A stretch of 64,000 bases of DNA, from positions 806,001-870,000 of the forward strand of contig JBBCGI010000001.1 of NCBI GenBank assembly GCA_037200975.1, given 5' to 3'. Both the position numbers and the translations under genes were made by a program. This document shows, one piece after another, positions 1 through 64,000 of the stretch; positions within the stretch are counted from its first letter, which is position 1; each line of letters opens with the position of its first letter. This stretch comes from Pseudomonadota bacterium (lineage in GTDB: Bacteria; Pseudomonadota; Gammaproteobacteria; Steroidobacterales; Steroidobacteraceae). The notes under the pieces are model-generated. The model was not told the origin of the DNA, searched no databases, and worked only from the letters and a program-made list of their open reading frames with translations.

Positions 1-136
1 CGGCTTCATGTTTATGGCTGCCTGCACCTGCTTGATACTGCGCAGGCGTATAGCGGGTTGCAGTGCCGCCATGCAACCGGAATCCGGGCTGCCGGGTATC
101 AAGGGCGTTCACAACGCACATTGAAGGAAACTGATC

Positions 137-559
137 ATGGATCCCGCACTTATTGCCGTTTCGATCCCCATCGTCGCCATCGTCAGCGGAATCGGCATCG
201 GCATGTTGTCGATCTGGTCGGAACACAAACGCAAAGCGCAGCTTCTCGAACAGCTTCACCGGGAACGGATGATGGCGCTCGACAAGGGTGTGGAACCCCC
301 CGCAATCGCCCCGGGATTGGTGGGCTTTCTGAACGACAAGGTGTCCCGGCCGGCTTTGCCGCCGAGCGCCATGTGGCCGAAAGCCATGCGCAACGGACTC
401 GTGTTGTTGTTCGGCGGCATCGTTCTGTACTACGCCATCGACCATGCCGGCGGCGAACCCGGCGCCCCATTTGCGCTGATTCCGGCCGCCATCGGCATAG
501 CGAACCTCGTGTATGCCGCGGTGCTGTGGAATCAGCACCAGGCGCAGCCGAAGATCTGA
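137..559 (+). CDS. DUF6249-type small membrane protein
   Basis: A 140-residue integral membrane protein of unknown role. Residues about 4-27 form a first hydrophobic segment, followed by a charged amphipathic stretch rich in Lys, Arg, Glu and Gln (about 29-50). Two further hydrophobic segments lie at about 82-101 and 109-131, so three membrane passes are likely. The ATG at 137 has a good Shine-Dalgarno, GAAGGAAA at 123-130, six bases upstream. The layout (short membrane anchor, charged helix, two C-terminal passes) is that of the DUF6249 family; no biochemical function is known to me. It stands alone, convergent with the DUF3501 gene, with a perfect palindrome between them. The 136 bases before it hold no gene I can support. 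Confidence 0.75.
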   Translation: MDPALIAVSIPIVAIVSGIGIGMLSIWSEHKRKAQLLEQLHRERMMALDKGVEPPAIAPGLVGFLNDKVSRPALPPSAMWPKAMRNGLVLLFGGIVLYYAIDHAGGEPGAPFALIPAAIGIANLVYAAVLWNQHQAQPKI

Positions 560-569
560 CGATGGGATC

Positions 570-630
570 AGGGTGCCGGGTGGGGAAAGTGGGGAAAGCG
601 GCTTTCCCCACTTTCCCCACCCGGCACCCT
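570..630. repeat. 61-bp perfect palindrome, copy 1
   Basis: Two exactly complementary 30-base arms (570-599 and 601-630) are separated by a single base at 600. The core reads GTGCCGGGTGGGGAAAGTGG and continues GGAAA. The right arm runs into the stop codon of the DUF3501 gene (629-631), and the element lies between two convergent genes, so it could act as a two-way terminator. A diverged second copy with the same core is at 20878-20977, which argues for a dispersed repeat family (REP/MITE-like) rather than a one-off terminator. No transposase or RAYT gene is in the window. Confidence 0.85.
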
Positions 631-1213
631 AATCGAGGTCGGCGAGCAGTGCGGAACGCACGTGGTCGCTGGCCGGATCGAGGCGGTGCTGATAGTTAGG
701 GTGGTCGATGCCGATGGACAATGCGGCGCCGCCCTTGAGTCCGGCGACCATCGTCGCGGTGAGCTCGAAGCGCAGGAAGTGCACCGCCGAGGTCTTCACC
801 TCGTTCTCGCGTTCGAGGTCCTCGTCGGCGATCGCGAACAGCTTCTCGCAGCCCGCGACCTGCACCCAGCAGCGATCCTCGACTCCCTTCAACTTCTCGA
901 GCTGAACGCGACGGATTTCCGGATCGGTGTATTCGATGAGGAACGTGGCTTTCCAGTTGCTGCCGTCGGGAATCAGCGGGTTGTAGGCGGCCAGTTCATC
1001 GGCGATTCCTTCCACCTCGAAGATGCGTTCGGTGCGCAACATCTCCTGCACCTGGTATTGCACCGTGAGGCGGTCCTCGAACAGCCACATGGTGTTCGGG
1101 CCGACGCTCACCTGCCGGTGCTTCTTGTGCGCCATCACGCGCACGCGGAAGTCGGCACGATCGCGCGAGTACCGTTCGAGCGACCACAAATCGGCGGGAG
1201 CGAGTTTCTTCAT
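629..1213 (-). CDS. DUF3501 family protein
   Basis: A 194-residue soluble protein of the DUF3501 family; molecular function unknown. Typical features are the N-terminal motif KKLAPADLWSLERY, then a segment around FEDRLTVQYQVQEMLRTERI, and a Trp/Phe-rich middle part. No signal peptide or membrane segment. It is the last gene of a leftward three-gene operon after rubrerythrin and an HdrD/GlpC-like Fe-S protein, with 7 bases between it and the preceding gene. This trio recurs together in many proteobacteria, so DUF3501 probably works with the Fe-S protein and the rubrerythrin in an oxidative-stress or electron-transfer task; that is inference from context. Its stop codon sits in the arm of the 570-630 palindrome. 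Confidence 0.85.
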   Translation of the reverse strand: MKKLAPADLWSLERYSRDRADFRVRVMAHKKHRQVSVGPNTMWLFEDRLTVQYQVQEMLRTERIFEVEGIADELAAYNPLIPDGSNWKATFLIEYTDPEIRRVQLEKLKGVEDRCWVQVAGCEKLFAIADEDLERENEVKTSAVHFLRFELTATMVAGLKGGAALSIGIDHPNYQHRLDPASDHVRSALLADLD

Positions 1214-1220
1214 CGGGTAG

Positions 1221-2585
1221 CTAGAGACCGTAGGCCTTGCGCACCAGCGTCATCGGGTGTTCAGGCTGGCGCTGTGCCTCGCCGGATTCCGGCGGCGTGA
1301 GGCCGCTTTCGATCTGGTGGCCCGCCATCGGGCAGTCGCTGGAGTAGTGATCGGCCTGCGCCGCCTGCACCCGGGACACCACGGGTTTGCCGATCTTGAC
1401 CGACGCGGCGCGATATTCCTTCTTCACGGCATAGGTGCCGTTGTGCCCGGAACAACGCTCGATGATATCCACCGTGGTATCCGGCACGAGCTTGAGCACG
1501 TCGCGCGTCTTCAGGCCGATGTTCTGCACGCGCAGGTGACACGGGACGTGGTAGCTGACCTTGCCCAGCTTGGTCGTGAAATCGGTACGCAGCAGGCCGG
1601 CCTTGTGCCGCAGCATGAGGTATTCGAAAGGATCGAAGATGCGCGCCTTGACGGCCTGCACGTCGACGTCAGCGGGGAACATCAGCGGCAGCTCCTGCTT
1701 GAACATGAGCACGCAGGACGGAATCGGCGCGACGATGTCGTACCCGTCGTCGATCAACGCCTTCAGCTGCGGAATGTTGAAATTCTTGTACTTTTCGACC
1801 GTCTCGAGATCGCCCAGCTCGAGCTTGGGCATGCCGCAGCATTTTTCCTTGCCGACGACCTTCACCGCGATGCCGTTGTGCTCGAACACGGCAGTCAGGT
1901 CTTCCGGAAGATGCGGTTCGTTGCGGTCGCCATAACAAGTGACGAACAGCGCGACCTTGCCGCGCGTGGTTTCCGTCGCCTTCACCTCGGTGACCTTGCC
2001 CGCGAGTCTGCGCGCGCGTTTGCTGCCGGTGTTCGAATGGAATTTCGGAATCGGCGCAGTCGCGGCCACACCCAGCGTGGCCTCGAGCAGTTTGCGCCCG
2101 GCCTTCGTGCCGTTGACCGCGTTCACGATCTCGGCCACCACCGGAATGCCGGCGATGCTGCCGAGTCCGCGCGTGTTCGACAGTAGTTTGTCGCGCACGC
2201 TGTGTTCGCCGTTGCGATGCTGATGATGCTTGGCGCGCAACATCAGGTGCGGGAAGTCGACGTTCCACGGATGCGGCGGAACGTACGGACACTTGGTCAT
2301 GAAACACATGTCACACAGGTAACAGTGATCGACCACGTCCCAGTAGACCTTCTTGTCCACGCCGTCGAGCTCGAGCGTCGGCGACGCATCGATCGCGTCG
2401 AACAAGGTCGGGAATGAATTGCACAGGCTGAAGCAGCGGCGACAGCCATGGCAGATGTCGAAAACCCGCTCGAGCTCTTTTTCGAGCGCGGCCGGGTCGT
2501 TGAACTCGGCACTCCGCCAGTCGAGCGGATGACGCGAGGGAGCCTGCAGGCTCCCCTCGCGTATGCCGGTTTCAGTGGCGCTCAT
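1221..2585 (-). CDS. HdrD/GlpC-like iron-sulfur protein
   Basis: A 454-residue protein of the heterodisulfide reductase D / GlpC type. The N-terminal part carries two ferredoxin-like [4Fe-4S] motifs, Cys45-48-51-55 (CHGCRRCFSLC) and Cys88-91-94-99 (CYLCDMCFMTKC). The C-terminal half has two cysteine-rich CCG-like domains. The first has KCCGMPK; the second has the variant ERCSGHNG, with Ser where the family usually has a second Cys. No membrane segments and no flavin domain, so it is probably an electron-transfer subunit. It lies between rubrerythrin and DUF3501 in one operon (14 and 7 bases apart), which suggests a shared redox role. No convincing Shine-Dalgarno precedes the ATG, but the N-terminus fits the family. 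Confidence 0.88.
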   Translation of the reverse strand: MSATETGIREGSLQAPSRHPLDWRSAEFNDPAALEKELERVFDICHGCRRCFSLCNSFPTLFDAIDASPTLELDGVDKKVYWDVVDHCYLCDMCFMTKCPYVPPHPWNVDFPHLMLRAKHHQHRNGEHSVRDKLLSNTRGLGSIAGIPVVAEIVNAVNGTKAGRKLLEATLGVAATAPIPKFHSNTGSKRARRLAGKVTEVKATETTRGKVALFVTCYGDRNEPHLPEDLTAVFEHNGIAVKVVGKEKCCGMPKLELGDLETVEKYKNFNIPQLKALIDDGYDIVAPIPSCVLMFKQELPLMFPADVDVQAVKARIFDPFEYLMLRHKAGLLRTDFTTKLGKVSYHVPCHLRVQNIGLKTRDVLKLVPDTTVDIIERCSGHNGTYAVKKEYRAASVKIGKPVVSRVQAAQADHYSSDCPMAGHQIESGLTPPESGEAQRQPEHPMTLVRKAYGL

Positions 2586-2599
2586 GGGACGCGCGCTAG

Positions 2600-3013
2600 T
2601 TAGATGGAGTCGAGCGCCTTCTGGAAACGATTGGCATGAGAACGCTCGGCCTTCGCCAGCGTTTCGAACCAGTCGGCGATTTCGGAGAAACCTTCTTCGC
2701 GCGCGGCTTTCGCCATGCCGGGGTACATGTCGCTGTACTCGTGCGTCTCGCCGGCGATCGCCGCCTTGAGATTCATCTTGGTTTCGCCGATCGGCAGACC
2801 CGTGGCCGGATCCCCCACCGACTCCAGATATTCGAGGTGACCATGCGCGTGGCCGGTCTCACCTTCCGCGGTCGATCGGAACACGGTGGAAACGTCGTTG
2901 TAACCTTCGACGTCCGCCTTGGCTGCGAAATACAGGTAACGGCGATTCGCCTGCGACTCGCCGGCGAATGCGTCCTTCAGATTCTTTTCCGTCTTGCTGC
3001 CTTTCAGGTTCAC
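2600..3013 (-). CDS. Rubrerythrin, rubredoxin-less short form
   Basis: A 137-residue ferritin-like diiron protein that probably reduces hydrogen peroxide. Likely iron ligands are Glu19 (AGES), Glu52 with His55 (GETGH), Glu89 with His91 (AGETHEY) and Glu123 with His126 (AERSH). The C-terminal rubredoxin domain with its two CxxC knuckles is absent, so electrons must come from another protein; the Fe-S protein next in the operon is the obvious candidate. I chose the GTG at 3013 because AAGGAGAG lies a few bases upstream and the family begins with NLKGSKTEKNL; a longer reading frame to 3037 lacks such a signal. First gene of the operon, transcribed leftward, with operator-like palindromes upstream. 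Confidence 0.88.
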   Translation of the reverse strand: MNLKGSKTEKNLKDAFAGESQANRRYLYFAAKADVEGYNDVSTVFRSTAEGETGHAHGHLEYLESVGDPATGLPIGETKMNLKAAIAGETHEYSDMYPGMAKAAREEGFSEIADWFETLAKAERSHANRFQKALDSI

Positions 3014-3035
3014 GGCTCTCTCCTTACCTATGACC

Positions 3036-3068
3036 AATGGGAATGGCTCTCATTTAGACTTGTTCTAA
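3036..3068 (-). promoter_or_regulatory. Candidate Fur-family operators before rubrerythrin
   Basis: Two adjoining sites lie 23-55 bases upstream of the rubrerythrin GTG. On the minus strand 3036-3054 reads AATGAGAGCCATTCCCATT, matching the 19-base Fur consensus at about 14 positions. Next to it, 3054-3068 reads TTAGAACAAGTCTAA, an inverted repeat (TTAGA-N5-TCTAA) resembling PerR/Irr-type boxes of the same regulator family. Both are found by eye only; the regulator is not in the window. Confidence 0.4.
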
Positions 3069-3183
3069 GAGTGGCGCGAACTCTACGACCCCTCGTGAGC
3101 ACGCGTCAATCGGGAAGCAACGACTCGGCGCGCGGCGGCATCTGCCGTTGCCCAACCGCCGTCCGACGTTTAACGTCGCGCGC

Positions 3184-3468
3184 GTGAAACCAAACCCGCA
3201 GAAGAAAGACTCCCAGAAGCCGGCTTCGTCGCCGGATTTCGAACAGTCGCTGACCGAACTCGAAGCGCTCGTGACGAAACTCGAGCAGGGCGACGTCCCG
3301 CTTGAAGACGCACTCAAGACTTTCGAACGTGGCGTCGCGCTGACGCGTCAATGTCAGACCGCGCTGCGCACCGCCCAGCAAAAAGTCGAAGTGCTGCTGG
3401 CGCGCAACGGTGAGGAAACGCTCGAGCCGTTTGCCGATCCGGACGACGAAGATGAAGACGGGCGCTGA
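3184..3468 (+). CDS. xseB: Exodeoxyribonuclease VII small subunit
   Basis: A 94-residue XseB, the small subunit that joins XseA (encoded at 54040-55437 here) to form exodeoxyribonuclease VII, which degrades single-stranded DNA to oligonucleotides. The core [19 protein letters not shown] and the following helix ending in LLARNG are typical of the family; the tail is acidic ([10 protein letters not shown]). I chose the GTG at 3184, as residues added by the TTG at 3148 are not family-like. The last 17 bases overlap ispA in another frame, so the two are translationally linked. The order xseB-ispA-dxs is the usual one in gammaproteobacteria. Confidence 0.9.
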
Positions 3469-4378
3469 GGCGAAGCCGCCCGCGCCGCAAAACTTTCTCG
3501 CCGCGCGGGTCCCTGTCTACCAACAACGCATCGAAGGCGTTCTAGCGCGCGCGCTCGACATCGATGGCGGGGCGACGCCGCGGCTGCTCGAAGCGATGCG
3601 TTACAGCACGCTGGCCGGCGGCAAACGGGTTCGCCCGGTGCTGGTGTACGCCACCGGTGAAGCGCTCGGCGCCTCGCTGGAATTGCTCGACAGCGCCGCC
3701 GCGGCGGTCGAATTGATCCACGTCTACAGCCTGGTGCACGACGATCTGCCGGCGATGGACGACGACGATCTGCGCCGCGGACGCCCGACCTGCCATCGCG
3801 CGTTCGACGAAGCCACGGCCATCCTCACCGGCGACGCGCTGCAGGCGCGCGCCTTCGAAGTCCTGACGCAGGCTCCGGCGCAGATTGCCGCCGCAGCACG
3901 CCTGGAAATGCTGCGCGTGTTGGCCGACGCGATCGGCACCCGCGGCATGGCCGGCGGCCAGGCGATCGACCTGGAAGCCGTCAAACAGCCGATGGACGAA
4001 ACCGCACTCGAACGCATGCATCGGCAAAAGACCGGCGCCCTCATCCAGGCGAGCGTATTGCTCGGCGCCATTTCCGCCGGATGCCAGGACGTACCGCAAC
4101 GCACTGCGCTGGCGGAATTCGGCGCGGAGATCGGCCTCGCGTTCCAGATCCAGGATGACATCCTCGACGTCGAAGGCACGACCGCGACGCTCGGCAAACG
4201 CGCCGGTGCGGATGCGGACCTCATCAAACCGACCTATCCGTCCGTGCTCGGTCTCGAGACCGCGCGCGCGCGCGCGCAATCGCGCCGCGATCGCGCCGTT
4301 GCGGCGCTCGAACCGCTGGGCGAACGCTTCGCGCCGTTGCGCGAGTTTGCGCATTTTCTCGTGGCGCGCGTCAGCTGA
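3452..4378 (+). CDS. ispA: Farnesyl diphosphate synthase
   Basis: A 308-residue short-chain trans-prenyltransferase that condenses isopentenyl diphosphate with dimethylallyl and geranyl diphosphate to give farnesyl diphosphate. The first aspartate-rich motif is [18 protein letters not shown] (Asp97 onward) with the two extra residues typical of bacterial FPP synthases. The second is [19 protein letters not shown] binds diphosphate. The ATG at 3452 lies inside the end of xseB (17-base overlap), fitting translational coupling; a longer in-frame reading from 3410 adds only Arg-rich non-family residues. Together with dxs immediately downstream it supplies isoprenoid precursors for undecaprenyl phosphate and quinones. 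Confidence 0.93.
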
Positions 4379-4409
4379 ACGATTTGGGTCTCTCGACACG
4401 CACCGCGTG

Positions 4410-4415
4410 TAAACT
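4410..4415 (+). promoter_or_regulatory. Candidate -10 element of dxs
   Basis: TAAACT followed by nine GC-rich bases and then the dxs ATG, with no Shine-Dalgarno in between. If this is a -10 box, transcription would start at or within a few bases of the start codon. No good -35 is visible at the right spacing, so the call is weak. Confidence 0.28.
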
Positions 4416-4424
4416 TGCGCCGCG

Positions 4425-6323
4425 ATGACCAATGTCTCAGAGACATTCCCCCTCCTGAATACGGTGAATCTGCCCGCCGATCTGCGTTCGCTCGCGGAAA
4501 ACCAGCTCGGCGAAGTGTGCAAGGAGCTGCGCGAATACCTGATCCGCAGCGTCGCGACGCGCGGCGGACATTTCGCCGCGGGGCTCGGAACGGTCGAGCT
4601 CACCGTCGCGCTGCACTACGTTTTCGATACTCCGCGGGATCGCCTCGTCTGGGACGTGGGCCACCAGGCCTATCCTCACAAGGTATTGACCGGGCGCCGC
4701 GACCAGCTCGACACCATCAAACAAAGCGGCGGGCTCGCGCCGTTCCCCTCGCGCGCGGAGAGCGAGTACGACACGTTCGGCGTCGGTCATTCGAGCACCT
4801 CGATCAGCGCGGCGCTCGGCATGGCGGTCGCGGCCGAGCTCAACGAAGACGACCGCAAGGTGGTCGCGATCATCGGCGACGGCGCCATCACCGCGGGCAT
4901 GGCCTGGGAGGCGCTGCTCAATGCCGGCGCCCGCAAGACCAACCTGCTCGTGATCCTCAACGACAACGACATGTCGATCTCGGAAAACGTCGGCGCGCTG
5001 TCCAACTACTTCACCAAGATCCTGTCCGGCCGCATGTATTCGACGCTGCGTGCCGGCGGCAAGAAGTTGCTGAAACCCATGCCGACGATGTGGGAACTCG
5101 CGCGCCGCTCCGAGGAAATGATGAAGGGCATGGTATTGCCCGGCACCATCTTCGAAGAACTCGGATTCAATTACCTCGGCCCGATGGACGGTCACGACAT
5201 CAAGGAGCTGATTACCACACTGCGCAATACGCGCGCGCTCAAGGGCCCGCAGCTGCTGCACGTGGTCACGCGCAAGGGCAAGGGTTACGACCCGGCCGAA
5301 AAGGACCCGATCAAGTGGCATGGCCCGGGTCCGTTCGACCCGGCGACCGGCACCATCTTCAAGGAAAAGGCGGCCGGCCCCACCTACTCGCAGATCTTCG
5401 GCCAGTGGCTGTGCGAAATGGCCGCGCTCGATCCGCGCATCGTCGGCATCACTCCGGCCATGCGCGAAGGCTCCGGAATGGTCGAGTACTCGAAGAAATT
5501 TCCGCAGCGTTATTTCGACGTGGCGATTGCCGAGCAACACGCGGTCACCTTTGCGGCCGGCCTCGCCTGCGAAGGCTTCAAGCCCGTGGTGGCTATCTAC
5601 TCCACGTTCCTGCAGCGGGCTTATGACCAGCTGATCCACGACGTGGCGCTGCAAAACCTGCCGGTGGTGTTCGCGCTCGATCGCGCCGGCCTGGTCGGCG
5701 GCGACGGCGCCACACACCAGGGCAGTTACGACCATTCGTTCCTGCGTTGCATTCCGAATCTCACCGTCATGGCGCCCGCCGACGAGAACGAGTGCCGGCA
5801 GATGTTGTACACCGCGACCACGCTCGCCGGCCCCGCCGCCGTGCGTTATCCGCGCGGCCTGGGGCCGGGGGTACCGCTCGTCGCGGAGATGGCCGCGCTC
5901 CCGATCGGCAAGGCCGAGATCCGCCACGAAGGCCACAGCGGTCTGCTGATCCTCGCGTTTGGCGCATTGGTGAAATCCGCGCAAATCATCGGCGAGCGGC
6001 TCGACGCCACCGTCGTGAACATGCGATTCGTGAAACCGCTGGACGAAGAACTCGTGTTGCGCCTCGCGGCCCGGCATCGCGCCTTGATCACGATCGAAGA
6101 AAACGCCATCGCAGGCGGTGCCGGTTCGGCGGTGCTCGAACTGCTGGCGAATTGCTCGAACAGTTTGCCCACGCTCACGCTCGGCATCCCCGACCGCTTC
6201 GTCGAGCACGGCTCGCGCGAGGACTGCCTCGTCGAGGCGGAGCTCGATCAGGCGAGCCTCAATGCCGCCATCGAACGCTGGTGGACCCCGCAGAGCGAGG
6301 GAAGAGCGCGGTCGGGGACATAA
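4425..6323 (+). CDS. dxs: 1-Deoxy-D-xylulose-5-phosphate synthase
   Basis: A 632-residue thiamine-diphosphate enzyme that condenses pyruvate and glyceraldehyde 3-phosphate to DXP, the first step of the MEP isoprenoid route. Visible motifs: GHQAYPHK and [12 protein letters not shown] near the substrate site, the ThDP/Mg motif [18 protein letters not shown], the catalytic-Glu region [12 protein letters not shown], and [15 protein letters not shown] of the transketolase pyrimidine domain. The length is normal for DXS. It follows ispA after 46 bases and may have its own promoter (TAAACT at 4410). There is no Shine-Dalgarno before the ATG, so translation may be leaderless. Confidence 0.96.
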
Positions 6324-6406
6324 AGCAGCCCCGAAGTTCAAAAAATCGGGGCCGCGAGCCGGAACAACCCCTCCCTTCTCCCATTTGAGGGGTTGAACGA
6401 TCCACG

Positions 6407-6431
6407 AAAGCCCGCAAACTGTGCGGGCTTT
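6407..6431 (+). terminator. Hairpin after dxs
   Basis: A perfect 10-bp stem (AAAGCCCGCA / TGCGGGCTTT) with a 5-base loop lies between dxs and folE2. The T-run is short, but the A/T closing pairs at both ends suit a two-way intrinsic terminator. It separates the isoprenoid genes from folE2, whose start codon is 20 bases downstream. Confidence 0.62.
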
Positions 6432-6450
6432 ATCCACTCAGGCATTTCAA

Positions 6451-7278
6451 ATGAAACCCGCCGTCGCTCCCCAGCCCCGCGTTCTGACCGTCGAAGACGT
6501 GCAGAGCCGCGCCGACACACGCCAGATTCCGATCAACCAGGTCGGCATCAAGGACATCAATCATCCGGTCAAGGTGAAAGACCGTTCCGCCGGCGAGCAG
6601 CACACGGTGGCGAACTTCAACATGTACGTGAACCTGCCGCACAACTTCAAGGGCACACACATGTCGCGGTTCGTCGAGATCCTGCATCGCGAACGCGAGA
6701 TCTCGGTGGAATCCTTCGGCAGCCTGCTGGCGGAGATGACCGACCGCCTCGAAGCGGATTCCGGCCACATCGAAATGACGTTCCCCTACTTCGTCATGAA
6801 GAAGGCGCCGGTGTCGGGCGTGGAAAGCTACATGGACTACCGCGCCAGCCTCGTGGGCCGGCGCGTCAAGGGCACGACGGAAATGTGGGTGAAGGTGGTC
6901 GTTCCGGTGACGAGCCTGTGCCCGTGCTCGAAGAAGATTTCCGAACGCGGCGCCCACAATCAGCGTTCGCACATCACGATCAACGCCCGGCTGCGCGAAC
7001 ACATGTGGATCGAGGAGCTGATCGAGATCGCGGAGAGCGAGGCTTCGTGCGAGTTGTACGGCATCCTCAAGCGCCCCGATGAGAAATACGTGACCGAACG
7101 CGCCTACGACAACCCCAAGTTCGTCGAAGACATGGTGCGCGACGTGGCGGTGCGGCTCAACGACGAGCCGCGCATCGCGGCGTACGTGGTGGAGTCTGAG
7201 AACTTCGAGTCGATCCACAATCACTCCGCCTATGCGCAGATCCAGCGCAACAAGGACGCGGACGGCCAGGACGCGTAG
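6451..7278 (+). CDS. folE2: GTP cyclohydrolase FolE2 (type IB)
   Basis: A 275-residue FolE2, which converts GTP to 7,8-dihydroneopterin triphosphate at the start of folate (and queuosine) synthesis. Family marks are [17 protein letters not shown] near the start, a [16 protein letters not shown]-like segment ([20 protein letters not shown]), and the active-site Cys in [20 protein letters not shown]. Unlike the zinc enzyme FolE, FolE2 works with other metals, and in many bacteria it is made under zinc shortage; I see no clear Zur box here. I chose the ATG at 6451 because the family start MKPAV fits it and the upstream GTG at 6421 lies in the terminator hairpin. Confidence 0.93.
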
Positions 7279-7533
7279 TTAGGCTCGTCCGCGGCACGCG
7301 CCCTGGCACACCCGCGCCTCCCGGCGAGGGTCCGGAGTCACGGCTCGCTTCTCCTCCCGCGTCAATTTCAGAACCGGCTCCAACGCGCCACGAAGTGCGA
7401 ACGGCGTCACAAATCGCTGTGGGACAGTCGTGCCGCCTGACGGTGCGAGACGTGGGTTCCGGATTCCGCGGGTGACATAAGGTGCAATGCCGCAACTCGC
7501 GCGGTGTGTGCGCGAGGCGGGTCAGGGAACGAA

Positions 7534-8199
7534 ATGTCGCGCAGGAATAAATCGCCGGGAGGTTGCGGGCTGTCCGCGGTCGTATGGACCGCGCTCGTTT
7601 TGTGCGCGCCCGTATTCGGCGCGCCGCTGACCGTCACCGTTCTCAAACGCGATGGCACGCCGCTTCCCGGTGCGGTGGTGAGCGCGGAAGCGGAGTCGCC
7701 GCTGCTGCCGCCGGCGGCGCCGGTCAAGGGGATCATGGACCAGGTCGACCTGACCTTCGTGCCGGACGTGCTGGTGATTCCCGTGCACTCCACCGTGCAA
7801 TTTCCAAATAGCGACGCCATCAGCCACCAGGTCTATTCGTTCTCGAACGCGCGGTCGTTCCAGCTGCCGTTGTACCGCGGCAAGCCCTATCCACCCGTTT
7901 CGTTCGATCAGCCCGGCGTCGTGACGCTGGGCTGCAATATCCACGACAACATGTTGTCGTACATCATCGTGACGGCCGCGCCGTTCTTCGGCCGTACCGA
8001 CCGACAAGGCGAATGGACGGCGGCCGATGTGCCGCAGGGCCGCTACCGGTTGCGCATCTGGCACCCGTTGCTCAACGAACCGCGCGACGTGGAACGCGTC
8101 ATCGAGACCGGGGCCGACCGCACGCCCATTCAGTTCCGGCTCGCGAAGGCCCTCAAGCCCGCGCCGCTCAACGGCCGGCCGCACTCATGGGACTACTGA
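7534..8199 (+). CDS. Secreted cupredoxin-like protein
   Basis: A 221-residue periplasmic protein, annotated elsewhere as methylamine-utilization or plastocyanin-like. An N-terminal signal peptide (about 1-29, cleaved near FGA-PL) precedes a beta domain with a plausible type 1 copper site: His98 (SDAISHQVYSFS), Cys134, His137 and Met140 (LGCNIHDNM). A C-terminal carboxypeptidase-regulatory-like segment (VPQGRYRLRIWHPL) follows. The start is set by AGGG at 7523-7526. It overlaps the outer-membrane barrel gene by 13 bases, so the two are co-expressed; the pair may handle copper or extracytoplasmic electron transfer, but no substrate can be read from sequence. About 250 bases upstream hold no gene I can support. 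Confidence 0.8.
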   Translation: MSRRNKSPGGCGLSAVVWTALVLCAPVFGAPLTVTVLKRDGTPLPGAVVSAEAESPLLPPAAPVKGIMDQVDLTFVPDVLVIPVHSTVQFPNSDAISHQVYSFSNARSFQLPLYRGKPYPPVSFDQPGVVTLGCNIHDNMLSYIIVTAAPFFGRTDRQGEWTAADVPQGRYRLRIWHPLLNEPRDVERVIETGADRTPIQFRLAKALKPAPLNGRPHSWDY

Positions 8200-9410
8200 G
8201 CAACAAGGCGCTGCTGGTGGCGGGCGCGCTCGCCCTGGGCTGTAGCGCACACGCGGCGCAGTGGGAGCTGTCGCTCGACTTGCGCGCGGTGAGTTCGGAC
8301 GGACGCGACTCGTTCCTCGACAATGGCCAGGGCAAGCTGCGCTACGACGCCGATCATGAGGGTATCCAGCTGGGCAGGCTGCGCGCCGCGCTCGATCAGC
8401 CGCTCGGCGAGGTGTTCTCGGCGCACGTCGAGGCCTCGATGTGGGATCTCGACGACAAGAATCCCGTCGACCTCACCGAAATTTTCCTCGAATACCGGCC
8501 CTATCCACGCGCCGGCATCCGGACCCGCGTGCGCCTCGGCGCATTCTATCCACCGCTGTCGCTCGAGAATCGCGCGCGTGGTTGGGAAACGCCCTACACG
8601 ATCACACCGTCGGCGATCAGCAGCTGGATCGGCGAGGAGATCCGTACCGTCGGCATCGAAGGCCAGCTCGAGTGGTTAGGCACGCGCACGGGGCACGATT
8701 TCGACCTGCAGCTGACCGCCGCCGTGTTCGGCTGGAACGATCCGGCCGGCACGATGCTGAGCGCCCACGGCTTCACGTTTCACGACCGTCAGACCACATT
8801 GTTCGGCCGCGTCGGCGCGCCGCAGGACGACCCCGAGCTCGCCAAGAAAGAGCTGTTTCACGAAATCGACCACCGTCCCGGTTACTACGTGGGCGCGCAG
8901 GCGCGCTACCGCGATCGCGCGATCCTCGAAGTTCTGCACTACGACAACCGCGCGGACCCGCGGGTCGCCGCGCCCGCCATCCGCGACTTCGCCTGGGACA
9001 CGCAATTCGATGCCGCCGCGTTGCGCATCGAGACATCCAGCGACTGGACCGTGCTGCTGCAGGCCCTCGACGGACGCACGGTCATCGTGCCGTACACCTG
9101 GCTCACCTGGGATTTCGATTCGCAGTCGGCTTTGATCGCGCGCCGGTTCGGCGCCCACATGATCACCGCGCGCTACGATCGCTTTGCGGTGAATTTCGAA
9201 GACGGCCCGGACAAGGCCGCAAGCGACGCTGGCCATGCGTGGGCGTTGGCATATTCATACGAACATGGCGATCGCTGGCGCTTCGCGCTCGAATGGCTGC
9301 GCGTGCGCAGCGATGTGCCGGCTCGCGAGGCCGCACTGGGTGAGCCCGCCCTCGCTACCGAATCGAAGCTCGAATTGTCGGCGCGATACTCGCTCGGCGG
9401 CCGCTTCTAG
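8187..9410 (+). CDS. Outer-membrane beta-barrel protein, porin-like
   Basis: A 407-residue protein with a signal peptide (about 1-22, ending SAHAA) followed by many short alternating aromatic/polar strands and a C-terminal Phe (SLGGRF), the usual mark of an outer-membrane barrel inserted by BAM. No TonB box, plug domain or known enzyme motif is visible. The ATG at 8187 lies within the end of the cupredoxin gene (13-base overlap). I do not recognise a specific function; it is the likely outer-membrane partner of the cupredoxin. A GC hairpin with a T-rich tail follows at 9424. Confidence 0.72.
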   Translation: MGLLSNKALLVAGALALGCSAHAAQWELSLDLRAVSSDGRDSFLDNGQGKLRYDADHEGIQLGRLRAALDQPLGEVFSAHVEASMWDLDDKNPVDLTEIFLEYRPYPRAGIRTRVRLGAFYPPLSLENRARGWETPYTITPSAISSWIGEEIRTVGIEGQLEWLGTRTGHDFDLQLTAAVFGWNDPAGTMLSAHGFTFHDRQTTLFGRVGAPQDDPELAKKELFHEIDHRPGYYVGAQARYRDRAILEVLHYDNRADPRVAAPAIRDFAWDTQFDAAALRIETSSDWTVLLQALDGRTVIVPYTWLTWDFDSQSALIARRFGAHMITARYDRFAVNFEDGPDKAASDAGHAWALAYSYEHGDRWRFALEWLRVRSDVPAREAALGEPALATESKLELSARYSLGGRF

Positions 9411-9423
9411 GCCGGAGCCTCTT

Positions 9424-9446
9424 CGGCGGTCGCCCCGCCGTGTTTT
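9424..9446 (+). terminator. Intrinsic terminator after the barrel gene
   Basis: Stem CGGCGG / CCGCCG with a 5-base loop (9424-9440), followed by TGTTTT. It sits 14 bases after the stop codon of the outer-membrane protein and closes the cupredoxin-barrel unit. Confidence 0.55.
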
Positions 9447-9563
9447 CATTCGCCCTTTCTTTCGCTGACAGTCGAGTTGGCGGGATTCACGGTCGTATAT
9501 TGGACGCCGCCCGCAGCCCCACCCTTCCCGCCAACCCCATTCCTGGCGAACGGAGAAACTTCC

Positions 9564-11003
9564 ATGAGCGCGAACCCCAAGTCGGTTGAAATCGAACTGG
9601 TCCCTTTCAAACTGCTCATCAATGGCAAACTAGTTCCGGGTGCGACCTCGACCGGCGTCATCAATCCGGCAACCGGGAAATCGTTCGTGTCCTGTCCGCG
9701 CGCTGACGTCGCGCAGCTGAACGAAGCGGTCGCCGCTGCGAAGGGCGCGTTCCCGGCCTGGTCGCGCAAATCCTGGGAAGAACGCCGCCGCCTGCTGCTG
9801 GCGCTGGCCGACGCGTTGACCAAACGGTCGGATGAATTCGCCGCGCTGCTGACGCAGGAACAGGGCAAGCCGTTCATGCAGGCGCAGTTCGAGATGGGCG
9901 GCGCGATCGCGATGATCCACGCCTTCGCGGAAATGCAGATCGTGCCGAAGGTATTGAAGGAAGACGCGACGCAGAAGATCGTGTTGAACCGCGCGCCGCT
10001 CGGCGTCGTCGCCGCGATCACGCCGTGGAATTTCCCGATGATCCTGCTGATGATCAAGGTGGCGCCCGCCTTGCTGGCCGGCAACACCGTGGTCGCCAAG
10101 CCCGCGCCCACCACGCCGCTGACTACCCTCAAGTTCGGCGAGCTCGCGGCATCGATCCTGCCGCCCGGTGTGCTCAATGTCATCGCCGATCAGAACGACC
10201 TGGGCGGCCTCCTCACCCAGCATCCGGATGTTGCCAAGGTCGCGTTCACCGGCTCGACAGCCACCGGCCGCAAGGTGATGGCCAGCGTCGCCAGCACGCT
10301 GAAACGCATCACGCTCGAACTCGGCGGCAACGATGCAGCCATCGTCCTGCCCGGCACGAACATCAAGGATGTCGCGCCGAAGATCTTCATGGGCGCGATG
10401 ATCAACGCGGGCCAGGTGTGCCTCGCGATCAAGCGCGTGTATGCGCACGAATCGCAGTACGACGAGCTGTGCAGCGAATTGGCGAAGCTCGCGCAGGACG
10501 CGACGGTGGGCGACGGCATGAATCCGCAGACACAGATCGGCCCGATCCAGAACAAGATGCAGTACGAGAAGGTGAAGGAGTTCATCGCCGACGCCCATGC
10601 GCGCGGCAAGGTCATCGCCGGCGGCAAGGCGCTCGAGGGCGACGGCTACTTCATCGCGCCGACCATCGTGCGCGACATCCCCGACGACGCGCGCCTGGTG
10701 CGCGAGGAACAATTCGGACCCATAACCCCGGTCATGAAATATTCCGATGTGGATGACGCCATCGCGCGCGCCAACGGCACGGAATATGGCTTGGGCGGCA
10801 CGGTCTGGGGCGCCGATCTCGCACGCGCCTATGACGTGGCTTCGAAGATGGATTCGGGCACGGTGTGGGTCAACAAACATCTCGACCTGCCGCCGGACGT
10901 GCCGTTCGTCGGCGCCAAACAATCCGGTATGGGCGCGGAGATGGGCCTCGAGGGCCTGGAAGAATTCACCCAGCCGAAGGTGATCAACCTGTCGAAGGTG
11001 TGA
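9564..11003 (+). CDS. NAD(P)-dependent aldehyde dehydrogenase
   Basis: A 479-residue ALDH-superfamily enzyme oxidising an aldehyde to its acid. Motifs: cofactor site ITPWNFPM and AFTGSTATGRKV, the general base Glu in TLELGGNDAAIVLP, and the nucleophile Cys in INAGQVCLAIKR. The conserved C-terminal EEQFGPITPVMKY segment is present. The sequence around the nucleophile suggests the broad-specificity class rather than succinate-semialdehyde dehydrogenase; the substrate cannot be named. GGAG at 9552-9555 supports the start. It is convergent with the M24 peptidase and overlaps it by 20 bases at the 3' ends. Length is normal. Confidence 0.93.
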   Translation: MSANPKSVEIELVPFKLLINGKLVPGATSTGVINPATGKSFVSCPRADVAQLNEAVAAAKGAFPAWSRKSWEERRRLLLALADALTKRSDEFAALLTQEQGKPFMQAQFEMGGAIAMIHAFAEMQIVPKVLKEDATQKIVLNRAPLGVVAAITPWNFPMILLMIKVAPALLAGNTVVAKPAPTTPLTTLKFGELAASILPPGVLNVIADQNDLGGLLTQHPDVAKVAFTGSTATGRKVMASVASTLKRITLELGGNDAAIVLPGTNIKDVAPKIFMGAMINAGQVCLAIKRVYAHESQYDELCSELAKLAQDATVGDGMNPQTQIGPIQNKMQYEKVKEFIADAHARGKVIAGGKALEGDGYFIAPTIVRDIPDDARLVREEQFGPITPVMKYSDVDDAIARANGTEYGLGGTVWGADLARAYDVASKMDSGTVWVNKHLDLPPDVPFVGAKQSGMGAEMGLEGLEEFTQPKVINLSKV

Positions 11004-11682
11004 GCGGCACCGTCTCGAGCAACAGGTCTTCGTAGAACGCGCCGAACGGGCGCTCGGGATGCCGTATCTGCATCTCGAGCACCCACAGGTCCGACGTCGG
11101 CGTGAATCCGGTGGCGGCGAGACTGCCCGAGTGGTGCGCCTTGTGCGGGAAGTCGCCGATGCGATGCCCGGCGACTTTGAGATTGAGCAGCCAGCCGAGC
11201 TCGCGCGCCTGCGCTGCCGCGAATTCGTAGAGTGCCGCTCCGCTCGATGACTCCGTGCGCCACTGGGCCTGAACGCGGTCGAACAGCAAATGGACGTCCC
11301 GCCTGGCGCGATGCATCTCCGCATCGTTGCCGACGACGAAGGTGTCGCCGCCGTCGCCTTCCCATTTCTCCCACACCGGGCCGATGTCGAGGTAGAAGAT
11401 GTCGTTCTGCGCGAGCACCACTCCCGGCTCGGACGCGTCGTAGTAATCGAGCAGCGTATTGCGGCCGAAGCGCACATGGACCGCGTGCCAGCCGCGCAGC
11501 AGCCCGCGCTGCTTGAGCGTGGCTTTCGCCGCTGCCACGCCTTCCTCCTCTCTCATGCCGGGCCGGATCTGGCGCGCGATCTCGTCGATCGCGTCGAACG
11601 TCAGCCGGCGCGCGACGTACATCTGCTCGCGGTCGTATGCGAGCCCGACTCGCTCCGCGCCTGCCTGTTCGTTCGATACCAT
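10984..11682 (-). CDS. M24 (pita-bread) metallopeptidase-like protein
   Basis: A 232-residue protein of the M24 fold (creatinase/Xaa-Pro peptidase/methionine aminopeptidase group), consisting of the catalytic domain only. Likely metal ligands are the Asp pair in LDIGPVWEKWEGDGGDT, His in VAGHRIGDFPH, and Glu in LEMQIRHP and YEDLLLE. It could be a peptidase, or a creatinase-like hydrolase with another substrate. I start it at the ATG at 11682, which has AGGAAA about 7 bases upstream; the open frame extends to 11742 without such a signal. It is divergent from modA and its 3' end overlaps the aldehyde dehydrogenase by 20 bases. Confidence 0.8.
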   Translation of the reverse strand: MVSNEQAGAERVGLAYDREQMYVARRLTFDAIDEIARQIRPGMREEEGVAAAKATLKQRGLLRGWHAVHVRFGRNTLLDYYDASEPGVVLAQNDIFYLDIGPVWEKWEGDGGDTFVVGNDAEMHRARRDVHLLFDRVQAQWRTESSSGAALYEFAAAQARELGWLLNLKVAGHRIGDFPHKAHHSGSLAATGFTPTSDLWVLEMQIRHPERPFGAFYEDLLLETVPLTPSTG

Positions 11683-11830
11683 GACGTTTCCTGCCGTTCG
11701 TCGTGCCGGCAAGGATATAACGAGCGCGACATCAATCGACACTCGCAGTGTTCACGGGTATACAGCGTGCAGTGCCATGGCCGCAGCGCCAGCGCACGCC
11801 CACTTCCACGACCTTACGGAGCAGGCTCAC

Positions 11831-12613
11831 ATGAATTTCCCGACGCATCGCTGGCGCAACTTGTTCGCGGCAGCCCTGATCGCATTCGCAAGCCTCGCGC
11901 ACGCCGAGGACAAGAAGCCTGAACTACTGGTATTCGCGGCTGCGTCCCTCACCAATGTGCTCGGCGAGCTGTCGCCGGCCTGGGAAAAGAGCTCGGGCGT
12001 CACGGTAAAACTGTCGTTCGCGGCGAGCTCCGTGCTCGCGCGGCAGATCGAGGCCGGTGGCAAGGCCGATGTGTTCGTCTCCGCCGACCAGGAATGGATG
12101 GACTATCTACAGTCGCGCGACCTGCTCGACAAAGCCTCGCGCCGCAATCTGGTGGGCAACCGTCTCGTCCTGATCGCACCGGCCGACAGCAAGATCGAGC
12201 TCAAGATCGCGCCGGGCTTCAAGCTGGCGGCGGCGCTCGGCGAGGGCCGCCTCGCCACGGGCGATCCCGATACCGTACCGGTGGGCCGCTATGCCCGCTC
12301 CGCGCTCACCGCTCTCGGCGTCTGGGACGAGGTCCAGGACAAACTGGTGCGCGCCGACAATGTGCGCAGCGCCATGATGTTCGTCGCGCGCGGCGAGGTG
12401 CCACTCGGGATCGTCTACACGACGGACGCGCTGGTCGATTCGAAGGTTCGCGTCGTCGACACCTTCCCCGAAACCAGCCACGCCGCCATCACCTACCCCG
12501 GCACCGTGACGAAGGGCGCGAGCCCGCAGGCCGCCGATTACCTGAAGTTCCTTGGCGGTCCGGACGCACGCGCGACCTGGCAGAAGTTCGGCTTTCTGGA
12601 GATCAACAAATGA
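11831..12613 (+). CDS. modA: Molybdate-binding periplasmic protein ModA
   Basis: A 260-residue ABC-transporter solute-binding protein for molybdate or tungstate. A signal peptide (about 1-25, ending AHA) is followed by LLVFAAASLTNVLGEL, where Ser binds the oxyanion, then SFAASSVLARQIEAGGKAD and the DVFVSADQEWMDYL segment, all typical of ModA. The permease and ATPase genes modB and modC are not next to it, and the flanking genes are unrelated, so it must use partners encoded elsewhere. Start at ATG 11831 with AGG five bases upstream. The stop is followed by a hairpin shared with the convergent kinase gene. Confidence 0.88.
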   Translation: MNFPTHRWRNLFAAALIAFASLAHAEDKKPELLVFAAASLTNVLGELSPAWEKSSGVTVKLSFAASSVLARQIEAGGKADVFVSADQEWMDYLQSRDLLDKASRRNLVGNRLVLIAPADSKIELKIAPGFKLAAALGEGRLATGDPDTVPVGRYARSALTALGVWDEVQDKLVRADNVRSAMMFVARGEVPLGIVYTTDALVDSKVRVVDTFPETSHAAITYPGTVTKGASPQAADYLKFLGGPDARATWQKFGFLEINK

Positions 12614-12616
12614 TCG

Positions 12617-12636
12617 GCGGCGCGAGTGCGCGCCGC
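12617..12636. terminator. Hairpin between convergent modA and kinase genes
   Basis: An 8-bp stem (GCGGCGCG / CGCGCCGC) with a 4-base loop fills the 24-base gap between the stop codons of modA and the Ser/Thr kinase. There is no T-run, so it would be a weak intrinsic terminator or a 3'-end stabiliser for both transcripts. Confidence 0.45.
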
Positions 12637-12637
12637 G

Positions 12638-13966
12638 CTACTGGGGGGGTTGTTCCGTGCCCTGGAGGCGCGCGATCAACGCGCGCAGGAACACGCGGTT
12701 GAACCGCAGCTGGCAGGCGGCCGACACCTGCTCGAGCAGAGTCGAGCTCACGCGTAATACGGACACGGTGGTCTCTGCCTTGATGGTCGCGGTGCGGCGC
12801 GCGCCGCGCACGTAGCTCGTTTCGCCGAAACAGTCGCCGCTCTCGATGGCGCCCAGCGTCCGGCCGTGCCGTTCCACCAGGCAGCGGCCGTTGACGAGAA
12901 TGTAGAAGCGGTCGTCCATCTCGCCTTCCTTGACGATCTCTTCGCCCGCCGGGTAATCCTGAATGGCGCTGGCGCGCAGCACTTCCCAGATTTCGGCGTG
13001 TGAAAAGTCATGGAAGAAACGCAGGCGACGCAACACGTCGAACTGTTCCTGCTGGTCGATGCGGGCGTTCTGTTCGCGCAGGCGCTGGTGCACGCGCGTG
13101 AGCTCGGCGGCGAAATCGGAGCCCGACTTCTGGCGCTTGTCGGGGCTCTTGAGCATCGCCTGCGCAACGATAGCTTCGAGCTCCTCGGGAATGTCCTTGC
13201 GCTGCGTATGGATCGGCGGCGGCGTGGCATAGACGATCTGATGCAGAAGTTTGACCAGGTTGCCGGCGCGGAACGGGCGGATGCCGGTCAGCAGTTCATA
13301 CATCACGGCGCCGAGTGAATAGAGGTCCGAATGGTGGGTGAGCTCGAGGCTCTGCACCTGTTCGGGCGACATGTACGAGGGCGAGCCCGCGATACCTTCG
13401 ATGCGCGAGATCTCGGAGTCCGCCACCAGCGCGATGCCGAAGTCGATGATGCGCACGTCGGAATCCTGCGTGAGCATGATGTTCGACGGCTTGATGTCGC
13501 GATGGATCACGCCGCGCGTATGCGCGTAGTGCAGCGCCTTGGCGCACTTGAACATGATCTCGACGACGTCGTCGACGCGCAGCAGGTTGTCAGGCCGGCA
13601 GTACGCCGAGAGAGTGCGCGCGCCGTGCACGTGTTCGGTGACGATGTAGCAGCGGCCGTTTTCTTCGCCCGCGTCGTAGATCGGCATGATGTGCGGGTGC
13701 TGCAACATGCCGACCATGTGCGCTTCCGACAGGAACATCTTGCGGGCGATCTTCGCCCGCTCGTCGGTCGGATCCTGGTCCATGTTGTAGACCTTGATCG
13801 CGACGTCCCGTCCGTAATACGAATCGTGCGAGAGGTAGACGGTACCGGTGGAGCCCCGGCCGACCTCGTTGATGATTACATATTTACCGATGCGATCCGG
13901 AACGCGGTTTTCCAGGATCTTGGCAGCCTGCGCGTCGGGTCCGGTCTTGGTGGCTTGCAGCGACAT
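12638..13966 (-). CDS. Ser/Thr protein kinase with C-terminal cyclic-nucleotide-binding domain
   Basis: A 442-residue cytosolic protein. The N-terminal Hanks-type kinase domain (about 28-290) is complete: P-loop GRGSTGTV, Lys58 in VAIKVY, catalytic HRDIKPSN with Asp157 and Asn162, the DFG motif IIDFG with Asp175, and SPEQ in place of APE. A coiled linker (about 290-320, RVHQRLREQNARIDQQ) leads to a CRP/PKA-type cyclic-nucleotide-binding domain (about 325-430) with FYILVNGRCLVER and GDCFGETSYVRGARRTATI. There is no membrane segment, unlike PknB/PpkA types. Ligand control of the kinase is inferred. The ATG at 13966 is preferred over a TTG 18 bases upstream. Neighbours give no target. Confidence 0.9.
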   Translation of the reverse strand: MSLQATKTGPDAQAAKILENRVPDRIGKYVIINEVGRGSTGTVYLSHDSYYGRDVAIKVYNMDQDPTDERAKIARKMFLSEAHMVGMLQHPHIMPIYDAGEENGRCYIVTEHVHGARTLSAYCRPDNLLRVDDVVEIMFKCAKALHYAHTRGVIHRDIKPSNIMLTQDSDVRIIDFGIALVADSEISRIEGIAGSPSYMSPEQVQSLELTHHSDLYSLGAVMYELLTGIRPFRAGNLVKLLHQIVYATPPPIHTQRKDIPEELEAIVAQAMLKSPDKRQKSGSDFAAELTRVHQRLREQNARIDQQEQFDVLRRLRFFHDFSHAEIWEVLRASAIQDYPAGEEIVKEGEMDDRFYILVNGRCLVERHGRTLGAIESGDCFGETSYVRGARRTATIKAETTVSVLRVSSTLLEQVSAACQLRFNRVFLRALIARLQGTEQPPQ

Positions 13967-14117
13967 CTTTGACGGCGTAAGCAATGCGCCGGCACGAGTG
14001 TCCTCGTACCGCCGCCTTCCCAGTAATTCAGGTGAAGGCAGAATACGGCCGCATCGCGGCAGGGGCTGTGACCCGTATCGCGGATCACCGGTGGCATTTC
14101 AACGACTCGGCGAAGTC

Positions 14118-15089
14118 CTACTTCGCGAAATGATCGAAACCGGCGCCCGAGAACTGGGTCACAGCGCCGCGCCTGAAAACCCTGACGCCGTTTCCGGACA
14201 CGAGGCTGCCGATTCTCGTCACCGGCCCTAATCCTTGCGCTATCGCCGTCGTCATGGCACCCAGGCGCGCGAGCGGAACGCAGAACAGCAATTCGTAGTC
14301 GTCGCCACCGGTGAGCGCATATTCGCGCGCCGATTCGCGCCCCACCGCGCCTAGCAACGATTCGGATACGGGCAGCGCCGCCGCATCGACTTCCGCGCCG
14401 CAACCGCTTGCGGCGCAGAGCTTCTCGAGATCGCCGCCGAGGCCGTCCGACACGTCGATACAGGCGCTGGCGAGACCCCGCAGGGCCACACCCACTTCGC
14501 AGCGCGGTGTCGGAAACAGGAAGCGGTCGCGCAGGATCTGGGCCGACATCGGGTCGGCGACGTGCAGGCGGCCCTGTTCGAGCGCCAGCCCGGCGGCGGC
14601 ATCTCCTGGCGAACCGGTAACGAATACGGCATCGCCGGGTTGTCCGCCCTTGCGTTCGAGAGCCACGCCGATCGGCACGATGCCGATGACCGTCACCGTA
14701 ATAGTTAGAGGCCCGCGCGTCGTGTCGCCGCCGACCAGCGCCACGCCGTGGCGCCGGCACAGGTCGCCCGCGGCGCGCGCGAATTGCGACAGCCACGCTT
14801 CATCCGGCCGCGGCAGGCTCAACGCCAGCAATGCCCAGGCGGGCTCGGCGCCCATGGCCGCGATGTCGGAGAGATTGACCGCGAACGCCCGGTGGCCGAT
14901 GGAAATCGCCGGCGACCCCGGCGGAAAGTGCACGCCTTCGACGAGGGTGTCCGTGACCGCCACCAGCTCGCGCGATGCAGGTGGCAACAGCACCGCGCCG
15001 TCATCGCCCACGCCGATGCGCACGTCGGCGCGCTCGGCTCCCAGCCGCGCGAAGTATTTACCGATGAGTTCGAACTCAGACTGGGCCAT
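14118..15089 (-). CDS. thiL: Thiamine-monophosphate kinase
   Basis: A 323-residue ThiL that phosphorylates thiamine monophosphate to the diphosphate cofactor (the cofactor Dxs uses). It has the PurM/ThiL fold with GVGDDGAVL near the start, the Mg-binding TDTLVEGVHF, NLSDIAAMGAEPAWALLALSL-type region, GGDTTRGPLTITVTVIG, and a late DVSDGLGGDLEKL and TGGDDYELLF. It is the last gene of the nrdR-rib-nusB-thiL operon, 22 bases after nusB, an order widespread in proteobacteria. The roughly 150 bases between thiL and the kinase gene contain nothing I can identify. Confidence 0.95.
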   Translation of the reverse strand: MAQSEFELIGKYFARLGAERADVRIGVGDDGAVLLPPASRELVAVTDTLVEGVHFPPGSPAISIGHRAFAVNLSDIAAMGAEPAWALLALSLPRPDEAWLSQFARAAGDLCRRHGVALVGGDTTRGPLTITVTVIGIVPIGVALERKGGQPGDAVFVTGSPGDAAAGLALEQGRLHVADPMSAQILRDRFLFPTPRCEVGVALRGLASACIDVSDGLGGDLEKLCAASGCGAEVDAAALPVSESLLGAVGRESAREYALTGGDDYELLFCVPLARLGAMTTAIAQGLGPVTRIGSLVSGNGVRVFRRGAVTQFSGAGFDHFAK

Positions 15090-15111
15090 GGGTGCCCCGG
15101 GAAACTACTGG

Positions 15112-15555
15112 CTAGTGCTCGTGTGGGCGCAGCTCTTTCGCGGCCGCGTCCAGCACCGCGTTGACGAACTTGTGGCTGTCGGTCGCGCCGAAACGCTTCG
15201 CCAACCCGACCGCCTCGTTGATCACCACCCGGTACGGCACATCGGGCGCCGATTTCAATTCATGCGCACCGACCCATAACACCGCGCGCTCCACCGGATC
15301 GAGCTCGGCGGGTTTGCGATCCATCCAGGCCGACAGCGCCGTGTCGAGCACTTCGCTGCCGCCGCAGATCTCGGTGACCAGCTGGTTGAAGTAGCCACGA
15401 TCGGCCTTGTGCATGTCTTCGTCGACGGCGAACTCGTTCACCACGTCCTGCCAGGGCGTGTTGTTGAGCTGCCAGCGGTACAGCGCCTGCATCGCGAGTT
15501 TGCGGGCCACCGCGCGGCGAATCGATGCCGGACTGATGCCGCTGCCGCGCGCCAT
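15112..15555 (-). CDS. nusB: Transcription antitermination factor NusB
   Basis: A 147-residue NusB, the RNA-binding antitermination factor that with NusE (S10) binds boxA in rRNA leaders. Family features are the Arg-rich N-terminus ending ARKLAMQALYRWQLN, then the central helices and the conserved PYRVVINEAVGLAKRFG followed by SHKFVNAVLDAAAKELR. I place the start at 15555, where ATG overlaps the ribH stop by one base (TGATG), a clear sign of translational coupling; a longer frame upstream is just ribH read in another frame. Confidence 0.95.
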   Translation of the reverse strand: MARGSGISPASIRRAVARKLAMQALYRWQLNNTPWQDVVNEFAVDEDMHKADRGYFNQLVTEICGGSEVLDTALSAWMDRKPAELDPVERAVLWVGAHELKSAPDVPYRVVINEAVGLAKRFGATDSHKFVNAVLDAAAKELRPHEH

Positions 15556-16112
15556 CAGCGACGCCCCTTTGCGGATTTCGCCCGTTTTTTCGCCGGCTTC
15601 TTTTTCGCGGCACGCGCGGGCGCGGCGCGCGAACGCCACGGCGCGAACTGCGCGAGTAGTTCGATCATCTCGAGCGCCGCTTCGAGCGACTCGCCGCCCT
15701 TGTTCATGCGGTCGACCGAGGCGCGCTCCTCGGCCTGCGCCTGGGTCTCGGTCGTCAGTACGCCGAAGATGACCGGTACGCCGGTGGCAAGCCCCGCGTC
15801 CATAAGGCCGCGCGCGCATTCGCCGGCGACGTATTCGAAATGCGGTGTGTCGCCGCGGATCACGGTGCCGAGCGCGATCACCGCCTGGTACTCGCCGCAG
15901 GCTGCGAATTTGAGCGCCGCCAGCGGCAGCTCGAACGCGCCGGGGACGCGCTGCACGATGAGATTCGAGCTGTCGCCGCCGTGTTTGCGCCACGCGCCGG
16001 TCGCGCCATCGATGAGCTGGTCGACGAGCGCGGCGTTGAAACGCGCGGCCACGATGGCGACGCGCCACGGGCTGGCGTCGAAACTCTGCGGGGTTGCCTG
16101 CGATCCGGTCAT
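15555..16112 (-). CDS. ribH: 6,7-Dimethyl-8-ribityllumazine synthase with basic tail
   Basis: A 185-residue lumazine synthase, which joins the ribBA product (3,4-dihydroxybutanone 4-phosphate) to the RibD product to make 6,7-dimethyl-8-ribityllumazine. Core motifs: VAIVAARFN, VPGAFELPLAALK, ALGTVIRGDTPHFEYVAGE with the catalytic His, GVPVIFGVLTTE and DRMNKGGE. After the normal end of the fold (about residue 155) comes an unusual 28-residue extension rich in Lys, Arg and Ala (APARAAKKKPAKKRAKSAKG), resembling histone-H1-like nucleic-acid-binding tails. The stop overlaps the nusB start. Confidence 0.95.
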   Translation of the reverse strand: MTGSQATPQSFDASPWRVAIVAARFNAALVDQLIDGATGAWRKHGGDSSNLIVQRVPGAFELPLAALKFAACGEYQAVIALGTVIRGDTPHFEYVAGECARGLMDAGLATGVPVIFGVLTTETQAQAEERASVDRMNKGGESLEAALEMIELLAQFAPWRSRAAPARAAKKKPAKKRAKSAKGRR

Positions 16113-16143
16113 GGGCGCGGGAGTATACGCGGTAGGCTGCGGA

Positions 16144-17253
16144 TCATTCGGCCACGTAGCCGGTGATCTCGAGGCCGAAAGCCGCGAGGCCCTGCAACTG
16201 CTTGGGCGTCGACAACACCTGCATACGCGTCACGCCCAGGTCCTTGAGGATCTGCGCGCCGATACCGTAGGTACGCAGCACCTGCGGCGCCACCTGGGCA
16301 CTGGCGGAATGCTCCGTGCGCGCGCCGAGCGCCGCCACCGCATCCGCCAGTTCGCGCGGTGTGGTGTGATCGCGCAGCACGATGACGATGCCCGTGCCCA
16401 CCTCCGCAATGCGTTGCATCGCCTCGCGCAGCGTCCAGGTGCGGCCCACGCCGCGCACGCCCACCAGGTCCGACAAGGTATCGATGGGATGCACGCGCAC
16501 CAGCGGCGAGTGCGTGGTCTCGATCGAACCGCGCACCAGCGCCAGGTGCACCTCGCGATGCACGTGGTCTTCGTAGGCTAACAACTTGAACTGGCCGAAC
16601 TCGGTTTCCACCTGCTGCTCGGCGATGCGCTCGACGGAGCGTTCCTGGCGCAGCCGATGCCGGATGAGGTCGGCGATCGTGCCGATCTTGAGGCCGTGCC
16701 GGGCGGCGAAGGATTCGAGATCTGGGCGGCGCGCCATCGTGCCGTCGTCGTTCATGATTTCGACGATGACGGATGAAGCGTCGAGGCCGGCGAGGCGTGC
16801 CAGGTCGCAGCCCGCCTCGGTATGTCCCGCGCGTGTGAGCACCCCACCCGGCTGCGCCATCACGGGAAAGATGTGGCCCGGCTGACGCAGATCTTCGGGA
16901 CGCGCATTCGGATTCACAGCAGCAAGCACGGTCTGCGCCCGGTCGTGCGCGGAAATGCCCGTGGTGATGCCCTCCGCCGCCTCGATCGACAACGTGAAGT
17001 TGGTGCGGTGTTCGCGATGCGTCTCGCTCACCATGAGCGGCAGGCGCAGCTGGCGGCAACGCTCGGCGGTCAACGTGAGGCAGATGAGGCCGCGCCCGAA
17101 GCGCGCCATGAAATTGATGTCCTCGGGCCGCACTTTTTCGGCGGCCATGATGAGGTCGCCTTCGTTTTCGCGGTCTTCGTCATCCATGATGACGACCATG
17201 CGTCCCGCCGCGAGGTCGGCGAGGATTTCTTCGATGCTGTTCAGGGGTTTCAC
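16144..17253 (-). CDS. ribB: 3,4-Dihydroxy-2-butanone-4-phosphate synthase with degenerate GTP cyclohydrolase II domain
   Basis: A 369-residue RibBA-type fusion. The N-terminal RibB domain (about 1-205) looks active: MDDEDRENEGDLI, HDRAQTVLAAV, and the GHTEAGCDLARLAGL segment are intact; it makes 3,4-dihydroxy-2-butanone 4-phosphate from ribulose 5-phosphate. The C-terminal domain (about 210-369) is RibA-like (HREVHLALVRG and VRVHPIDTLSDL), but the three zinc cysteines of GTP cyclohydrolase II and the usual RQEGRGIGL motif are missing, so this half is probably inactive. The cell would need a separate RibA elsewhere. Its start codon overlaps the end of ribE by 4 bases. Confidence 0.93.
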   Translation of the reverse strand: MKPLNSIEEILADLAAGRMVVIMDDEDRENEGDLIMAAEKVRPEDINFMARFGRGLICLTLTAERCRQLRLPLMVSETHREHRTNFTLSIEAAEGITTGISAHDRAQTVLAAVNPNARPEDLRQPGHIFPVMAQPGGVLTRAGHTEAGCDLARLAGLDASSVIVEIMNDDGTMARRPDLESFAARHGLKIGTIADLIRHRLRQERSVERIAEQQVETEFGQFKLLAYEDHVHREVHLALVRGSIETTHSPLVRVHPIDTLSDLVGVRGVGRTWTLREAMQRIAEVGTGIVIVLRDHTTPRELADAVAALGARTEHSASAQVAPQVLRTYGIGAQILKDLGVTRMQVLSTPKQLQGLAAFGLEITGYVAE

Positions 17254-17861
17254 GCGGGCTCCGTATTCAGACGCTCTACGTAGCGCGCCAGCAGATCGAT
17301 TTCGAGGTTGAGACGTGCGCCGGGCGCCAAGGCCCCGAGCGTGGTCGCCGCGAGTGTATGCGGAATCAGGTTGATCGAAAAACCGGTCCCCTGCACTTCG
17401 TTCACGGTGAGGCTCACGCCGTCGAGCGTCACCGAGCCCTTGCGCGCGATGTACCGCGCCAGTGGCCGCGGCGCCGACAGCTCGACCCGCAGCGACCGGG
17501 CATCCGCGGCGGTAGTTAGCACCTCCGCCAGGCCATCGACATGCCCCGAAACCCAGTGGCCGCCGAGACTGTCGCCGGCCCGCAGGCTGGGCTCGAGGTT
17601 GACGCGGGCGCCGGCGGTCTTGGCGCCGAGCGTGGTCACGCGCAGCGTTTCCCCCGACACGTCGGCGAAGAACACGTCGCTGCCGAGTTCGGCCACGGTG
17701 AGACAGACGCCGTCCACGGATATGCTGGCGCCCAGCTCCAGGCGATCGCGCGCGATCCGGCCGAAGGAAATCTCCATGCGCCGGTCGGTTACTCCGGCCG
17801 CGCCCTCGCGGGGAGTGCTGCGCCGGACCTCGCCGATCTCCTGCACGATACCTGTGAACAT
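17250..17861 (-). CDS. ribE: Riboflavin synthase
   Basis: A 203-residue riboflavin synthase (alpha chain), which dismutates two 6,7-dimethyl-8-ribityllumazine molecules to riboflavin plus the RibH co-substrate. It has the two-repeat lumazine-binding structure: MFTGIVQEIGEV at the N-terminus, SISVDGVCLTV and VNLEPSLRAGDSLGGHWVSGHVDG in the first barrel, and SVTLDGVSLTVNEV in the second. The length is normal. It lies between ribD (15 bases) and ribBA (4-base overlap) in the riboflavin operon. No FMN riboswitch is visible upstream of the operon. Confidence 0.95.
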   Translation of the reverse strand: MFTGIVQEIGEVRRSTPREGAAGVTDRRMEISFGRIARDRLELGASISVDGVCLTVAELGSDVFFADVSGETLRVTTLGAKTAGARVNLEPSLRAGDSLGGHWVSGHVDGLAEVLTTAADARSLRVELSAPRPLARYIARKGSVTLDGVSLTVNEVQGTGFSINLIPHTLAATTLGALAPGARLNLEIDLLARYVERLNTEPA

Positions 17862-17876
17862 CTGGACGCTGATTCC

Positions 17877-18998
17877 TTACTTCTTACCGTCGGCCTGCTC
17901 GAGCGGCCGCAAACGCAGCCGCAGGTCCGTGCCGACGGTCTGTGTCTCGAACAGATCGAACTGCGGCGCGGCGTCGAGTTTCGTGAGCCGCGCCAGCGTG
18001 GCCAGCGGCCGCGCATCGCGCCCCAGCAGCTTGGGCGCGAGATACACCAGCCACTCGTCGACCAGGCCCGCCGACAACAGCGCGCCCGACAGGCGCGGGC
18101 CGGCCTCGACCAGGACTTCGTTGATCTCGAGCTCCGCCAGCCGCGCGAACACCCTGGCGAGATCGAGCTGGTTACGCGTGGCACGCAGCCGTTCGACCCG
18201 GGCATTGCCTAACTTCTCGCCCTCCACCGCCGCGCGCCGCGTCTTGGTGGCCGCCGCGAACACCAGCGCCTCGCCGGGCAGCGCCAGGATCTTCGCGTTG
18301 GGACGCACGCGGCGGCGGCGATCGAGCACCACGCGCAACGGCTGGCGCTCCACCGTATCGAGCCGCACGTCGAGACGCGGATCGTCGGCCAGCACGGTCG
18401 ACGCGCTGGTCAAGGTGGCGCCGGACAAGGCACGCCAGTGCTGCACGTCCTGCCGCGCTGCCTGGCCCGTGATCCACTTGCTGGCGCCGTTGGCGAGCGC
18501 GGTGCGGCCATCGAGGCTGGCGGCGGATTTCAGGCGCACGAACGGCCGCCCGTGACGCATACGCATGAGGAACCCGGCATTGAGCTCTTCGGCTTCGGCG
18601 GCCAGCAGGCCGGATTGCACGATGATGCCGGCTTCCTTCAACCGCTTCGCGCCGCCGCCATTCACGCGTGGGTTCGGATCGCCGATGGCGTAGACGACGC
18701 GGCGTACGCCGGCCGCCAGCAACACATCCACGCAGGGCGGCGTGCGGCCGTGATGGCTGCAGGGCTCGAGTGTCACGTAGGCGGTCGCGCCGCGCGCGCG
18801 GTCGCCCGCGGCGCGAATCGCGATCGGCTCGGCGTGCGCTTCACCCGCGCGCTCATGCCAGCCTTCACCGACGATTTCCTCATCGCGCGCCAGCACCGCG
18901 CCGACGCGCGGATTCGGCTGCGTGGTGTACAGGCCGCGCGCGGCCAGCTCGAGGGCGCGGCGCATGGCGGCATCGTCGAACGCGCTGAACTTACTCAT
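17877..18998 (-). CDS. ribD: Bifunctional riboflavin deaminase/reductase RibD
   Basis: A 373-residue two-domain enzyme. The N-terminal deaminase (about 1-147) carries the zinc motif HAEPIAI and [11 protein letters not shown] and removes the amino group of the GTP-cyclohydrolase-II product. The C-terminal reductase (about 150-365) has the NADPH-binding [26 protein letters not shown] and [19 protein letters not shown] segments. It supplies the pyrimidine substrate used by RibH. The start overlaps the end of nrdR by 8 bases, so nrdR and the riboflavin genes are one transcript. Confidence 0.95.
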
Positions 18999-19527
18999 GC
19001 CCTTTTCCCTTCTTCTGCTTCGACGCGGTTTCGCCGGGCAACAACGACAGCTGGCCCTCGCTCGGCACCTTGCCGCGCCGATGGCGCAATCTATCTACTT
19101 CATCGCGGAACGCCTCGACATCCTGGAAGTGCCGGTACACCGAGGCATAACGCACGTATGCGACCTCGTCGAGCTTGTGCAGTTCTTCCATCACGATCTC
19201 GCCGATCTGGCGCGAGGTGACCTCGCGTTCGCCGAGGCCGCGCAGCTTGCGCGTGACGTGACCGACGGCTTCTTCCACCGATTCGCGCGATACGGGGCGT
19301 TTCTCCAAGGCCTTGTGCAGGCCATTGCGCAGTTTGTTCTCATCGAAGGGCACGCGGCTCTGGTCGTTCTTGACGACCAGCGGCATCACGAGTTCTGCGG
19401 TTTCGAAGGTGGTGAAGCGCTCGCCGCAGGCCAGGCACTCGCGGCGCCGCCGGATCTGCGAGCCTTCCGCCGCCAGCCGCGAATCGTTGACCTTGGTGTC
19501 GTCGTGCGCGCAGAAGGGACAGTGCAT
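18991..19527 (-). CDS. nrdR: Transcriptional repressor NrdR
   Basis: A 178-residue repressor of ribonucleotide reductase genes. The N-terminal zinc ribbon is MHCPFC with Cys3/Cys6 and CLACGERF with its two cysteines; the ATP-cone domain (about 46-136) senses ATP/dATP ([20 protein letters not shown]). The C-terminal tail after about residue 150 is longer and more basic than in E. coli ([10 protein letters not shown]). It starts the riboflavin operon, downstream of glyA and separated from it by a hairpin. I did not find a NrdR box near the gene. Confidence 0.95.
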
Positions 19528-19549
19528 GGCCTGCCTCTATTGCTACGCA

Positions 19550-19570
19550 ACGGCCCCGCTCAGGGGCCGT
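19550..19570 (-). terminator. Hairpin at the glyA stop codon
   Basis: A perfect 8-bp stem (ACGGCCCC / GGGGCCGT) whose 5-base loop contains part of the glyA stop codon (19560-19562). There is no proper T-run after it on the minus strand, so it may attenuate rather than end transcription into nrdR-ribD. Confidence 0.5.
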
Positions 19571-20816
19571 AAACCGGGTAACGCCGGCACAGCTCCGCAG
19601 CCGTTACGCGCGCCTTTTCGATGGCGGCATCGCTGCCGTTGGCGTCGAGCACGTCGGCGACCAGGTCGGCGATCTGCTCGAACTCGCGCTCCTTGAAACC
19701 GCGCGTCGTGCCCGCGGGTGAGCCGATGCGGATGCCGCTGGTGACCATGGGCGGGCGCGGATCGTTGGGCACCGCGTTCTTGTTGACCGTGATGTGCGCC
19801 TTGCCGAGCGCGGCGTCCGCTTCCTTGCCGTTGATCTGCTTGTCGGAAAGATCCAGCAGGAACAGGTGATTGTCGGTGCCGCCGGAGACGATCTTGAAAT
19901 TGCGCTGCTGCAGGCGCGCGGCGGTCGCGCGCGCATTCGCCACCACTTGTTTCTGGTATTCCTTGAACTCGGGCTGCAGGGCCTCGAGGAACGCCACGGC
20001 CTTCGCAGCGATCACGTGCATCAGCGGGCCGCCCTGGGTGCCGGGGAACACCAGCGAGTTCAGTTTCTTGGTGATCGCGTCATTGGCGCGCGCCAGGATC
20101 AGGCCACCGCGCGGTCCACGCAGCGTCTTGTGCGTGGTCGTCGTGACCACGTCGGCGTACGGGATCGGATCCGGATACAGGCCCGCGGCCACCAGGCCCG
20201 CGACGTGCGCCATGTCGACGAACAGATAGGCGCCGACCGAATCGGCGATCTCGCGGAATTTCTTGAAGTCGAGGTAACGCGAGTAGGCGGAGAAACCCGC
20301 GACGATCATTTTGGGCTTTTCCGCCAGCGCCTGCGCCGCGAGCGCGTCGTAGTCGATCTCGCCGTTGTCGGGGCGGATGCCGTACTGCACTGCGCGGAAC
20401 AGCTTGCCGGAGAAATTCACCTTGGCGCCGTGTGTGAGATGGCCGCCGTGGTCGAGGCTCATGCCGAGAATGGTGTCGCCCGGCTGGATCAGCGCGAGAT
20501 AAGCGGCGGCATTTGCCTGGCTGCCGGAGTGCGGCTGGACGTTCGCGTAGTCGGCACCGAAGAGTTTCTTCGCCCGCTCGATGGCAAGCGTTTCCGCGAT
20601 GTCGACGAATTCGCAACCGCCGTAATAACGCTTGCCCGGATAACCTTCGGCGTACTTGTTCGTCAGCACCGAACCCTGAGCTTCGAGCACCCGCGGGCTG
20701 ACGTAGTTTTCCGAGGCGATCAGCTCGATGTGATCTTCCTGGCGCTGCCGTTCGTTGTTGAGGGCGCTCTCGAGCTCGGGGTCAAAGCCGCCGATGGTCA
20801 TCGCAGTACGAAACAT
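19560..20816 (-). CDS. glyA: Serine hydroxymethyltransferase
   Basis: A 418-residue PLP enzyme that interconverts serine and glycine while loading one-carbon units on tetrahydrofolate. Motifs: [37 protein letters not shown], the PLP-stacking region [25 protein letters not shown], and the PLP lysine in [16 protein letters not shown]. The length is typical. The first ATG (20816) is used; a second ATG five codons on is also possible, and neither has a Shine-Dalgarno. A TACAAT -10 candidate lies upstream, next to the second palindromic repeat. Confidence 0.96.
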
Positions 20817-20854
20817 TGCTTGGGTCTCGCGGGTCGGGCATCCGGGGGCCGCGA

Positions 20855-20860
20855 ATTGTA
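20855..20860 (-). promoter_or_regulatory. Candidate -10 element of glyA
   Basis: TACAAT on the minus strand, 38 bases before the glyA ATG, followed by a GC-rich stretch (TCGCGGCCCC) of the kind found at growth-rate-controlled promoters. The position for a -35 box falls in the arm of the palindromic repeat at 20878-20977, with no good consensus match. Confidence 0.35.
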
Positions 20861-20877
20861 CTGGAAGGGATGAGATG

Positions 20878-20977
20878 GTGCCGGGTGAGGAAAGTGGGGA
20901 AAAGGAGCCGGGATTTGCGGTCCGGGCAGCGTCTCCTGGTTGGCCGGTTCCTTTTCCTCACTTTCCTCACCCGGCAC
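20878..20977. repeat. Long inverted repeat, copy 2 of the palindrome family
   Basis: Two 34-base arms (20878-20911 and 20944-20977) match at 32 positions; both mismatches are G-T, so an RNA copy would still pair throughout. The loop is 32 bases. The outer part reads GTGCCGGGTGAGGAAAGTGG and so shares its core with the perfect palindrome at 570-630, differing in the loop and inner arm. It lies between the HDAC-family gene and glyA, both leftward, so it could end the deacetylase transcript. Confidence 0.8.
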
Positions 20978-20984
20978 TATATTC

Positions 20985-21911
20985 CTACCCCAACAACCCC
21001 TCCACCACTCCCGACCACGCCTTCGCGAGGTTGATCCGGTTATAGCCGCCGCCGCCGGTGCCGAGCACGCGGCCGTGGCCCAGCTCATCGGCCAGAATCG
21101 ACAGGTCGCGCGCTGCGCGCTGATGGGATTCGGCGGTGAAGCGCAGGTGGGTTATCGGGTCGCCCCCGACGCTGTCCGCGCCCGCCTGGAGGATGATGAA
21201 CTCGGGCTGATATTTGCGCAGATGCGCCAGTACGCGCGGCCACTCGGCGTCGAACACCGCGTCGTCCGCGCCCGGTGGGACCGGGATGTTGAGCTTGGCG
21301 CCGGCCGCCGCGCCGCGCCCGATCTCGTCCTCGCGACCCGTGCCCGGATACAAGTACTGCCCGTCTTCATGGATGTCCGCGAAGATCAGGTCGGGATCGT
21401 CGTCGAAGCCGTAGTACACGCCGTCGCCGTGATGCGCATCGATATCCACGTAAGCAATCCGTTTCAAGCCGTGATTCCGCCGCAGCATTTCGACGGCGAC
21501 GCCGCAGTCGTTGAAGACGCAGAAGCCGGCCGCGCCCGCGCGCGTGGCGTGATGCAAGCCGGCGATGGGAATGAAGGCGCGCCGCGTCTTGCCGGCCATG
21601 ATTTCACCGGCGGCAAGCAGGGTCGCACCGACTACGTCGGCGGCCGCTTCGTAGATGCCTCGAAATGCGGGCGTGTCGCCAGCATCGAGAAAACCCTCGC
21701 CGGTGCGCGAACGTTCCGCCACGAGATCGAGGTACTCGGGCGTGTGGAAAGATTGCAACTCGGCGCGCGTGGCGGCACGCGTTTCCAGCAGGCGCACGCG
21801 TTTATCGAGACCGCGCGCGGAAAATTCCGCGTAGAACGCCGCGTGCCGGTCGGTACCGAAGGGGTGGCCCTCGGGGAAGCCGTAACGAGCCAGGCGCTCG
21901 CCAGCCACCAC
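20985..21911 (-). CDS. Histone-deacetylase-family protein
   Basis: A zinc-dependent deacetylase-family protein of about 308 residues; in bacteria such proteins act on acetyl-lysine, acetylpolyamines or acetoin-related targets, and the substrate here is unknown. Motifs: the His pair and tyrosine-side loop LHHATRAGAAGFCVFND, the zinc site DIDAHHGDGVYYGF, DIHEDGQYLYPGTG, the second Asp ligand in AGADSVGGDP, and GTGGGGYN with the transition-state region. The start is uncertain. I give the GTG at 21911; a CTG at 21938 has a GGGAGAGG-like site just upstream and would add nine residues. The open frame extends to 22250 but that part is not family-like. Divergent from ettA. Confidence 0.85.
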   Translation of the reverse strand: MVAGERLARYGFPEGHPFGTDRHAAFYAEFSARGLDKRVRLLETRAATRAELQSFHTPEYLDLVAERSRTGEGFLDAGDTPAFRGIYEAAADVVGATLLAAGEIMAGKTRRAFIPIAGLHHATRAGAAGFCVFNDCGVAVEMLRRNHGLKRIAYVDIDAHHGDGVYYGFDDDPDLIFADIHEDGQYLYPGTGREDEIGRGAAAGAKLNIPVPPGADDAVFDAEWPRVLAHLRKYQPEFIILQAGADSVGGDPITHLRFTAESHQRAARDLSILADELGHGRVLGTGGGGYNRINLAKAWSGVVEGLLG

Positions 21912-22010
21912 GAGAACGGATGACGCTGCTGTAGACAGAGGTTCCTCTCCCCCACGAAACCTGACCGCTCGAGGCGCAGCAAACCTAGCACAGCGCCATG
22001 CCGCCGGAGG

Positions 22011-22016
22011 TAGAAT
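22011..22016 (+). promoter_or_regulatory. Candidate -10 element of ettA
   Basis: TAGAAT followed by TCGCGCCCG, 36 bases before the ettA ATG. The same TAGAAT plus GCGCC arrangement occurs before tRNA-Ser and purL. No convincing -35 is seen. Confidence 0.4.
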
Positions 22017-22052
22017 TCGCGCCCGTTCCCGTCCCCAAAACCACTGAGATAC

Positions 22053-23726
22053 ATGGCCCAATACATCTACACGATGAACCGGGTTGGCAAGGTTGTGCCA
22101 CCCAAGCGCGTCATCTTGCGCGACATCAGTCTGTCGTTTTTCCCCGGTGCCAAGATCGGCGTGCTCGGTCTCAACGGCTCGGGCAAATCCACGCTGCTCA
22201 AGATCATGGGCGGCATCGACACCAATTTCGAAGGCGAGGCCCGCGCGCAATCCGGCATCAAGGTCGGCTACCTGCCGCAGGAGCCCGAGCTCGACCCTAA
22301 CAAGGACGTGCGCAGCGTCGTGATGGAAGGCCTGGGCGGCGCGTTCGCGCAGGTCGCGCGTTTCAACGAGATCAGCGACAAGTTCGCCGAACCCATGGAA
22401 GACGAGGAGATGAACAAGCTCCTCGAAGAGCAGGCCAAGCTGCAGGACGCCATCGACGCGGCCGGCGGCTGGGAACTCGAGCGCAAGCTCGAGATCGCCG
22501 CCGACGCGCTGCGCCTGCCGCCCTGGGACGCCATCATCAACAAGCTCTCGGGCGGCGAGAAACGCCGCGTAGCGCTGTGCCGCCTGCTGCTGTCAGCGCC
22601 GGACATGCTGCTGCTCGACGAGCCGACCAACCATCTCGACGCGGAATCGATCGCCTGGCTCGAAAAATATCTCGAGGCCTATCCATCCACCGTCATCGCG
22701 GTCACGCACGATCGTTACTTCCTCGACAACGTCGCCGAGTGGATCCTCGAACTGGATAGAGGCCACGGCATTCCGTACCAGGGCAACTACTCGACCTGGC
22801 TCGAGCAGAAAGGCGCGCGACTCGCCGCGGAAGAGCGGACCAACGAAGGCCTGCGCAAACAGCTGGCGACGGAACTCGAATGGGTGCGCACCAGCCCCAA
22901 AGGCCGCCGTGCCAAAAACAAGGCGCGCGTCGCGCGCTACGAGGAACTCGCCTCGCGCGAATTCCAGGAACGCAACGAGACCAACGAGATCTACATTCCG
23001 CCGGGCGAACGCCTGGGCGATGTCGTCATCGAGGCGAAAAACCTGCGCAAGTCGTACGGCGATCGGCTGCTCATCGACAATCTCAACTTCAACCTGCCCG
23101 CCGGCGGCATCGTCGGCATCATCGGGCCGAACGGCGCCGGCAAGACCACATTGTTCCGCATGATGTCGGGGCTGGAAAAACCCGACTCCGGCGAATTGCG
23201 CATCGGTCCGACGGTGAAGCTGGCCTACGTCGACCAGAGCCGCCAGACACTCAACGACAAGAACACCGTCTGGCAGGAAATCTCCGGCGGCCTCGACCTG
23301 ATCAAGGTCGGCAATTACGAAACGCCCTCGCGAGGTTATGTCGGACGATTCAACTTCAAGGGCACGGGCCAGCAGCAGGTCATCGGCGAACTGTCGGGCG
23401 GTGAACGCAACCGTGTCCACCTCGCCAAGGTGCTGAAATCCGGCGGCAACGTGCTGATGCTCGACGAACCCACCAACGACCTCGACGTCGAGACGTTGCG
23501 CGCGCTGGAAGAAGCCCTGCTGGCCTATCCAGGCTGCGCAGTTGTCATATCGCACGATCGCTGGTTCCTGGATCGCATCGCCACCCACATCCTGGCGTTC
23601 GAAGGCAACTCCGAGGTGGTATGGTTCGAGGGCAACTTCCAGGACTACATGGAAGATCTCAAGCGGCGCAAGGGCGAAGAAGCCACTCAACCTCACAGGA
23701 TCAAGTACAAGCCGCTCACTAGATAG
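22053..23726 (+). CDS. ettA: Energy-dependent translational throttle protein EttA
   Basis: A 557-residue ABC-F ATPase that binds the ribosomal E site and gates entry into elongation according to the ATP/ADP ratio. Two complete nucleotide-binding domains are present: Walker [10 protein letters not shown] and GPNGAGKTT, signatures LSGGEKRR and LSGGERNR, and Walker [12 protein letters not shown] and [11 protein letters not shown]. The arm and the P-site tRNA interaction linker between them (about 240-320, with [20 protein letters not shown]) identify EttA rather than Uup or YheS. Length normal. Transcribed away from the deacetylase gene, with a DUF4145-like gene 8 bases downstream. Confidence 0.96.
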
Positions 23727-23734
23727 GGACCGCG

Positions 23735-24442
23735 ATGGCCGTGCAGGTGTTCATCGACTCGACGGGAATCATGTACTTCGGCGACGAGCGCGAAACCGCG
23801 CGCAATTGCCCGCACTGCCATGCGTTCTCGCGGATGAGCCCGACGGCGCTGCCCACCTTCGACGAACTGTTGCTGCAGAAGCCGCGCGCCATCGGCCTCG
23901 TGCTGCGCTGCCACGCCTGCAACGCGCCGGTATTCCTGCGTTACGCCACGCGCGCGTTCGCCAGCAATCGCGTCGAGCTGTCGCCGCAGGCCTTCGATGT
24001 CGAGCGGCCGGTCGAGAAGTTCGCCTTCAACTACGTGCCCGAGGATGTCGAGACGTTCTTCCGCGAGGCGCTGATCTGCTACTCGCACAATCAGATCCAG
24101 GCGTTCGCCTCCATGTGCCGGCGCGCCGCGGCCGTGAGCTTCGCGGACCTCGGCAACTCCACCAAGCTGCGGCTGTTCGATTCGCTCTCCGACGTGCGCG
24201 AGATGGCGGACATCGAAGAGGAAACTTTCGCGGTGGTCATGCGCGTCATCTTCGCCGGCAGCGCCGATCCGGTGGTCGACCTGCCCTTCATCAACACCTA
24301 CCAGGCGGCAGTGTTGCTGGAAGTGATGAAGGATTTTCTGTACCAGGCGTACGTGCGCAAGGGACGCCTGCAGCACGCGATGAAGGTGCGGCGGTTCTTC
24401 GTGCAGGAGCACGCGGCGCGGCGCGCCGGCCGCGACGATTGA
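23735..24442 (+). CDS. DUF4145-like protein with N-terminal zinc ribbon
   Basis: A 235-residue protein I recognise only at family level. The N-terminal part carries two CxxC knuckles, CPHCH (about 30-34) and CHAC (about 60-63), which could form a zinc ribbon. The rest is a helical domain resembling DUF4145/HEPN proteins (FFREALICYSHNQIQAFASM followed by CRRAAAVSF). In such families the conserved RxxxH RNase motif is sometimes present, but I do not see a clear one. It follows ettA by 8 bases with AGGGA before its ATG, so the two form an operon. A ribosome- or stress-related role is possible from context only. A hairpin at 24442 separates it from convergent purL. Confidence 0.65.
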   Translation: MAVQVFIDSTGIMYFGDERETARNCPHCHAFSRMSPTALPTFDELLLQKPRAIGLVLRCHACNAPVFLRYATRAFASNRVELSPQAFDVERPVEKFAFNYVPEDVETFFREALICYSHNQIQAFASMCRRAAAVSFADLGNSTKLRLFDSLSDVREMADIEEETFAVVMRVIFAGSADPVVDLPFINTYQAAVLLEVMKDFLYQAYVRKGRLQHAMKVRRFFVQEHAARRAGRDD

Positions 24443-24464
24443 CCCGGCCCGGCAGCGGCCGGGT
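24442..24464. terminator. Hairpin between convergent DUF4145-like gene and purL
   Basis: An 8-bp perfect stem (ACCCGGCC / GGCCGGGT) with a 7-base loop, exactly between the two stop codons. There is no T-run on either side, so terminator activity would be partial or Rho-assisted. Confidence 0.5.
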
Positions 24465-24466
24465 AG

Positions 24467-27400
24467 CTAGCCCACCCATCTCCGCGCGTTGCCGAACATG
24501 CGGAACCAGCCGGAATATTCGCCCGCCCCGTCGGGCCGCCAGGAATTCTGCGCGTAGCGGAACACGCGTTCCGGGTGCGGCATCGTCAACGTCACACGGC
24601 CATCGTCATTGCTGATCGCCGCGATACCGAACGGCGATCCGTTGGGGTTCGCGGGATAGCGCGTGGCAACCTTGCGATCGCCTTCGATGTAGCGTGCGGC
24701 GACGAGCCCACCGCCCGCAAACGCCTGCGCGGCGCCGTCGCTCGCGAATTCCGCCCGGCCTTCCCCGTGCGCCACCGCGATCGGCAACATCGATCCGTCC
24801 ATGCCGGCGAAAAAAACCGATGGCGAGGGCGTGAGCTCGACCAGCGAGAATCGCCCTTCGAACTGTTCACCGCGATTGCGCACGAAGCGCGGCCAGCTCG
24901 CGGCTCCCGGCACGATCTCCTTGAGCGCGGCGAACATCTGGCAGCCGTTGCAGACACCAAGAGAAAACGAATCGAGCCGCTCGAAGAACCGCTGGAATTC
25001 GTCGCGCGCGCGCGCGTGATACAGGATGGACTTGGCCCAGCCCTCACCCGCGCCGAGCACATCGCCGTAGGAAAATCCGCCGCAGGCGACCAGGCCCTTG
25101 AAATCGCCGAGTGTCACCCGACCCGCGAGCACGTCGCTCATGTGCACGTCGTGCGCCTCGAAACCGGCACGCTCGAACACGGCGGCCATCTCGACCTGGC
25201 TGTTGACGCCCTGCTCGCGCAACACCGCGACTTTCGGCCGCGCCTTGTGTACGTACGACGCGGAGACGTCTTCGTCCGGGTTGAAAGTCAGCGCGACATT
25301 CAACCCACCGCTGCCCGTATCGCAGGCGGCTTCGAATTCCTCGCGTGCGCAACCGGGCTCGTCGCGAATCTCGCGCATGCGATACGAGGTTTCGGACCAG
25401 GCGCGGCGCAGATCCTCCCAGGATTCATCGACGCGGCCGGTGGCGGCTTCGATGCGCACGCGCATCTCGCGAGTGGGCGCGCCCAAGGCGTGGGTGAGGT
25501 CGCCGAGCCCGTGCCGCACGAATACCGATTGCACCGCGGCGGCATGTTCCACCTTGACCTGCAGCACCACGCCGAGCTCTTCGCTGAACAACGCGCCCAC
25601 CGCGCCGTTCGCGCCGGCGGGTAGTTTGACGTCGAGACCGCAGTGGCCGGCGAACGCCATCTCGACGAGCGTGGCGAAGACGCCGCCATCCGAGCGGTCG
25701 TGATAAGCCAGAACCATGTTCTGCGCGCGCAGCTCTGCCAGCGCGGCCGTGAGCTTCGTGAGCAACGCCGGCTCGGCCAGGTCCGGCGGAATTGCGCCGA
25801 GCTCGCCGAACACCTGCGCCAGCGACGAAGCGCCGAGGCGATTGGCGCCCCCGCCGAGATCTACCAGCAACAACACCGTGGCGCCCACATCCGTGCGCAG
25901 TTGCGGCGTCCAGGTCTTGCGCGCATCGGCGACCGGCGCGAACGCGGTGATGATGAGCGACACCGGCGCGACGACGGACTTGCGCGCCGCGCCGTCGCCC
26001 CACACCGTCTTCATCGACAGCGAGTCCTTGCCCACGGGGATTGCGATCCCCAGCGCCGGGCACAGCTCCTCGCCGATGGCATGCACGGTGGCGTACAACG
26101 CCGCGTCCTCACCCGGCTCACCGCAGGCCGCCATCCAGTTGGCCGAGAGTTTCACGTCGGACAGGGAGCCGATATCCGCGGCGAGAATATTGGTCAGCGC
26201 CTCGCCCACCGCGAGCCGGCCGGATGCGGGCGCGTCGAGCACAGCGACCGGCGCGCGCTCGCCCATGGCCATCGCTTCGCCGGTATGCCCAAAGTAATCC
26301 GAGAGAGTGACGGCGACATCGGCCACCGGCACCTGCCAGGGTCCGACCATCTGATCGCGGCTGATCATGCCGCCGACGGTGCGGTCGCCGATCGAGATGA
26401 GAAAGGTCTTGTCGGCGACGGCCGGGAAACGCAGCAGCCGATAAGCCGCCTCGCGCAGATCGAAATCCGCGGGCTTCAACGGCAGCTCGGGCGGACGCAC
26501 GCGGCGCACGTCGCGCAGCATCTTGGGCGCCTTGCCTAACAACACTTCGAGCGGCAGGTCGACGGGTCTGTTGCCGTGTTTCCTGTCTTCGAGGACCAGG
26601 ACACCCGTGCCGTCGATTTCGCCAAGCACGGCGAACGGGCAACGTTCGCGCCGCGCGATCGCGCCGAACTCGTCGAGTTTGCCGGCATCGACGATGACGA
26701 CGTAACGCTCCTGCGATTCGTTGCACCACAGTTCCATGGGCGACATGCCAGGTTCGTCGTTCGGAATCGCCGCGAGGTCGATCACCGCGCCGCGGCCGGG
26801 CGTGTGCGCGACCGCCTCGGGCACCGCGTTCGACAATCCACCTGCGCCCACGTCGTGGATCAGCAGAATGGGATTCAACGTCCAGCGCGCGCTGCACCGG
26901 TCGATGACTTCCTGCGCGCGGCGCTGGATCTCAGGATTACCACGCTGCACAGAGGCGAAGTCCAGATCGGCGCTCGAAGCCCCACTGTTCACCGACGAGG
27001 CCGCGCCGCCGCCAAGACCGATCAACATCGCGGGCCCGCCGAGCACCACGATTTTCGCGCCGACCGGGATCTCGCACTTCTCGACGTGTTTACGCCGCAC
27101 GTTGCCGAGGCCGCCCGCGATCATGATCGGCTTGTGGTAGCCGCGCATGCGCTGCGCAGGATCGCCGTGCGCCGCCTGCTCGAAGGTACGGAAATAGCCG
27201 CAGATGTTCGGCCGGCCGAATTCGTTGTTGAACGCGGCGCCGCCGATCGGGCCGTCGCTCATGATTTCCAGCGCCGACACGATGCGGTCTGGCTTGCCGA
27301 GCGTCTTCTCCCACGGTTGCTCGAACCCCGGGATGCGCAGATGCGAAACGGAAAAGCCCGTGAGCCCGGCCTTGGGCTTGGCGCCGCGGCCGGTTGCACC

Positions 27401-28351
27401 TTCATCGCGAATCTCGCCACCCGATCCGGTCGCCGCGCCCGGAAACGGCGAGATCGCGGTCGGATGGTTGTGAGTTTCGACCTTCATCAGGATGTCGATG
27501 GGCTCGTCGACCGCGCCGTAGATGTCGTTCTCGGGATTCGGGAAATAGCGTTTGCCGAGCGGACCTTCGATGACGGAGGCGTTGTCGCGATACGCGGAGA
27601 GCACGCCCCGCGGATTCCTCGCATGCGTGTTGCGGATCATCGCGAACAGCGATTTTGGCTGACGCTCGCCATCGATGATCCAGTCCGCGTTGAAGATCTT
27701 GTGGCGGCAATGCTCGGAATTCGCCTGCGCGAACATCATCAATTCGACATCGGTGGGATCGCGCTTCAGCGCGGCAAAATTCCTGACCAGATAGTCGATC
27801 TCGTCGTCCGAGAGCGCGAGACCGAGCTCGGAGTTCGCCTTCACCAGCGCGCCGCGGCCCGTGGCGAGCGAGACGGTGCGCAGCGGCCGCGTCGTCTCCT
27901 TCACGAACAATTGCGCCGCGTCGGCGCGCGCGAACAACGCGGTCTCGGTCATGCGATCGAACAGCGGCGGCACAATCTTCTGCAACTGCTCGCGCGACAA
28001 CTGACCCGCAATGGTCCAGACGATCCCGCGTTCGATCCGGCGGACGGCGTCGAGGCCGCACACCTTGGCGATGTCGGTGGCCTTGCTCGACCAGGGCGAG
28101 ATGGTGCCGAAGCGCGGCACGACGACGATCTCGCTGCCGGCCGCGGTCACGGCCCCGTCCTCGCGCGGCCCGTACGTCAGCAGGCGCTCGAGCAATACGC
28201 GTTCGCGTCCGTCGAAATCGCGCTCGAGGTCGACGAAGTGGATGAAGCGCGCGCTCACGGCACCGATGCCGGGATGGATGGCTTCGAGCGCGGGGCGCAG
28301 CTTGGCGATGCGGAAATCGGAAACTGCGAGGGCGCCGGCAAGCTCGATCAT
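24467..28351 (-). CDS. purL: Phosphoribosylformylglycinamidine synthase (large single-chain form)
   Basis: A 1294-residue FGAM synthase for step four of purine synthesis, converting FGAR plus glutamine and ATP to FGAM. It is the long gammaproteobacterial form combining PurS-like, PurL synthetase and PurQ glutaminase parts. Seen are [57 protein letters not shown], and [12 protein letters not shown] in the synthetase. The glutaminase has the nucleophile Cys in [14 protein letters not shown], with GEGRAEF and a late HPERVFR. Stand-alone gene, convergent with the ettA unit. A palindrome containing a TAGAAT box lies just upstream and there is no Shine-Dalgarno. Confidence 0.97.
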
Positions 28352-28360
28352 GGAGGCGGC

Positions 28361-28376
28361 GCATTCTACAGAATGC
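28361..28376 (-). promoter_or_regulatory. 16-bp palindrome with -10-like box before purL
   Basis: GCATTCT-AC-AGAATGC is a perfect inverted repeat starting 10 bases upstream of the purL ATG. Read leftward it contains TAGAAT (28363-28368) followed by GCGCCGCC. It does not resemble the E. coli PurR box. It could be the purL -10 box with an overlapping operator; no -35 match is seen at 16-18 bases. Confidence 0.4.
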
Positions 28377-28396
28377 GGATGCCGCGCTGCGAGAAG

Positions 28397-28741
28397 TTAC
28401 TTTTTGGCGCCCGGATCGCCGCCGGCGGGTGTGTACATGGACATCGGAAAGGCCGAGACATTCGACCCTTCGAACGTGCTGATCTTGGCCGTCCCCTGCT
28501 TCTTCACTTCATCGATCCGCAGGATCGAATGCATGGGCAGCATGGTGGTTTTCACGCCGGTGAACTCGGACTTGATGCGTTCCTCGCCCGGATCCAGGAC
28601 CACACTGGAGCGTTCGCCGAACACCAGCTCTTCGACTTCGATGAAGCCGAACAAGCGACCCTGGCCCACTTTGCGGGCATACACCTCGTAAACCTTGCCT
28701 TGGTTCACGAACATAATCTTGAAAATGTGACTGGATGCCAT
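28397..28741 (-). CDS. DUF1820 family protein
   Basis: A 114-residue protein of the DUF1820 family, found mainly in gammaproteobacteria and of unknown function. The signature HIFKIMFVNQGKVYEVYARKV at the N-terminus, then GFIEVEELVFGE and the central SEFTGVKTTMLPMHSILRID are typical. It may be a small beta-rich cytosolic protein. I use the ATG at 28741, since homologs begin just before HIFK; the frame runs open to 28777 but adds non-family residues. It is divergent from the FHA gene and 45 bases upstream of purL. Confidence 0.85.
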   Translation of the reverse strand: MASSHIFKIMFVNQGKVYEVYARKVGQGRLFGFIEVEELVFGERSSVVLDPGEERIKSEFTGVKTTMLPMHSILRIDEVKKQGTAKISTFEGSNVSAFPMSMYTPAGGDPGAKK

Positions 28742-28822
28742 CGACCGACTTAAGGGGGCGTTAACCTTCGCCTTCATACACGCATGGGCTGCGGGAAGCT
28801 AGAGCCCAGAGGGTACCGTTAC

Positions 28823-30133
28823 ATGGCGCTCCGGCTGCGCGTCATCAGCGATCATCGCCATCGACTGGGCGACAAGAGCACGTTTGTCTTTGGAGTCTCG
28901 GGTGGAAGCATAGGACGCTCCGCCGAGAACGACTGGGTGTTGCCTGACGACATGCGTTACGTGTCGGGCCGGCATGCGCGCATCGTTTTCCACAAGGGCC
29001 GCTTCCTGCTGCAGGACATGAGCAGCAATGGCACCTACGTCAATGACATCGAAAAACCGCTCGGCAGCCAGAACCCGCACGAGCTGAAGTCCGGCGACAT
29101 CATCCGCATCGGCGAATACCACGTGCAGGTGCAGATCGATTCGGCCACCGATTTCTCGCTCGACGACAGTGCGCTGTACGCCACCCAATCGACCGGTTCG
29201 ACCAGCAGCCGCCGTCGCGTCCCGTCGGGCGACCTCGGCGCTTCGCTGCGCCTCGAGAATCTGCTCGAGGCCAGCAACGACACCTCGAGCGATGAACTCA
29301 AGCCGGTCAACGCGTTCGGACAGGCCGTGTCGACGCGTACGCGCGCCTTGCATCAGACGCAGGATCTGCACCGCGAACCTTCGAGCTCACCGGAACTCGA
29401 CGTCGATTCCGAGGCGGTGGCGCGCCGCATTTCGCGGCTCGCCAAGGCCGCGACCAAACAACAGAAAGAGAAGGCGATGAATCAATCATCGCCGCCGACC
29501 GTTCCGTTTGCGCCGGCGTCTTCCTCGCCAACGCAGGACAACACGGCCGGTTTGCAGGCGTTCTGCCGCGGCGCGGGCATTGGCGTGGAGACGCTTCCGG
29601 TCGACGCGTACGCGCGCATGCTCCATCTCGCCGGCCAGTTGCTGCGCGAATCGCTGCTGGGTCTCAAGGAGAGCAATCGCACGCAGCAGGATCAGCGCAG
29701 CCAGCTGCGCGTGACGTACCAGAAAGAGCCGGACGATCTGAAACCCTCACTCGACAGGCACAGTGTCGATGAGCTCATCCAGGAACTGCTCAAGGCGCAC
29801 GACAGCCGGCGCTTCGATGCGGTCGCCTGGCTGCGCGAATCGTTCGGCAACGCGCGCCGCCACGACGATGCGATGGTGCGGGCCATGTACGCGGCCTTCA
29901 TCGATTTTCTGGGCCGGCTCGATCCGCTCGACCTGGCGACGCGTTTCGAGCGCAGCGCGCGCCGCAAGACGATGGGCAACTGGGAACTGTACGGCGACTT
30001 CTATCGCAGCCTGTGCGAGATGCAGCCGGGCACCCTGCCGCACATCTTCGTCGAGACCTTCGCGCAGAACTACGAAACGGCCGCGCGCGAAGGCGAGGAC
30101 GACTCGACCCGCAACAGCATCGACGCCGCCTAG
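28823..30133 (+). CDS. TagH-like FHA-domain protein (type VI-secretion-associated family)
   Basis: A 436-residue protein. The N-terminal FHA domain (about 20-105), a phosphothreonine-binding module, has GSIGRSAENDWVL, SGRHARI and the SSNGTYVND signature. A long low-complexity linker (about 120-245, rich in Ser, Thr and Pro) leads to a C-terminal domain (about 250-420) resembling the TagH/ImpI domain of type VI secretion, with FCRGAGIG and LAGQLLRESLLGLKES. In T6SS clusters this protein is phosphorylated by PpkA and triggers assembly. No other T6SS gene is in the window, so this copy is an orphan or has been recruited elsewhere. A Ser/Thr kinase is encoded 15 kb away. The ATG at 28823 precedes the family-like start. 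Confidence 0.78.
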   Translation: MALRLRVISDHRHRLGDKSTFVFGVSGGSIGRSAENDWVLPDDMRYVSGRHARIVFHKGRFLLQDMSSNGTYVNDIEKPLGSQNPHELKSGDIIRIGEYHVQVQIDSATDFSLDDSALYATQSTGSTSSRRRVPSGDLGASLRLENLLEASNDTSSDELKPVNAFGQAVSTRTRALHQTQDLHREPSSSPELDVDSEAVARRISRLAKAATKQQKEKAMNQSSPPTVPFAPASSSPTQDNTAGLQAFCRGAGIGVETLPVDAYARMLHLAGQLLRESLLGLKESNRTQQDQRSQLRVTYQKEPDDLKPSLDRHSVDELIQELLKAHDSRRFDAVAWLRESFGNARRHDDAMVRAMYAAFIDFLGRLDPLDLATRFERSARRKTMGNWELYGDFYRSLCEMQPGTLPHIFVETFAQNYETAAREGEDDSTRNSIDAA

Positions 30134-30161
30134 CGTCGCGGCTTGTTTTCATTCGATCGCC

Positions 30162-30190
30162 TGTCGAAACTGACCGCGGCCATTCGTTTA
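30162..30190 (+). promoter_or_regulatory. Candidate ECF42-type promoter of the YCII-sigma operon
   Basis: TGTCGA at 30162-30167, then 17 bases, then CGTTTA at 30185-30190; the downstream gene begins at 30236. As I recall the literature, ECF42 sigma factors recognise a TGTCGA -35 and a CGA/CGT-type -10 before DGPF-family genes. The fit and the position suggest that the sigma factor drives its own operon. Confidence 0.45.
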
Positions 30191-30235
30191 GGGGATGAAC
30201 CCGGCACAGCGCCGGCCCAGTCGAAGGAACCCGCC

Positions 30236-30589
30236 GTGAAGCAATATCTACTCAGCGTCTGTTATCCCGCCGGTGGCGCCCAGCCGCCGCCGGATGCCCT
30301 GCAGAAAATCATGCGCGACGTGGTCGCCGTTCAAAAGGAAATGCAGGCCGCGGGCGCCTGGATCTTCAGCGGCGGACTGCACTCCGCGGATACGGCCACG
30401 GTCCTGCGCCAGCAAGGCGGCGAGATCGTCACCACCGATGGCCCTTTCATCGAGAGCAAGGAGCAGATCGGCGGCATCACCGTTCTGAAGGCGGACGACC
30501 TCGATGCGGCGCTCGCCTGGGGCCGCAAGCTCGCGCGCGCGATCGGCGTGCCGATCGAAGTGCGCCCCTTCATGGAGGGGCACGGCTGA
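30236..30589 (+). CDS. YCII-related DGPF-motif protein
   Basis: A 117-residue dimeric-barrel protein of the YCII/DGPF family. The hallmark [15 protein letters not shown] is present (DGPF at about residue 64), preceded by [11 protein letters not shown] and followed by [14 protein letters not shown]. Members are usually regulated by, and linked to, ECF42-type sigma factors; the biochemical role is unsettled. GAAGGAAC at 30222-30229 supports the GTG at 30236; the open frame upstream to 30143 is not family-like. Its last four bases overlap the proposed start of the sigma-factor gene, so both are translated together. It is preceded by a candidate ECF promoter at 30162. Confidence 0.86.
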
Positions 30590-31791
30590 GCCGCGAAATC
30601 GAAGCCGTTTTCCGCCGCGAGTACGGCCGCGCGGTGGCCGTGCTCGCGCGGTCGCTGGGTGACATCGGCCTCGCCGAGGAAGCGGTGCAAGACGCTTTTC
30701 TGATCGCCTTGCAGCGCTGGCCCGGCAGCGGTGTGCCACCCGCTCCGGCCGGCTGGATCATCACCACCGCGCGCAACCGCGCCATCGACCGGCTGCGGCG
30801 GGAGGCGTCGCGTGATGAGCGCCACGCCGCCGCCCTGCAGCTCATGGAGGCGGACACCGTGGAGCACGATGTGCACGACGATCAGCTGCGGTTGATATTC
30901 ACCTGTTGCCACCCGGCGATCGCGCCGGAGGCGCAACTCGCGCTCACGCTGCGGTTGTTAGGCGGGCTGACGACGGCCGAAATCGCGCGCGCGTTTCTCG
31001 TGCCCGAGCCCACCATGGCGCAACGCCTGAGCCGCGCGAAGGCGAAGATCCGTGCGGCCGGCATTCCCTACCGGGTGCCGGACGCCGGGGAGCTGGCGCC
31101 GCGGCTGCGCGCGGTGCTCGGCGTCGTCTATCTCATTTTCAATGAGGGCTACAGCGCGACCGCGGGGGACCAACTGCTGCGCGCCGATCTGTGCGACGAG
31201 GCCATCGGTCTCGGCAGGCTGCTGGTCGAGCTGATGCCGCAAGAATCCGAGGCCCTGGGCCTGCTGTCGCTGATGCTGCTGGTGGACTCGAGGCGCATGG
31301 CGCGTGTGGATGCGGGCGGCGCCTTCGTCAAGCTCGCGCTGCAGGATCGGGGCGCGTGGAATCGGGCGCGAATCGAGGAAGGCCAATCGATACTGCGCGA
31401 GTGCCTCGCGCGCGATCGGCCGGGCCCCTACCAGCTGCAGGCCGCGATCAACGCCGTGCACAGCGATGCGCGCGCGGCCGGCGATACGGATTGGGCGCAG
31501 ATCCTCGCGCTCTACGATCAGTTGATGGCCATCGCCCCGAGCCCGGTCGTGGCGCTCAACCGCGCAGTGGCGGTCGCCGAACTCGACGGGGCGGAGCCGG
31601 CGCTGCGCCTGGTCGACGCGCTGGAACTGACTAACTACCATCACTTCCACTCGGTGCGCGCGGACCTGTTGCACCGGGTCGGGCGCGATGCCGATGCGGC
31701 CGCGGCCTATCAGGACGCGATCGGCCGCTGCGAAAACCTGCGCGAGCGGGAATTCCTGAAGGTGCAATATCGCGCGATCGCGCGCAACTAG
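30586..31791 (+). CDS. ECF42-like RNA polymerase sigma factor with C-terminal TPR-like domain
   Basis: A 401-residue ECF sigma factor with a DUF6596/SigJ-like extension. Region 2 includes [19 protein letters not shown] and [11 protein letters not shown]; region 4 has [20 protein letters not shown] and [12 protein letters not shown]. The C-terminal half (about 190-400) is helical and TPR-like ([18 protein letters not shown]). The family needs about 15 residues before the GTG at 30634 ([14 protein letters not shown]). In that frame the only plausible start is CTG at 30586, which has an excellent Shine-Dalgarno (GGAGGGG, 30574-30580) five bases upstream and overlaps the stop of the DGPF gene (CTGA). 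A non-canonical CTG start is therefore proposed. No anti-sigma factor is nearby, as expected for this group. Confidence 0.85.
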
Positions 31792-31900
31792 ACATGGGCC
31801 GGCAAAATCAGCGGCCGCTTGGCGGATGAGAGGGCGGGAGTGCTTCGTCCCCTGAACGCGAATTCGAAATTCACTCGCGATGACGGTTTGATACAGGAAG

Positions 31901-31993
31901 TGGCGGAGAGGGTGAGATTCGAACTCACGTGCCGGAATTACCCGACCATCCGATTTCGAGTCGGCGCCGTTATGACCACTTCGGTACCTCTCC
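31901..31993 (-). tRNA. tRNA-Ser (anticodon CGA)
   Basis: A 93-nt class II tRNA on the minus strand. Acceptor stem GGAGAGG pairs with CCTCTCC, followed by G and an encoded CCA. The D arm starts CCGAAGTGGTCATAACGG; the anticodon loop CTCGAAA gives CGA, reading UCG. A long variable arm (GTCGG / CCGGC) and the T arm GTGAGTTCGAATCTCAC are complete. The long variable arm and the bases match tRNA-Ser(CGA) of other gammaproteobacteria. It lies between the sigma-factor gene and a lytic transglycosylase gene. Confidence 0.95.
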
Positions 31994-32039
31994 GCGCGGG
32001 AACCTGTTTTTGATTAGGGCCGCCCCTTTGGGGGCGCGT

Positions 32040-32067
32040 ATTCTAGCCGAACGATGCCAAGAGCCAA
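32040..32067 (-). promoter_or_regulatory. Candidate promoter of tRNA-Ser
   Basis: On the minus strand TTGGCT (32062-32067), 16 bases, TAGAAT (32040-32045), then a GC-rich discriminator (ACGCGCCCCC). This is the arrangement of stringently controlled stable-RNA promoters. The -35 lies within the start of the divergent transglycosylase gene. Confidence 0.5.
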
Positions 32068-32797
32068 GGGCCGGAAAAACTTGACGAATCGGCGCTCGTT
32101 CATGGGCCTGGGGCTGGCCGCGCTCGGCGCCGCCCTGCCCGCGTCGGCGGCCGATCCGGCCAAGCCCGAACCTGCCAAACCCGCGGCCGCAAGACCTCCC
32201 GCCCAGCGGGCACGCTTGCCGCGCCGCCTCGCCGGCGATTTCCGCGGCCACATCGAAACCCGTCTGCCGCACCTGCGAGTCCCGTTCGAAGAGGCAGCCA
32301 GGGACACGGGCTTCAGCTGGCGCCTGCTGGCCGCACTCGGCTATCAGGAGTCGCGTTGGCGGCCGGCCGCGGTTTCTCCGCGCGGGGCACAGGGTGTGAT
32401 GATGCTCATGCCGATCACCGCGAAAAAGATGGGCGTGAGCAACGTGTTCTCGCCAGACGAGAACATCATGGCTGGCGCCCGGTACCTGCTTTATATGAAG
32501 GAGCGGGTTCCGAAACGTATCCGCGACCCCGACCGCACCTGGCTCGCCATGGCGGCCTACAACATCGGCATCGGCCATCTGGAAGACGCCCGTGTCGTCA
32601 CCCAGATGCGCAAGAAGAATCCGGATCGCTGGGCCGACGTACGCGCCAACCTGCCGCGGCTGTCCGATCCGCACTGGCATAGCCGCGTAAAACACGGCTA
32701 CGCCAACGGCGCGGAAACGGCGCAGTTCGTCGAACGGGTGTCACAGTTCGCCGCCATTCTCGAGTCCGTTCCGGAACTCGTGGTGCGGCGAGATTAG
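32054..32797 (+). CDS. Tat-exported lytic transglycosylase (SLT domain)
   Basis: A 247-residue cell-wall lytic enzyme that would cleave the MurNAc-GlcNAc bond to leave 1,6-anhydro-muramyl ends. The N-terminus has a twin-arginine signal (TNRRSFMGLGLAALGAA) followed by an Ala/Pro/Lys linker. The SLT fold (about 70-210) shows the catalytic Glu in LGYQESRWRPAAVSPRGAQG, VMMLMPITAKKMG and LAMAAYNIGIGHLEDA, as in the MltF C-terminal domain. Start is ATG 32054, without a Shine-Dalgarno but with TATTCT nine bases upstream. A TTG at 32081 would give a shorter Tat signal and is also possible. Confidence 0.88.
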   Translation: MPRAKGRKNLTNRRSFMGLGLAALGAALPASAADPAKPEPAKPAAARPPAQRARLPRRLAGDFRGHIETRLPHLRVPFEEAARDTGFSWRLLAALGYQESRWRPAAVSPRGAQGVMMLMPITAKKMGVSNVFSPDENIMAGARYLLYMKERVPKRIRDPDRTWLAMAAYNIGIGHLEDARVVTQMRKKNPDRWADVRANLPRLSDPHWHSRVKHGYANGAETAQFVERVSQFAAILESVPELVVRRD

Positions 32798-32846
32798 TTA
32801 GACGCGTCGCGCATGGACCGCGCCGAATGGAAAGACGAGATACCCG

Positions 32847-34199
32847 CTAAAGAGGCCGGATCTTGATGCTGCGGAAACTCACCGCATCGCCGTGATCCTG
32901 CAACAGGATGCGTCCTTCGGACGCCTCGCCGAACCCGGGCGTGCGCTTGAACTTGCTGGTGGCCACGTGCGCACGGAAATCTTCCGAGCCGCGCTTGAAC
33001 TCGAGCACCTTGATGCCGTTCAGCCAGTGTTCGACGCTGCCATCGGCGCGCGACACGATGCGTGCGTGTTGCCACACATCCACCTTGGGCGCGATACCGA
33101 CATTGGTCATGAGCTTGGCGCGCGGATAGATGTCGTACAGCGAGGCGAGCGTGCGATTGCCGTCGATGCCGAGCTTGGCGTCCGGATGGCGCTCGTCGTC
33201 GAGCAGCTGGAACTCCAGGCCGAGCGGGGCGCCGCTGGCATTCGGATCGTGTGCGGCGGTCAGTAGATAGATGATGCCGCTGTTGGCGCCGGCGGATACC
33301 TTGAAATCCAGCTGCAATTCGAACGCGCCGTATTCCGCTTCGGTCACGATGTCGCCGCCACCGCCCTTCGGGATTACGGAGAGCTCACCATTCTCCATCG
33401 ACCAGCCCTTGGCCGGGAAACCCGCGGCGTCGGCGCTGCGCCAGCCCGCGCCGGTCTTGCCGTCCCACAGCAGCTTCCAGCCCTGCGCCTTTTCATCGGC
33501 ATCGAGGTTATTGGGCAGGTTGTTGCGGATGAGGATGCCCATCGGCGGCAGCGCCTTCAGGTTGCGTGTCTGCACGCGCAGGTTCTTCCAGCTGGTGGTG
33601 CGGCCGGCGTCTTCGACCTTGTCGATCGAATGCACCTGCAAGCCGAAGAACCCCTTGGGCTTCACGTCGTCGATCACGTCGGCGGCCGGTGCGCCGTTGA
33701 TCCACACCCGCAGGCGCGGTCCGAGGGCTTCGACGCGGTAGTGATTCCACTCGCCGAATTTGTACAGCAGCTTCGACGGCGGATTCATCTCGCCGGTGTA
33801 GAACCAGCCGCGCTGCGCTTCCTCGTAGATGCCGCCGCTCCAGGCGCGGTCGGACGGGTCGATGTCGGTCTGATACCCATGCACGCGGCCGTTCTCGAAA
33901 TCCGGCGTGCTCAGGGAGCGGAACTGCACGCCCGAATTCGTCGGGCCCACGTCCTGGCGCACGTCGAACTCGAGGATGAAATCGGTGTAGTCCTTGTCGG
34001 TGACCAGAAAGCTGTTAGGCACCCCCGGCCGCGACGACCCGACGATGGCGCCGTCGACCACCTGGTAGTCCGCGCCGCCACCGAGGACCTTCCAGCCCTT
34101 GAGCGTCTTGCCGTCGAAAAGGGGGGTACCCGCGGGCTTGCCGGCAGCCGAAACCATTCCCGCAGCGAGCAATGCGAGCCCGCACATCAGAATCCGCAT
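32847..34199 (-). CDS. Secreted protein with two tandem DUF1080 (3-keto-disaccharide hydrolase-like) domains
   Basis: A 450-residue exported protein with a signal peptide (about 1-19). Two copies of the concanavalin-like DUF1080 domain follow. The first (about 24-215) has LFDGKTLKGWKV, FILEFDVRQDVGPTNSGVQF and a Trp-rich end; the second (about 240-448) repeats the pattern with LLWDGKTGAGWRS, LQLDFKVSAGANSGIIY and VEHWLNGIKVLEF. Members act in periplasmic sugar metabolism such as 3-keto-glycoside cleavage, but many are uncharacterised. It is 21 bases downstream of the YceI gene, in the same direction, so the two may be one transcript. Confidence 0.82.
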   Translation of the reverse strand: MRILMCGLALLAAGMVSAAGKPAGTPLFDGKTLKGWKVLGGGADYQVVDGAIVGSSRPGVPNSFLVTDKDYTDFILEFDVRQDVGPTNSGVQFRSLSTPDFENGRVHGYQTDIDPSDRAWSGGIYEEAQRGWFYTGEMNPPSKLLYKFGEWNHYRVEALGPRLRVWINGAPAADVIDDVKPKGFFGLQVHSIDKVEDAGRTTSWKNLRVQTRNLKALPPMGILIRNNLPNNLDADEKAQGWKLLWDGKTGAGWRSADAAGFPAKGWSMENGELSVIPKGGGGDIVTEAEYGAFELQLDFKVSAGANSGIIYLLTAAHDPNASGAPLGLEFQLLDDERHPDAKLGIDGNRTLASLYDIYPRAKLMTNVGIAPKVDVWQHARIVSRADGSVEHWLNGIKVLEFKRGSEDFRAHVATSKFKRTPGFGEASEGRILLQDHGDAVSFRSIKIRPL

Positions 34200-34220
34200 C
34201 GGAACCCCCTCGAATGATCG

Positions 34221-34793
34221 TTAGCCGGCGGCGTAGGCCTCGACCTGGATCGCAAGCTTCACATCCATCTTGAAGCCGAATTGCTTGCCGAACGCCATGC
34301 CGAATTGTTCGCGGTCGATGGTAGCCGTAACGTCGGCGCCGCAAAACTCTTTCTTCTTCATCGGATGCGTCATGCACTTGAAGGTGCGGATGGTCAGCGT
34401 GACCGGCTTCGTGACGCCATGCATCGTCAGCTCGCCCTGCACTTCGGTGGGCGCGCCGTTCTTGAACTTGGCGAGCTTTCCTTTGTAGGTTGCCGTGGGG
34501 AACTGCGCGACGTCGAAGAAATCCGGGCTCTTGAGATGGGTGTTGAGCTTGTCGACGCCGGCATCGATGGAGGCGGCGTCGATGCTGATATCGACCGTGC
34601 CGGTCTTTGCTTCCTTGTCCACGACGATCGTCCCGCTGGTCGAATTGAACTTGCCGCGCCATACGGACATGCCGCCAAAATGATCCGCTTCGAAGCTCGG
34701 GAACGTATGTTCGGGATCCACCTGGTAGGTGACGGGCGCCGCAACCGCGGTCGTGGCCAACGCCGTGAGCAGCAATCCGATGAATGGGCGCAT
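34221..34793 (-). CDS. YceI family periplasmic protein
   Basis: A 190-residue lipocalin-like protein with a signal peptide (about 1-18). YceI proteins bind long-chain polyisoprenoid or amide lipids in a beta-barrel. Family features: YQVDPEHTFPSFEADHFGG near the start, SIDAASIDAGVDKLNTHLKS, FDVAQFPTATYKG and the conserved LTMHGVTKPVTLTI. Two cysteines (in FKCMTHP and KEFCGAD) could form a disulfide. It precedes the DUF1080 gene; what the pair does together is not evident. About 100 bases between it and tadA contain nothing I can identify. Confidence 0.9.
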   Translation of the reverse strand: MRPFIGLLLTALATTAVAAPVTYQVDPEHTFPSFEADHFGGMSVWRGKFNSTSGTIVVDKEAKTGTVDISIDAASIDAGVDKLNTHLKSPDFFDVAQFPTATYKGKLAKFKNGAPTEVQGELTMHGVTKPVTLTIRTFKCMTHPMKKKEFCGADVTATIDREQFGMAFGKQFGFKMDVKLAIQVEAYAAG

Positions 34794-34896
34794 GAGTCGA
34801 TCCTCTGGTGTGGAAAACGGACCGCAACGTTAACTCGCCATCCTGCCGCCCCGCATCGACCTTAAGGAGTAGGAACCGCGGACAATGTCAGTGGGA

Positions 34897-35355
34897 TCAA
34901 CGCCGCCGCAGGGCGAAAAACTCTTCGAGCAGGCGCGCGCTCTCCTCCATCAGGACCCCGCCGAAGACGTCCACGCGGTGATTCATCGACGGCATGGCGA
35001 ATACGTTCGTGATGCTGCCGGCGGCCCCGGCCTTCGGGTCCCAGGCGCCAAAAACCAGCCTCGCGACGCGCGCGTGGACGATCGCCGAGGCGCACATGAC
35101 ACAGGGCTCCAGTGTCACGTAAAGAGTGGTGCCGTTGAGCCGATAAGAACCCAGGGTTTGTCCTGCCGCGCGCAGCGCTTCAATCTCGGCGTGCGCGGTT
35201 GGGTCGTGGCCCGCGATCGGCCGGTTGGCGGCCACCGCTACCACTGCATCGCCCCGAACGAGTGCGGCACCCACCGGCACTTCGCCCGCGGCCTGGGCGC
35301 CGCGCGCAGCCTCGAGCGCGAGACGCATGAAATCGATGTCGGAGCGTAACGGCAT
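34897..35355 (-). CDS. tadA: tRNA-specific adenosine deaminase
   Basis: A 152-residue deaminase that converts A34 to inosine in tRNA-Arg(ACG). The zinc/catalytic motifs are HAEIEALR and EPCVMCASAIVHAR, and the substrate-binding VVAVAANRPI and the LVFGAWDPKAGAAGS region match TadA rather than other cytidine deaminases. The length is typical. The gene is divergent from the chemosensory operon, with about 80 bases between its ATG and the leader ORF start at 35436. Confidence 0.93.
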   Translation of the reverse strand: MPLRSDIDFMRLALEAARGAQAAGEVPVGAALVRGDAVVAVAANRPIAGHDPTAHAEIEALRAAGQTLGSYRLNGTTLYVTLEPCVMCASAIVHARVARLVFGAWDPKAGAAGSITNVFAMPSMNHRVDVFGGVLMEESARLLEEFFALRRR

Positions 35356-35435
35356 GATCGTTTGGGGGAAGTCCCTAGTGCTTTAACCCCATCAAACTAC
35401 TACTGTTTGTCATGCTTGTAACCAGGAGAGGTGCG

Positions 35436-35513
35436 ATGTTCGCGGTATGCCTGCAATCCGATTTGCGCGCCTCAAAAGTGGCTAACAAGCCGCGCCCGGA
35501 CGCGCACGCATGA
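35436..35513 (+). CDS. Putative 25-residue leader peptide before the chemosensory operon
   Basis: A short ORF with an ATG at 35436 preceded by a near-perfect Shine-Dalgarno, AGGAGAGG, four bases upstream. It encodes 25 residues (MFAVCLQSDLRASKV... ending PDAHA) and its stop TGA overlaps the cheW start as ATGA. cheW itself has no Shine-Dalgarno, so ribosomes finishing this ORF could reinitiate there. It is not similar to CheW and is in a different frame, so it is not a broken N-terminus. No run of one amino acid as in attenuator peptides. This is inferred from sequence layout only; expression is unproven. Confidence 0.5.
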   Translation: MFAVCLQSDLRASKVANKPRPDAHA

Positions 35514-36007
35514 ACGCCGTGGCCCACGGGTTCGAGCCGGGCACCCAGTGGGTGCTGTTCGCGCTCGACTCCGGCCGCTACGCCCTGCCCCTTCCCTCGA
35601 TCGAGCGCATCGTGCGCGCGGCGGAATATACCCCGCTGCCACTCGCCCCGGCCGCGGTCCTCGGCGCCATCGACGTGGCCGGCAATATCCTGCCGGTATT
35701 CAACTTGCGCAACCGCTTCCAATTGCCCGAGCGGCCGCTGGCGCTCACCGATCAGTTCATCATCGCGCGCACCGCCCGTCGCCGCGTGGTGCTGGCGATC
35801 GACGCGGCGCTGGGCGTGCTCGACGAACCTGCGCTTGGGGGCATCGACAGCGCGCGGCTGGCGCCCGGAATGCCCCATCTTCGCGGGGTGTTGTCCTTGC
35901 CGGACGGCTTGGTGCTGATCCAGGACCTGGAGCGGTTCCTGAACCCCGACGAAACGACGGCGCTCGACACCGCGATCAGCGACGAGGAAAAACGCCGTGC
36001 GCGCTGA
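35510..36007 (+). CDS. cheW: CheW-like coupling protein (first copy, WspB position)
   Basis: A 165-residue CheW-fold adaptor that links the receptor to the CheA kinase. It begins WVLFALDSGRYALPLPSIERIV and has the loop AIDVAGNILPVFNLRNRF, typical of CheW, but the C-terminal part is shorter and more diverged than in the second copy. It is the first large gene of a seven-gene operon and its ATG overlaps the stop of a 25-codon leader ORF. It overlaps cheR by 11 bases. In Wsp-type systems two different CheWs are used, matching this layout. Confidence 0.85.
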   Translation: MNAVAHGFEPGTQWVLFALDSGRYALPLPSIERIVRAAEYTPLPLAPAAVLGAIDVAGNILPVFNLRNRFQLPERPLALTDQFIIARTARRRVVLAIDAALGVLDEPALGGIDSARLAPGMPHLRGVLSLPDGLVLIQDLERFLNPDETTALDTAISDEEKRRAR

Positions 36008-37502
36008 AGCTCTGCCTGCGCCACAACTCGATCAATTGAGCGCCCTGATTGCGAACCGCATGGGCCTGCACTTTCCACCCGAGCGCCGCCCCGACCTGCG
36101 CCGCGCCCTGAACGAAGCGGCGGCGGAGCTCGGCTTCGAGGATGGTGCGGCCTGCGCGCAAGGTTTGCTGACAGCACCACCGTCCGCCGCGCAACTGCGC
36201 ACGCTCGCAATCCACCTGACGATTGGCGAGACCTACTTCTTTCGCGAACGCCCGAGCTTCAATGCACTGGCAACGCAGGTCATGCCCGCGCTCATCCAGC
36301 GCAAACGCGAGAGCGGCCGCCGTTTGCGGCTGTGGAGCGCCGCCTGCAGCACGGGTGAAGAGGCGTATTCGCTGGCGATCCTCATGCAGCAGCTGCTGCC
36401 CGACTGGCGCGACTGGAATCTCAGCATCCTCGCCACCGACATCAACGCGCGTTTCCTGCGCAAGGCCGAACAAGCCGTGTACGGCGACTGGTCGTTCCGC
36501 GAGTCGCAGCCGGATTTTCGCGAACGTTACTTCACGCCGGCCGGCGACCGGCAGTATCGCGTGCGGCCAGAGGTGCGCGAGCTCGTGAAATTCGCGGAAC
36601 TCAATCTCGCGCACGACCCGTATCCCTCGCTGACCAACGACACGAACGCGATCGACCTGATCCTGTGCCGCAACCTGCTCATCTATTTCACACCCACGCA
36701 CGCGCGCAAGCTGGTCGCGGGGTTGCGTGATTCCCTGGTCGACGACGGATGGCTCATCGTGAGTCCGAGCGAATGTTCGCAGGCATTGTTCTCGGGTTTC
36801 ACGCCGGTGAACTTTCCCGGCAGCATTCTCTATCGCAAGGGCGCGAAGCGGGAGCCGGTGGCGACCGATCTCGCGCCATCGTACGCGTGGAGCGGGCCCG
36901 CGGTCGCGCCGTTGCCATTGCCCGCCAAGGCTCATGTTCCGCAACCCGAACCCCCGGTTGCCCCAGTGGCCGCGGCGGAAACGCCCGATCCCGTTACCGT
37001 TGCGCGAGACGCCGCGCAACAGCTGTATGAACAGGGCCGTTACGGCGACGCCGTCACGGTGCTGCGCGACTCACTCGCCGGCGCCAGAGGTTCTTCGCAA
37101 GATCCGCGGCTGCTCGGGCTGCTGTCGCACGCGCTGGCCAACCAGGGCGACTTGCCGGCGGCGCTGGCCGCCAGCGAACGCTGGATCGCGGTCGAGAAGC
37201 TCGAGCCCGCGGCCCACTATCTGAACGCGATGGTGCTGCAGGAGCTCGGTGAACGCAGCCGTGCGCGCGCCGCCCTGCAACGCGCCGTCTATCTACAACC
37301 AGAATTCACGCTGGCGCATTTCGCCCTGGGCAATTGCGCGCGCGCCGAAGCGCGCCACGCCGAGGCGCATCGCCACTTCGCCAACGCGGAGCGCCTGTTG
37401 CGCGGCCATGCGGCGGACGAAGTGCTGCCGGAATCCGAAGGCCTGACGGCCGGACGGCTGCGCGAGATCATCACTTCGCTCTCGGCCGGAGCGGATTCGT
37501 GA
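35997..37502 (+). CDS. cheR: CheR methyltransferase with C-terminal TPR repeats (WspC-like)
   Basis: A 501-residue protein. The N-terminal CheR domain (about 10-275) methylates receptor glutamates using S-adenosylmethionine: IGETYFFRE, SAACSTGEEAYSLAI (SAM site), ATDIN and ILCRNLLIYF are conserved. After a Pro/Ala linker (about 290-335), TPR-like repeats (about 340-460, such as AAQQLYEQGRYGDAV) end the protein. This fusion is typical of WspC and similar non-motility chemosensory systems, in which TPRs replace tethering to a receptor pentapeptide. The GTG start overlaps the end of the first cheW. Confidence 0.92.
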   Translation: MRAEALPAPQLDQLSALIANRMGLHFPPERRPDLRRALNEAAAELGFEDGAACAQGLLTAPPSAAQLRTLAIHLTIGETYFFRERPSFNALATQVMPALIQRKRESGRRLRLWSAACSTGEEAYSLAILMQQLLPDWRDWNLSILATDINARFLRKAEQAVYGDWSFRESQPDFRERYFTPAGDRQYRVRPEVRELVKFAELNLAHDPYPSLTNDTNAIDLILCRNLLIYFTPTHARKLVAGLRDSLVDDGWLIVSPSECSQALFSGFTPVNFPGSILYRKGAKREPVATDLAPSYAWSGPAVAPLPLPAKAHVPQPEPPVAPVAAAETPDPVTVARDAAQQLYEQGRYGDAVTVLRDSLAGARGSSQDPRLLGLLSHALANQGDLPAALAASERWIAVEKLEPAAHYLNAMVLQELGERSRARAALQRAVYLQPEFTLAHFALGNCARAEARHAEAHRHFANAERLLRGHAADEVLPESEGLTAGRLREIITSLSAGADS

Positions 37503-37512
37503 AGGAGATTTC

Positions 37513-38043
37513 ATGAAAGAACTGGCCAGCGCCGCCCGCGTCCTGCACGAGCGCGCCGTCGCACTGGCGCGCGCGCCGCGGGCCGATTCGGCGCCGGACG
37601 CGCTGCTCGAACTGCTCGAGTTCAAGCTTGCGAACGAGCGTTACGCGGTCGAAACGCGCCACGTCGTCGAGGTGCATCCGCTGCGCGACCTGACGCCGTT
37701 GCCTGGCACGCCGCCGTTCATTCGCGGCATCGTCAACCTGCGCGGCCGCATCCTGCCGGTCCTCGATCTCAAGAAATTCTTCGACCTGCCCGAACAGGGC
37801 GTGACCGACCTGCACCGGATCATCGTGGTGCGCGGCGAAGACTTAGAGTTCGGCCTGCTGGCGGATGTGGTCGTCAGTGTGCACACCGTCGCCGGCAACT
37901 CGCTGGCGCCCGCGTTGCCGACGTTGTCCGAGATTGGCGCCGAATACCTGAAAGGGGTCAGCGAAGAACGTCTCGTCGTGCTCGACCTCGAACGCATCTT
38001 CGCCGATCCGAAAATAATCGTGCACGACGAAGCCGATAGTTGA
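37513..38043 (+). CDS. cheW: CheW-like coupling protein (second copy, WspD position)
   Basis: A 176-residue CheW with a short N-terminal helix (about 1-30) before the domain. Good family motifs: LLEFKLANERYAVETRHVVEV, LTPLPGTPPFIRGIVNLRG and RILPVLDLKKFFDL, all close to classical CheW. GGAG five bases before the ATG sets the start. It follows cheR by 10 bases and precedes the receptor gene by 26. Presumably it couples the following MCP to the CheA hybrid, while the first CheW plays a second scaffold role, as in Wsp arrays. Confidence 0.92.
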   Translation: MKELASAARVLHERAVALARAPRADSAPDALLELLEFKLANERYAVETRHVVEVHPLRDLTPLPGTPPFIRGIVNLRGRILPVLDLKKFFDLPEQGVTDLHRIIVVRGEDLEFGLLADVVVSVHTVAGNSLAPALPTLSEIGAEYLKGVSEERLVVLDLERIFADPKIIVHDEADS

Positions 38044-38069
38044 ATGAATACTGTTACCGGAGTCTGTTC

Positions 38070-39800
38070 ATGAAGTGGAATGTGGGAACCAAGCTGGGCG
38101 CCGGATTCGGAATCGCGCTCGCCATCTTCGTCATCGTGGGGGTCGTTTCTTACGGCAATGTCGAAAAACAGACCGAGGACGCGACCTGGGTCGCGCACAC
38201 GCACGAGGTGATCGCGACGCTGACCCGCGTGTTGTCCACGATGCAGGATGCCGAAACCGGCCAGCGCGGGTTCATCATAACGGCCGACGAAAGTTACCTC
38301 GCGCCGTATACCGCCGCGCTCGCGGCGATCGACACACATCTGAAGCACCTGGCCGAACTCGTCAGCGACAATGCGCGCCAGGCGACGCGCGCCGACACAC
38401 TGGCGCAGCTGGTCGCGGTGAAAATCTCGGAAATGGCCAAACCCATCGCCGTGCGGCGTGCGCAGGATTTCACCGCCGCGCAGGCGATCGTCCTGGCGGG
38501 CACGGGCAAACAGGCCATGGACGACGTCCGCACGCTCGTGGGGACGATGGAAGAGGCCGAACAGGCGCTGCTCAACCAGCGCGCGGAGACCTCCGAGGCC
38601 GCGACGAAGGCCGCGGCCCTCACCATCGTGCTCGGCACCTCGCTCGCCATCGTGCTGGCGGGACTGGTGGGTTTCCTGATCACGCGTAATGTCGCCGGCC
38701 CGCTGCGCGGCTTGACCGACGCCGCGGAGCGCATCACGGTGGGAGATCTCGGCGCGGTGGTCGACATGGGTGAACGCAGCGACGAAGTGGGCGCGCTCGG
38801 CCGCGCATTCGGCCGCATGACCACCTCGTTACGCGGCATGGCGACCGTGGCCGACCAGATCGCGGCTGGCGATCTGCGCGCCACCCTGCAACCGCAGTCC
38901 GCGGCGGACGTGCTGGGTCACGCGCTGGTCAAGATGATCACCAACCTGCGCCGGCAGATCGGCGGCATGGTGGAGGGTGCCGCGGTGCTGGGGTCGGCGG
39001 CCAGCGAGATCGTCGCCTCCACGGCGCAGCTCGCCTCGGGCGCGAGTGAATCCGCCGCAGCTGTCAGCGAAACAACGTCCACCGTCGAAGAAATCCGCCA
39101 GACCTCGCAGATGGCCAGCCAGAAGGCGCGCTCCGTGTCGGATGCCGCGCAGAAGGCCGTGCAGATTTCGCAGAGCGGCCGCAAATCCACCGACGATGCG
39201 GTCGCCGGCATGGGCCGCATCCGCACGCAGATGGAAGCCATCGGCGCAAGCATGATGCGCCTCTCCGAACAGACCCAGGCGATCGGGCAGATCATCGCAA
39301 GCGTCGAAGACCTCGCCGCGCAGTCGAACCTGCTGGCCGTGAACGCGGCGATCGAAGCGGCCAAGGCCGGCGAGCACGGCAAGGGTTTCGGCGTCGTGGC
39401 GCAGGAGGTCAAGAGCCTGGCCGAACAGTCGCGCGTGGCCACCGATCGCGTGCGCGCGATCCTCAGCGATATCCAGAAGGCGACCACGGCCGCTGTCATG
39501 GCAACCGAACAGGGCAACAAAGCCGTCGAAGCCGGCAGCCGTCAGACCGAGCTCGCCGGTGAATCGATCCAGGCGTTGACGGGAACGGTGTCGGAAGCCG
39601 CGCAAGCCGCGACCCAGATTGCCGCCTCGAGCCAGCAGCAGCTCGTGGGCATGGACCAGGTCGCAGGCGCGATGGAGAACATCAAGCAGGCGAGCACGCA
39701 GAACGTCGCCAGCGCGCGCCAGCTCGAAACCGCGGCGCGAAACCTGAGCGACCTGGGCCAGCGATTGAAGGCCCTGGTCGAAAACTACACGGTGAGTTGA
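38070..39800 (+). CDS. Methyl-accepting chemoreceptor with CHASE3-like sensor domain
   Basis: A 576-residue inner-membrane receptor. TM1 at about 9-27 and TM2 at about 183-204 flank a helical periplasmic domain of the CHASE3 type (QDAETGQRGFIITADESYL). A HAMP domain (about 205-260) and the signalling helices follow. The conserved hairpin tip is VEDLAAQSNLLAVNAAIEAA with GEHGKGFGVVAQEVKSLAEQ. There is no CheR-docking pentapeptide at the C-terminus (ends ENYTVS), consistent with the TPR-type CheR. CHASE3 ligands are generally unknown. GGAG at 38059-38062 supports the start. It is co-transcribed with the other chemosensory genes. Confidence 0.93.
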   Translation: MKWNVGTKLGAGFGIALAIFVIVGVVSYGNVEKQTEDATWVAHTHEVIATLTRVLSTMQDAETGQRGFIITADESYLAPYTAALAAIDTHLKHLAELVSDNARQATRADTLAQLVAVKISEMAKPIAVRRAQDFTAAQAIVLAGTGKQAMDDVRTLVGTMEEAEQALLNQRAETSEAATKAAALTIVLGTSLAIVLAGLVGFLITRNVAGPLRGLTDAAERITVGDLGAVVDMGERSDEVGALGRAFGRMTTSLRGMATVADQIAAGDLRATLQPQSAADVLGHALVKMITNLRRQIGGMVEGAAVLGSAASEIVASTAQLASGASESAAAVSETTSTVEEIRQTSQMASQKARSVSDAAQKAVQISQSGRKSTDDAVAGMGRIRTQMEAIGASMMRLSEQTQAIGQIIASVEDLAAQSNLLAVNAAIEAAKAGEHGKGFGVVAQEVKSLAEQSRVATDRVRAILSDIQKATTAAVMATEQGNKAVEAGSRQTELAGESIQALTGTVSEAAQAATQIAASSQQQLVGMDQVAGAMENIKQASTQNVASARQLETAARNLSDLGQRLKALVENYTVS

Positions 39801-39802
39801 AC

Positions 39803-41998
39803 ATGAGCCCGGCGGACGAAGAATTCCTCAAGCAGCTGCGCGCGACCTTCGCGATCGAGGCCGCCGAGCATTTGCAGGCCATCGCCGCGGGATTGATGCA
39901 TCTCGAAAAGGCGACTGGGCCGGCGGCGCAGAAACCGCTGATCGAAACCGTATTCCGCGCCGCGCACAGCCTCAAGGGCGCGGCGCGCGCGGTCGACTTC
40001 GACGACATCGAATCGGTCTGCGAGACGCTCGAGAACCTCTTCGCCACATGGAAACGCCAGGAGAGCACGCCCACACCCTCTTCCCTCGACGCCGCCCACC
40101 TGGCGCTCGATCGCATGACGAAGGCGATCTCCGGCGATTCGGCGCCGGCGACGACGACGTCTCCCGGGATTGCTCCCGCGGCCAGGCGCCCGGCCGAGAC
40201 CGAAGTTGCCGCGGCGCCGCCGACGCCGGCCGCCACCCATACCTACAACGCCGATGAAACGGTGCGCGTCTCGGTAAAGACCCTCGACGAGCGGCTGCTC
40301 GAGTCCGAAGAGTTGTTGGCCGCCAAACTCGCCGCGAGTCAGCGCGCTGCCGATCTCGGCGGATTCGCGGATGTCTTCGAATCATGGCGCAAGGAATGGT
40401 CGCGCGTGCAACCGCAGGCGCGCGCATTGCGTTCTGCCGAAGGCAGCGCAGTCGCCGAATTCCTCGAATGGAACCACGACTGGCTGCGCGCGCTCGAAAG
40501 CCGCCTCGCCAACCTGCGCCGCAACGCCGAACAGGATCGCCTGACGGTCGACAAGCTGGTCGACGACCTGCTCGACAATTCGAAGAAACTGCTCATGTTG
40601 CCGCTGGCGACGTTCGGCACTCTGTTCCCGAAACTGGTGCGGGACACCACGCGAGAACTCGGCAAGGACGCGGAGCTCGTCATCCGCGGCGACGACGTGC
40701 TCATGGACAAGCGGATCCTCGAAGAGATCAAGGCCCCGCTGGTGCATCTGCTGCGCAACTGCGTCGATCACGGCATCGAAACGCCCAAAACACGGCGCGC
40801 GAGCCACAAGCCCACACGGGCGAAGATCTCGCTCTCGGTCTCGCAGGTGAACGGCAACCAGGTCGAAATTGCGGTCAGCGACGATGGCGCCGGAATCGAC
40901 GTGAACCAGGTCAAGGCACAGGCCGTGAAGCGCGGGCTCATCGGCAGCGATGCCGCGGACAAACTCGACGACGCGGGAGCGCTGCTGCTGGTGTTCGAAA
41001 CCGACCTGTCCACCAGCCCCATCATCACGCAGCTCTCCGGCCGCGGCCTGGGGCTGGCCATCGTCCGGGAGAAGGCCGAGAAGTTAGGCGGCCGGGTCGC
41101 GATCGAAAGCCAGCCGCGTGTGGGCACGACGATTCGCATGACGCTGCCGCTGACGTTGGCGACATTCCGCGGCGTGCTGGTGGAAGCCGGGCGACGCACC
41201 TTCGTCGTGCCGACGGCGCAGGTGGAACGCGTCACGAGCTTCAAACCCGAAGATATCCAGACGGTCGAAGGCCGCGACACGTTGTCGGTCAACGGCCGCG
41301 CGCTGGCGCTGACCCGGCTCGCGCAGGTGCTGCAGTTGCCGCCCGCGGCGCAGATGAAGGGCGCCCCGGCAACGGCCGCGCTGATACTCGGCGCCGGCAA
41401 CGACCGCATCGCGTTCGCGGTGGACGCGGTGATCGACGAACGCGAGGTGCTGGTGAAGCGCCTCGCCAAACCCCTGGCGCGCGTGCGCAATATCGCCGGC
41501 GCGACCGTGCTCGGCAGCGGTGAAGTCGCCCCGATCCTCAACGTGACCGATCTGCTGAAATCCGCGCGCAACGCCGGGCCCACTTTGCGGATAGTGCCCG
41601 CCAACGTTGCCGCACCCGCGGCGGCGGCGGCGGCGGCCAAACGCATCCTGGTCGCCGAGGATTCGATCACCTCGCGCATGTTGCTCAAGGGCATCCTCGA
41701 ATCCGCTGGCTACGAAGTGAAAACCGCGGTCGACGGCCTCGAGGCATTCACGCTGCTGCGCTCGGAGCGTTTCGACGCACTGGTCTCCGACGTGGAAATG
41801 CCGCGGCTCAACGGTTTCGACCTGACGGCACGCGTGCGCGCCGACGCCCAGCTCGCCGAACTGCCGATCATGCTCGTGACGGCGCTGGCCTCGCGCGAGG
41901 ATCGCGAACGCGGCATCGAAGTCGGCGCGAACGCCTACCTGGTCAAGAGCAATCTCGATCAGAGCAATCTGCTCGAAGCCCTGCGGCGCCTGGCATGA
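39803..41998 (+). CDS. cheA: Hybrid CheA histidine kinase-response regulator (WspE-like)
   Basis: A 731-residue kinase. Order: HPt domain with phosphorylatable His55 (AAHSLKGAARAVDF), a Pro/Ala linker (about 105-150), a dimerisation helix region, the HATPase domain (HLLRNCVDHGIE N-box, SDDGAGIDV, SGRGLGLAIVREKAEKL), a CheW-like P5 domain (about 455-590), an Ala-rich linker, and a C-terminal REC domain with acceptor Asp663 (LVSDVEMPRLNG). The own REC may act as phosphate sink, as in WspE/FrzE. The start is ATG 39803, right after the receptor stop; it overlaps cheB by 4 bases (ATGA). Confidence 0.94.
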   Translation: MSPADEEFLKQLRATFAIEAAEHLQAIAAGLMHLEKATGPAAQKPLIETVFRAAHSLKGAARAVDFDDIESVCETLENLFATWKRQESTPTPSSLDAAHLALDRMTKAISGDSAPATTTSPGIAPAARRPAETEVAAAPPTPAATHTYNADETVRVSVKTLDERLLESEELLAAKLAASQRAADLGGFADVFESWRKEWSRVQPQARALRSAEGSAVAEFLEWNHDWLRALESRLANLRRNAEQDRLTVDKLVDDLLDNSKKLLMLPLATFGTLFPKLVRDTTRELGKDAELVIRGDDVLMDKRILEEIKAPLVHLLRNCVDHGIETPKTRRASHKPTRAKISLSVSQVNGNQVEIAVSDDGAGIDVNQVKAQAVKRGLIGSDAADKLDDAGALLLVFETDLSTSPIITQLSGRGLGLAIVREKAEKLGGRVAIESQPRVGTTIRMTLPLTLATFRGVLVEAGRRTFVVPTAQVERVTSFKPEDIQTVEGRDTLSVNGRALALTRLAQVLQLPPAAQMKGAPATAALILGAGNDRIAFAVDAVIDEREVLVKRLAKPLARVRNIAGATVLGSGEVAPILNVTDLLKSARNAGPTLRIVPANVAAPAAAAAAAKRILVAEDSITSRMLLKGILESAGYEVKTAVDGLEAFTLLRSERFDALVSDVEMPRLNGFDLTARVRADAQLAELPIMLVTALASREDRERGIEVGANAYLVKSNLDQSNLLEALRRLA

Positions 41999-43080
41999 AA
42001 CCCATCGCCGTGCTGGTCGCGGACGATTCGCCGAGCATGCGTATGTTGCTGACCCACGTGCTGGCGCGCGACCCGCGCATCATCGTGATCGGCACCGTGA
42101 ACGACGGACAGGCGGCCATCGACTATCTACAGAGCGGCGGCGTGCGTCCCGACGTGGTGCTGATGGACATCCACATGCCGCGGCTCGACGGTTTCGAAGC
42201 CACGCGGCGCATCATGGAGACCGATCCGCTGCCCATCGTCATCTGCACGGCCACCGCGGATCCCAAGGAGATGGCGGTGGCCTTCCGCACGATGGAGGCC
42301 GGAGCGGTCGCCTGTGTCGAGAAGCCGCTCGGCTTCGACCACCCGCAGTTCGCCTCCTGCGTCGAGAACCTGCAGCAGACGGTTCGACTGATGTCCGAGA
42401 TCAAGGTGGTGCGGCGCTGGAACCGGCCGCGGCCCGCGGGCATGAGCGCGCCTGCCGCCGTGCCCACGCCTGGTGCCCGGTACCTGGTGCCACGCATGGT
42501 CGGGATCGGTGCTTCGACCGGCGGTCCGCCGGTGCTGCAGAATATTCTTTCGACGCTGCCGCGCGATTTTCCCGCGCCGATACTGATCGTCCAGCACATC
42601 GCGCGCGGCTTCCTGCCGGGCATGGTGGAGTGGCTCAATCAAACTACCGGCCAGCACGTCCACATCGCCGCGCACGGCGCCGTGCCGCTGCCGGGCCACG
42701 TCTACATCGCGCCCGACGATTTCCATCTCGCCGTCAGCACCGGCGGACGCCTGACGCTGGCGCGCGACGAACCGGAAAACGGGCTGCGTCCGTCGGTTTC
42801 GTGGCTGTTTCGTTCCATGGCGGAGCATCTCGGCGGCACTGCCGTCGGCGTGTTGTTGACTGGCATGGGCAAGGACGGCGCCGCCGAACTCAAGCAGATG
42901 CGTGACCGCGGCTCGATGACCATCGCCCAGGACCGCGAAAGCTCGGTTGTTCATGGCATGCCGGGCGAAGCGATAGCGCTCGGCGCCGCCGTGCAGATTC
43001 TGTCCGCTGACCGCATCGCGGGAGCATTGATCGCCGAGCTTGCGCGCAAGGCGCAACAGGCGGGAGGCATCGAAGCATGA
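41995..43080 (+). CDS. cheB: CheB receptor methylesterase
   Basis: A 361-residue two-domain protein. The N-terminal REC domain has DDSPSMR and acceptor Asp58 (VLMDIHMPRLDG). The C-terminal methylesterase domain has the catalytic Ser174 (GIGASTGGP), His201 (VQHIARGF) and Asp294 (LLTGMGKDGA). It removes methyl groups put on by CheR and so provides adaptation. ATGA overlaps link it to cheA upstream and to the hybrid kinase downstream (43077-43080), so all three are translated in step. Confidence 0.95.
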   Translation: MKPIAVLVADDSPSMRMLLTHVLARDPRIIVIGTVNDGQAAIDYLQSGGVRPDVVLMDIHMPRLDGFEATRRIMETDPLPIVICTATADPKEMAVAFRTMEAGAVACVEKPLGFDHPQFASCVENLQQTVRLMSEIKVVRRWNRPRPAGMSAPAAVPTPGARYLVPRMVGIGASTGGPPVLQNILSTLPRDFPAPILIVQHIARGFLPGMVEWLNQTTGQHVHIAAHGAVPLPGHVYIAPDDFHLAVSTGGRLTLARDEPENGLRPSVSWLFRSMAEHLGGTAVGVLLTGMGKDGAAELKQMRDRGSMTIAQDRESSVVHGMPGEAIALGAAVQILSADRIAGALIAELARKAQQAGGIEA

Positions 43081-44915
43081 TCATCAAGGATGCTCCGGAC
43101 ACCGGGGCACGCATTCTGATCGCGGAAGACAGCGCCACGCAGGCACAACGCCTCACGCACATCCTCGAAGCGCAGGGCTACCGTGTCACCAGCGCGGCGA
43201 ACGGCGCACTGGCGCTGGAGATGGCCAGACGCCACACCCCGAGCCTCGTGATCAGCGACGTGGTCATGCCCGAGATGAATGGCTACGAATTGTGCTCGCA
43301 CATCAAGGCCGATCCGAAACTCGCCGACGTGCCCGTGATCCTGGTCACCACGTTGTCCGATCCGGAGGACGTCATCCGCGGGCTCGCGTGCCGCGCCGAC
43401 AATTTCGTGCTCAAGCCCTACGATTCCGATCACCTGCTGCGGCGCGTGCAGTTCGTGCTGGTCAACAGCCACATGCGCCAGAACGAACAACCCGGCATGG
43501 GGCTGGAGATCGTTTTCAGCGGCCAGAAGCATTTCATCACCGCCGACCGGCTGCAGATCCTCAACCTGCTGTTGTCCACGTACGAGGCGGCGATCCAGCG
43601 CAACAAGGAATTGAGCACCACGCGCGATACGCTCCACACGACCAACCAGGAGCTACAAGCGCTCACGCAGGAACTCGAGGACCGGGTGAAGGCCCGCACG
43701 CACGAGCTCGAACAAAGCAACGAGGCCCTGCGCCAGGCGCAGCAGGCGCTCATCCAGCAGGAACGCCTGCGCGCGCTCGGGCAGATGGCCAGCGGCATCG
43801 CCCACGACATCAACAACGCCATCTCGCCGATTGCGCTGTACACCGAGGCGCTGCTCGAACGCGAAACCCTGAGCGAACGGGCGCGCGGCTATCTGACCAC
43901 CATCCAGCGCGCCATCGACGACGTGGCGCAGACGGTCGGACGCATGCGCGAATTCTACCGGCCGCGCGAGCAGGAGCTGCAGCTTGCCGACGTCGAGCTC
44001 AACCCGCTCATCCAGCAGGTGGTCGATCTCACGCGCGCGCGCTGGAACGATCTGGCGCAGCAACGCGGCGTGATGATCGAATTGAAGAGCACGCTGGCGG
44101 CGAATCTGCTGACCATCCGTGGCGCGGAAAACGAAATCCGCGACGCGCTCACCAATCTCATCTTCAACGCGGTGGATGCGCTGCCGCAAGGTGGCCTCAT
44201 CGAGATCCGGACACGCACCGAAAATGTTGCCGGCCCGCACGGCGACGAACAATTCGTGCATCTCGAAGTGGTCGATTCCGGCGTCGGCATGGACGAGGAG
44301 ACCCGCCGTCGCTGCCTCGAACCCTTCTTCACCACCAAGGGCGATCGCGGCACGGGCCTGGGGCTGGCGATGGTTTACGGAATGGCCAAACGCCACAGCG
44401 CCGGACTCGACATCGACAGTGCGCTGGGCAAGGGAACCACGATTCGCCTGAGCTTCCGCCCCGGCACCACGCAGGCCGCCGCCACCGGCCGCAATGCCCA
44501 GCCGATGTTCACCACGCGCAGCCTGCGCGTGCTGCTGATCGACGACGACCCGGCATTGATCGAATCGCTGCGCAGCGCGCTGCAGGATGAAGGCCACAAG
44601 GTCGCCACGGCGGGCGGCGGACAGGCGGGCATCGATTCATTCCGCGAAGCGCAGAAGGTAGGAAAACTGTTCGACGTCGTCATAACCGACCTCGGCATGC
44701 CTTACGTCGATGGCAGGCAGGTGGTGGCCAGCGTCCGTTCCATGTCGCCGGGCACCCCCATCATTCTGCTGACCGGCTGGGGGCAACACGTCGCCAGCGA
44801 GACGGAAAAGCCGCCCCAGGTCGACCGGTTGTTAGGCAAGCCGCCGCGCATCCGCGAATTGCGCGCCGCCCTGGCGGAACTGACCGGCCGCCGCGCCACG
44901 GATCGGCCGGGCTGA
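43077..44915 (+). CDS. REC-histidine kinase-REC hybrid, output of the chemosensory operon
   Basis: A 612-residue cytosolic protein with no membrane segment. The N-terminal REC (acceptor Asp61 in VISDVVMPEMNG, Lys113) could receive phosphate from the CheA hybrid. A coiled coil (about 175-235) leads to a HisKA domain with His243 (ASGIAHDINNAISPI), an HATPase domain (NLIFNAVDALPQGG, GTGLGLAMVYGMAKRH) and a C-terminal REC with Asp538 (VVITDLGMPYVDG). In Wsp operons this place is taken by the diguanylate cyclase WspR; no GGDEF domain exists here, so the signal must leave through phosphotransfer to an unknown partner. It is the last gene; start overlaps cheB by 4 bases. Confidence 0.92.
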   Translation: MIIKDAPDTGARILIAEDSATQAQRLTHILEAQGYRVTSAANGALALEMARRHTPSLVISDVVMPEMNGYELCSHIKADPKLADVPVILVTTLSDPEDVIRGLACRADNFVLKPYDSDHLLRRVQFVLVNSHMRQNEQPGMGLEIVFSGQKHFITADRLQILNLLLSTYEAAIQRNKELSTTRDTLHTTNQELQALTQELEDRVKARTHELEQSNEALRQAQQALIQQERLRALGQMASGIAHDINNAISPIALYTEALLERETLSERARGYLTTIQRAIDDVAQTVGRMREFYRPREQELQLADVELNPLIQQVVDLTRARWNDLAQQRGVMIELKSTLAANLLTIRGAENEIRDALTNLIFNAVDALPQGGLIEIRTRTENVAGPHGDEQFVHLEVVDSGVGMDEETRRRCLEPFFTTKGDRGTGLGLAMVYGMAKRHSAGLDIDSALGKGTTIRLSFRPGTTQAAATGRNAQPMFTTRSLRVLLIDDDPALIESLRSALQDEGHKVATAGGGQAGIDSFREAQKVGKLFDVVITDLGMPYVDGRQVVASVRSMSPGTPIILLTGWGQHVASETEKPPQVDRLLGKPPRIRELRAALAELTGRRATDRPG

Positions 44916-44937
44916 CTCCTGCCCGCGCGCCGGGACG

Positions 44938-45798
44938 TCAGGCCGGCAACGCCAGGCTGATCACGCCGGCGACGATCAGCACCGCGCCGACGATGCGCCA
45001 CGGGCCGGACGATTCGCGCAACAGCCGCGAACCGAACCACGCGCCCACCAGGGTAGATAGTTCACGCGCCGGCGCCACGTGACTGATCGGCGCCAGGCGC
45101 ATCGCGAACAACACCAGGATGTAGCCGAGCGGACCGAGCACGCTCACCACGATCACCGGCTTGCGATACTCGCGGGCCTCGCGCGCCACGGCGGCCCGGT
45201 CGCGCCAGGCGCGTGGCGCCAGTACCAGCATGCGAAACAGGTTGCCGGTGAAGTCGATGACGAACGGCGAGATCAGCAGCACTTTCACCGCCCAGCCATC
45301 ATTGAGCGTGTACGCCGCGATGAGCGCGCCGGTGGTGAGCCCGTAGAACACACCCACCGCCGGAGCGCGTTCGTGGTGCCCCACGAGGCCCGCGACCAGC
45401 AGGATGCCGGCGACGATGAGCAACAGCCCTGCGATCGACTGGGCGGTCGGCACCTCGCCCAACAACATCGCCGCGCCGATGAACGACAGCAACGGCCCGG
45501 TGCCGCGCGCGATCGGATACACCACCGAAAGGTCGGAATGGCGGTAGCCGGTCTGCAGCGAAATGGAATACAGCAGATGCAGCACCGAGGTCGCGGCCAA
45601 CGCCAGCCAGTGACGCATCTCGAACACCGGCCGCTCGACGAAGATCACCGCCGCCACGATCGGACCGTACACCAGCACCGAACCGGCGGAAAACAGCCAG
45701 ACGAAGTGCCGCGAATCCGCGGCGAACTTTGCCGAGATGTTCCAGCTCGCGTGCGTGACCGCCGCGAGCAACACGAAACTCAATGCAAGCGCGGTCAT
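44938..45798 (-). CDS. EamA/DMT-superfamily transporter
   Basis: A 286-residue membrane protein with about ten hydrophobic helices in two halves, as in the drug/metabolite transporter superfamily. The second half ends with GPWRIVGAVLIVAGVISLAL, and the first contains LLLIVAGILLVAGLVGHH. Such proteins export amino acids, purines or other metabolites; the substrate here cannot be told. It is leftward, convergent with the chemosensory operon, and lies 19 bases downstream of the ABC permease gene, so it may be the last gene of that transcript. Confidence 0.85.
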   Translation of the reverse strand: MTALALSFVLLAAVTHASWNISAKFAADSRHFVWLFSAGSVLVYGPIVAAVIFVERPVFEMRHWLALAATSVLHLLYSISLQTGYRHSDLSVVYPIARGTGPLLSFIGAAMLLGEVPTAQSIAGLLLIVAGILLVAGLVGHHERAPAVGVFYGLTTGALIAAYTLNDGWAVKVLLISPFVIDFTGNLFRMLVLAPRAWRDRAAVAREAREYRKPVIVVSVLGPLGYILVLFAMRLAPISHVAPARELSTLVGAWFGSRLLRESSGPWRIVGAVLIVAGVISLALPA

Positions 45799-45817
45799 CG
45801 GGCGGGCACGGGCGGCA

Positions 45818-46606
45818 TCAGGGCCTGCGATACAACCAGAGCGTCACGGGAGCGAGCAGCAACGTCAGCGCAACCGGGGCGATCAGCGCGAGCGCGATCT
45901 GCTCGAACGTGGCGGTGCCCGACATCAGGCCGCGCATCGCGGTGGTCATGAGCGTGACCGGGTTCACCTCGACGAAGGCACGCAGCCAGCCCGGCATGGT
46001 TTCGGGCGCGACCATGATGTTGGACGCGAATACCAGCGGGAACAACACGGTGAAGCCGATGGTCATCACCGTCATCGGCGTGCGGATCAGCAGGCCCAAC
46101 ACGATGAACACCCAGCCCATGCCGAAGCCGATGGTGATGAGCATCGCGAACGCGCCGAGGACACCTGCGACGCCGGCCTCGGGGCGATAGCCGAGGATCA
46201 GCCCGATCGAAAGGATGATCGCGCCTGCGATCAGGTGCCGCAGGATGTCGCCGGCCATGAGTCCCGCGAACGGCGCCAGCGGCCAGATCGGCAGCGAACG
46301 AAAGCGGTCGAACAGACCCTTGCCCAGATCGGTCGACAGACCCATGCCCGAATACACCGCATTGAACACCACCGTCTGCACCAGGATGCCCGGCAGGAAC
46401 ACCTGTAGATAGGCACCGGGGGACCCGGCCAGCGCGCCGCCGAACACGAACGTGAACAGCAGCGTGAACATGATAGGCGTCATGACGAGGTCGAACAGCT
46501 GTTCGGGCACGTGTTTGAATTTGAGCACCGCACGCCAGCCGAACACCAGCGCGTTGGACAGCGCCGAAGGCGCCGGTGGGCGCGCGACGAGTTTCAATTC
46601 GCTCAT
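45818..46606 (-). CDS. ABC-2 type transporter permease (DrrB/NodJ-like)
   Basis: A 262-residue permease with six hydrophobic segments typical of ABC-2 exporters. Recognisable are LVFGWRAVLKFKHVPEQLFD at the start and the conserved FPLVFASNIMVAPETMPGWL near the C-terminus. It would form a homodimeric channel with the ATPase encoded just upstream. The pair is of the daunorubicin-resistance/Nod factor type, exporting hydrophobic compounds, glycolipids or antibiotics; no substrate can be named. Start and ATPase stop overlap as ATGA. Confidence 0.92.
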   Translation of the reverse strand: MSELKLVARPPAPSALSNALVFGWRAVLKFKHVPEQLFDLVMTPIMFTLLFTFVFGGALAGSPGAYLQVFLPGILVQTVVFNAVYSGMGLSTDLGKGLFDRFRSLPIWPLAPFAGLMAGDILRHLIAGAIILSIGLILGYRPEAGVAGVLGAFAMLITIGFGMGWVFIVLGLLIRTPMTVMTIGFTVLFPLVFASNIMVAPETMPGWLRAFVEVNPVTLMTTAMRGLMSGTATFEQIALALIAPVALTLLLAPVTLWLYRRP

Positions 46607-47556
46607 GGCTGTTTCTTCCCGGTCAGGGAGAAAAACACTTCGTCCAGGCTCGGGCTTCCCATGGAAAAATCCTCGAGCTCGATGCCCGCATCGATCAGGG
46701 CTCCCAACGCGGCGTTCGCGTCTTTCGGCGTCTTCGCGGCGACCGACAGCGTGGCGCCTTCGACACTGCGCTGAACAGTGACGCCGAGATGGGTTTCCAG
46801 CAGACGCGCGGCTTCATCGAGGCGGGCTGGATCGCCAATCGCGACATGCAGGAACCCCGAGCCCGTCGCGGCCTTCAGCTCGCGGCTGGTCCCCTCGGCG
46901 ATCTTCTTGCCGTGGTCGATGACTGCGATGCGCGCGGCGAGCTGGTCGGCTTCGTCGAGATACTGGGTCGTCAGCAGAATCGTCACACCCGACCCGGCCA
47001 GCCGGCGGATCATTCCCCACACGCTCTTGCGCGCGACGGGATCGAGCCCGGTCGTGGGTTCGTCGAGGAACAACACGCCGGGCGTCACGATCAGCGAGGC
47101 GGCGATGTCGAGCCTGCGCCGCATGCCGCCGGAGTAATCCTTGACCTGTTTGACGGCCGCTTCGGCCAGGTCGAAGGTGGCTAACAAGTCGTCGGCGCGT
47201 TCGCGCGCCTTGCCGCGAAAGCCCCACAACCGGGCCAGCAGCACGAGGTTTTCGCGGCCGGTGAGATCTTCATCGAGCGAGGCGAACTGGCCGGTCATCG
47301 CGATCGCGCCGCGCACGTCCTGCGGCGCCGCGGCGAGGTCGTGCCCCATCACGCTCGCCGCGCCGGCATCGGGCGTGAGCAACGTGGCGAGCATGCGCAT
47401 GAGCGTGGTCTTCCCCGCGCCGTTGGGACCGAGGATCGCGAAGATCATGCCGCGCGGCACGTCGAGGTCGATGCCGTCGACGGCATGCAGGTCGCCAAAC
47501 TTCTTGACGAGGCCACGGGCGTGGATGGCGAGGTTGTGAGGTGCGTTGGCTGACAT
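46603..47556 (-). CDS. ABC transporter ATPase (DrrA-like)
   Basis: A 317-residue ATP-binding subunit of a DrrAB-type exporter. Walker [10 protein letters not shown], the Q-loop MTGQFASLDEDLTGRENL, signature DYSGGMRRRLDIAASL and Walker B VLFLDEPTTGLD followed by LLTTQYLDEADQL, all intact. The C-terminal 70 residues form the extra domain found in DrrA proteins (LEDFSMGSPSLDEVFFSLTG). I use the ATG at 47556; an upstream TTG at 47583 is not supported by a ribosome site. It is followed directly by its permease. Confidence 0.94.
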   Translation of the reverse strand: MSANAPHNLAIHARGLVKKFGDLHAVDGIDLDVPRGMIFAILGPNGAGKTTLMRMLATLLTPDAGAASVMGHDLAAAPQDVRGAIAMTGQFASLDEDLTGRENLVLLARLWGFRGKARERADDLLATFDLAEAAVKQVKDYSGGMRRRLDIAASLIVTPGVLFLDEPTTGLDPVARKSVWGMIRRLAGSGVTILLTTQYLDEADQLAARIAVIDHGKKIAEGTSRELKAATGSGFLHVAIGDPARLDEAARLLETHLGVTVQRSVEGATLSVAAKTPKDANAALGALIDAGIELEDFSMGSPSLDEVFFSLTGKKQP

Positions 47557-47695
47557 GCGGAGGCGTTGGGAGGTACGGGGCAAAACCTGAGTTCCGGGAC
47601 TCTACCAATTTCTTGGCGGACTCCTGCAACCTCCTGACGCGCTCATTCGTCAAAAGACCAGGAACGTGCATTCGCCGCGTTCAACGGAGAACCAG

Positions 47696-48073
47696 ATGTC
47701 GAATTCGAAATTCGCCCGGGCGGCGCGGACCGCTGCTGCCTGCATGATCCTCACGCTTGCCGCCGCTGCCGCGTGGCCATCTCCCATGTATGCGCTGCTG
47801 CTCGGCAGCGTGAGCAACGGCACCGACCGGACCGCGCCCATCGTCGTGCTGGCCGTGGACAGCCGCGGGAATGTGGCGCACCGCGTTTTCCTCGAATCGA
47901 AGCATGTATTCCAGATGCCGCTCGTTCCCGGCAGCTACAAGTTCTATGCGTTCGCGGACGAGAACCGCGACGGCCGGCGCGGAACTGACGAAGCCGTGAG
48001 CGCGATGTATCGCCTTGCCGCGCCCCTGCGCGCCGGTGAAATCGTCGAGTTGCCGGCGTTCGACATCCGTTGA
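47696..48073 (+). CDS. Small secreted protein with beta-sandwich-like domain
   Basis: A 125-residue exported protein. A signal peptide (about 1-32, with ARTAAACMILTLAAAAAW) is followed by a domain of about 85 residues with VPGSYKFYAFADENRDG and a C-terminal APLRAGEIVELPAFDI. The pattern resembles prealbumin/DUF2141-like beta domains that carry a DxNxDG loop, which could bind calcium. I do not recognise a specific family or function. GGAG six bases upstream supports the ATG at 47696. It is alone, divergent from the ABC genes. About 190 bases after it contain no gene, only GC-rich inverted repeats. Confidence 0.65.
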   Translation: MSNSKFARAARTAAACMILTLAAAAAWPSPMYALLLGSVSNGTDRTAPIVVLAVDSRGNVAHRVFLESKHVFQMPLVPGSYKFYAFADENRDGRRGTDEAVSAMYRLAAPLRAGEIVELPAFDIR

Positions 48074-48266
48074 CGCGAACGGGCGCTTGGCGCCACCGCG
48101 CAGTGCTGCGGCCAATCGTCCCCCGTTCGACCTTCAACCGACGAGTGCGAACAGGAGCGCGATCAATCCCGCACAGCAGGAGCCGCAGCGAATTCCGAGG
48201 CGCACACCGTACCGAAAAGCCGCGCCCACACGCGGCGCGAGGGAAACGACTAGTTAGCGCCGCAGG

Positions 48267-48719
48267 TCAGCCGCCGGCGCGCACGTGCCACCATTCGCGC
48301 AATGACGAACAGGCACCCGACGCGTCGAACTCCAGCACGAACACGCCATCGAGCTCGATCGTTGCGCCGGTCGATGCCACCTTGAATTTCGCCGACCAGT
48401 GCGCGACGCCGGTTTTTCCATTGACCGAAATGACTTCGGATTTGAACACCACGTCGCGCTGATCCGCCGTGACGCCGCGCCAGTATTCTTCGATGGCGGC
48501 ACGCCCGGCTTTCGGCGCGTCGAACGGCATCTCGTGGTAGGTAGCCTCCGCGGTGAACAACTTGCCGGCGGCGGCGGCATCGCGCGTTTGCCACGCCGCA
48601 CCGTAGGCCGAAAGCCAGACGTTCAGCGCCGCGGAGTTGAGCGGCTTGGCCTGCGCCGGCAGTGCGGCACCGAGACACACGAATGCCAGAAGTGCTGAGA
48701 TCGCGAATCGGTCGAACAT
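48267..48719 (-). CDS. Secreted NTF2-like (SnoaL/DUF4440) protein
   Basis: A 150-residue exported protein. The signal peptide (about 1-22, ending AQA) precedes an NTF2-like cone-shaped fold with WLSAYGAAWQTRDAAAAGKL, YHEMPFDAPKAGRAAIEEY and the end SSLREWWHVRAGG. Such proteins can be ketosteroid-isomerase-like enzymes or ligand binders; the catalytic Asp pair of KSI is not evident here. The ATG at 48719 has GGGAG 7 bases upstream, while the open frame extends further without one. It lies 76 bases downstream of the GIY-YIG-like gene. Confidence 0.78.
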   Translation of the reverse strand: MFDRFAISALLAFVCLGAALPAQAKPLNSAALNVWLSAYGAAWQTRDAAAAGKLFTAEATYHEMPFDAPKAGRAAIEEYWRGVTADQRDVVFKSEVISVNGKTGVAHWSAKFKVASTGATIELDGVFVLEFDASGACSSLREWWHVRAGG

Positions 48720-48795
48720 GCGGTCACTCCCATCGATCGTTGCGGACGTTGCCGGAATACTGTAGCGGAATGTCGGGCCAGGCAGTTGCCACACG

Positions 48796-49353
48796 TCAGT
48801 GGCCTCCCTCGACGTGGATACCTGCATCCGCGAGCGCTTCGGCCAGCGCCGCCTCGATGCGCGCCGCTTCGCTGCGTCTCACGTGTTGCAGATGCAGCGT
48901 CGGCCCCGTCAGCACTTCGAGGCCGCGCTTGAGTACGCTGCCGGCGGCGCGAATGCCGCTCTTGTGCTGATCGAAGCGTTGCGCGGGCGAATAGCGGCTC
49001 ATCCCGACATAGACGCCGTGGTCGTCGCCGCGCCGGTCGGTGTAGTCCAGCAGTATTAGATAGAGGTTCGAGCGGCCGCTGCCGCTCGCGGTGAAGCGCG
49101 CGGCCACTTCGTAGGCGGTCGGCAGCCAGCTGATGTAACGCATCGGCAGCCAGTCCGGGATCGATGCGCCCGCGCGCTTCCACAGCTGCTCGAGCGAAGT
49201 CTCGATGTGCGCGGGAAACTGGCCGCGCATCCAGCGCTCGTGGATGCAGTGCGCGCCGGCGACGCCATCTGCTACGGCCAGCGCCAGTTCGAACGCTGCC
49301 GCGAGGTCGCGGTCCGACTGTGTACGGAGCGGTCGCTGGCTCGGCGGGATCAT
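48796..49353 (-). CDS. GIY-YIG-like nuclease domain protein
   Basis: A 185-residue protein. The C-terminal half (about 95-180) looks like a GIY-YIG fold: NLYLILLD for the first strand, GVYVGMS for the second, then QRFDQHKSG with the Arg and His expected of the active site. The final Glu of the family cannot be placed with certainty (EAARIEAALAEALAD). The N-terminal half is helical and I do not recognise it. It is 16 bases downstream of a lipoprotein transglycosylase gene in the guaB operon. Whether it cleaves DNA is unknown; GIY-YIG-like domains also occur in non-nucleases. Confidence 0.65.
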   Translation of the reverse strand: MIPPSQRPLRTQSDRDLAAAFELALAVADGVAGAHCIHERWMRGQFPAHIETSLEQLWKRAGASIPDWLPMRYISWLPTAYEVAARFTASGSGRSNLYLILLDYTDRRGDDHGVYVGMSRYSPAQRFDQHKSGIRAAGSVLKRGLEVLTGPTLHLQHVRRSEAARIEAALAEALADAGIHVEGGH

Positions 49354-49369
49354 TGCCGGATCGGCTGAG

Positions 49370-50821
49370 TCACTCGAACAGGCTCACGATGCTCTGGTAC
49401 TTCTCGATGTACCAGCGGTTCTCGTTGTTGTATCTCGGGATCGCCACCGCGCGTACCGCAGCACCTTCTGCCTTCCAGATGCAGGGACATTTCACCGCAG
49501 AGTCGATGGTTTGTGCCTGTGGGCGGCTCAGCTCATCGAGCTGCACGTCCATCCTGGTCAACACGCGGTACAGCTTGGCGACGTTGCGCGGTCCGCCGTT
49601 GTAAGCGGCGACCGGAAAGATTCCCAGCACGACCGGGTTCTTCCGATAAGCCTCGCGAATGTCCACGCGCATCTGCGAGAGCTCCAGGTCGAGCAGGCAA
49701 ACCGCCGCTTTCATGGCATTCAGCAGATTGGTGGCGCCGCGCTCGAACAACGGATCGAGTCTCGCGCCGGGGCAACGCCTGACTACCAGCGAGTAGGTTC
49801 CATTCCCCCTGCGATTGGTGAATTGCATCGGCCCCAGCGCCTTGGCGCTCGAGACGCTGTACCGATACGCCTCCTCCTCCTTGAGGCCGTACTGGCTCAA
49901 GACTTCCTCAAAGGCGAGTTCCTGCTTCTGCACGTAGTCCCGGTCGTCGGTCTGCTCGATGACGGCAAGTGTCGTGACGACCTCCGGAGGAATGACATCG
50001 GCGAGCAGCTCTCCGGGAAAGGCGGCGCTTGGCACCTTCGCGAGGCGCAGCTCCTCGATCGCCCTGGCGGCGGTCGCGACCAGGAACTCCTTCCCGCCGC
50101 TGACGAAACCCGGATCGAAGGTGTCTTCGGTGAAGGGTAGATAGACGATCGGCTTCGCGGTCTGGACGACCGCACTCCACTGCCGGCGCTTGACGAAGTT
50201 GTTGTCGAACACCGGGAACTTGCGCCCGTAGACCTTCAAGGGCTCGCCGTCCGCGGAGAAAGAGAACATCAGCCGCTCGGCGCCGGTGCCTTTCACGTGC
50301 CGCGCCTCGACGCCCGGCGTGAGGATGCGGAACGCCAGCGGCTTCCGGCCGGGTTTCCACCGGATGGGCGGGCGCGGCAGCTCGAGTTGGGCGACGGTCC
50401 ACTGCTCTTTCGCCTCGCTCCATAGCGCAAAAGCGACGGGCCGCCCACGCAGCGTCTGGCGTTTGCCTTTTCCGGTCAGGACATAGCGGAGCTCGACGTC
50501 CCGCAGCAGCACCTGCGCCTCGGTGACGAGGTCGTGGATCGCCTCGTGGCGATTGCGGATGCGGCCTTGAACGACGACCTCGGCCACGCCGTCTTCGGGT
50601 TGCTCGGACTCGGCGACGGGAAGCGGCACCTCGCCTTCCAGCTGCTTGGAATCTTCCTGCTGTTTCGGATCTTCGGCCGCGATCGAGGCTACCGCCGCGG
50701 CAGCGGCGTCCGGTTCGGTAACGATCAAAGTCGGCTCGGCTTCCTCGTCAACGCCGCGTGAAGTCGCGCAACCCGCCGGGATCAGCGCGACAAGCAGCAG
50801 TACGAGAAGGATGCGAATCAC
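49370..50821 (-). CDS. Membrane-anchored lytic transglycosylase-like lipoprotein
   Basis: A 483-residue exported protein. The N-terminus IRILLVLLLVALIPAGC is a signal with a lipobox-like end (PAGC is not ideal at -3), followed by an Ala/Glu/Pro linker. Two parts follow: a middle region (about 90-270) of unknown type, and a C-terminal SLT-like domain (about 300-455) with AFEEVLSQYGLKEEEAYRY, SSAKALGPMQFTNRRG and VAAYNGGPRNVAKLYR. So it probably cuts peptidoglycan glycan strands. The GTG at 50821 is used, with AGG five bases upstream. It is 13 bases downstream of guaA. Confidence 0.8.
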   Translation of the reverse strand: MIRILLVLLLVALIPAGCATSRGVDEEAEPTLIVTEPDAAAAAVASIAAEDPKQQEDSKQLEGEVPLPVAESEQPEDGVAEVVVQGRIRNRHEAIHDLVTEAQVLLRDVELRYVLTGKGKRQTLRGRPVAFALWSEAKEQWTVAQLELPRPPIRWKPGRKPLAFRILTPGVEARHVKGTGAERLMFSFSADGEPLKVYGRKFPVFDNNFVKRRQWSAVVQTAKPIVYLPFTEDTFDPGFVSGGKEFLVATAARAIEELRLAKVPSAAFPGELLADVIPPEVVTTLAVIEQTDDRDYVQKQELAFEEVLSQYGLKEEEAYRYSVSSAKALGPMQFTNRRGNGTYSLVVRRCPGARLDPLFERGATNLLNAMKAAVCLLDLELSQMRVDIREAYRKNPVVLGIFPVAAYNGGPRNVAKLYRVLTRMDVQLDELSRPQAQTIDSAVKCPCIWKAEGAAVRAVAIPRYNNENRWYIEKYQSIVSLFE

Positions 50822-50834
50822 GAACTCCTGTCCA

Positions 50835-52442
50835 TCACTCCCACTCGATGGTGGCGGGCGGCTTGCCCGAGATGTCATACACCACGCGCGAGATGCCTTT
50901 CACCTCGTTCACGATGCGGCGCGAGCAGATGTCGAGGAAATCGTACGGCAGGCGCGCCCAGTGCGCAGTCATGAAATCCACCGTCTCGACGGCGCGCAGA
51001 CTCACGACATAGTCGTAACGGCGCCCGTCGCCCATCACACCCACTGAACGCACCGGCAGGAACACGGCGAACGCCTGCGAGGTCTTGTCGTACAGGTCGT
51101 GGCGGCGCAGCTCTTCGATGAAGATCGCGTCCGCCTGGCGCAGCAGGTCGGCGTAGTCCTTGCGCACTTCGCCGAGGATACGCACGCCGAGACCCGGTCC
51201 CGGGAACGGATGGCGGTACACCATCTCGCGCGGCAATCCGAGCTCAACGCCCATCTTGCGCACCTCGTCCTTGAACAGCTCGCGCAGCGGCTCGACCAGC
51301 TTCATGCGCATGTTCGCCGGCAGGCCGCCGACGTTGTGGTGCGATTTGATGACGTGCGCCTTGCCGGTCTTGCTGCCCGCAGATTCGATGACGTCCGGGT
51401 AGATAGTGCCCTGGGCCAGCCAGTCGACGCCGGTAAGTTTGTTGGCCTCTTCGTCGAACACCTTCACGAACAGGCCGCCGATGATCTTGCGCTTCTTCTC
51501 GGGGTCGTTCTCGCCGCGCAGGGCGTCGAGGAAACGTGCCTCGGCATCGACGCGGATCACTTTCACGCCGAGGTTGTCGGCGAAGATTTTCATGACCTGG
51601 TCGCCTTCGTTGAGGCGCATCAGGCCGTGATCGACGAACACACAGGTGAGCTGCTCGCCGATCGCCTTGTGCAGCAGTGCAGCGACCACCGAAGAATCCA
51701 CGCCACCGGAAAGGCCCAGCAGCACCTTGCCCTTGCCCACCTGCGCGCGTACGCGCGTGATGGCGTCTTCGATGATGTTGCCGACGCTCCACAGTGGCTC
51801 GCAGCCGCAGATCTCGCGCACGAAACGTTCTAGCAGCGCAGCGCCCTGAAGAGTGTGCGTGACCTCGGGATGGAACTGCACGGCGTAGAACCGGCGGGAT
51901 TCGTCGACCATTGCCGCAAGCGGCGCGTTCGCGCTCTGCGCCACGGCGGTGAAACCCGGCGGCAAAACTTCGACGCGATCGCCATGGCTCATCCACACGT
52001 CGAGCACCGCTTTGCCCGCGGCATCCCGGCGATCGAACAGCCCATCGAACAACTTGTTGGGCGCGGTGGCCGTGACCTCGGCGTAGCCGAACTCACGGTG
52101 ATTGCTGGGCAGCACCTTGCCGCCGAGCTGCTGCGCCATGGTCTGCATGCCGTAACAGATGCCGAGCACGGGCACGCCGAGCTCGAACACCACCTGCGGT
52201 GAACGTGGTGGTTCCTGGTCGGTGACGGATTCAGGGCCGCCGGACAGGATGATGCCCTTGGGTCTCCACTTGCGGACGTCGTCGTTGCTTACGTCCCAGG
52301 GCAGGATCTCGCAGTACACGCCGAGCTCGCGCACGCGGCGCGCGATGAGCTGGGTGTACTGGGCGCCGAAGTCGAGGATCAGGACGCGCGCGGAGTGGAT
52401 GTCGGTCTGCTGACTCGTTGAACTCATCGCCGCACTCGTCAT
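50835..52442 (-). CDS. guaA: GMP synthase (glutamine-hydrolysing)
   Basis: A 535-residue enzyme that aminates XMP to GMP with glutamine and ATP. The N-terminal class I glutaminase has the nucleophile Cys in [18 protein letters not shown] and the HPEVTHT dyad; the ATP-pyrophosphatase domain has [13 protein letters not shown]; the C-terminal dimerisation domain contains [22 protein letters not shown] 7 bases before the ATG supports the start. It lies 16 bases downstream of guaB, and the order guaB-guaA is normal. Confidence 0.97.
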
Positions 52443-52458
52443 GGTTTACCTCTCGCGA

Positions 52459-53922
52459 CTAGGAAACACGATAGTTAGGTGCTTCCTTGGTGATCTGCAC
52501 GTCGTGCACGTGGCTCTCGCGCATGCCGGCGCCGGTGACCCGCACGAATTTCGGATTCTTGCGCATGGCTTCGATGCTGGTGCTGCCGGTGTAACCCATG
52601 GCCGCGCGCAATCCGCCCGCCAGCTGATGGATGATAGACACGAGGCTGCCCTTGTAGGGGACGCGGCCTTCGACGCCTTCGGGCACGAGCTTCTCCAGCT
52701 CCGCCGCGGTGTCCTGGAAATAGCGATCGGCCGAGCCGTGGCGCTCGCTCATGGCACCCAAACTACCCATGCCGCGATACGCCTTGTACGACGCGCCCTG
52801 GTAGAGCTCGACCTCGCCAGGGGATTCTTCGGTGCCGGCGAACAGCCCGCCGATCATCACGCAATCCGCGCCGGCGACAATGGCCTTGGCGATGTCGCCC
52901 GAGAAACGGATGCCGCCGTCCGCGATGACCGGCACCTTGTTTTCGACCGCGGCCGACACGTTCGATACCGCCGAGATCTGCGGCACTCCGACGCCAGCGA
53001 CGATACGCGTGGTGCAGATCGAGCCCGGGCCGATGCCGACCTTGATGCCGTCGACGCCGGCCTTCACGAGGTCCTTCGCGGCATCGCTGGTCGCGACGTT
53101 GCCGCCGATGATCTGCAGGTCGCCCCACTTCGCCTTGATGCGTTTGATCATGTCCAGCACGCCTTTCGAATGGCCGTGCGCGGTATCGACGACGACCACG
53201 TCGACGCCGGCATCACGCAGCGCGGCCACCCGATCGAGGGTGTCGAACGCCGTGCCGACGGCCGCGCCGACGCGCAGGCGGCCGGAGGAATCCTTGCAGG
53301 CGCGCGGAAACTCGGTGGCTTTCTGGAAATCCTTCACGGTGATCATGCCGCGCAGTTCTTCGTTGCCGTTGACCACCAGCACCTTCTCGATGCGGTGTTT
53401 GTGCAGCAGCAGCAGCACCTCGTCCTTCGGCGCGTTTTCGCGCACGGTGACCAGCCGCTCTTTCGGCGTCATGACGGACGACACCGGCGCGTCGAGCTTC
53501 ACTTCGAAACGCAGGTCGCGGTGCGTGACGATGCCGACGACCTTGGCGCCCTGCACCACCGGCACGCCGGAGATGCCCTTCGATCTGGTTAGTTCGATGA
53601 CCTGGCGGATCGTCATATCGGGCGGGACCGTGATCGGGTCGCGGATCACGCCGCTCTCGAACTTCTTCACCCGCGCCACTTCGGCGGCCTGACCCTCGAT
53701 GGTCATGCTCTTGTGGACGATGCCGATGCCGCCTTCCTGGGCCATGGTGATGGCGAGGCGCGCTTCGGTGACGGTGTCCATGGCAGCGGACACGAGCGGG
53801 AGATTGAGACGGATTTCGCGGGTGAGGCGCGTTCCTAGGTCGACTTCGCGCGGCAGGATTTCCGAGTAAGCCGGGACTAAAAGAACGTCGTCGAAGGTCA
53901 ACGCTTCTTCAAGAATTCGCAT
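52459..53922 (-). CDS. guaB: Inosine-5'-monophosphate dehydrogenase
   Basis: A 487-residue IMPDH that oxidises IMP to XMP with NAD+, the committed step to guanine nucleotides. Start [20 protein letters not shown] is standard. Two CBS domains (about 95-205) interrupt the barrel, followed by [14 protein letters not shown], the active-site Cys loop [10 protein letters not shown] and the flap [20 protein letters not shown]. The open frame continues upstream for about 600 codons antisense to xseA, which is only a GC-rich shadow. A plausible promoter is at 53956-53984. Confidence 0.97.
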
Positions 53923-53955
53923 GGGGTTTGTTCGGGGGGTAGCGAACGATGCGGG

Positions 53956-53984
53956 ATTGTACGCAGGTCGATGCGGTCGGTAAA
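53956..53984 (-). promoter_or_regulatory. Candidate promoter of guaB
   Basis: On the minus strand TTTACC (53979-53984), 17 bases, TACAAT (53956-53961), followed by CCCGCATCG. Four of six and five of six matches to the sigma-70 consensus with ideal spacing. Predicted start about 27 bases before the guaB ATG. Confidence 0.48.
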
Positions 53985-54026
53985 CGGGGGACTTTGCCCG
54001 CCGGGTTGGTAACCCATTCAATGGAA

Positions 54027-54032
54027 TACACT
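54027..54032 (+). promoter_or_regulatory. Candidate -10 element of xseA
   Basis: TACACT ends seven bases before the xseA GTG, with TTGGTA 15 bases further upstream. If used, the transcript would begin at the start codon. No Shine-Dalgarno is present. Confidence 0.3.
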
Positions 54033-54039
54033 CGCGACC

Positions 54040-55437
54040 GTGAATTTCACGTTGTTCCCACCCGACCCGCCACGCGCGCCGCCCCCGCGCGCCGAACGCG
54101 ACGTCTACAGCGTTTCCCGTCTCAATAAAGAAGTGCGGCTGCTGCTGGAATCGGGTTTGCCGCTGTTGTGGCTCGAAGGGGAACTTTCCAACTTCGCCGC
54201 ACCTGCCTCCGGCCATTGGTATTTCTCGCTCAAGGACGCCAATGCGCAGGTGCGCTGCGCCATGTGGCGGCAGAAAAATCAGTTGGTGAAGTTTCGCCCC
54301 AAGGACGGCATGGCCGTACTGGTCCGGGCGCGTGTCGGCCTGTACGAGCCGCGCGGCGAATACCAGTTGCTCATCGAGCACATCGAGGAAGCCGGCGAAG
54401 GCGCGCTCAGGCGCGAGTTCGAGAAACTCAAGGCCAAGCTCGCCGCGGAAGGGTTGTTTGCCCTCGAACGCAAGCGGCCATTGCCGGCGGTTCCGCGCCG
54501 CATCGGCATCGTCACCTCGCCCACCGGAGCTGCGGTGCACGACATCTTGCGCGTGCTGCGCGCGCGCTTCGCCGCGGCGTCGGTTCTGGTGTATCCCACG
54601 GCCGTGCAGGGCGCGGCGGCGGTACCGGAAATCGTGCGCGCAATCGAAACCGCCTCGCGGCGCGCGGAAGTGGACGTGCTGATCGTCGCGCGCGGCGGCG
54701 GCTCGCTCGAGGACTTGTGGTGCTTCAACGACGAACGCGTGGCGCGCGCCATCGCCGCGTGCCGTATCCCGACCATCTCGGGCGTGGGCCACGAAGTCGA
54801 CGTGACGATCGCCGATTTCGTCGCCGACCTGCGCGCGCCGACGCCCTCCGCGGCCGCGCTCGCCGCCGTTCCCGACAAGGCTGCGTGGCTCGAATCGTTG
54901 TCGCTGTTCGAAACGCGCCTCGGCGGCGCGATGCGCCGCTACCTGCGCACGCTCGGTCTGGCACTCGAGACCTTCGCGCAGCGGCTGCAGATCTCGCATC
55001 CCGGCGCGCAGCTCATGCAGCACGCGCAGCGGCTCGACGACCTCGAGCAGCGGCTGCGCCTCGCGCTGCGCGCGGGCGTGCTCGGGCGGCAGCAGCGGCT
55101 GGAGAACCTCAGCACTCGTTTGTGGCGCGAGAATCCGCGTCACCGGCTCGAAGCGTTGTGCGCGCATGCGGCGACGCTGCGCACGCGCCTGGCCGGCGCT
55201 ATGCAGGCGAAGGTTGGCGCCCTGGAGCTGCGGCTCGCGCTCGCCTCGCGCACGCTGGATGCCGTGAGCCCGCTCGCGACGCTCGGTCGCGGGTTTTCTG
55301 TAGTTAGCCGCGTGCGGGACGGTACGTTGCTGCGCGATGCCGCGCAGGCGCCGGTGGGCACCGAGATCGAAGCGCGGCTCGCGCGCGGGCGCGTGCGTGC
55401 CCGTGTCGAAAAATCCCTTGAGGATGGCAATGACTGA
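54040..55437 (+). CDS. xseA: Exodeoxyribonuclease VII large subunit
   Basis: A 465-residue XseA, the catalytic subunit that works with XseB (3184-3468). The N-terminal OB-fold (about 20-120) has [28 protein letters not shown] and [20 protein letters not shown]. The catalytic domain has [37 protein letters not shown] and [20 protein letters not shown]; the C-terminal coiled coil and [12 protein letters not shown] end it. Start GTG 54040 without a Shine-Dalgarno. It is divergent from guaB and overlaps the M23 peptidase gene by 8 bases. Confidence 0.95.
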
Positions 55438-56302
55438 TCTGGCGCGGCGCCGGTTCGCGCTCATGCTCGCGGCCGTTCCTTTCGCCGCGCGCGGCACGCT
55501 CGCACAGGACGCCGAACCGGGATTCCACCTGCCGCGCGAAGAACGCGTGCCCGGCGGCGTCGCGATCTTCACGACCGATTCCCTGCCGCCGAAGTTCGAG
55601 GTGGAGGGCCGTCGGGTTCTGTGGCTGCCCTGGCAGAAGAACGCGCTCGTGGTCGTCGGCATTCCGCTCGACCGCCCCCCGGGGCCCTGGACAATCGAGA
55701 ATGCCGCGGATCCCGGTAAACCCGTGATCATCGACGTGAAGGACAAGCAGTACCGCACACAGCAGCTCGAGGTGGCGCCCGGGCAGGTGAATCTCTCGCC
55801 CGAAGACGAGGCGCGTGTCGCGCGCGAAACCGAAAAGGTGCGCGCGGCGCTGTCTATCCACTCCAGCGTCCAGCCCGCGACATTCCGGCTGCTGCAGCCG
55901 GTGCCGGGACGTCGCTCCAGTTCCTACGGCCTGCGGCGCGTGTTCAACGGCGAGGCGCGCAAGCCGCACAGCGGCATGGATATCGCCGCGCCGACCGGGA
56001 CGCCCATCAAGGCGCCGCTCGCAGGCCGCGTCGTCGACGTCGGCAGCTATTTCTTCAATGGCAACAATGTCATCGTCGACCACGGACATGGATTCATGAC
56101 GATGTACTGCCACCTGTCGAAGACAGACGTCGAAATCGGGCAGGTGTTGAAGCGCGGCGACGTGCTCGGACTGGTCGGCGCCACCGGCCGCGTGACGGGA
56201 CCACACCTGCATTGGGGCGTCATCCTGAACGGAGTCTCGGTGGACCCCGCGTTGTTTCTGCCGCCGCCGCCGAAAAGAAAGACCGTCGCGCCCGCCGGCT
56301 GA
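55430..56302 (+). CDS. M23 (LytM-like) peptidase
   Basis: A 290-residue exported zinc metallopeptidase, probably a peptidoglycan endopeptidase or an activator. A signal sequence (about 1-24) with a twin-Arg-like [17 protein letters not shown] start is followed by a beta domain and the M23 domain (about 165-275): [22 protein letters not shown] with the His and Asp zinc ligands, and the HLHWG motif. All the ligand residues are present. I use the ATG at 55430, which has AGGA 5-6 bases upstream, over the ATG at 55424. It overlaps the xseA stop by 8 bases. Confidence 0.9.
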
Positions 56303-56323
56303 CGCCGTGGGCGCACGCGCTAT

Positions 56324-57796
56324 CTACCGGCGCTTCTTCGCCCGTCCGCGAGGCGCGCCGACCTGTTTCGTCCCGCCGCCTTTCTTCTTCGGCGGGCGCT
56401 TGGCGCGATCCTTGGTGATGCGCCGCTCGCGCCGTTCCTTCTGCGAGGTCTTCAAGCCGCGTTTTTCCTTGGGCTTGTCCTTCAGGAACGGATTGACGTC
56501 GCTGCGGAAATCCACCATCACCGGCGTCGCAAACAGGTCGAACTCATCGCGGAACATGTTCGCGAGGTAACGTTTGTAGGATTCGGGCACGTGCGCCGCC
56601 TGGCTGCCGTGCACGATGATACGCGGCGGATTTTTTCCGCCCTGGTGCGCGTACCGCAGCCGGATGCGCCGGCCGCGCACGATCGGCGGCTGGTGCTGCG
56701 TCATCGCGCGCTCCATCGCCTTGGTCAGCTGCGGCGTCTTCATCTGGCGCATCGCGGCTTCGTAGGCGCGGATCATCGAGGCGACGAGGTCGCCGACGCC
56801 GGTGCCATGCCGCGCGCTGATGAAATGGATGGGCGCCCACGGTACGAAGTCGAGCTTGAGCGACAGCAGCCGGCGGATGTCGTCGCGTTTCTCGACCGGG
56901 ATGTTGTCCCACTTGTTGATGGTGAGGATCAGCGCGCGGCCGCGCGACAACGCCAGCCCCAGCACGCTCGCATCCTGCTCGCCGATGGAATCCTGCGCAT
57001 CGACCACCATCGTGACCACGTGCGCCTCGGCGATGGCCTGCAAGGTCTTCGACACGGACAGGATCTCGACCTCGTCGTCGATCTTCGCGCGGCGCCTGAC
57101 GCCCGCGGTATCGATGAGCATGAACTCGCGGCCGTCGCGTTCGAACGGCACGAGAATGCTGTCGCGCGTGGTACCCGCCACTTCGCTGGTGATGAGCCGC
57201 TCGTCGCCGATCAGGCGGTTGATGAGCGTCGACTTGCCGACGTTCGGGCGGCCGATCACCGCGATGCGGATGCGGCCGTCTTCGTTCTGCTCGCCGGGCG
57301 GCACGTTCGGAAAACCCGCCAGCACGACGTCCATGAGCTCTTCGCAGCCGAACCCATGCGTAGCGGCGATGGCATACGGCTCGCCCAGACCGATGCTGTG
57401 GAAGTCCGCGCCGGCCAGGCCCGACTCGAGCCCTTCTGCCTTGTTGACGGCCAGGAACACAGGCTTGCCGGAACGGCGCAACTCGTTGGCGAAGAATTGA
57501 TCCTGCGGCGTGAGCCCGGCACGCGCATCCGCGACGAAGATGAGCCGGTCGGCTTCCTTGATGGCGTGTTCGGTCTGGATACGCATCAGCGCGTCCATGC
57601 CGATCGGGTTTTCGACCAGTCCGCCGGTGTCGACGCAGACGTACTGCACCGGGCCCAACTTCCCATAGCCGTATTGCCGGTCGCGCGTGACGCCGGGCAC
57701 GTCGGCCACGATGGCGTCACGCGTCTGCGTGAGCGTGTTGAACAGCGTGGACTTGCCGACGTTCGGCCGTCCGACGATCGCGATGACCGGAAGCAT
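56324..57796 (-). CDS. der: Ribosome biogenesis GTPase Der (EngA)
   Basis: A 490-residue GTPase for 50S subunit maturation. Two G domains in tandem, each with the Walker A GRPNVGKST (residues 8-16 and near 185), the NKAEG and NKWDN specificity motifs and DTGG / DTAG switch motifs, followed by a C-terminal KH-like domain (about 360-450) and a Lys/Arg-rich tail (KERRERRITKDRAKR). The last gene of the ndk-to-der operon, 34 bases after bamB. Convergent with the M23 peptidase gene. Confidence 0.96.
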   Translation of the reverse strand: MLPVIAIVGRPNVGKSTLFNTLTQTRDAIVADVPGVTRDRQYGYGKLGPVQYVCVDTGGLVENPIGMDALMRIQTEHAIKEADRLIFVADARAGLTPQDQFFANELRRSGKPVFLAVNKAEGLESGLAGADFHSIGLGEPYAIAATHGFGCEELMDVVLAGFPNVPPGEQNEDGRIRIAVIGRPNVGKSTLINRLIGDERLITSEVAGTTRDSILVPFERDGREFMLIDTAGVRRRAKIDDEVEILSVSKTLQAIAEAHVVTMVVDAQDSIGEQDASVLGLALSRGRALILTINKWDNIPVEKRDDIRRLLSLKLDFVPWAPIHFISARHGTGVGDLVASMIRAYEAAMRQMKTPQLTKAMERAMTQHQPPIVRGRRIRLRYAHQGGKNPPRIIVHGSQAAHVPESYKRYLANMFRDEFDLFATPVMVDFRSDVNPFLKDKPKEKRGLKTSQKERRERRITKDRAKRPPKKKGGGTKQVGAPRGRAKKRR

Positions 57797-57822
57797 TGGG
57801 AGACTTTGTTAGCTGATGATCG

Positions 57823-57840
57823 CGGCGGCGTCAGCCGCCG
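57823..57840 (-). terminator. Hairpin at the bamB stop codon
   Basis: A perfect 7-bp stem (CGGCGGC / GCCGCCG) with a 4-base loop holding most of the bamB stop codon (57831-57833). No T-run follows, so it could reduce rather than stop read-through into der. Confidence 0.4.
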
Positions 57841-59093
57841 GGCGAACGCGTCGGGCCCTGCGACTCGGCGCCAGGCGCCGCCGGTGCCTCGGCTTCGGGG
57901 GCGGTCTTCTGCTTCGAAACTTTTTCCGCCTTCGCGGCCCGCGCGGTTACGGGCGTGCCGTGCAGCGCGACCAGGTCGCCCTTGTCGCTGATCACGTAGA
58001 CGATGCCGTTGACCGACAGCGGCGCGTTGGTCACGCGATCGCCGCCGGTCTTGATGCGTCCGGCCAGCGTGCCCGTGGTGCGGTCGAACCAGTGCACGTA
58101 ACCCTCGAGATCGGCCACCGCCACGAAATCCCCGGCCACGGCCGGCGCGGACAATGAGCGGCGCTTGAGCAGGTCGTTGCGCCACACCTCGACGCCCGTG
58201 CGGCGCTTGAGCGCCACCACTTCGCCGCCGGAGGTCGACAGGTACATCTGGTCGTCGTCGACGTCGACGCCGCGATAACTCGACAAATCGCGCGTCCACC
58301 AGATCTGGCCCGAATCGAGCGCCAGCATCGCGGCGCGGCCCTGGAACCCGGCGACGAACACGTCATCGCCTTCGACCTTGACGGCCGCGTCGATGTCATT
58401 GAGGCGCTCGAGCTCGGTGCGGCCATGCGACGGCGACACGGGCGAATCCCACACGGTTGCGCCGTCGGTGAGACTCACCGCGAGCACGCGGCCATTGTCG
58501 AAGCCCGAAATCGCGATGTCGCGCACCACCACCGGCGCGGCGACGCCACGCAGCGTGAGGCGCGGGATCTGTTGTTCGGTCGACCAGACTTCCTTGCCGT
58601 CGGCCAGCGCCAGCGCGCGCAGCTTGCCATCGACGGTGCGCACCACGACCTCGGTCGCGGATACGGCGGGCGAAGAAAGAACCTCGCCCTTCACATCGGC
58701 GCGCCAGCGTTCGGCGCCATTGGCAGCCGACAATGCGACCACCTGCCCGTCGGCCGAGCCGACCGCCACGGTGTCGCCGCCCACGCCGGTGCCACCCGCC
58801 AGGTCGAGCTTCGTTTCGACGCGCCACAGCTGCTTGCCGGACTTGAGGTCGAATGCGGCCACGTCGCCGTCGCGGCCCGCCGCGAACAGACGACTGTCGG
58901 AGCTGGCGAGACCCAGACCCAGGCGCAGCTTCTTGCCGCCGCCGCCCACGCTTGCGCTCCACAACCGCTGCACGTGCACGGTCGGATTGTCGATGTCGGT
59001 GAGTTCGGCCGGTTTTTCGACCTTCTTCTCTTTCGAATCGCAGGCCGCCAGCGCCAGCAGCGCCGCCAGAGCCAACAGGGTGGTTTTTTTCAT
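57831..59093 (-). CDS. bamB: Outer-membrane assembly lipoprotein BamB
   Basis: A 420-residue lipoprotein with the signal MKKTTLLALAALLALAAC (lipobox LAAC, Cys about 18), which places it in the outer membrane. The rest is an eight-bladed beta-propeller with PQQ-like repeats (GKQLWRVETKLDLAGGTGVG, and GVEVWRNDLLKRR). It supports BamA in inserting outer-membrane proteins. It lies between yfgM (17 bases) and der in the normal gammaproteobacterial order. The C-terminal tail is longer, rich in Lys, Ala and Pro, than in E. coli. Confidence 0.94.
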   Translation of the reverse strand: MKKTTLLALAALLALAACDSKEKKVEKPAELTDIDNPTVHVQRLWSASVGGGGKKLRLGLGLASSDSRLFAAGRDGDVAAFDLKSGKQLWRVETKLDLAGGTGVGGDTVAVGSADGQVVALSAANGAERWRADVKGEVLSSPAVSATEVVVRTVDGKLRALALADGKEVWSTEQQIPRLTLRGVAAPVVVRDIAISGFDNGRVLAVSLTDGATVWDSPVSPSHGRTELERLNDIDAAVKVEGDDVFVAGFQGRAAMLALDSGQIWWTRDLSSYRGVDVDDDQMYLSTSGGEVVALKRRTGVEVWRNDLLKRRSLSAPAVAGDFVAVADLEGYVHWFDRTTGTLAGRIKTGGDRVTNAPLSVNGIVYVISDKGDLVALHGTPVTARAAKAEKVSKQKTAPEAEAPAAPGAESQGPTRSPGG

Positions 59094-59110
59094 CAGGGTT
59101 CTCGGGTAAT

Positions 59111-59764
59111 TCAGCTTTCTTCCGCGCTGGCCGGCGGTGTGCCGCCCAGGTCGCGGATCTTCAGATCGAGTAGTTCGGTGTCGACGCGGCCCTTGTTCTC
59201 GCCGCTGCGCGCGGCGAGATATTCGCGCAACGCGCCGCTGCGATCGCCCTTGGCGAGCAGGACGTCACCACGTGCGTCGGCGAAGCGCGGCGCGAATTCG
59301 CCCGTCTCGTCGATCTTGAGCGTCGCCAGCGCGTCGTCGTATTTGCCCTGCGCGGACTGCACGCGCGCCAGGCGCATACGCGCGATCAATTTGATTTCCG
59401 GTTCGGAAGCCGTGTCCATCACGGTCTTGAGAGTCGCCGCGGCCTTGTCGAGTTCATTCGCATCGACCTGAATGCGCGCCGCGACCAGATTTCCGAGGGC
59501 CGCATAGGGGGTCCAGCCGTATTCCCGGGTGAGCTCCGCCGCCAGCGTCTCGCCGCGCGTGCGATCGTTGCGCGTAAAGGCGTCGAGCAGTTCCTCGTAG
59601 CGCGCCGAGGCCGTCTCGGCCTGGGTCACCTTGCGCTCCTGGTACCAGCGATACCCGCCGAGCCCGCCCGCACCGATCGCGATGCCCGCGATGATCCACA
59701 GGCCATTTGCCTTGAGCCACTCTTTGGCCCGTTCCCATTGTTCGGCTTCGCTGTATTCGCTCAC
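59111..59764 (-). CDS. yfgM: YfgM-type TPR membrane protein
   Basis: A 217-residue ancillary factor of the SecYEG translocon. After a short cytosolic segment (EYSEAEQWERAKEWLKANG) a single TM lies at about 21-39 and a TPR-like periplasmic domain (about 45-205) follows with AETASARYEELLDAF, ARIQVDANELDKAAATLKTV and LARVQSAQGKYDDALATL. The GTG at 59764 has AGGAG six bases upstream and overlaps the hisS stop as GTGA. A longer frame upstream is the end of hisS in another frame. It may act as a chaperone for exported proteins. Confidence 0.92.
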   Translation of the reverse strand: MSEYSEAEQWERAKEWLKANGLWIIAGIAIGAGGLGGYRWYQERKVTQAETASARYEELLDAFTRNDRTRGETLAAELTREYGWTPYAALGNLVAARIQVDANELDKAAATLKTVMDTASEPEIKLIARMRLARVQSAQGKYDDALATLKIDETGEFAPRFADARGDVLLAKGDRSGALREYLAARSGENKGRVDTELLDLKIRDLGGTPPASAEES

Positions 59765-61050
59765 GTCGATCTCCTGAAAAACTCGTCGACCCGCGCGCCG
59801 AGTTCGGCGACGGGATGTTCTGTCTGTGTTGTCTCGGCGCCGCGTAAAGGTTTCAACGCGATCACTCCGCGGGCGAGTTCGTCCTCGCCCACGATCAGCG
59901 CCAGCCGGGCGCCGGACTCGTCGGCGCGGCGGAACTGTGTCTTGAACTTGGCCGAACCGCAATGGACGACGATACCGCGCCCCGGAAAGGCGTCGCGCAG
60001 CTGTTCGGCCATCGCGAGCGCAGCCCGCTGCCCCGCCACGCCCTGCGCCATCACGAACACATCCGGGGACTGGGGTTTGGGGTCCGTGCCGGCCAGGCGC
60101 ACCAGTTCGGTGACGCGCTCGACACCCATGGCGAAGCCGATGGCGGACGTCGGCTCGCCGCCCATCTGCGCGATCAGCCCGTCATAACGTCCGCCCGAGC
60201 AGACCGCATCCTGGGAACCGAGCGCGTCGGTGGTCCACTCGAACACGGTGCGCGAGTAGTAATCGAGGCCGCGCACCAGCCGCGGATTCACGGTGTACGG
60301 GATGCCGAGCGCATCGAGCCCGGCGCGGAATTCCACGAAGTGCGCCTTCGACTCGTCGTCGAGGTGATCGGTGAGCACCGGTGCATTCGCGACGATCGCC
60401 TGGGTCGGCGGATGTTTGCTGTCGAGGATGCGCAGCGGATTGCCCTCGAGGCGGCGCAGGCCATCGGCATCCAGCGCGCCGAGGTTGGCGCGGAAATAAT
60501 CCTGCAGCAGCTCGCGATACGCCTTGCGCGATTCGGAGGTGCCGAGAGAATTGACCTGCAGCTTCACGCGCGTCAGGCCTAACAACTTCCAGAGCCGCGC
60601 GGTGAGCGCGATCAGCTCGATGTCGACGTCCGGGCCGTTGAAACCGATCGCCTCGACGTCGATCTGCGTGAACTGGCGGTAACGCCCCTTCTGCGGCTTC
60701 TCGTGGCGGAACATCGGTCCCTGGCACCAGAGTTTCAGCCGCGCGCCGCGCAGCAGCCCGTTGGAGATCGCGGCGCGCACGATGCCGGCCGTCGCCTCCG
60801 GCCGCAGCGTCAAACTATCGCCTCCCAGGTCGGTGAAGGTGTACATCTCCTTCTCGACCACGTCGGTGTATTCGCCGATCGCGCGTTTGAACAGCTCGGT
60901 GTGTTCGACCACCGGCACGCGGATCTCGCCGTAACCGTACGAGGCCAGCAATGCGGCGAAGGTGCGTTCGACGTGTTGCCAGACGTCGATGTCCGCGCCG
61001 AGTACGTCTTTCATGCCGGTGACCGGCTGGATATTGCGGCTCATGCTCAA
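59761..61050 (-). CDS. hisS: Histidyl-tRNA synthetase
   Basis: A 429-residue class II synthetase that charges tRNA-His. Conserved: PVTGMKDVLGADIDVWQHVE near the start, the Arg-containing motif 2 CQGPMFRHEKPQKGRYRQF, the histidine-A motif VRGLDYYSRTVFEW, and motif 3 GFAMGVERV, with the anticodon-binding domain at the end. Its ATG overlaps the rodZ stop (ATGA). In E. coli and Pseudomonas ispG lies between rodZ and hisS; here it is absent. Confidence 0.97.
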   Translation of the reverse strand: MSMSRNIQPVTGMKDVLGADIDVWQHVERTFAALLASYGYGEIRVPVVEHTELFKRAIGEYTDVVEKEMYTFTDLGGDSLTLRPEATAGIVRAAISNGLLRGARLKLWCQGPMFRHEKPQKGRYRQFTQIDVEAIGFNGPDVDIELIALTARLWKLLGLTRVKLQVNSLGTSESRKAYRELLQDYFRANLGALDADGLRRLEGNPLRILDSKHPPTQAIVANAPVLTDHLDDESKAHFVEFRAGLDALGIPYTVNPRLVRGLDYYSRTVFEWTTDALGSQDAVCSGGRYDGLIAQMGGEPTSAIGFAMGVERVTELVRLAGTDPKPQSPDVFVMAQGVAGQRAALAMAEQLRDAFPGRGIVVHCGSAKFKTQFRRADESGARLALIVGEDELARGVIALKPLRGAETTQTEHPVAELGARVDEFFRRST

Positions 61051-61931
61051 CGGCCGCGCGACAGCGAGCCGGATCGATTCACGACGAAACGCGCGCCTTC
61101 GCCATCGGCCGCGTTGGCCGGAATGCTGCGCGACTCGCCATCGACTTCGACCGTGACGCCGGCGGCATTGCCGAGCACGACGCGCAGCGGGCCGCGGCCC
61201 GAAACACTCTGCACACTGCCGGCACTCGCGACGTCGTAGAACAGCCGCTCACCGCGCGAGTCGTAGATCTCGACCCAGCTGTCGTTGGTGAGCTCGAGCT
61301 TGAGGCGGGTTTCGCGGGCCGGCGTGGTCTCTTCGCGCTTCGGCGGCGGCGCAGTGGCGGTGGATGTGCCCGGCGCGGCGCCCGACGTGCTGTTGTCAGG
61401 TGTACCGGCGACCGGCTCGGTGACGGCGGGCGTGGCCGGCAACGTGACGCTCGGTAATGCCACGGGCACGGCGCCGGAATTCCCGGCCGTCCTGGCTGCG
61501 CCGGACTTCGAGCCGGCGAGCACCCACCAGATCGCCAGCAGCAAGACCGCCGCGCACGACAACCCGATCAGCGGGTTCACCAGGCGGCGCGGATCGGCGC
61601 GGTGTTCGGCATGCGGGATCTGCGTGAGATCGGGCGGCGGCGGCCGCGCTTCGCGCGACGACAGATAGGTCTCGACCATCTGCGCACCAGGCTCGCCGAC
61701 GAAATCCGCGTAACGGCGCAGATGGCCGCGTACGTACACCGAGGCGCCGAGCTCGGCGAAACGCTCGGCTTCGAGCGCTTCGATCACCTTGGGGTCGAGG
61801 TGCAGCTTTTCCGCCGCCGCGGCCACCGACAACCCGGCGCGGTCACGCCCGGCACGCAGGCGTTCGCCGATGGAACGCGGCGCTGCGGGAGCGGGAGCAG
61901 CGGTGGGGGCGGGTGCGTCCGTCTCGTCCAT
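61047..61931 (-). CDS. rodZ: Cytoskeleton protein RodZ
   Basis: A 294-residue bitopic membrane protein that links MreB to the periplasm. An N-terminal Pro/Ala region is followed by a helix-turn-helix domain (about 20-90, IGERLRAGRDRAGLSVAAAA with EKLHLDPKVIEALE), then TM at about 121-140 (IGLSCAAVLLLAIWWVLAG) and a Pro/Thr-rich linker. A C-terminal periplasmic beta domain (about 220-290) has LKLELTNDSWVEIYDSRGER. It is followed directly by hisS with a 4-base overlap. Confidence 0.93.
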   Translation of the reverse strand: MDETDAPAPTAAPAPAAPRSIGERLRAGRDRAGLSVAAAAEKLHLDPKVIEALEAERFAELGASVYVRGHLRRYADFVGEPGAQMVETYLSSREARPPPPDLTQIPHAEHRADPRRLVNPLIGLSCAAVLLLAIWWVLAGSKSGAARTAGNSGAVPVALPSVTLPATPAVTEPVAGTPDNSTSGAAPGTSTATAPPPKREETTPARETRLKLELTNDSWVEIYDSRGERLFYDVASAGSVQSVSGRGPLRVVLGNAAGVTVEVDGESRSIPANAADGEGARFVVNRSGSLSRGR

Positions 61932-61938
61932 CGGCGAG

Positions 61939-62700
61939 TCAGGGGCGCTTGAGCGCGCGGGCCTGCGCGGAGTCGGGGAATTCCAAGCGTAGCGTACGCG
62001 CGTACTTCTCTTCGCTCATGCGGTCCTTGGCGGCGCGCGCCACGGTCACGCCGGTCAGCAACACGTCCGGATCGGGTTTGAAGGCGCCGACATACGTGTC
62101 GATGACCTTGCGTGCCTCCGCGATCCGTTCGCGCTCGAGGTACAGGCTCGCGAGCTGCACGGTCGCTTCGCCGTAGTTAGGACGCGCCTTGATCGCGCCG
62201 TTGAATTTCTCCTGCGCCTCGTCGAGCCGCTTGGCGGCCCGCAGGCAGACCCCGGCATTGGTGAGCGCGACTTCGGGAGTGCGGTAATACTTGCTGGCGG
62301 CCACCGCCATGAAACGTTCCACGCCCTCTTCGGTGCGGCCGTTCTTGCACAGGTAGATGGCGTAGTTGTTGGAGATGTCCGGATTGGTCGGCGCCAGCCG
62401 CAGCGCTTCGCGGAAATGTTTGTCGGCGAGTTTCGGATCGCCGGTGCGGTCGTACAGCAGCCCGAGGCTGGTGTGGACGTCGGCATCCTTCGGGTTCTGC
62501 TTGAGCGAGCGTTCGAGCTTTTCGCGCGCCAGCGGATAGTTGCCCTGCTGCAGATAGGCGGTGCCGAGCTGGATGTTGTACTTGGCGGCGGCCTCTTTCG
62601 GATCGTCCTGCTTGAGCGGCTTGCCGCCTTCGCTGTTGCTGGTGACGCAGCCGATCAGCAACGCGGCCGCGAGGACCACGATCGAATACGAGTACTTCAT
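61939..62700 (-). CDS. pilW: Type IV pilus biogenesis lipoprotein PilW/PilF
   Basis: A 253-residue TPR lipoprotein that helps PilQ secretin assembly. Signal YSYSIVVLAAALLIGC with the lipobox LIGC (Cys 18), then about six TPR repeats: QLGTAYLQQGNYPLAREKLE, LGLLYDRTGDPKLADKHFRE, NNYAIYLCKNGRTEEGVERF and others. The start is ATG 62700, which overlaps the rlmN stop (ATGA). It suggests type IV pili are made, although no other pil genes are in the window. Confidence 0.92.
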   Translation of the reverse strand: MKYSYSIVVLAAALLIGCVTSNSEGGKPLKQDDPKEAAAKYNIQLGTAYLQQGNYPLAREKLERSLKQNPKDADVHTSLGLLYDRTGDPKLADKHFREALRLAPTNPDISNNYAIYLCKNGRTEEGVERFMAVAASKYYRTPEVALTNAGVCLRAAKRLDEAQEKFNGAIKARPNYGEATVQLASLYLERERIAEARKVIDTYVGAFKPDPDVLLTGVTVARAAKDRMSEEKYARTLRLEFPDSAQARALKRP

Positions 62701-63812
62701 GCGCGCACCTGCAAGCCGAAAGTTTTCGAGCCCAGCCGCACGATGGTGCGGTCGGTGACCTGACCCGCGAGCTGCCCGCAGGCCGCATCGATGTCCTCGC
62801 CGCGCGTCTTGCGGATGGTGGCGATGACGCCGCGCCGGATCAGCTCGTCGCCGAATTGCCGGATCACGTCGTTCGGCGAGCGGCGATATTGCGTGCCCGG
62901 AAACGGGTTGAAAGGAATGAGATTGACCTTCGCCGGCTTGTCTTTCAGCAGGCGCGCGAGCTCGATGGCGTGTTCGCGCCGGTCGTTGACGCCGTCGAGC
63001 ATCACGTATTCGAACGTGACGCTGCGGCCGTTCTGTTCGTCGAGGTAGTGCCAGCAGGCGTCCAGCAACTCGGCGATGTTGTGCTTGCGGTTGATCGGCA
63101 CCAGCTGGCTGCGCAGTTCGTCGTTCGGCGCGTGCAGCGAAACCGCGAGCGCGCAATTCACTTCTTCAGCCAGCTTGTAGATCTGCGGCACGAGCCCCGA
63201 AGTCGACAGCGTGACGCGGCGGCGCGAGATGTCGAAGCCGAGATCGTCGAGGAAGATGCGGATCGCCGGGATCACGTTGCGGAAATTGGCCAGCGGCTCG
63301 CCCATGCCCATGAGCACGATGTTGGTGATGACGCGATCGTCGCCCACCTTCCACCCAAGCTCCTTGTTCGCGAGCCACACCTGGCCGACGATCTCCGCGG
63401 TAGTCAGGTTGCGGTTGAAACCCTGCTGCGCGGTCGAGCAGAACGAGCAGTCGAGCACACAGCCGACCTGCGAGGAGATGCACAACGTGCCGCGGTCTTC
63501 CTCCGGGATGAACACCGTTTCATAGGCCTGGCCGCCACCGCCCGCCAGCAGCCACTTGCGCGTGCCGTCGGAAGCAATCTGCGTCTTCACGATCTCGGGC
63601 ACGCGAACTTCGGCCCGCGTCAGTAGTTCGGCACGGAAATCCTTGGCGAGATCCGTCATCGCCGCGATGTCGCCCTCGCCGCGTTTGTACAGCCAGTTCA
63701 TCAGCTGCCGCGCGCGGAAGGGTTTGCTGCCCATCGACGCCACGAACGCCTCGAGGTCCGCCTTGGGCAGACCTAACAAGTTCGTCAATGGTGATGCGGG
63801 AGCGTCGGACAT
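62697..63812 (-). CDS. rlmN: Dual-specificity 23S rRNA/tRNA methyltransferase RlmN
   Basis: A 371-residue radical-SAM enzyme that methylates C2 of A2503 in 23S rRNA and A37 of some tRNAs. The [4Fe-4S] motif is CVLDCSFC (CxxxCxxC), then VLMGMGEPLANF and the conserved HAPNDELRSQLVPINRKHNI; the methyl-carrying cysteine near the C-terminus is in IDAACGQLAGQ. The length is standard. It starts 7 bases after ndk and overlaps pilW by 4 bases. Confidence 0.97.
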   Translation of the reverse strand: MSDAPASPLTNLLGLPKADLEAFVASMGSKPFRARQLMNWLYKRGEGDIAAMTDLAKDFRAELLTRAEVRVPEIVKTQIASDGTRKWLLAGGGGQAYETVFIPEEDRGTLCISSQVGCVLDCSFCSTAQQGFNRNLTTAEIVGQVWLANKELGWKVGDDRVITNIVLMGMGEPLANFRNVIPAIRIFLDDLGFDISRRRVTLSTSGLVPQIYKLAEEVNCALAVSLHAPNDELRSQLVPINRKHNIAELLDACWHYLDEQNGRSVTFEYVMLDGVNDRREHAIELARLLKDKPAKVNLIPFNPFPGTQYRRSPNDVIRQFGDELIRRGVIATIRKTRGEDIDAACGQLAGQVTDRTIVRLGSKTFGLQVRA

Positions 63813-63819
63813 TCGGACT

Positions 63820-64000
63820 TCACCCGCGCGGGCAGAGCTCCGTCGTGCGGAAGAAGTACGCGATCTCGACCGCGGCCGTTTCCGGAGCGTCCGAGCCGTG
63901 GACCGTGTTCGCCTCTATGCTCTCGGCGAGGTCGGCGCGGATCGTGCCCGGCGCGGCCTTCTTCGGATCGGTGGCGCCCATGATCTCGCGATTCTTCGCG
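63820..64000 (-). CDS. ndk: Nucleoside diphosphate kinase (3' part, runs off the window)
   Basis: The C-terminal 60 residues of Ndk, which transfers phosphate between NTPs and NDPs. Visible are [20 protein letters not shown] and the active-site histidine in [12 protein letters not shown], followed by EIAYFF and the C-terminal TELCPRG. The rest of the gene lies beyond position 64000. It is the first gene seen of the operon continuing with rlmN, pilW, rodZ, hisS, yfgM, bamB and der. Confidence 0.95.

Follow-up and report, generated by a model that had tools for sequence, protein, structure and literature searches.

Genes of the operon

The window, that is, the whole stretch of 64,000 nt of DNA that was analysed, carries on its minus strand a trio of genes encoding a rubrerythrin (RBR), an Fe-S protein (RFO) and a DUF3501 protein, separated by gaps of only 14 nt (RBR/RFO) and 7 nt (RFO/DUF3501). 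The positions of these genes and of the sequence elements around them are collected in Table 1.

Table 1. Features of the rubrerythrin operon and its upstream region, in window coordinates.
Feature	Position	Strand	Basis or remark
Near-perfect inverted repeat, 34-nt arms, 1 nt between	566..634		overlaps last 6 nt of DUF3501 gene
DUF3501 protein, 194 aa	629..1213	-	PF12007
RFO, GlpC/HdrD-like Fe-S protein, 454 aa	1221..2585	-	CCG PF02754
RBR, rubrerythrin without rubredoxin domain ('aerobic-type'), 137 aa, GTG start	2600..3013	-	PF02915
Shine-Dalgarno AAGGAGAG	3018..3025	-	sequence; upstream of RBR GTG start
Fur-like 19-mer AATGAGAGCCATTCCCATT	3036..3054	-	window's best match to two Fur-box strings
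Palindromic operator candidate TTAGAACAAGTCTAA (Irr/ICE-type)	3054..3068	-	conservation, Irr-like gene co-occurrence
-10 candidate TAGAGT	3080..3085	-	sigma-70-like; 11 nt upstream of palindrome
-35 candidate TTGACG	3104..3109	-	best sigma-70-like pair upstream of palindrome, spacing 18

In Pfam searches RBR matched Rubrerythrin over residues 10-133 (E 1.5e-30) and gave no rubredoxin match; its closest solved chains were the rubrerythrins 9onm and 4di0, and E19, E52, H55, E89, E92, E123 and H126 were invariant across 81 aligned rows. RFO matched the CCG domain (E 1.5e-15) and contains the motifs CX2CX2CX3C at 45-55 and CX2CX2CX4C at 88-99, together with C217, C249, C250, C291, C349, C378 and C418, which were invariant in 65 rows. 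This protein had been labelled HdrD-like; its top NCBIfam model was GlpC, at 232.5 bits under the cut-off of 278, and no HdrD model was found among its eight NCBIfam hits. The DUF3501 protein matched its family strongly (E 3.1e-66) and has a solved relative, 3fjv (E 9.5e-53), deposited as an 'uncharacterized novel protein'. The Pfam matches and the minus-strand layout bear out the first-pass annotation of a rubredoxin-less rubrerythrin encoded with an Fe-S protein and DUF3501, the Fe-S protein being a co-located COG0247-type protein with CCG domains. That annotation also regarded the Fe-S protein as an electron donor in a pathway 'not well described'; since the trio and the proposed donor role have been in print since 2016 (PMC5114695), the description is true of the biochemistry alone. 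The operon is real and has already been described, and its control is the new part.

Downstream, the inverted repeat is predicted to fold as RNA at -71.2 kcal/mol (z -12.2), and it is a probable terminator or mRNA-end hairpin. The same repeat belongs to a genome-wide repeat family.

The palindrome and the candidate promoter

The pattern TTAGA-N5-TCTAA was found in one place only in the 4.65-Mb genome, as TTAGAACAAGTCTAA before RBR, which was also the sole match in the window when up to three mismatches were allowed (0.06 expected). A wider regulon within this genome was considered and dropped, the only other place within three mismatches of TTAGACTTAGTCTAA (G000:C1:2530629-2530643) being without a convincing target. 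The palindrome resembles the Irr (ICE) box.

Promoters were scored with sigma-70-type matrices. The survey of related promoters left out sites below 15 bits or with less than 70 nt of upstream sequence, which kept 78 sites, and in 44 of the 54 well-predicted promoters among them the -10 element ended 7-14 nt before TTAGA, a placement as for a repressor. Judged from the predicted promoter elements, the palindrome of the present operon likely sits at the transcription start.

The palindrome proved to be widely conserved. Of 80 named loci, 41 had it in exact form ahead of RBR, while four control patterns were present in none of the 80, and among the sites TTAGAC was commoner than TTAGAA (62% versus 33%). 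This conservation upstream of the trio in relatives supports the idea, put forward in the first-pass annotation, that the palindrome is a putative operator tied to iron or peroxide.

The Fur-like 19-mer

A 19-mer sharing one base with the palindrome had also been pointed out as Fur-like. It is real: with two Fur-box strings it scored 14/19 and 16/19, while a third register, GATAATGATAATCATTATC, gave nothing at 13 or more in the window. Since Fur is encoded in the genome, it could act through this 19-mer, possibly alongside an Irr-type regulator, a reading to which we attach a low probability. A degenerate counterpart, TTGAGAGCAATTCTCGA, was found in the same-genus genome G003 (L084), and 4 of 40 upstream regions reached at least 13/19 with the first string where shuffles predicted 0.53, a mild excess. 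Conservation is nevertheless poor: once matches to the palindrome itself were set aside, 13/19 with either string was reached in only 4 of 39 relatives (G005, G037 and G040 with the first string, G046 with the second), none of them in the same genus and three of the four without the palindrome. With the string AATGAGAATCATTCTCATT, nine upstream regions scored at least 13/19, six of these being the TTAGA palindrome and the rest the present operon, G040 and G046. The 19-mer also lies downstream of the predicted promoter. Fur as the main regulator was rejected on the poor conservation of the 19-mer.

An Irr-like protein in the genome

The search of the genome returned two proteins of the Fur family, Fur itself and one of the Irr clade, whose gene lies elsewhere (L002; G000:C1, match 4004525-4004815). 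The latter scored best with the IrrA and Irr models (125.9 of 150 and 118.3 of 170 bits), and, since it falls below both curated NCBIfam cut-offs, it is called Irr-like or Irr-clade here rather than Irr; PerR-type models gave 26-84 bits versus 126 for IrrA. In a phylogenetic tree 38 rows (35 Irr-like and three annotated alphaproteobacterial Irr) fell on one side of a branch with support 97/94, and the PerR and Fur rows fell outside it, PerR being represented by only two rows and the tree having long branches.

The Irr-like protein aligned with Bacillus PerR (2fe3) over the region of the sensor residues, and H40, D88, H94, H96 and D107 were invariant in 22 of 22 aligned Irr-like proteins, H94-x-H96 forming the HXH heme/metal motif. 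These residues match the five regulatory ligands of B. subtilis PerR (H37, D85, H91, H93 and D104). The alphaproteobacterial Irr-like proteins of L059, L079 and L080 carry the five ligands too, so the ligands do not discriminate PerR. The structural zinc site of PerR is a paired CXXC, and the Irr-like protein, having a single Cys, cannot form such a paired site. The heme regulatory motif, a Cys-Pro as in Bradyrhizobium, is absent from it as well, the lone Cys not being followed by Pro. Irr of R. sphaeroides has likewise been described as lacking this motif. Autoregulation was considered and rejected: a site of at least 12 bits preceded 3 of 36 irr-like genes (L080, 22.3; L028, 13.1; L138, 12.2), the gene of the present genome not being one of them.

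Co-occurrence of the site with the Irr-like gene

Two sets were compared. The genome set of 40 consists of the present genome and 39 relatives, drawn from 42 RBR-positive genomes (own included) after omission of G001 and G008, in which RBR is at a contig start with no upstream DNA; the contig set has 80 loci. The sets share two loci (L018 is the same as L092, and L012 is like L097). A genome was scored as Irr-like-positive at E <1e-20 in the genome set or at 100 bits or more in the contig set, so that the 48.7-bit fragment in the L072 genome was not counted. Sites were scored with a matrix, alongside a plain one-mismatch rule.

The site preceded RBR in 29 of 29 genomes with an Irr-like gene and in 4 of 11 without one (p 1.8e-5, ancestry ignored), or in 28 of 28 and 4 of 10 once the two shared loci were removed (p 7.6e-5, ancestry ignored). 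Seven of the 29 positives had weak sites, of 12.3-17.4 bits, where 99% of shuffles scored below 9.2 and the top shuffle 19.0. In the contig set the site was present in 36 of 38 Irr-like-positive loci, the two lacking it being L061 and L081, and in 16 of 42 negative ones (p 6e-8, ancestry ignored), counts that lean towards the matrix because it was built from 49 of these 80 loci. Of 52 loci with the site, 5 had an Irr-like gene in their flanks; these five are alpha- and gammaproteobacterial, and one of them, L037, has a weak site (12.3 bits). None of the 28 loci without the site had such a gene nearby in the flanks.

The main evidence against Irr-like control is the existence of palindrome-bearing genomes in which no Irr-like gene was found. 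Before RBR these are G010, G028 and G037 (74-87% complete; the Fur-family search of G037 gave no match at all) and G051 (100% complete); G014, also 100% complete, carries the palindrome upstream of katG. To these come 16 of the 52 site-bearing contig loci, for which no completeness is given. Draft assemblies may explain many such cases, but hardly G051 and G014. On these grounds some other regulator might read the palindrome, the Irr-like gene merely travelling in the same lineages. We consider this improbable in view of the likeness of the motif to the Irr box, the five flanking genes, and the near-complete presence of the site among Irr-like-positive genomes in both sets, even with their two loci in common.

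katG and OxyR-type sites

The palindrome was also found before katG in 5 of 41 katG-bearing genomes, exactly in four and with one mismatch in G044, which suggests peroxide defence. A link between the katG site and the irr-like gene was looked for and rejected (4 of 28 with the gene versus 1 of 13 without, p 1). An OxyR-type site, ATAG-N7-CTAT with at most one mismatch, was present in 1 of 52 contig loci with the palindrome and 18 of 28 without it, and in 2 of 33 palindrome-bearing operons of the genome set; OxyR-like genes flanked 0 of the 52 and 15 of the 28. Before RBR, then, the palindrome and predicted OxyR-type sites largely exclude one another, which points to peroxide.

It is very doubtful that the palindrome is itself a variant site for OxyR, a LysR-type regulator, even though it has the 4-7-4 layout of ATAG-N7-CTAT with the outer bases changed and has peroxide genes downstream. 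OxyR was searched for in 43 of 59 genomes, and model matches, none over the curated cut-off, were obtained in 39 of the 43. They occurred in the palindrome-less G005, G009, G025, G029, G031 and G040 and were lacking in G044, G047 and G050, where the palindrome precedes katG or RBR (for G044 and G047, none at E 1e-30). A position at the transcription start would also be unexpected for an activator. OxyR as reader of the palindrome was rejected on genome distribution, flanking genes and site position.

Proposed control

Irr-family control is better supported by these comparisons of sequence than control by Fur or classical PerR, given the conservation of the palindrome, the Irr-clade protein, their co-occurrence and the poor conservation of the 19-mer. 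The first-pass annotation had favoured Fur/PerR-type control; the models, the tree and the co-occurrence instead best support an Irr-clade protein. We think it probable, with fairly good confidence, that this is a peroxide-scavenging operon repressed by the Irr-clade protein at the palindrome. From families and literature, di-iron RBR would reduce H2O2 and so scavenge cytosolic peroxide, RFO would stand in for the absent rubredoxin by handing electrons to RBR, and DUF3501 would assist the two in some manner. The operon would be transcribed on the minus strand from the sigma-70-type promoter at about 3109-3080, and motif, position, co-occurrence and adjacency suggest that the repressor, a member of the Fur superfamily, occupies the palindrome, at the start of transcription, and so obstructs this promoter. 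Derepression would follow when peroxide, or else an excess of heme and iron, is sensed at its His/Asp metal site or its HXH heme site.

The nature of this release could be read in two ways. The repressor may sense iron via heme only, repressing the iron-rich RBR and RFO at low iron and letting go of the operator once iron or heme is abundant. The HXH motif, the Irr-clade membership and the ICE-like box are consistent with this, and alphaproteobacterial Irr has been described in such terms, with bfr and the rubrerythrin-like blr7895 among its repressed targets. The katG sites and the near-exclusion of OxyR-type sites point to peroxide instead, and rbr of Pelagibacter ubique was reported to rise 1.57-fold under iron limitation, contrary to what simple repression by Irr at low iron would give. 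We regard the iron-only reading as possible but rather doubtful, and slightly favour a peroxide-linked release over a purely iron- or heme-linked one.

Where relatives lack the Irr-like repressor, an OxyR-type site more often accompanies the operon. The two regulators, which are unrelated, thus seem to have substituted for each other. We suggest tentatively, with a little less than even confidence, that the gammaproteobacterial Irr-clade protein may be a narrow peroxide repressor of the rubrerythrin operon, and of katG in some lineages, interchangeable with OxyR. If true, this would carry Irr past the iron control of alphaproteobacteria and into a role like that of PerR.

Comparison with known systems

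PerR of Bacillota represses peroxide genes through a 15-bp palindromic box. The Irr-like protein is like it in that the His/Asp regulatory ligands align, and unlike it in its single Cys, its low PerR-model scores and its position on the tree, where both PerR rows fell outside the branch that holds Irr. With the alphaproteobacterial Irr regulon the present system has in common a regulator of the Irr clade, an ICE-like box at the predicted transcription start and a rubrerythrin-like target; it differs in its gammaproteobacterial lineage, the mostly TTAGAC form of the site, the one exact site in the genome and the katG target in some relatives. Irr-clade regulators have been described as confined, few exceptions aside, to alphaproteobacteria, where irr mutants are reported to have raised oxidative-stress resistance.

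In searches of the open PMC literature no paper was found on Irr control of the trio or on any test of its regulation, although an earlier prediction may exist elsewhere. The rubrerythrin cluster of Sideroxydans, as described in PMC7852563, has the same trio with oxyR clustered, whereas the present operon has an Irr-type site, and loci with that site lack an OxyR-like gene in their flanks. RBR, RFO and DUF3501 were named as one module in 2016 by Cardenas et al. (PMC5114695), who proposed that RFO can compensate for the lost rubredoxin domain; the genes and domain make-up are the same here, the words 'PerR', 'promoter', 'upstream' and 'regulat' do not occur in the main text of that paper, and what is added here is the operator and the alternation between Irr and OxyR. 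Rubrerythrin modules of this aerobic type occur widely, and for several protists a mitochondrial location has been predicted. With a conserved operator, a candidate repressor and a contrast between Irr-type and OxyR-type operons, the signal that governs the module can be put to a direct test, and the same findings would place Irr-clade regulators in gammaproteobacteria, acting there on targets centred on peroxide.

The RBR operon and its proteins

The compact three-gene operon proposed by the first-pass annotation was borne out at the start of the window, where RBR (a rubrerythrin), RFO (a GlpC/HdrD-like Fe-S protein) and DUF3501 lie on the minus strand and were each confirmed by domain search, which found no rubredoxin domain in RBR. 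In an alignment of 81 rows RBR shows no variation at its seven expected di-iron ligands (E19, E52, H55, E89, E92, E123 and H126), to which we assign the roles they have in Desulfovibrio rubrerythrin; across 65 rows RFO retains both of its four-cysteine Fe-S motifs as well as the cysteines of the CCG domains. RBR has solved relatives (9onm, 4di0, 8fuh and sulerythrin), as does DUF3501 (3fjv); a structure search found none for RFO at E 1e-3. We infer an electron path within the trio.

A near-perfect inverted repeat with 34-nt arms lies 3' of DUF3501. Its family has 36 forward and 35 reverse matches genome-wide (at most 3 mismatches; reversed control, none). Where arms pair up, the distance between them is mostly 0 to about 126 nt, and the repeat looks like a REP/REPIN-type element.

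Features of the operon region and katG sites (G, genomes; L, loci)
Feature	Position	Strand	Remark
RBR	3013-2600	minus	
RFO	2585-1221	minus	
DUF3501	1213-629	minus	
Palindrome TTAGAACAAGTCTAA	3054-3068		candidate operator
-10 candidate TAGAGT	3085-3080		11 nt between box and palindrome
-35 candidate TTGACG	3109-3104		upstream of palindrome
Fur-like 19-mer	3054-3036	minus	
Inverted repeat	566-634; 20884-20971		second position, same family
katG sites	G014 (L185), G033 (L186), G041 (L191), G047 (L207)		exact
katG site	G044 (L274)		one mismatch

A conserved palindrome upstream of RBR

TTAGA-N5-TCTAA occurs in one place only in the 4.65-Mb genome, upstream of RBR. Its conservation before the trio held up in relatives: of 80 named contig loci encoding close RBR relatives, 41 have the exact pattern within 300 nt upstream and 49 have it when one mismatch is allowed, while four control patterns gave no exact match and one of them gave 2 at one mismatch. 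The consensus of the upstream sites is TTTAGACTnAGTCTAAA, with a minority form, TTTAGAA, which we take to be the Irr-box form. At 54 of the 78 sites examined the predicted sigma-70-like promoter outscored 95% of shuffles, and in 44 of these 54 the gap from the end of the -10 box to TTAGA is 7-14 nt, so that the palindrome probably covers the transcription start, a repressor position.

Nowhere else in the window are two Fur-box strings matched as well as by the Fur-like 19-mer (14/19 and 16/19), which the first-pass annotation took as a sign of possible Fur/PerR-type control. With palindrome matches excluded, only four of 39 relatives (G005, G037, G040 and G046) reach at least 13/19 with one string. 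At that level the first string matches 4 of 40 regions, mildly more than the 0.53 expected, and the same-genus G003 has a degenerate counterpart; the 19-mer may be a lineage-specific second input.

Candidate regulators

A PF01475 search found two Fur-family proteins in the genome, Fur itself (200 bits, above cut-off) and L002:1444-1866, whose best models are IrrA and Irr, yet under both cut-offs. Both Irr models match all 22 aligned Irr-like proteins, and a tree, which has long branches and only two PerR rows, groups 35 Irr-like rows with three annotated alphaproteobacterial Irr proteins (support 97/94), leaving the PerR and Fur rows outside. A weight matrix built from the contig loci was applied to 40 genomes with usable upstream DNA (our own and 39 relatives; RBR was found in 42, and G001 and G008 were left out). 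The site was present in 29/29 Irr-like-positive and 4/11 negative genomes (p 1.8e-5), 7 of the 29 sites being weak and p uncorrected for shared descent; minus two loci repeating the contig set, the counts were 28/28 and 4/10 (p 7.6e-5). Among the 80 contig genomes it was present in 36/38 with an Irr-like gene and 16/42 without (p 6e-8), or 34/38 and 15/42 by a plain one-mismatch rule (p 7e-7), p values that likewise ignore shared descent. Gene adjacency agrees with this co-occurrence, as in three alphaproteobacterial loci (L059, L079 and L080) RBR is preceded on its own strand by an Irr-like gene, and in L028 and L037 such a gene sits just past the trio, the L037 site being weak (12.3 bits). 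We infer that an Irr-like protein would bind the palindrome and repress the operon until a signal lifts the repression.

Several observations stand against such a reader. The complete-looking genomes G051 and G014, and 16 of the 52 contig loci with the site, have no detected Irr-like gene, while L061 and L081 are Irr-like-positive without the site; no palindrome was found before the genome's own irr-like gene. Pelagibacter rbr is reported to rise 1.57-fold under iron limitation (PMC2864753), not as simple Irr repression predicts.

OxyR-type sites may serve the loci lacking the palindrome. ATAG-N7-CTAT, one mismatch allowed, occurs in 18/28 contig loci without the palindrome versus 1/52 with it (p 6e-10), and in 5/7 versus 2/33 of the 40 genomes (p 6e-4); an OxyR-like gene flanks 15/28 versus 0/52 loci. 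In G040, where no Irr-like gene was found, an oxyR-like gene is divergent beside RBR. OxyR-model matches occur in 39/43 genomes tested, none above the curated cut-off, and thus do not track the palindrome.

The palindrome elsewhere

The palindrome also precedes katG in 5 of 41 katG-bearing genomes, which would favour a peroxide-linked signal for the putative Irr-like reader. Such katG sites are not numerous, however, and their presence does not follow that of the Irr-like gene; G044 and G047 have no OxyR-model match at E 1e-30. Two other katG upstream regions, L254 (G005) and L257 (G032), carry ATAGA-N5-TCTAT palindromes, near the OxyR layout, versus the TTAGA form in those five. A further Fur-family gene adjoins katG at G005:C28:134706-137092 and G042:C49:1090-3567, the G005 protein being a long branch beside the Irr group.

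An exact palindrome at L193 position 2575 (G034) is followed, after ~90 nt, by the gene for a protein that resembles the one encoded at 6421-7278 of the window, presumably FolE2-like. In G057, which carries an Irr-like gene but gave no RBR match, a strong palindrome (28.6 bits) at L184 position 2271 separates two divergent genes, by eye TonB-dependent receptor-like and MBL-fold hydrolase-like.

Comparison with known systems

The pathway, called not well described in the earlier annotation, has had a proposed electron-transfer logic since 2016, when Cardenas et al. named the trio (PMC5114695); the main text of that paper contains none of the words 'PerR', 'promoter', 'upstream' or 'regulat'. 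An oxyR gene accompanies the trio in Sideroxydans (PMC7852563), and in some protists the trio has a predicted mitochondrial location (PMC7050145). What the sequences show here is the genes themselves, the conserved motif, its co-occurrence with and adjacency to the Irr-like gene, and a predicted promoter geometry. The operon is already known, and judging from sequence the useful new content would be its candidate operator and a putative gammaproteobacterial Irr-like reader, with OxyR-type sites as the alternative.
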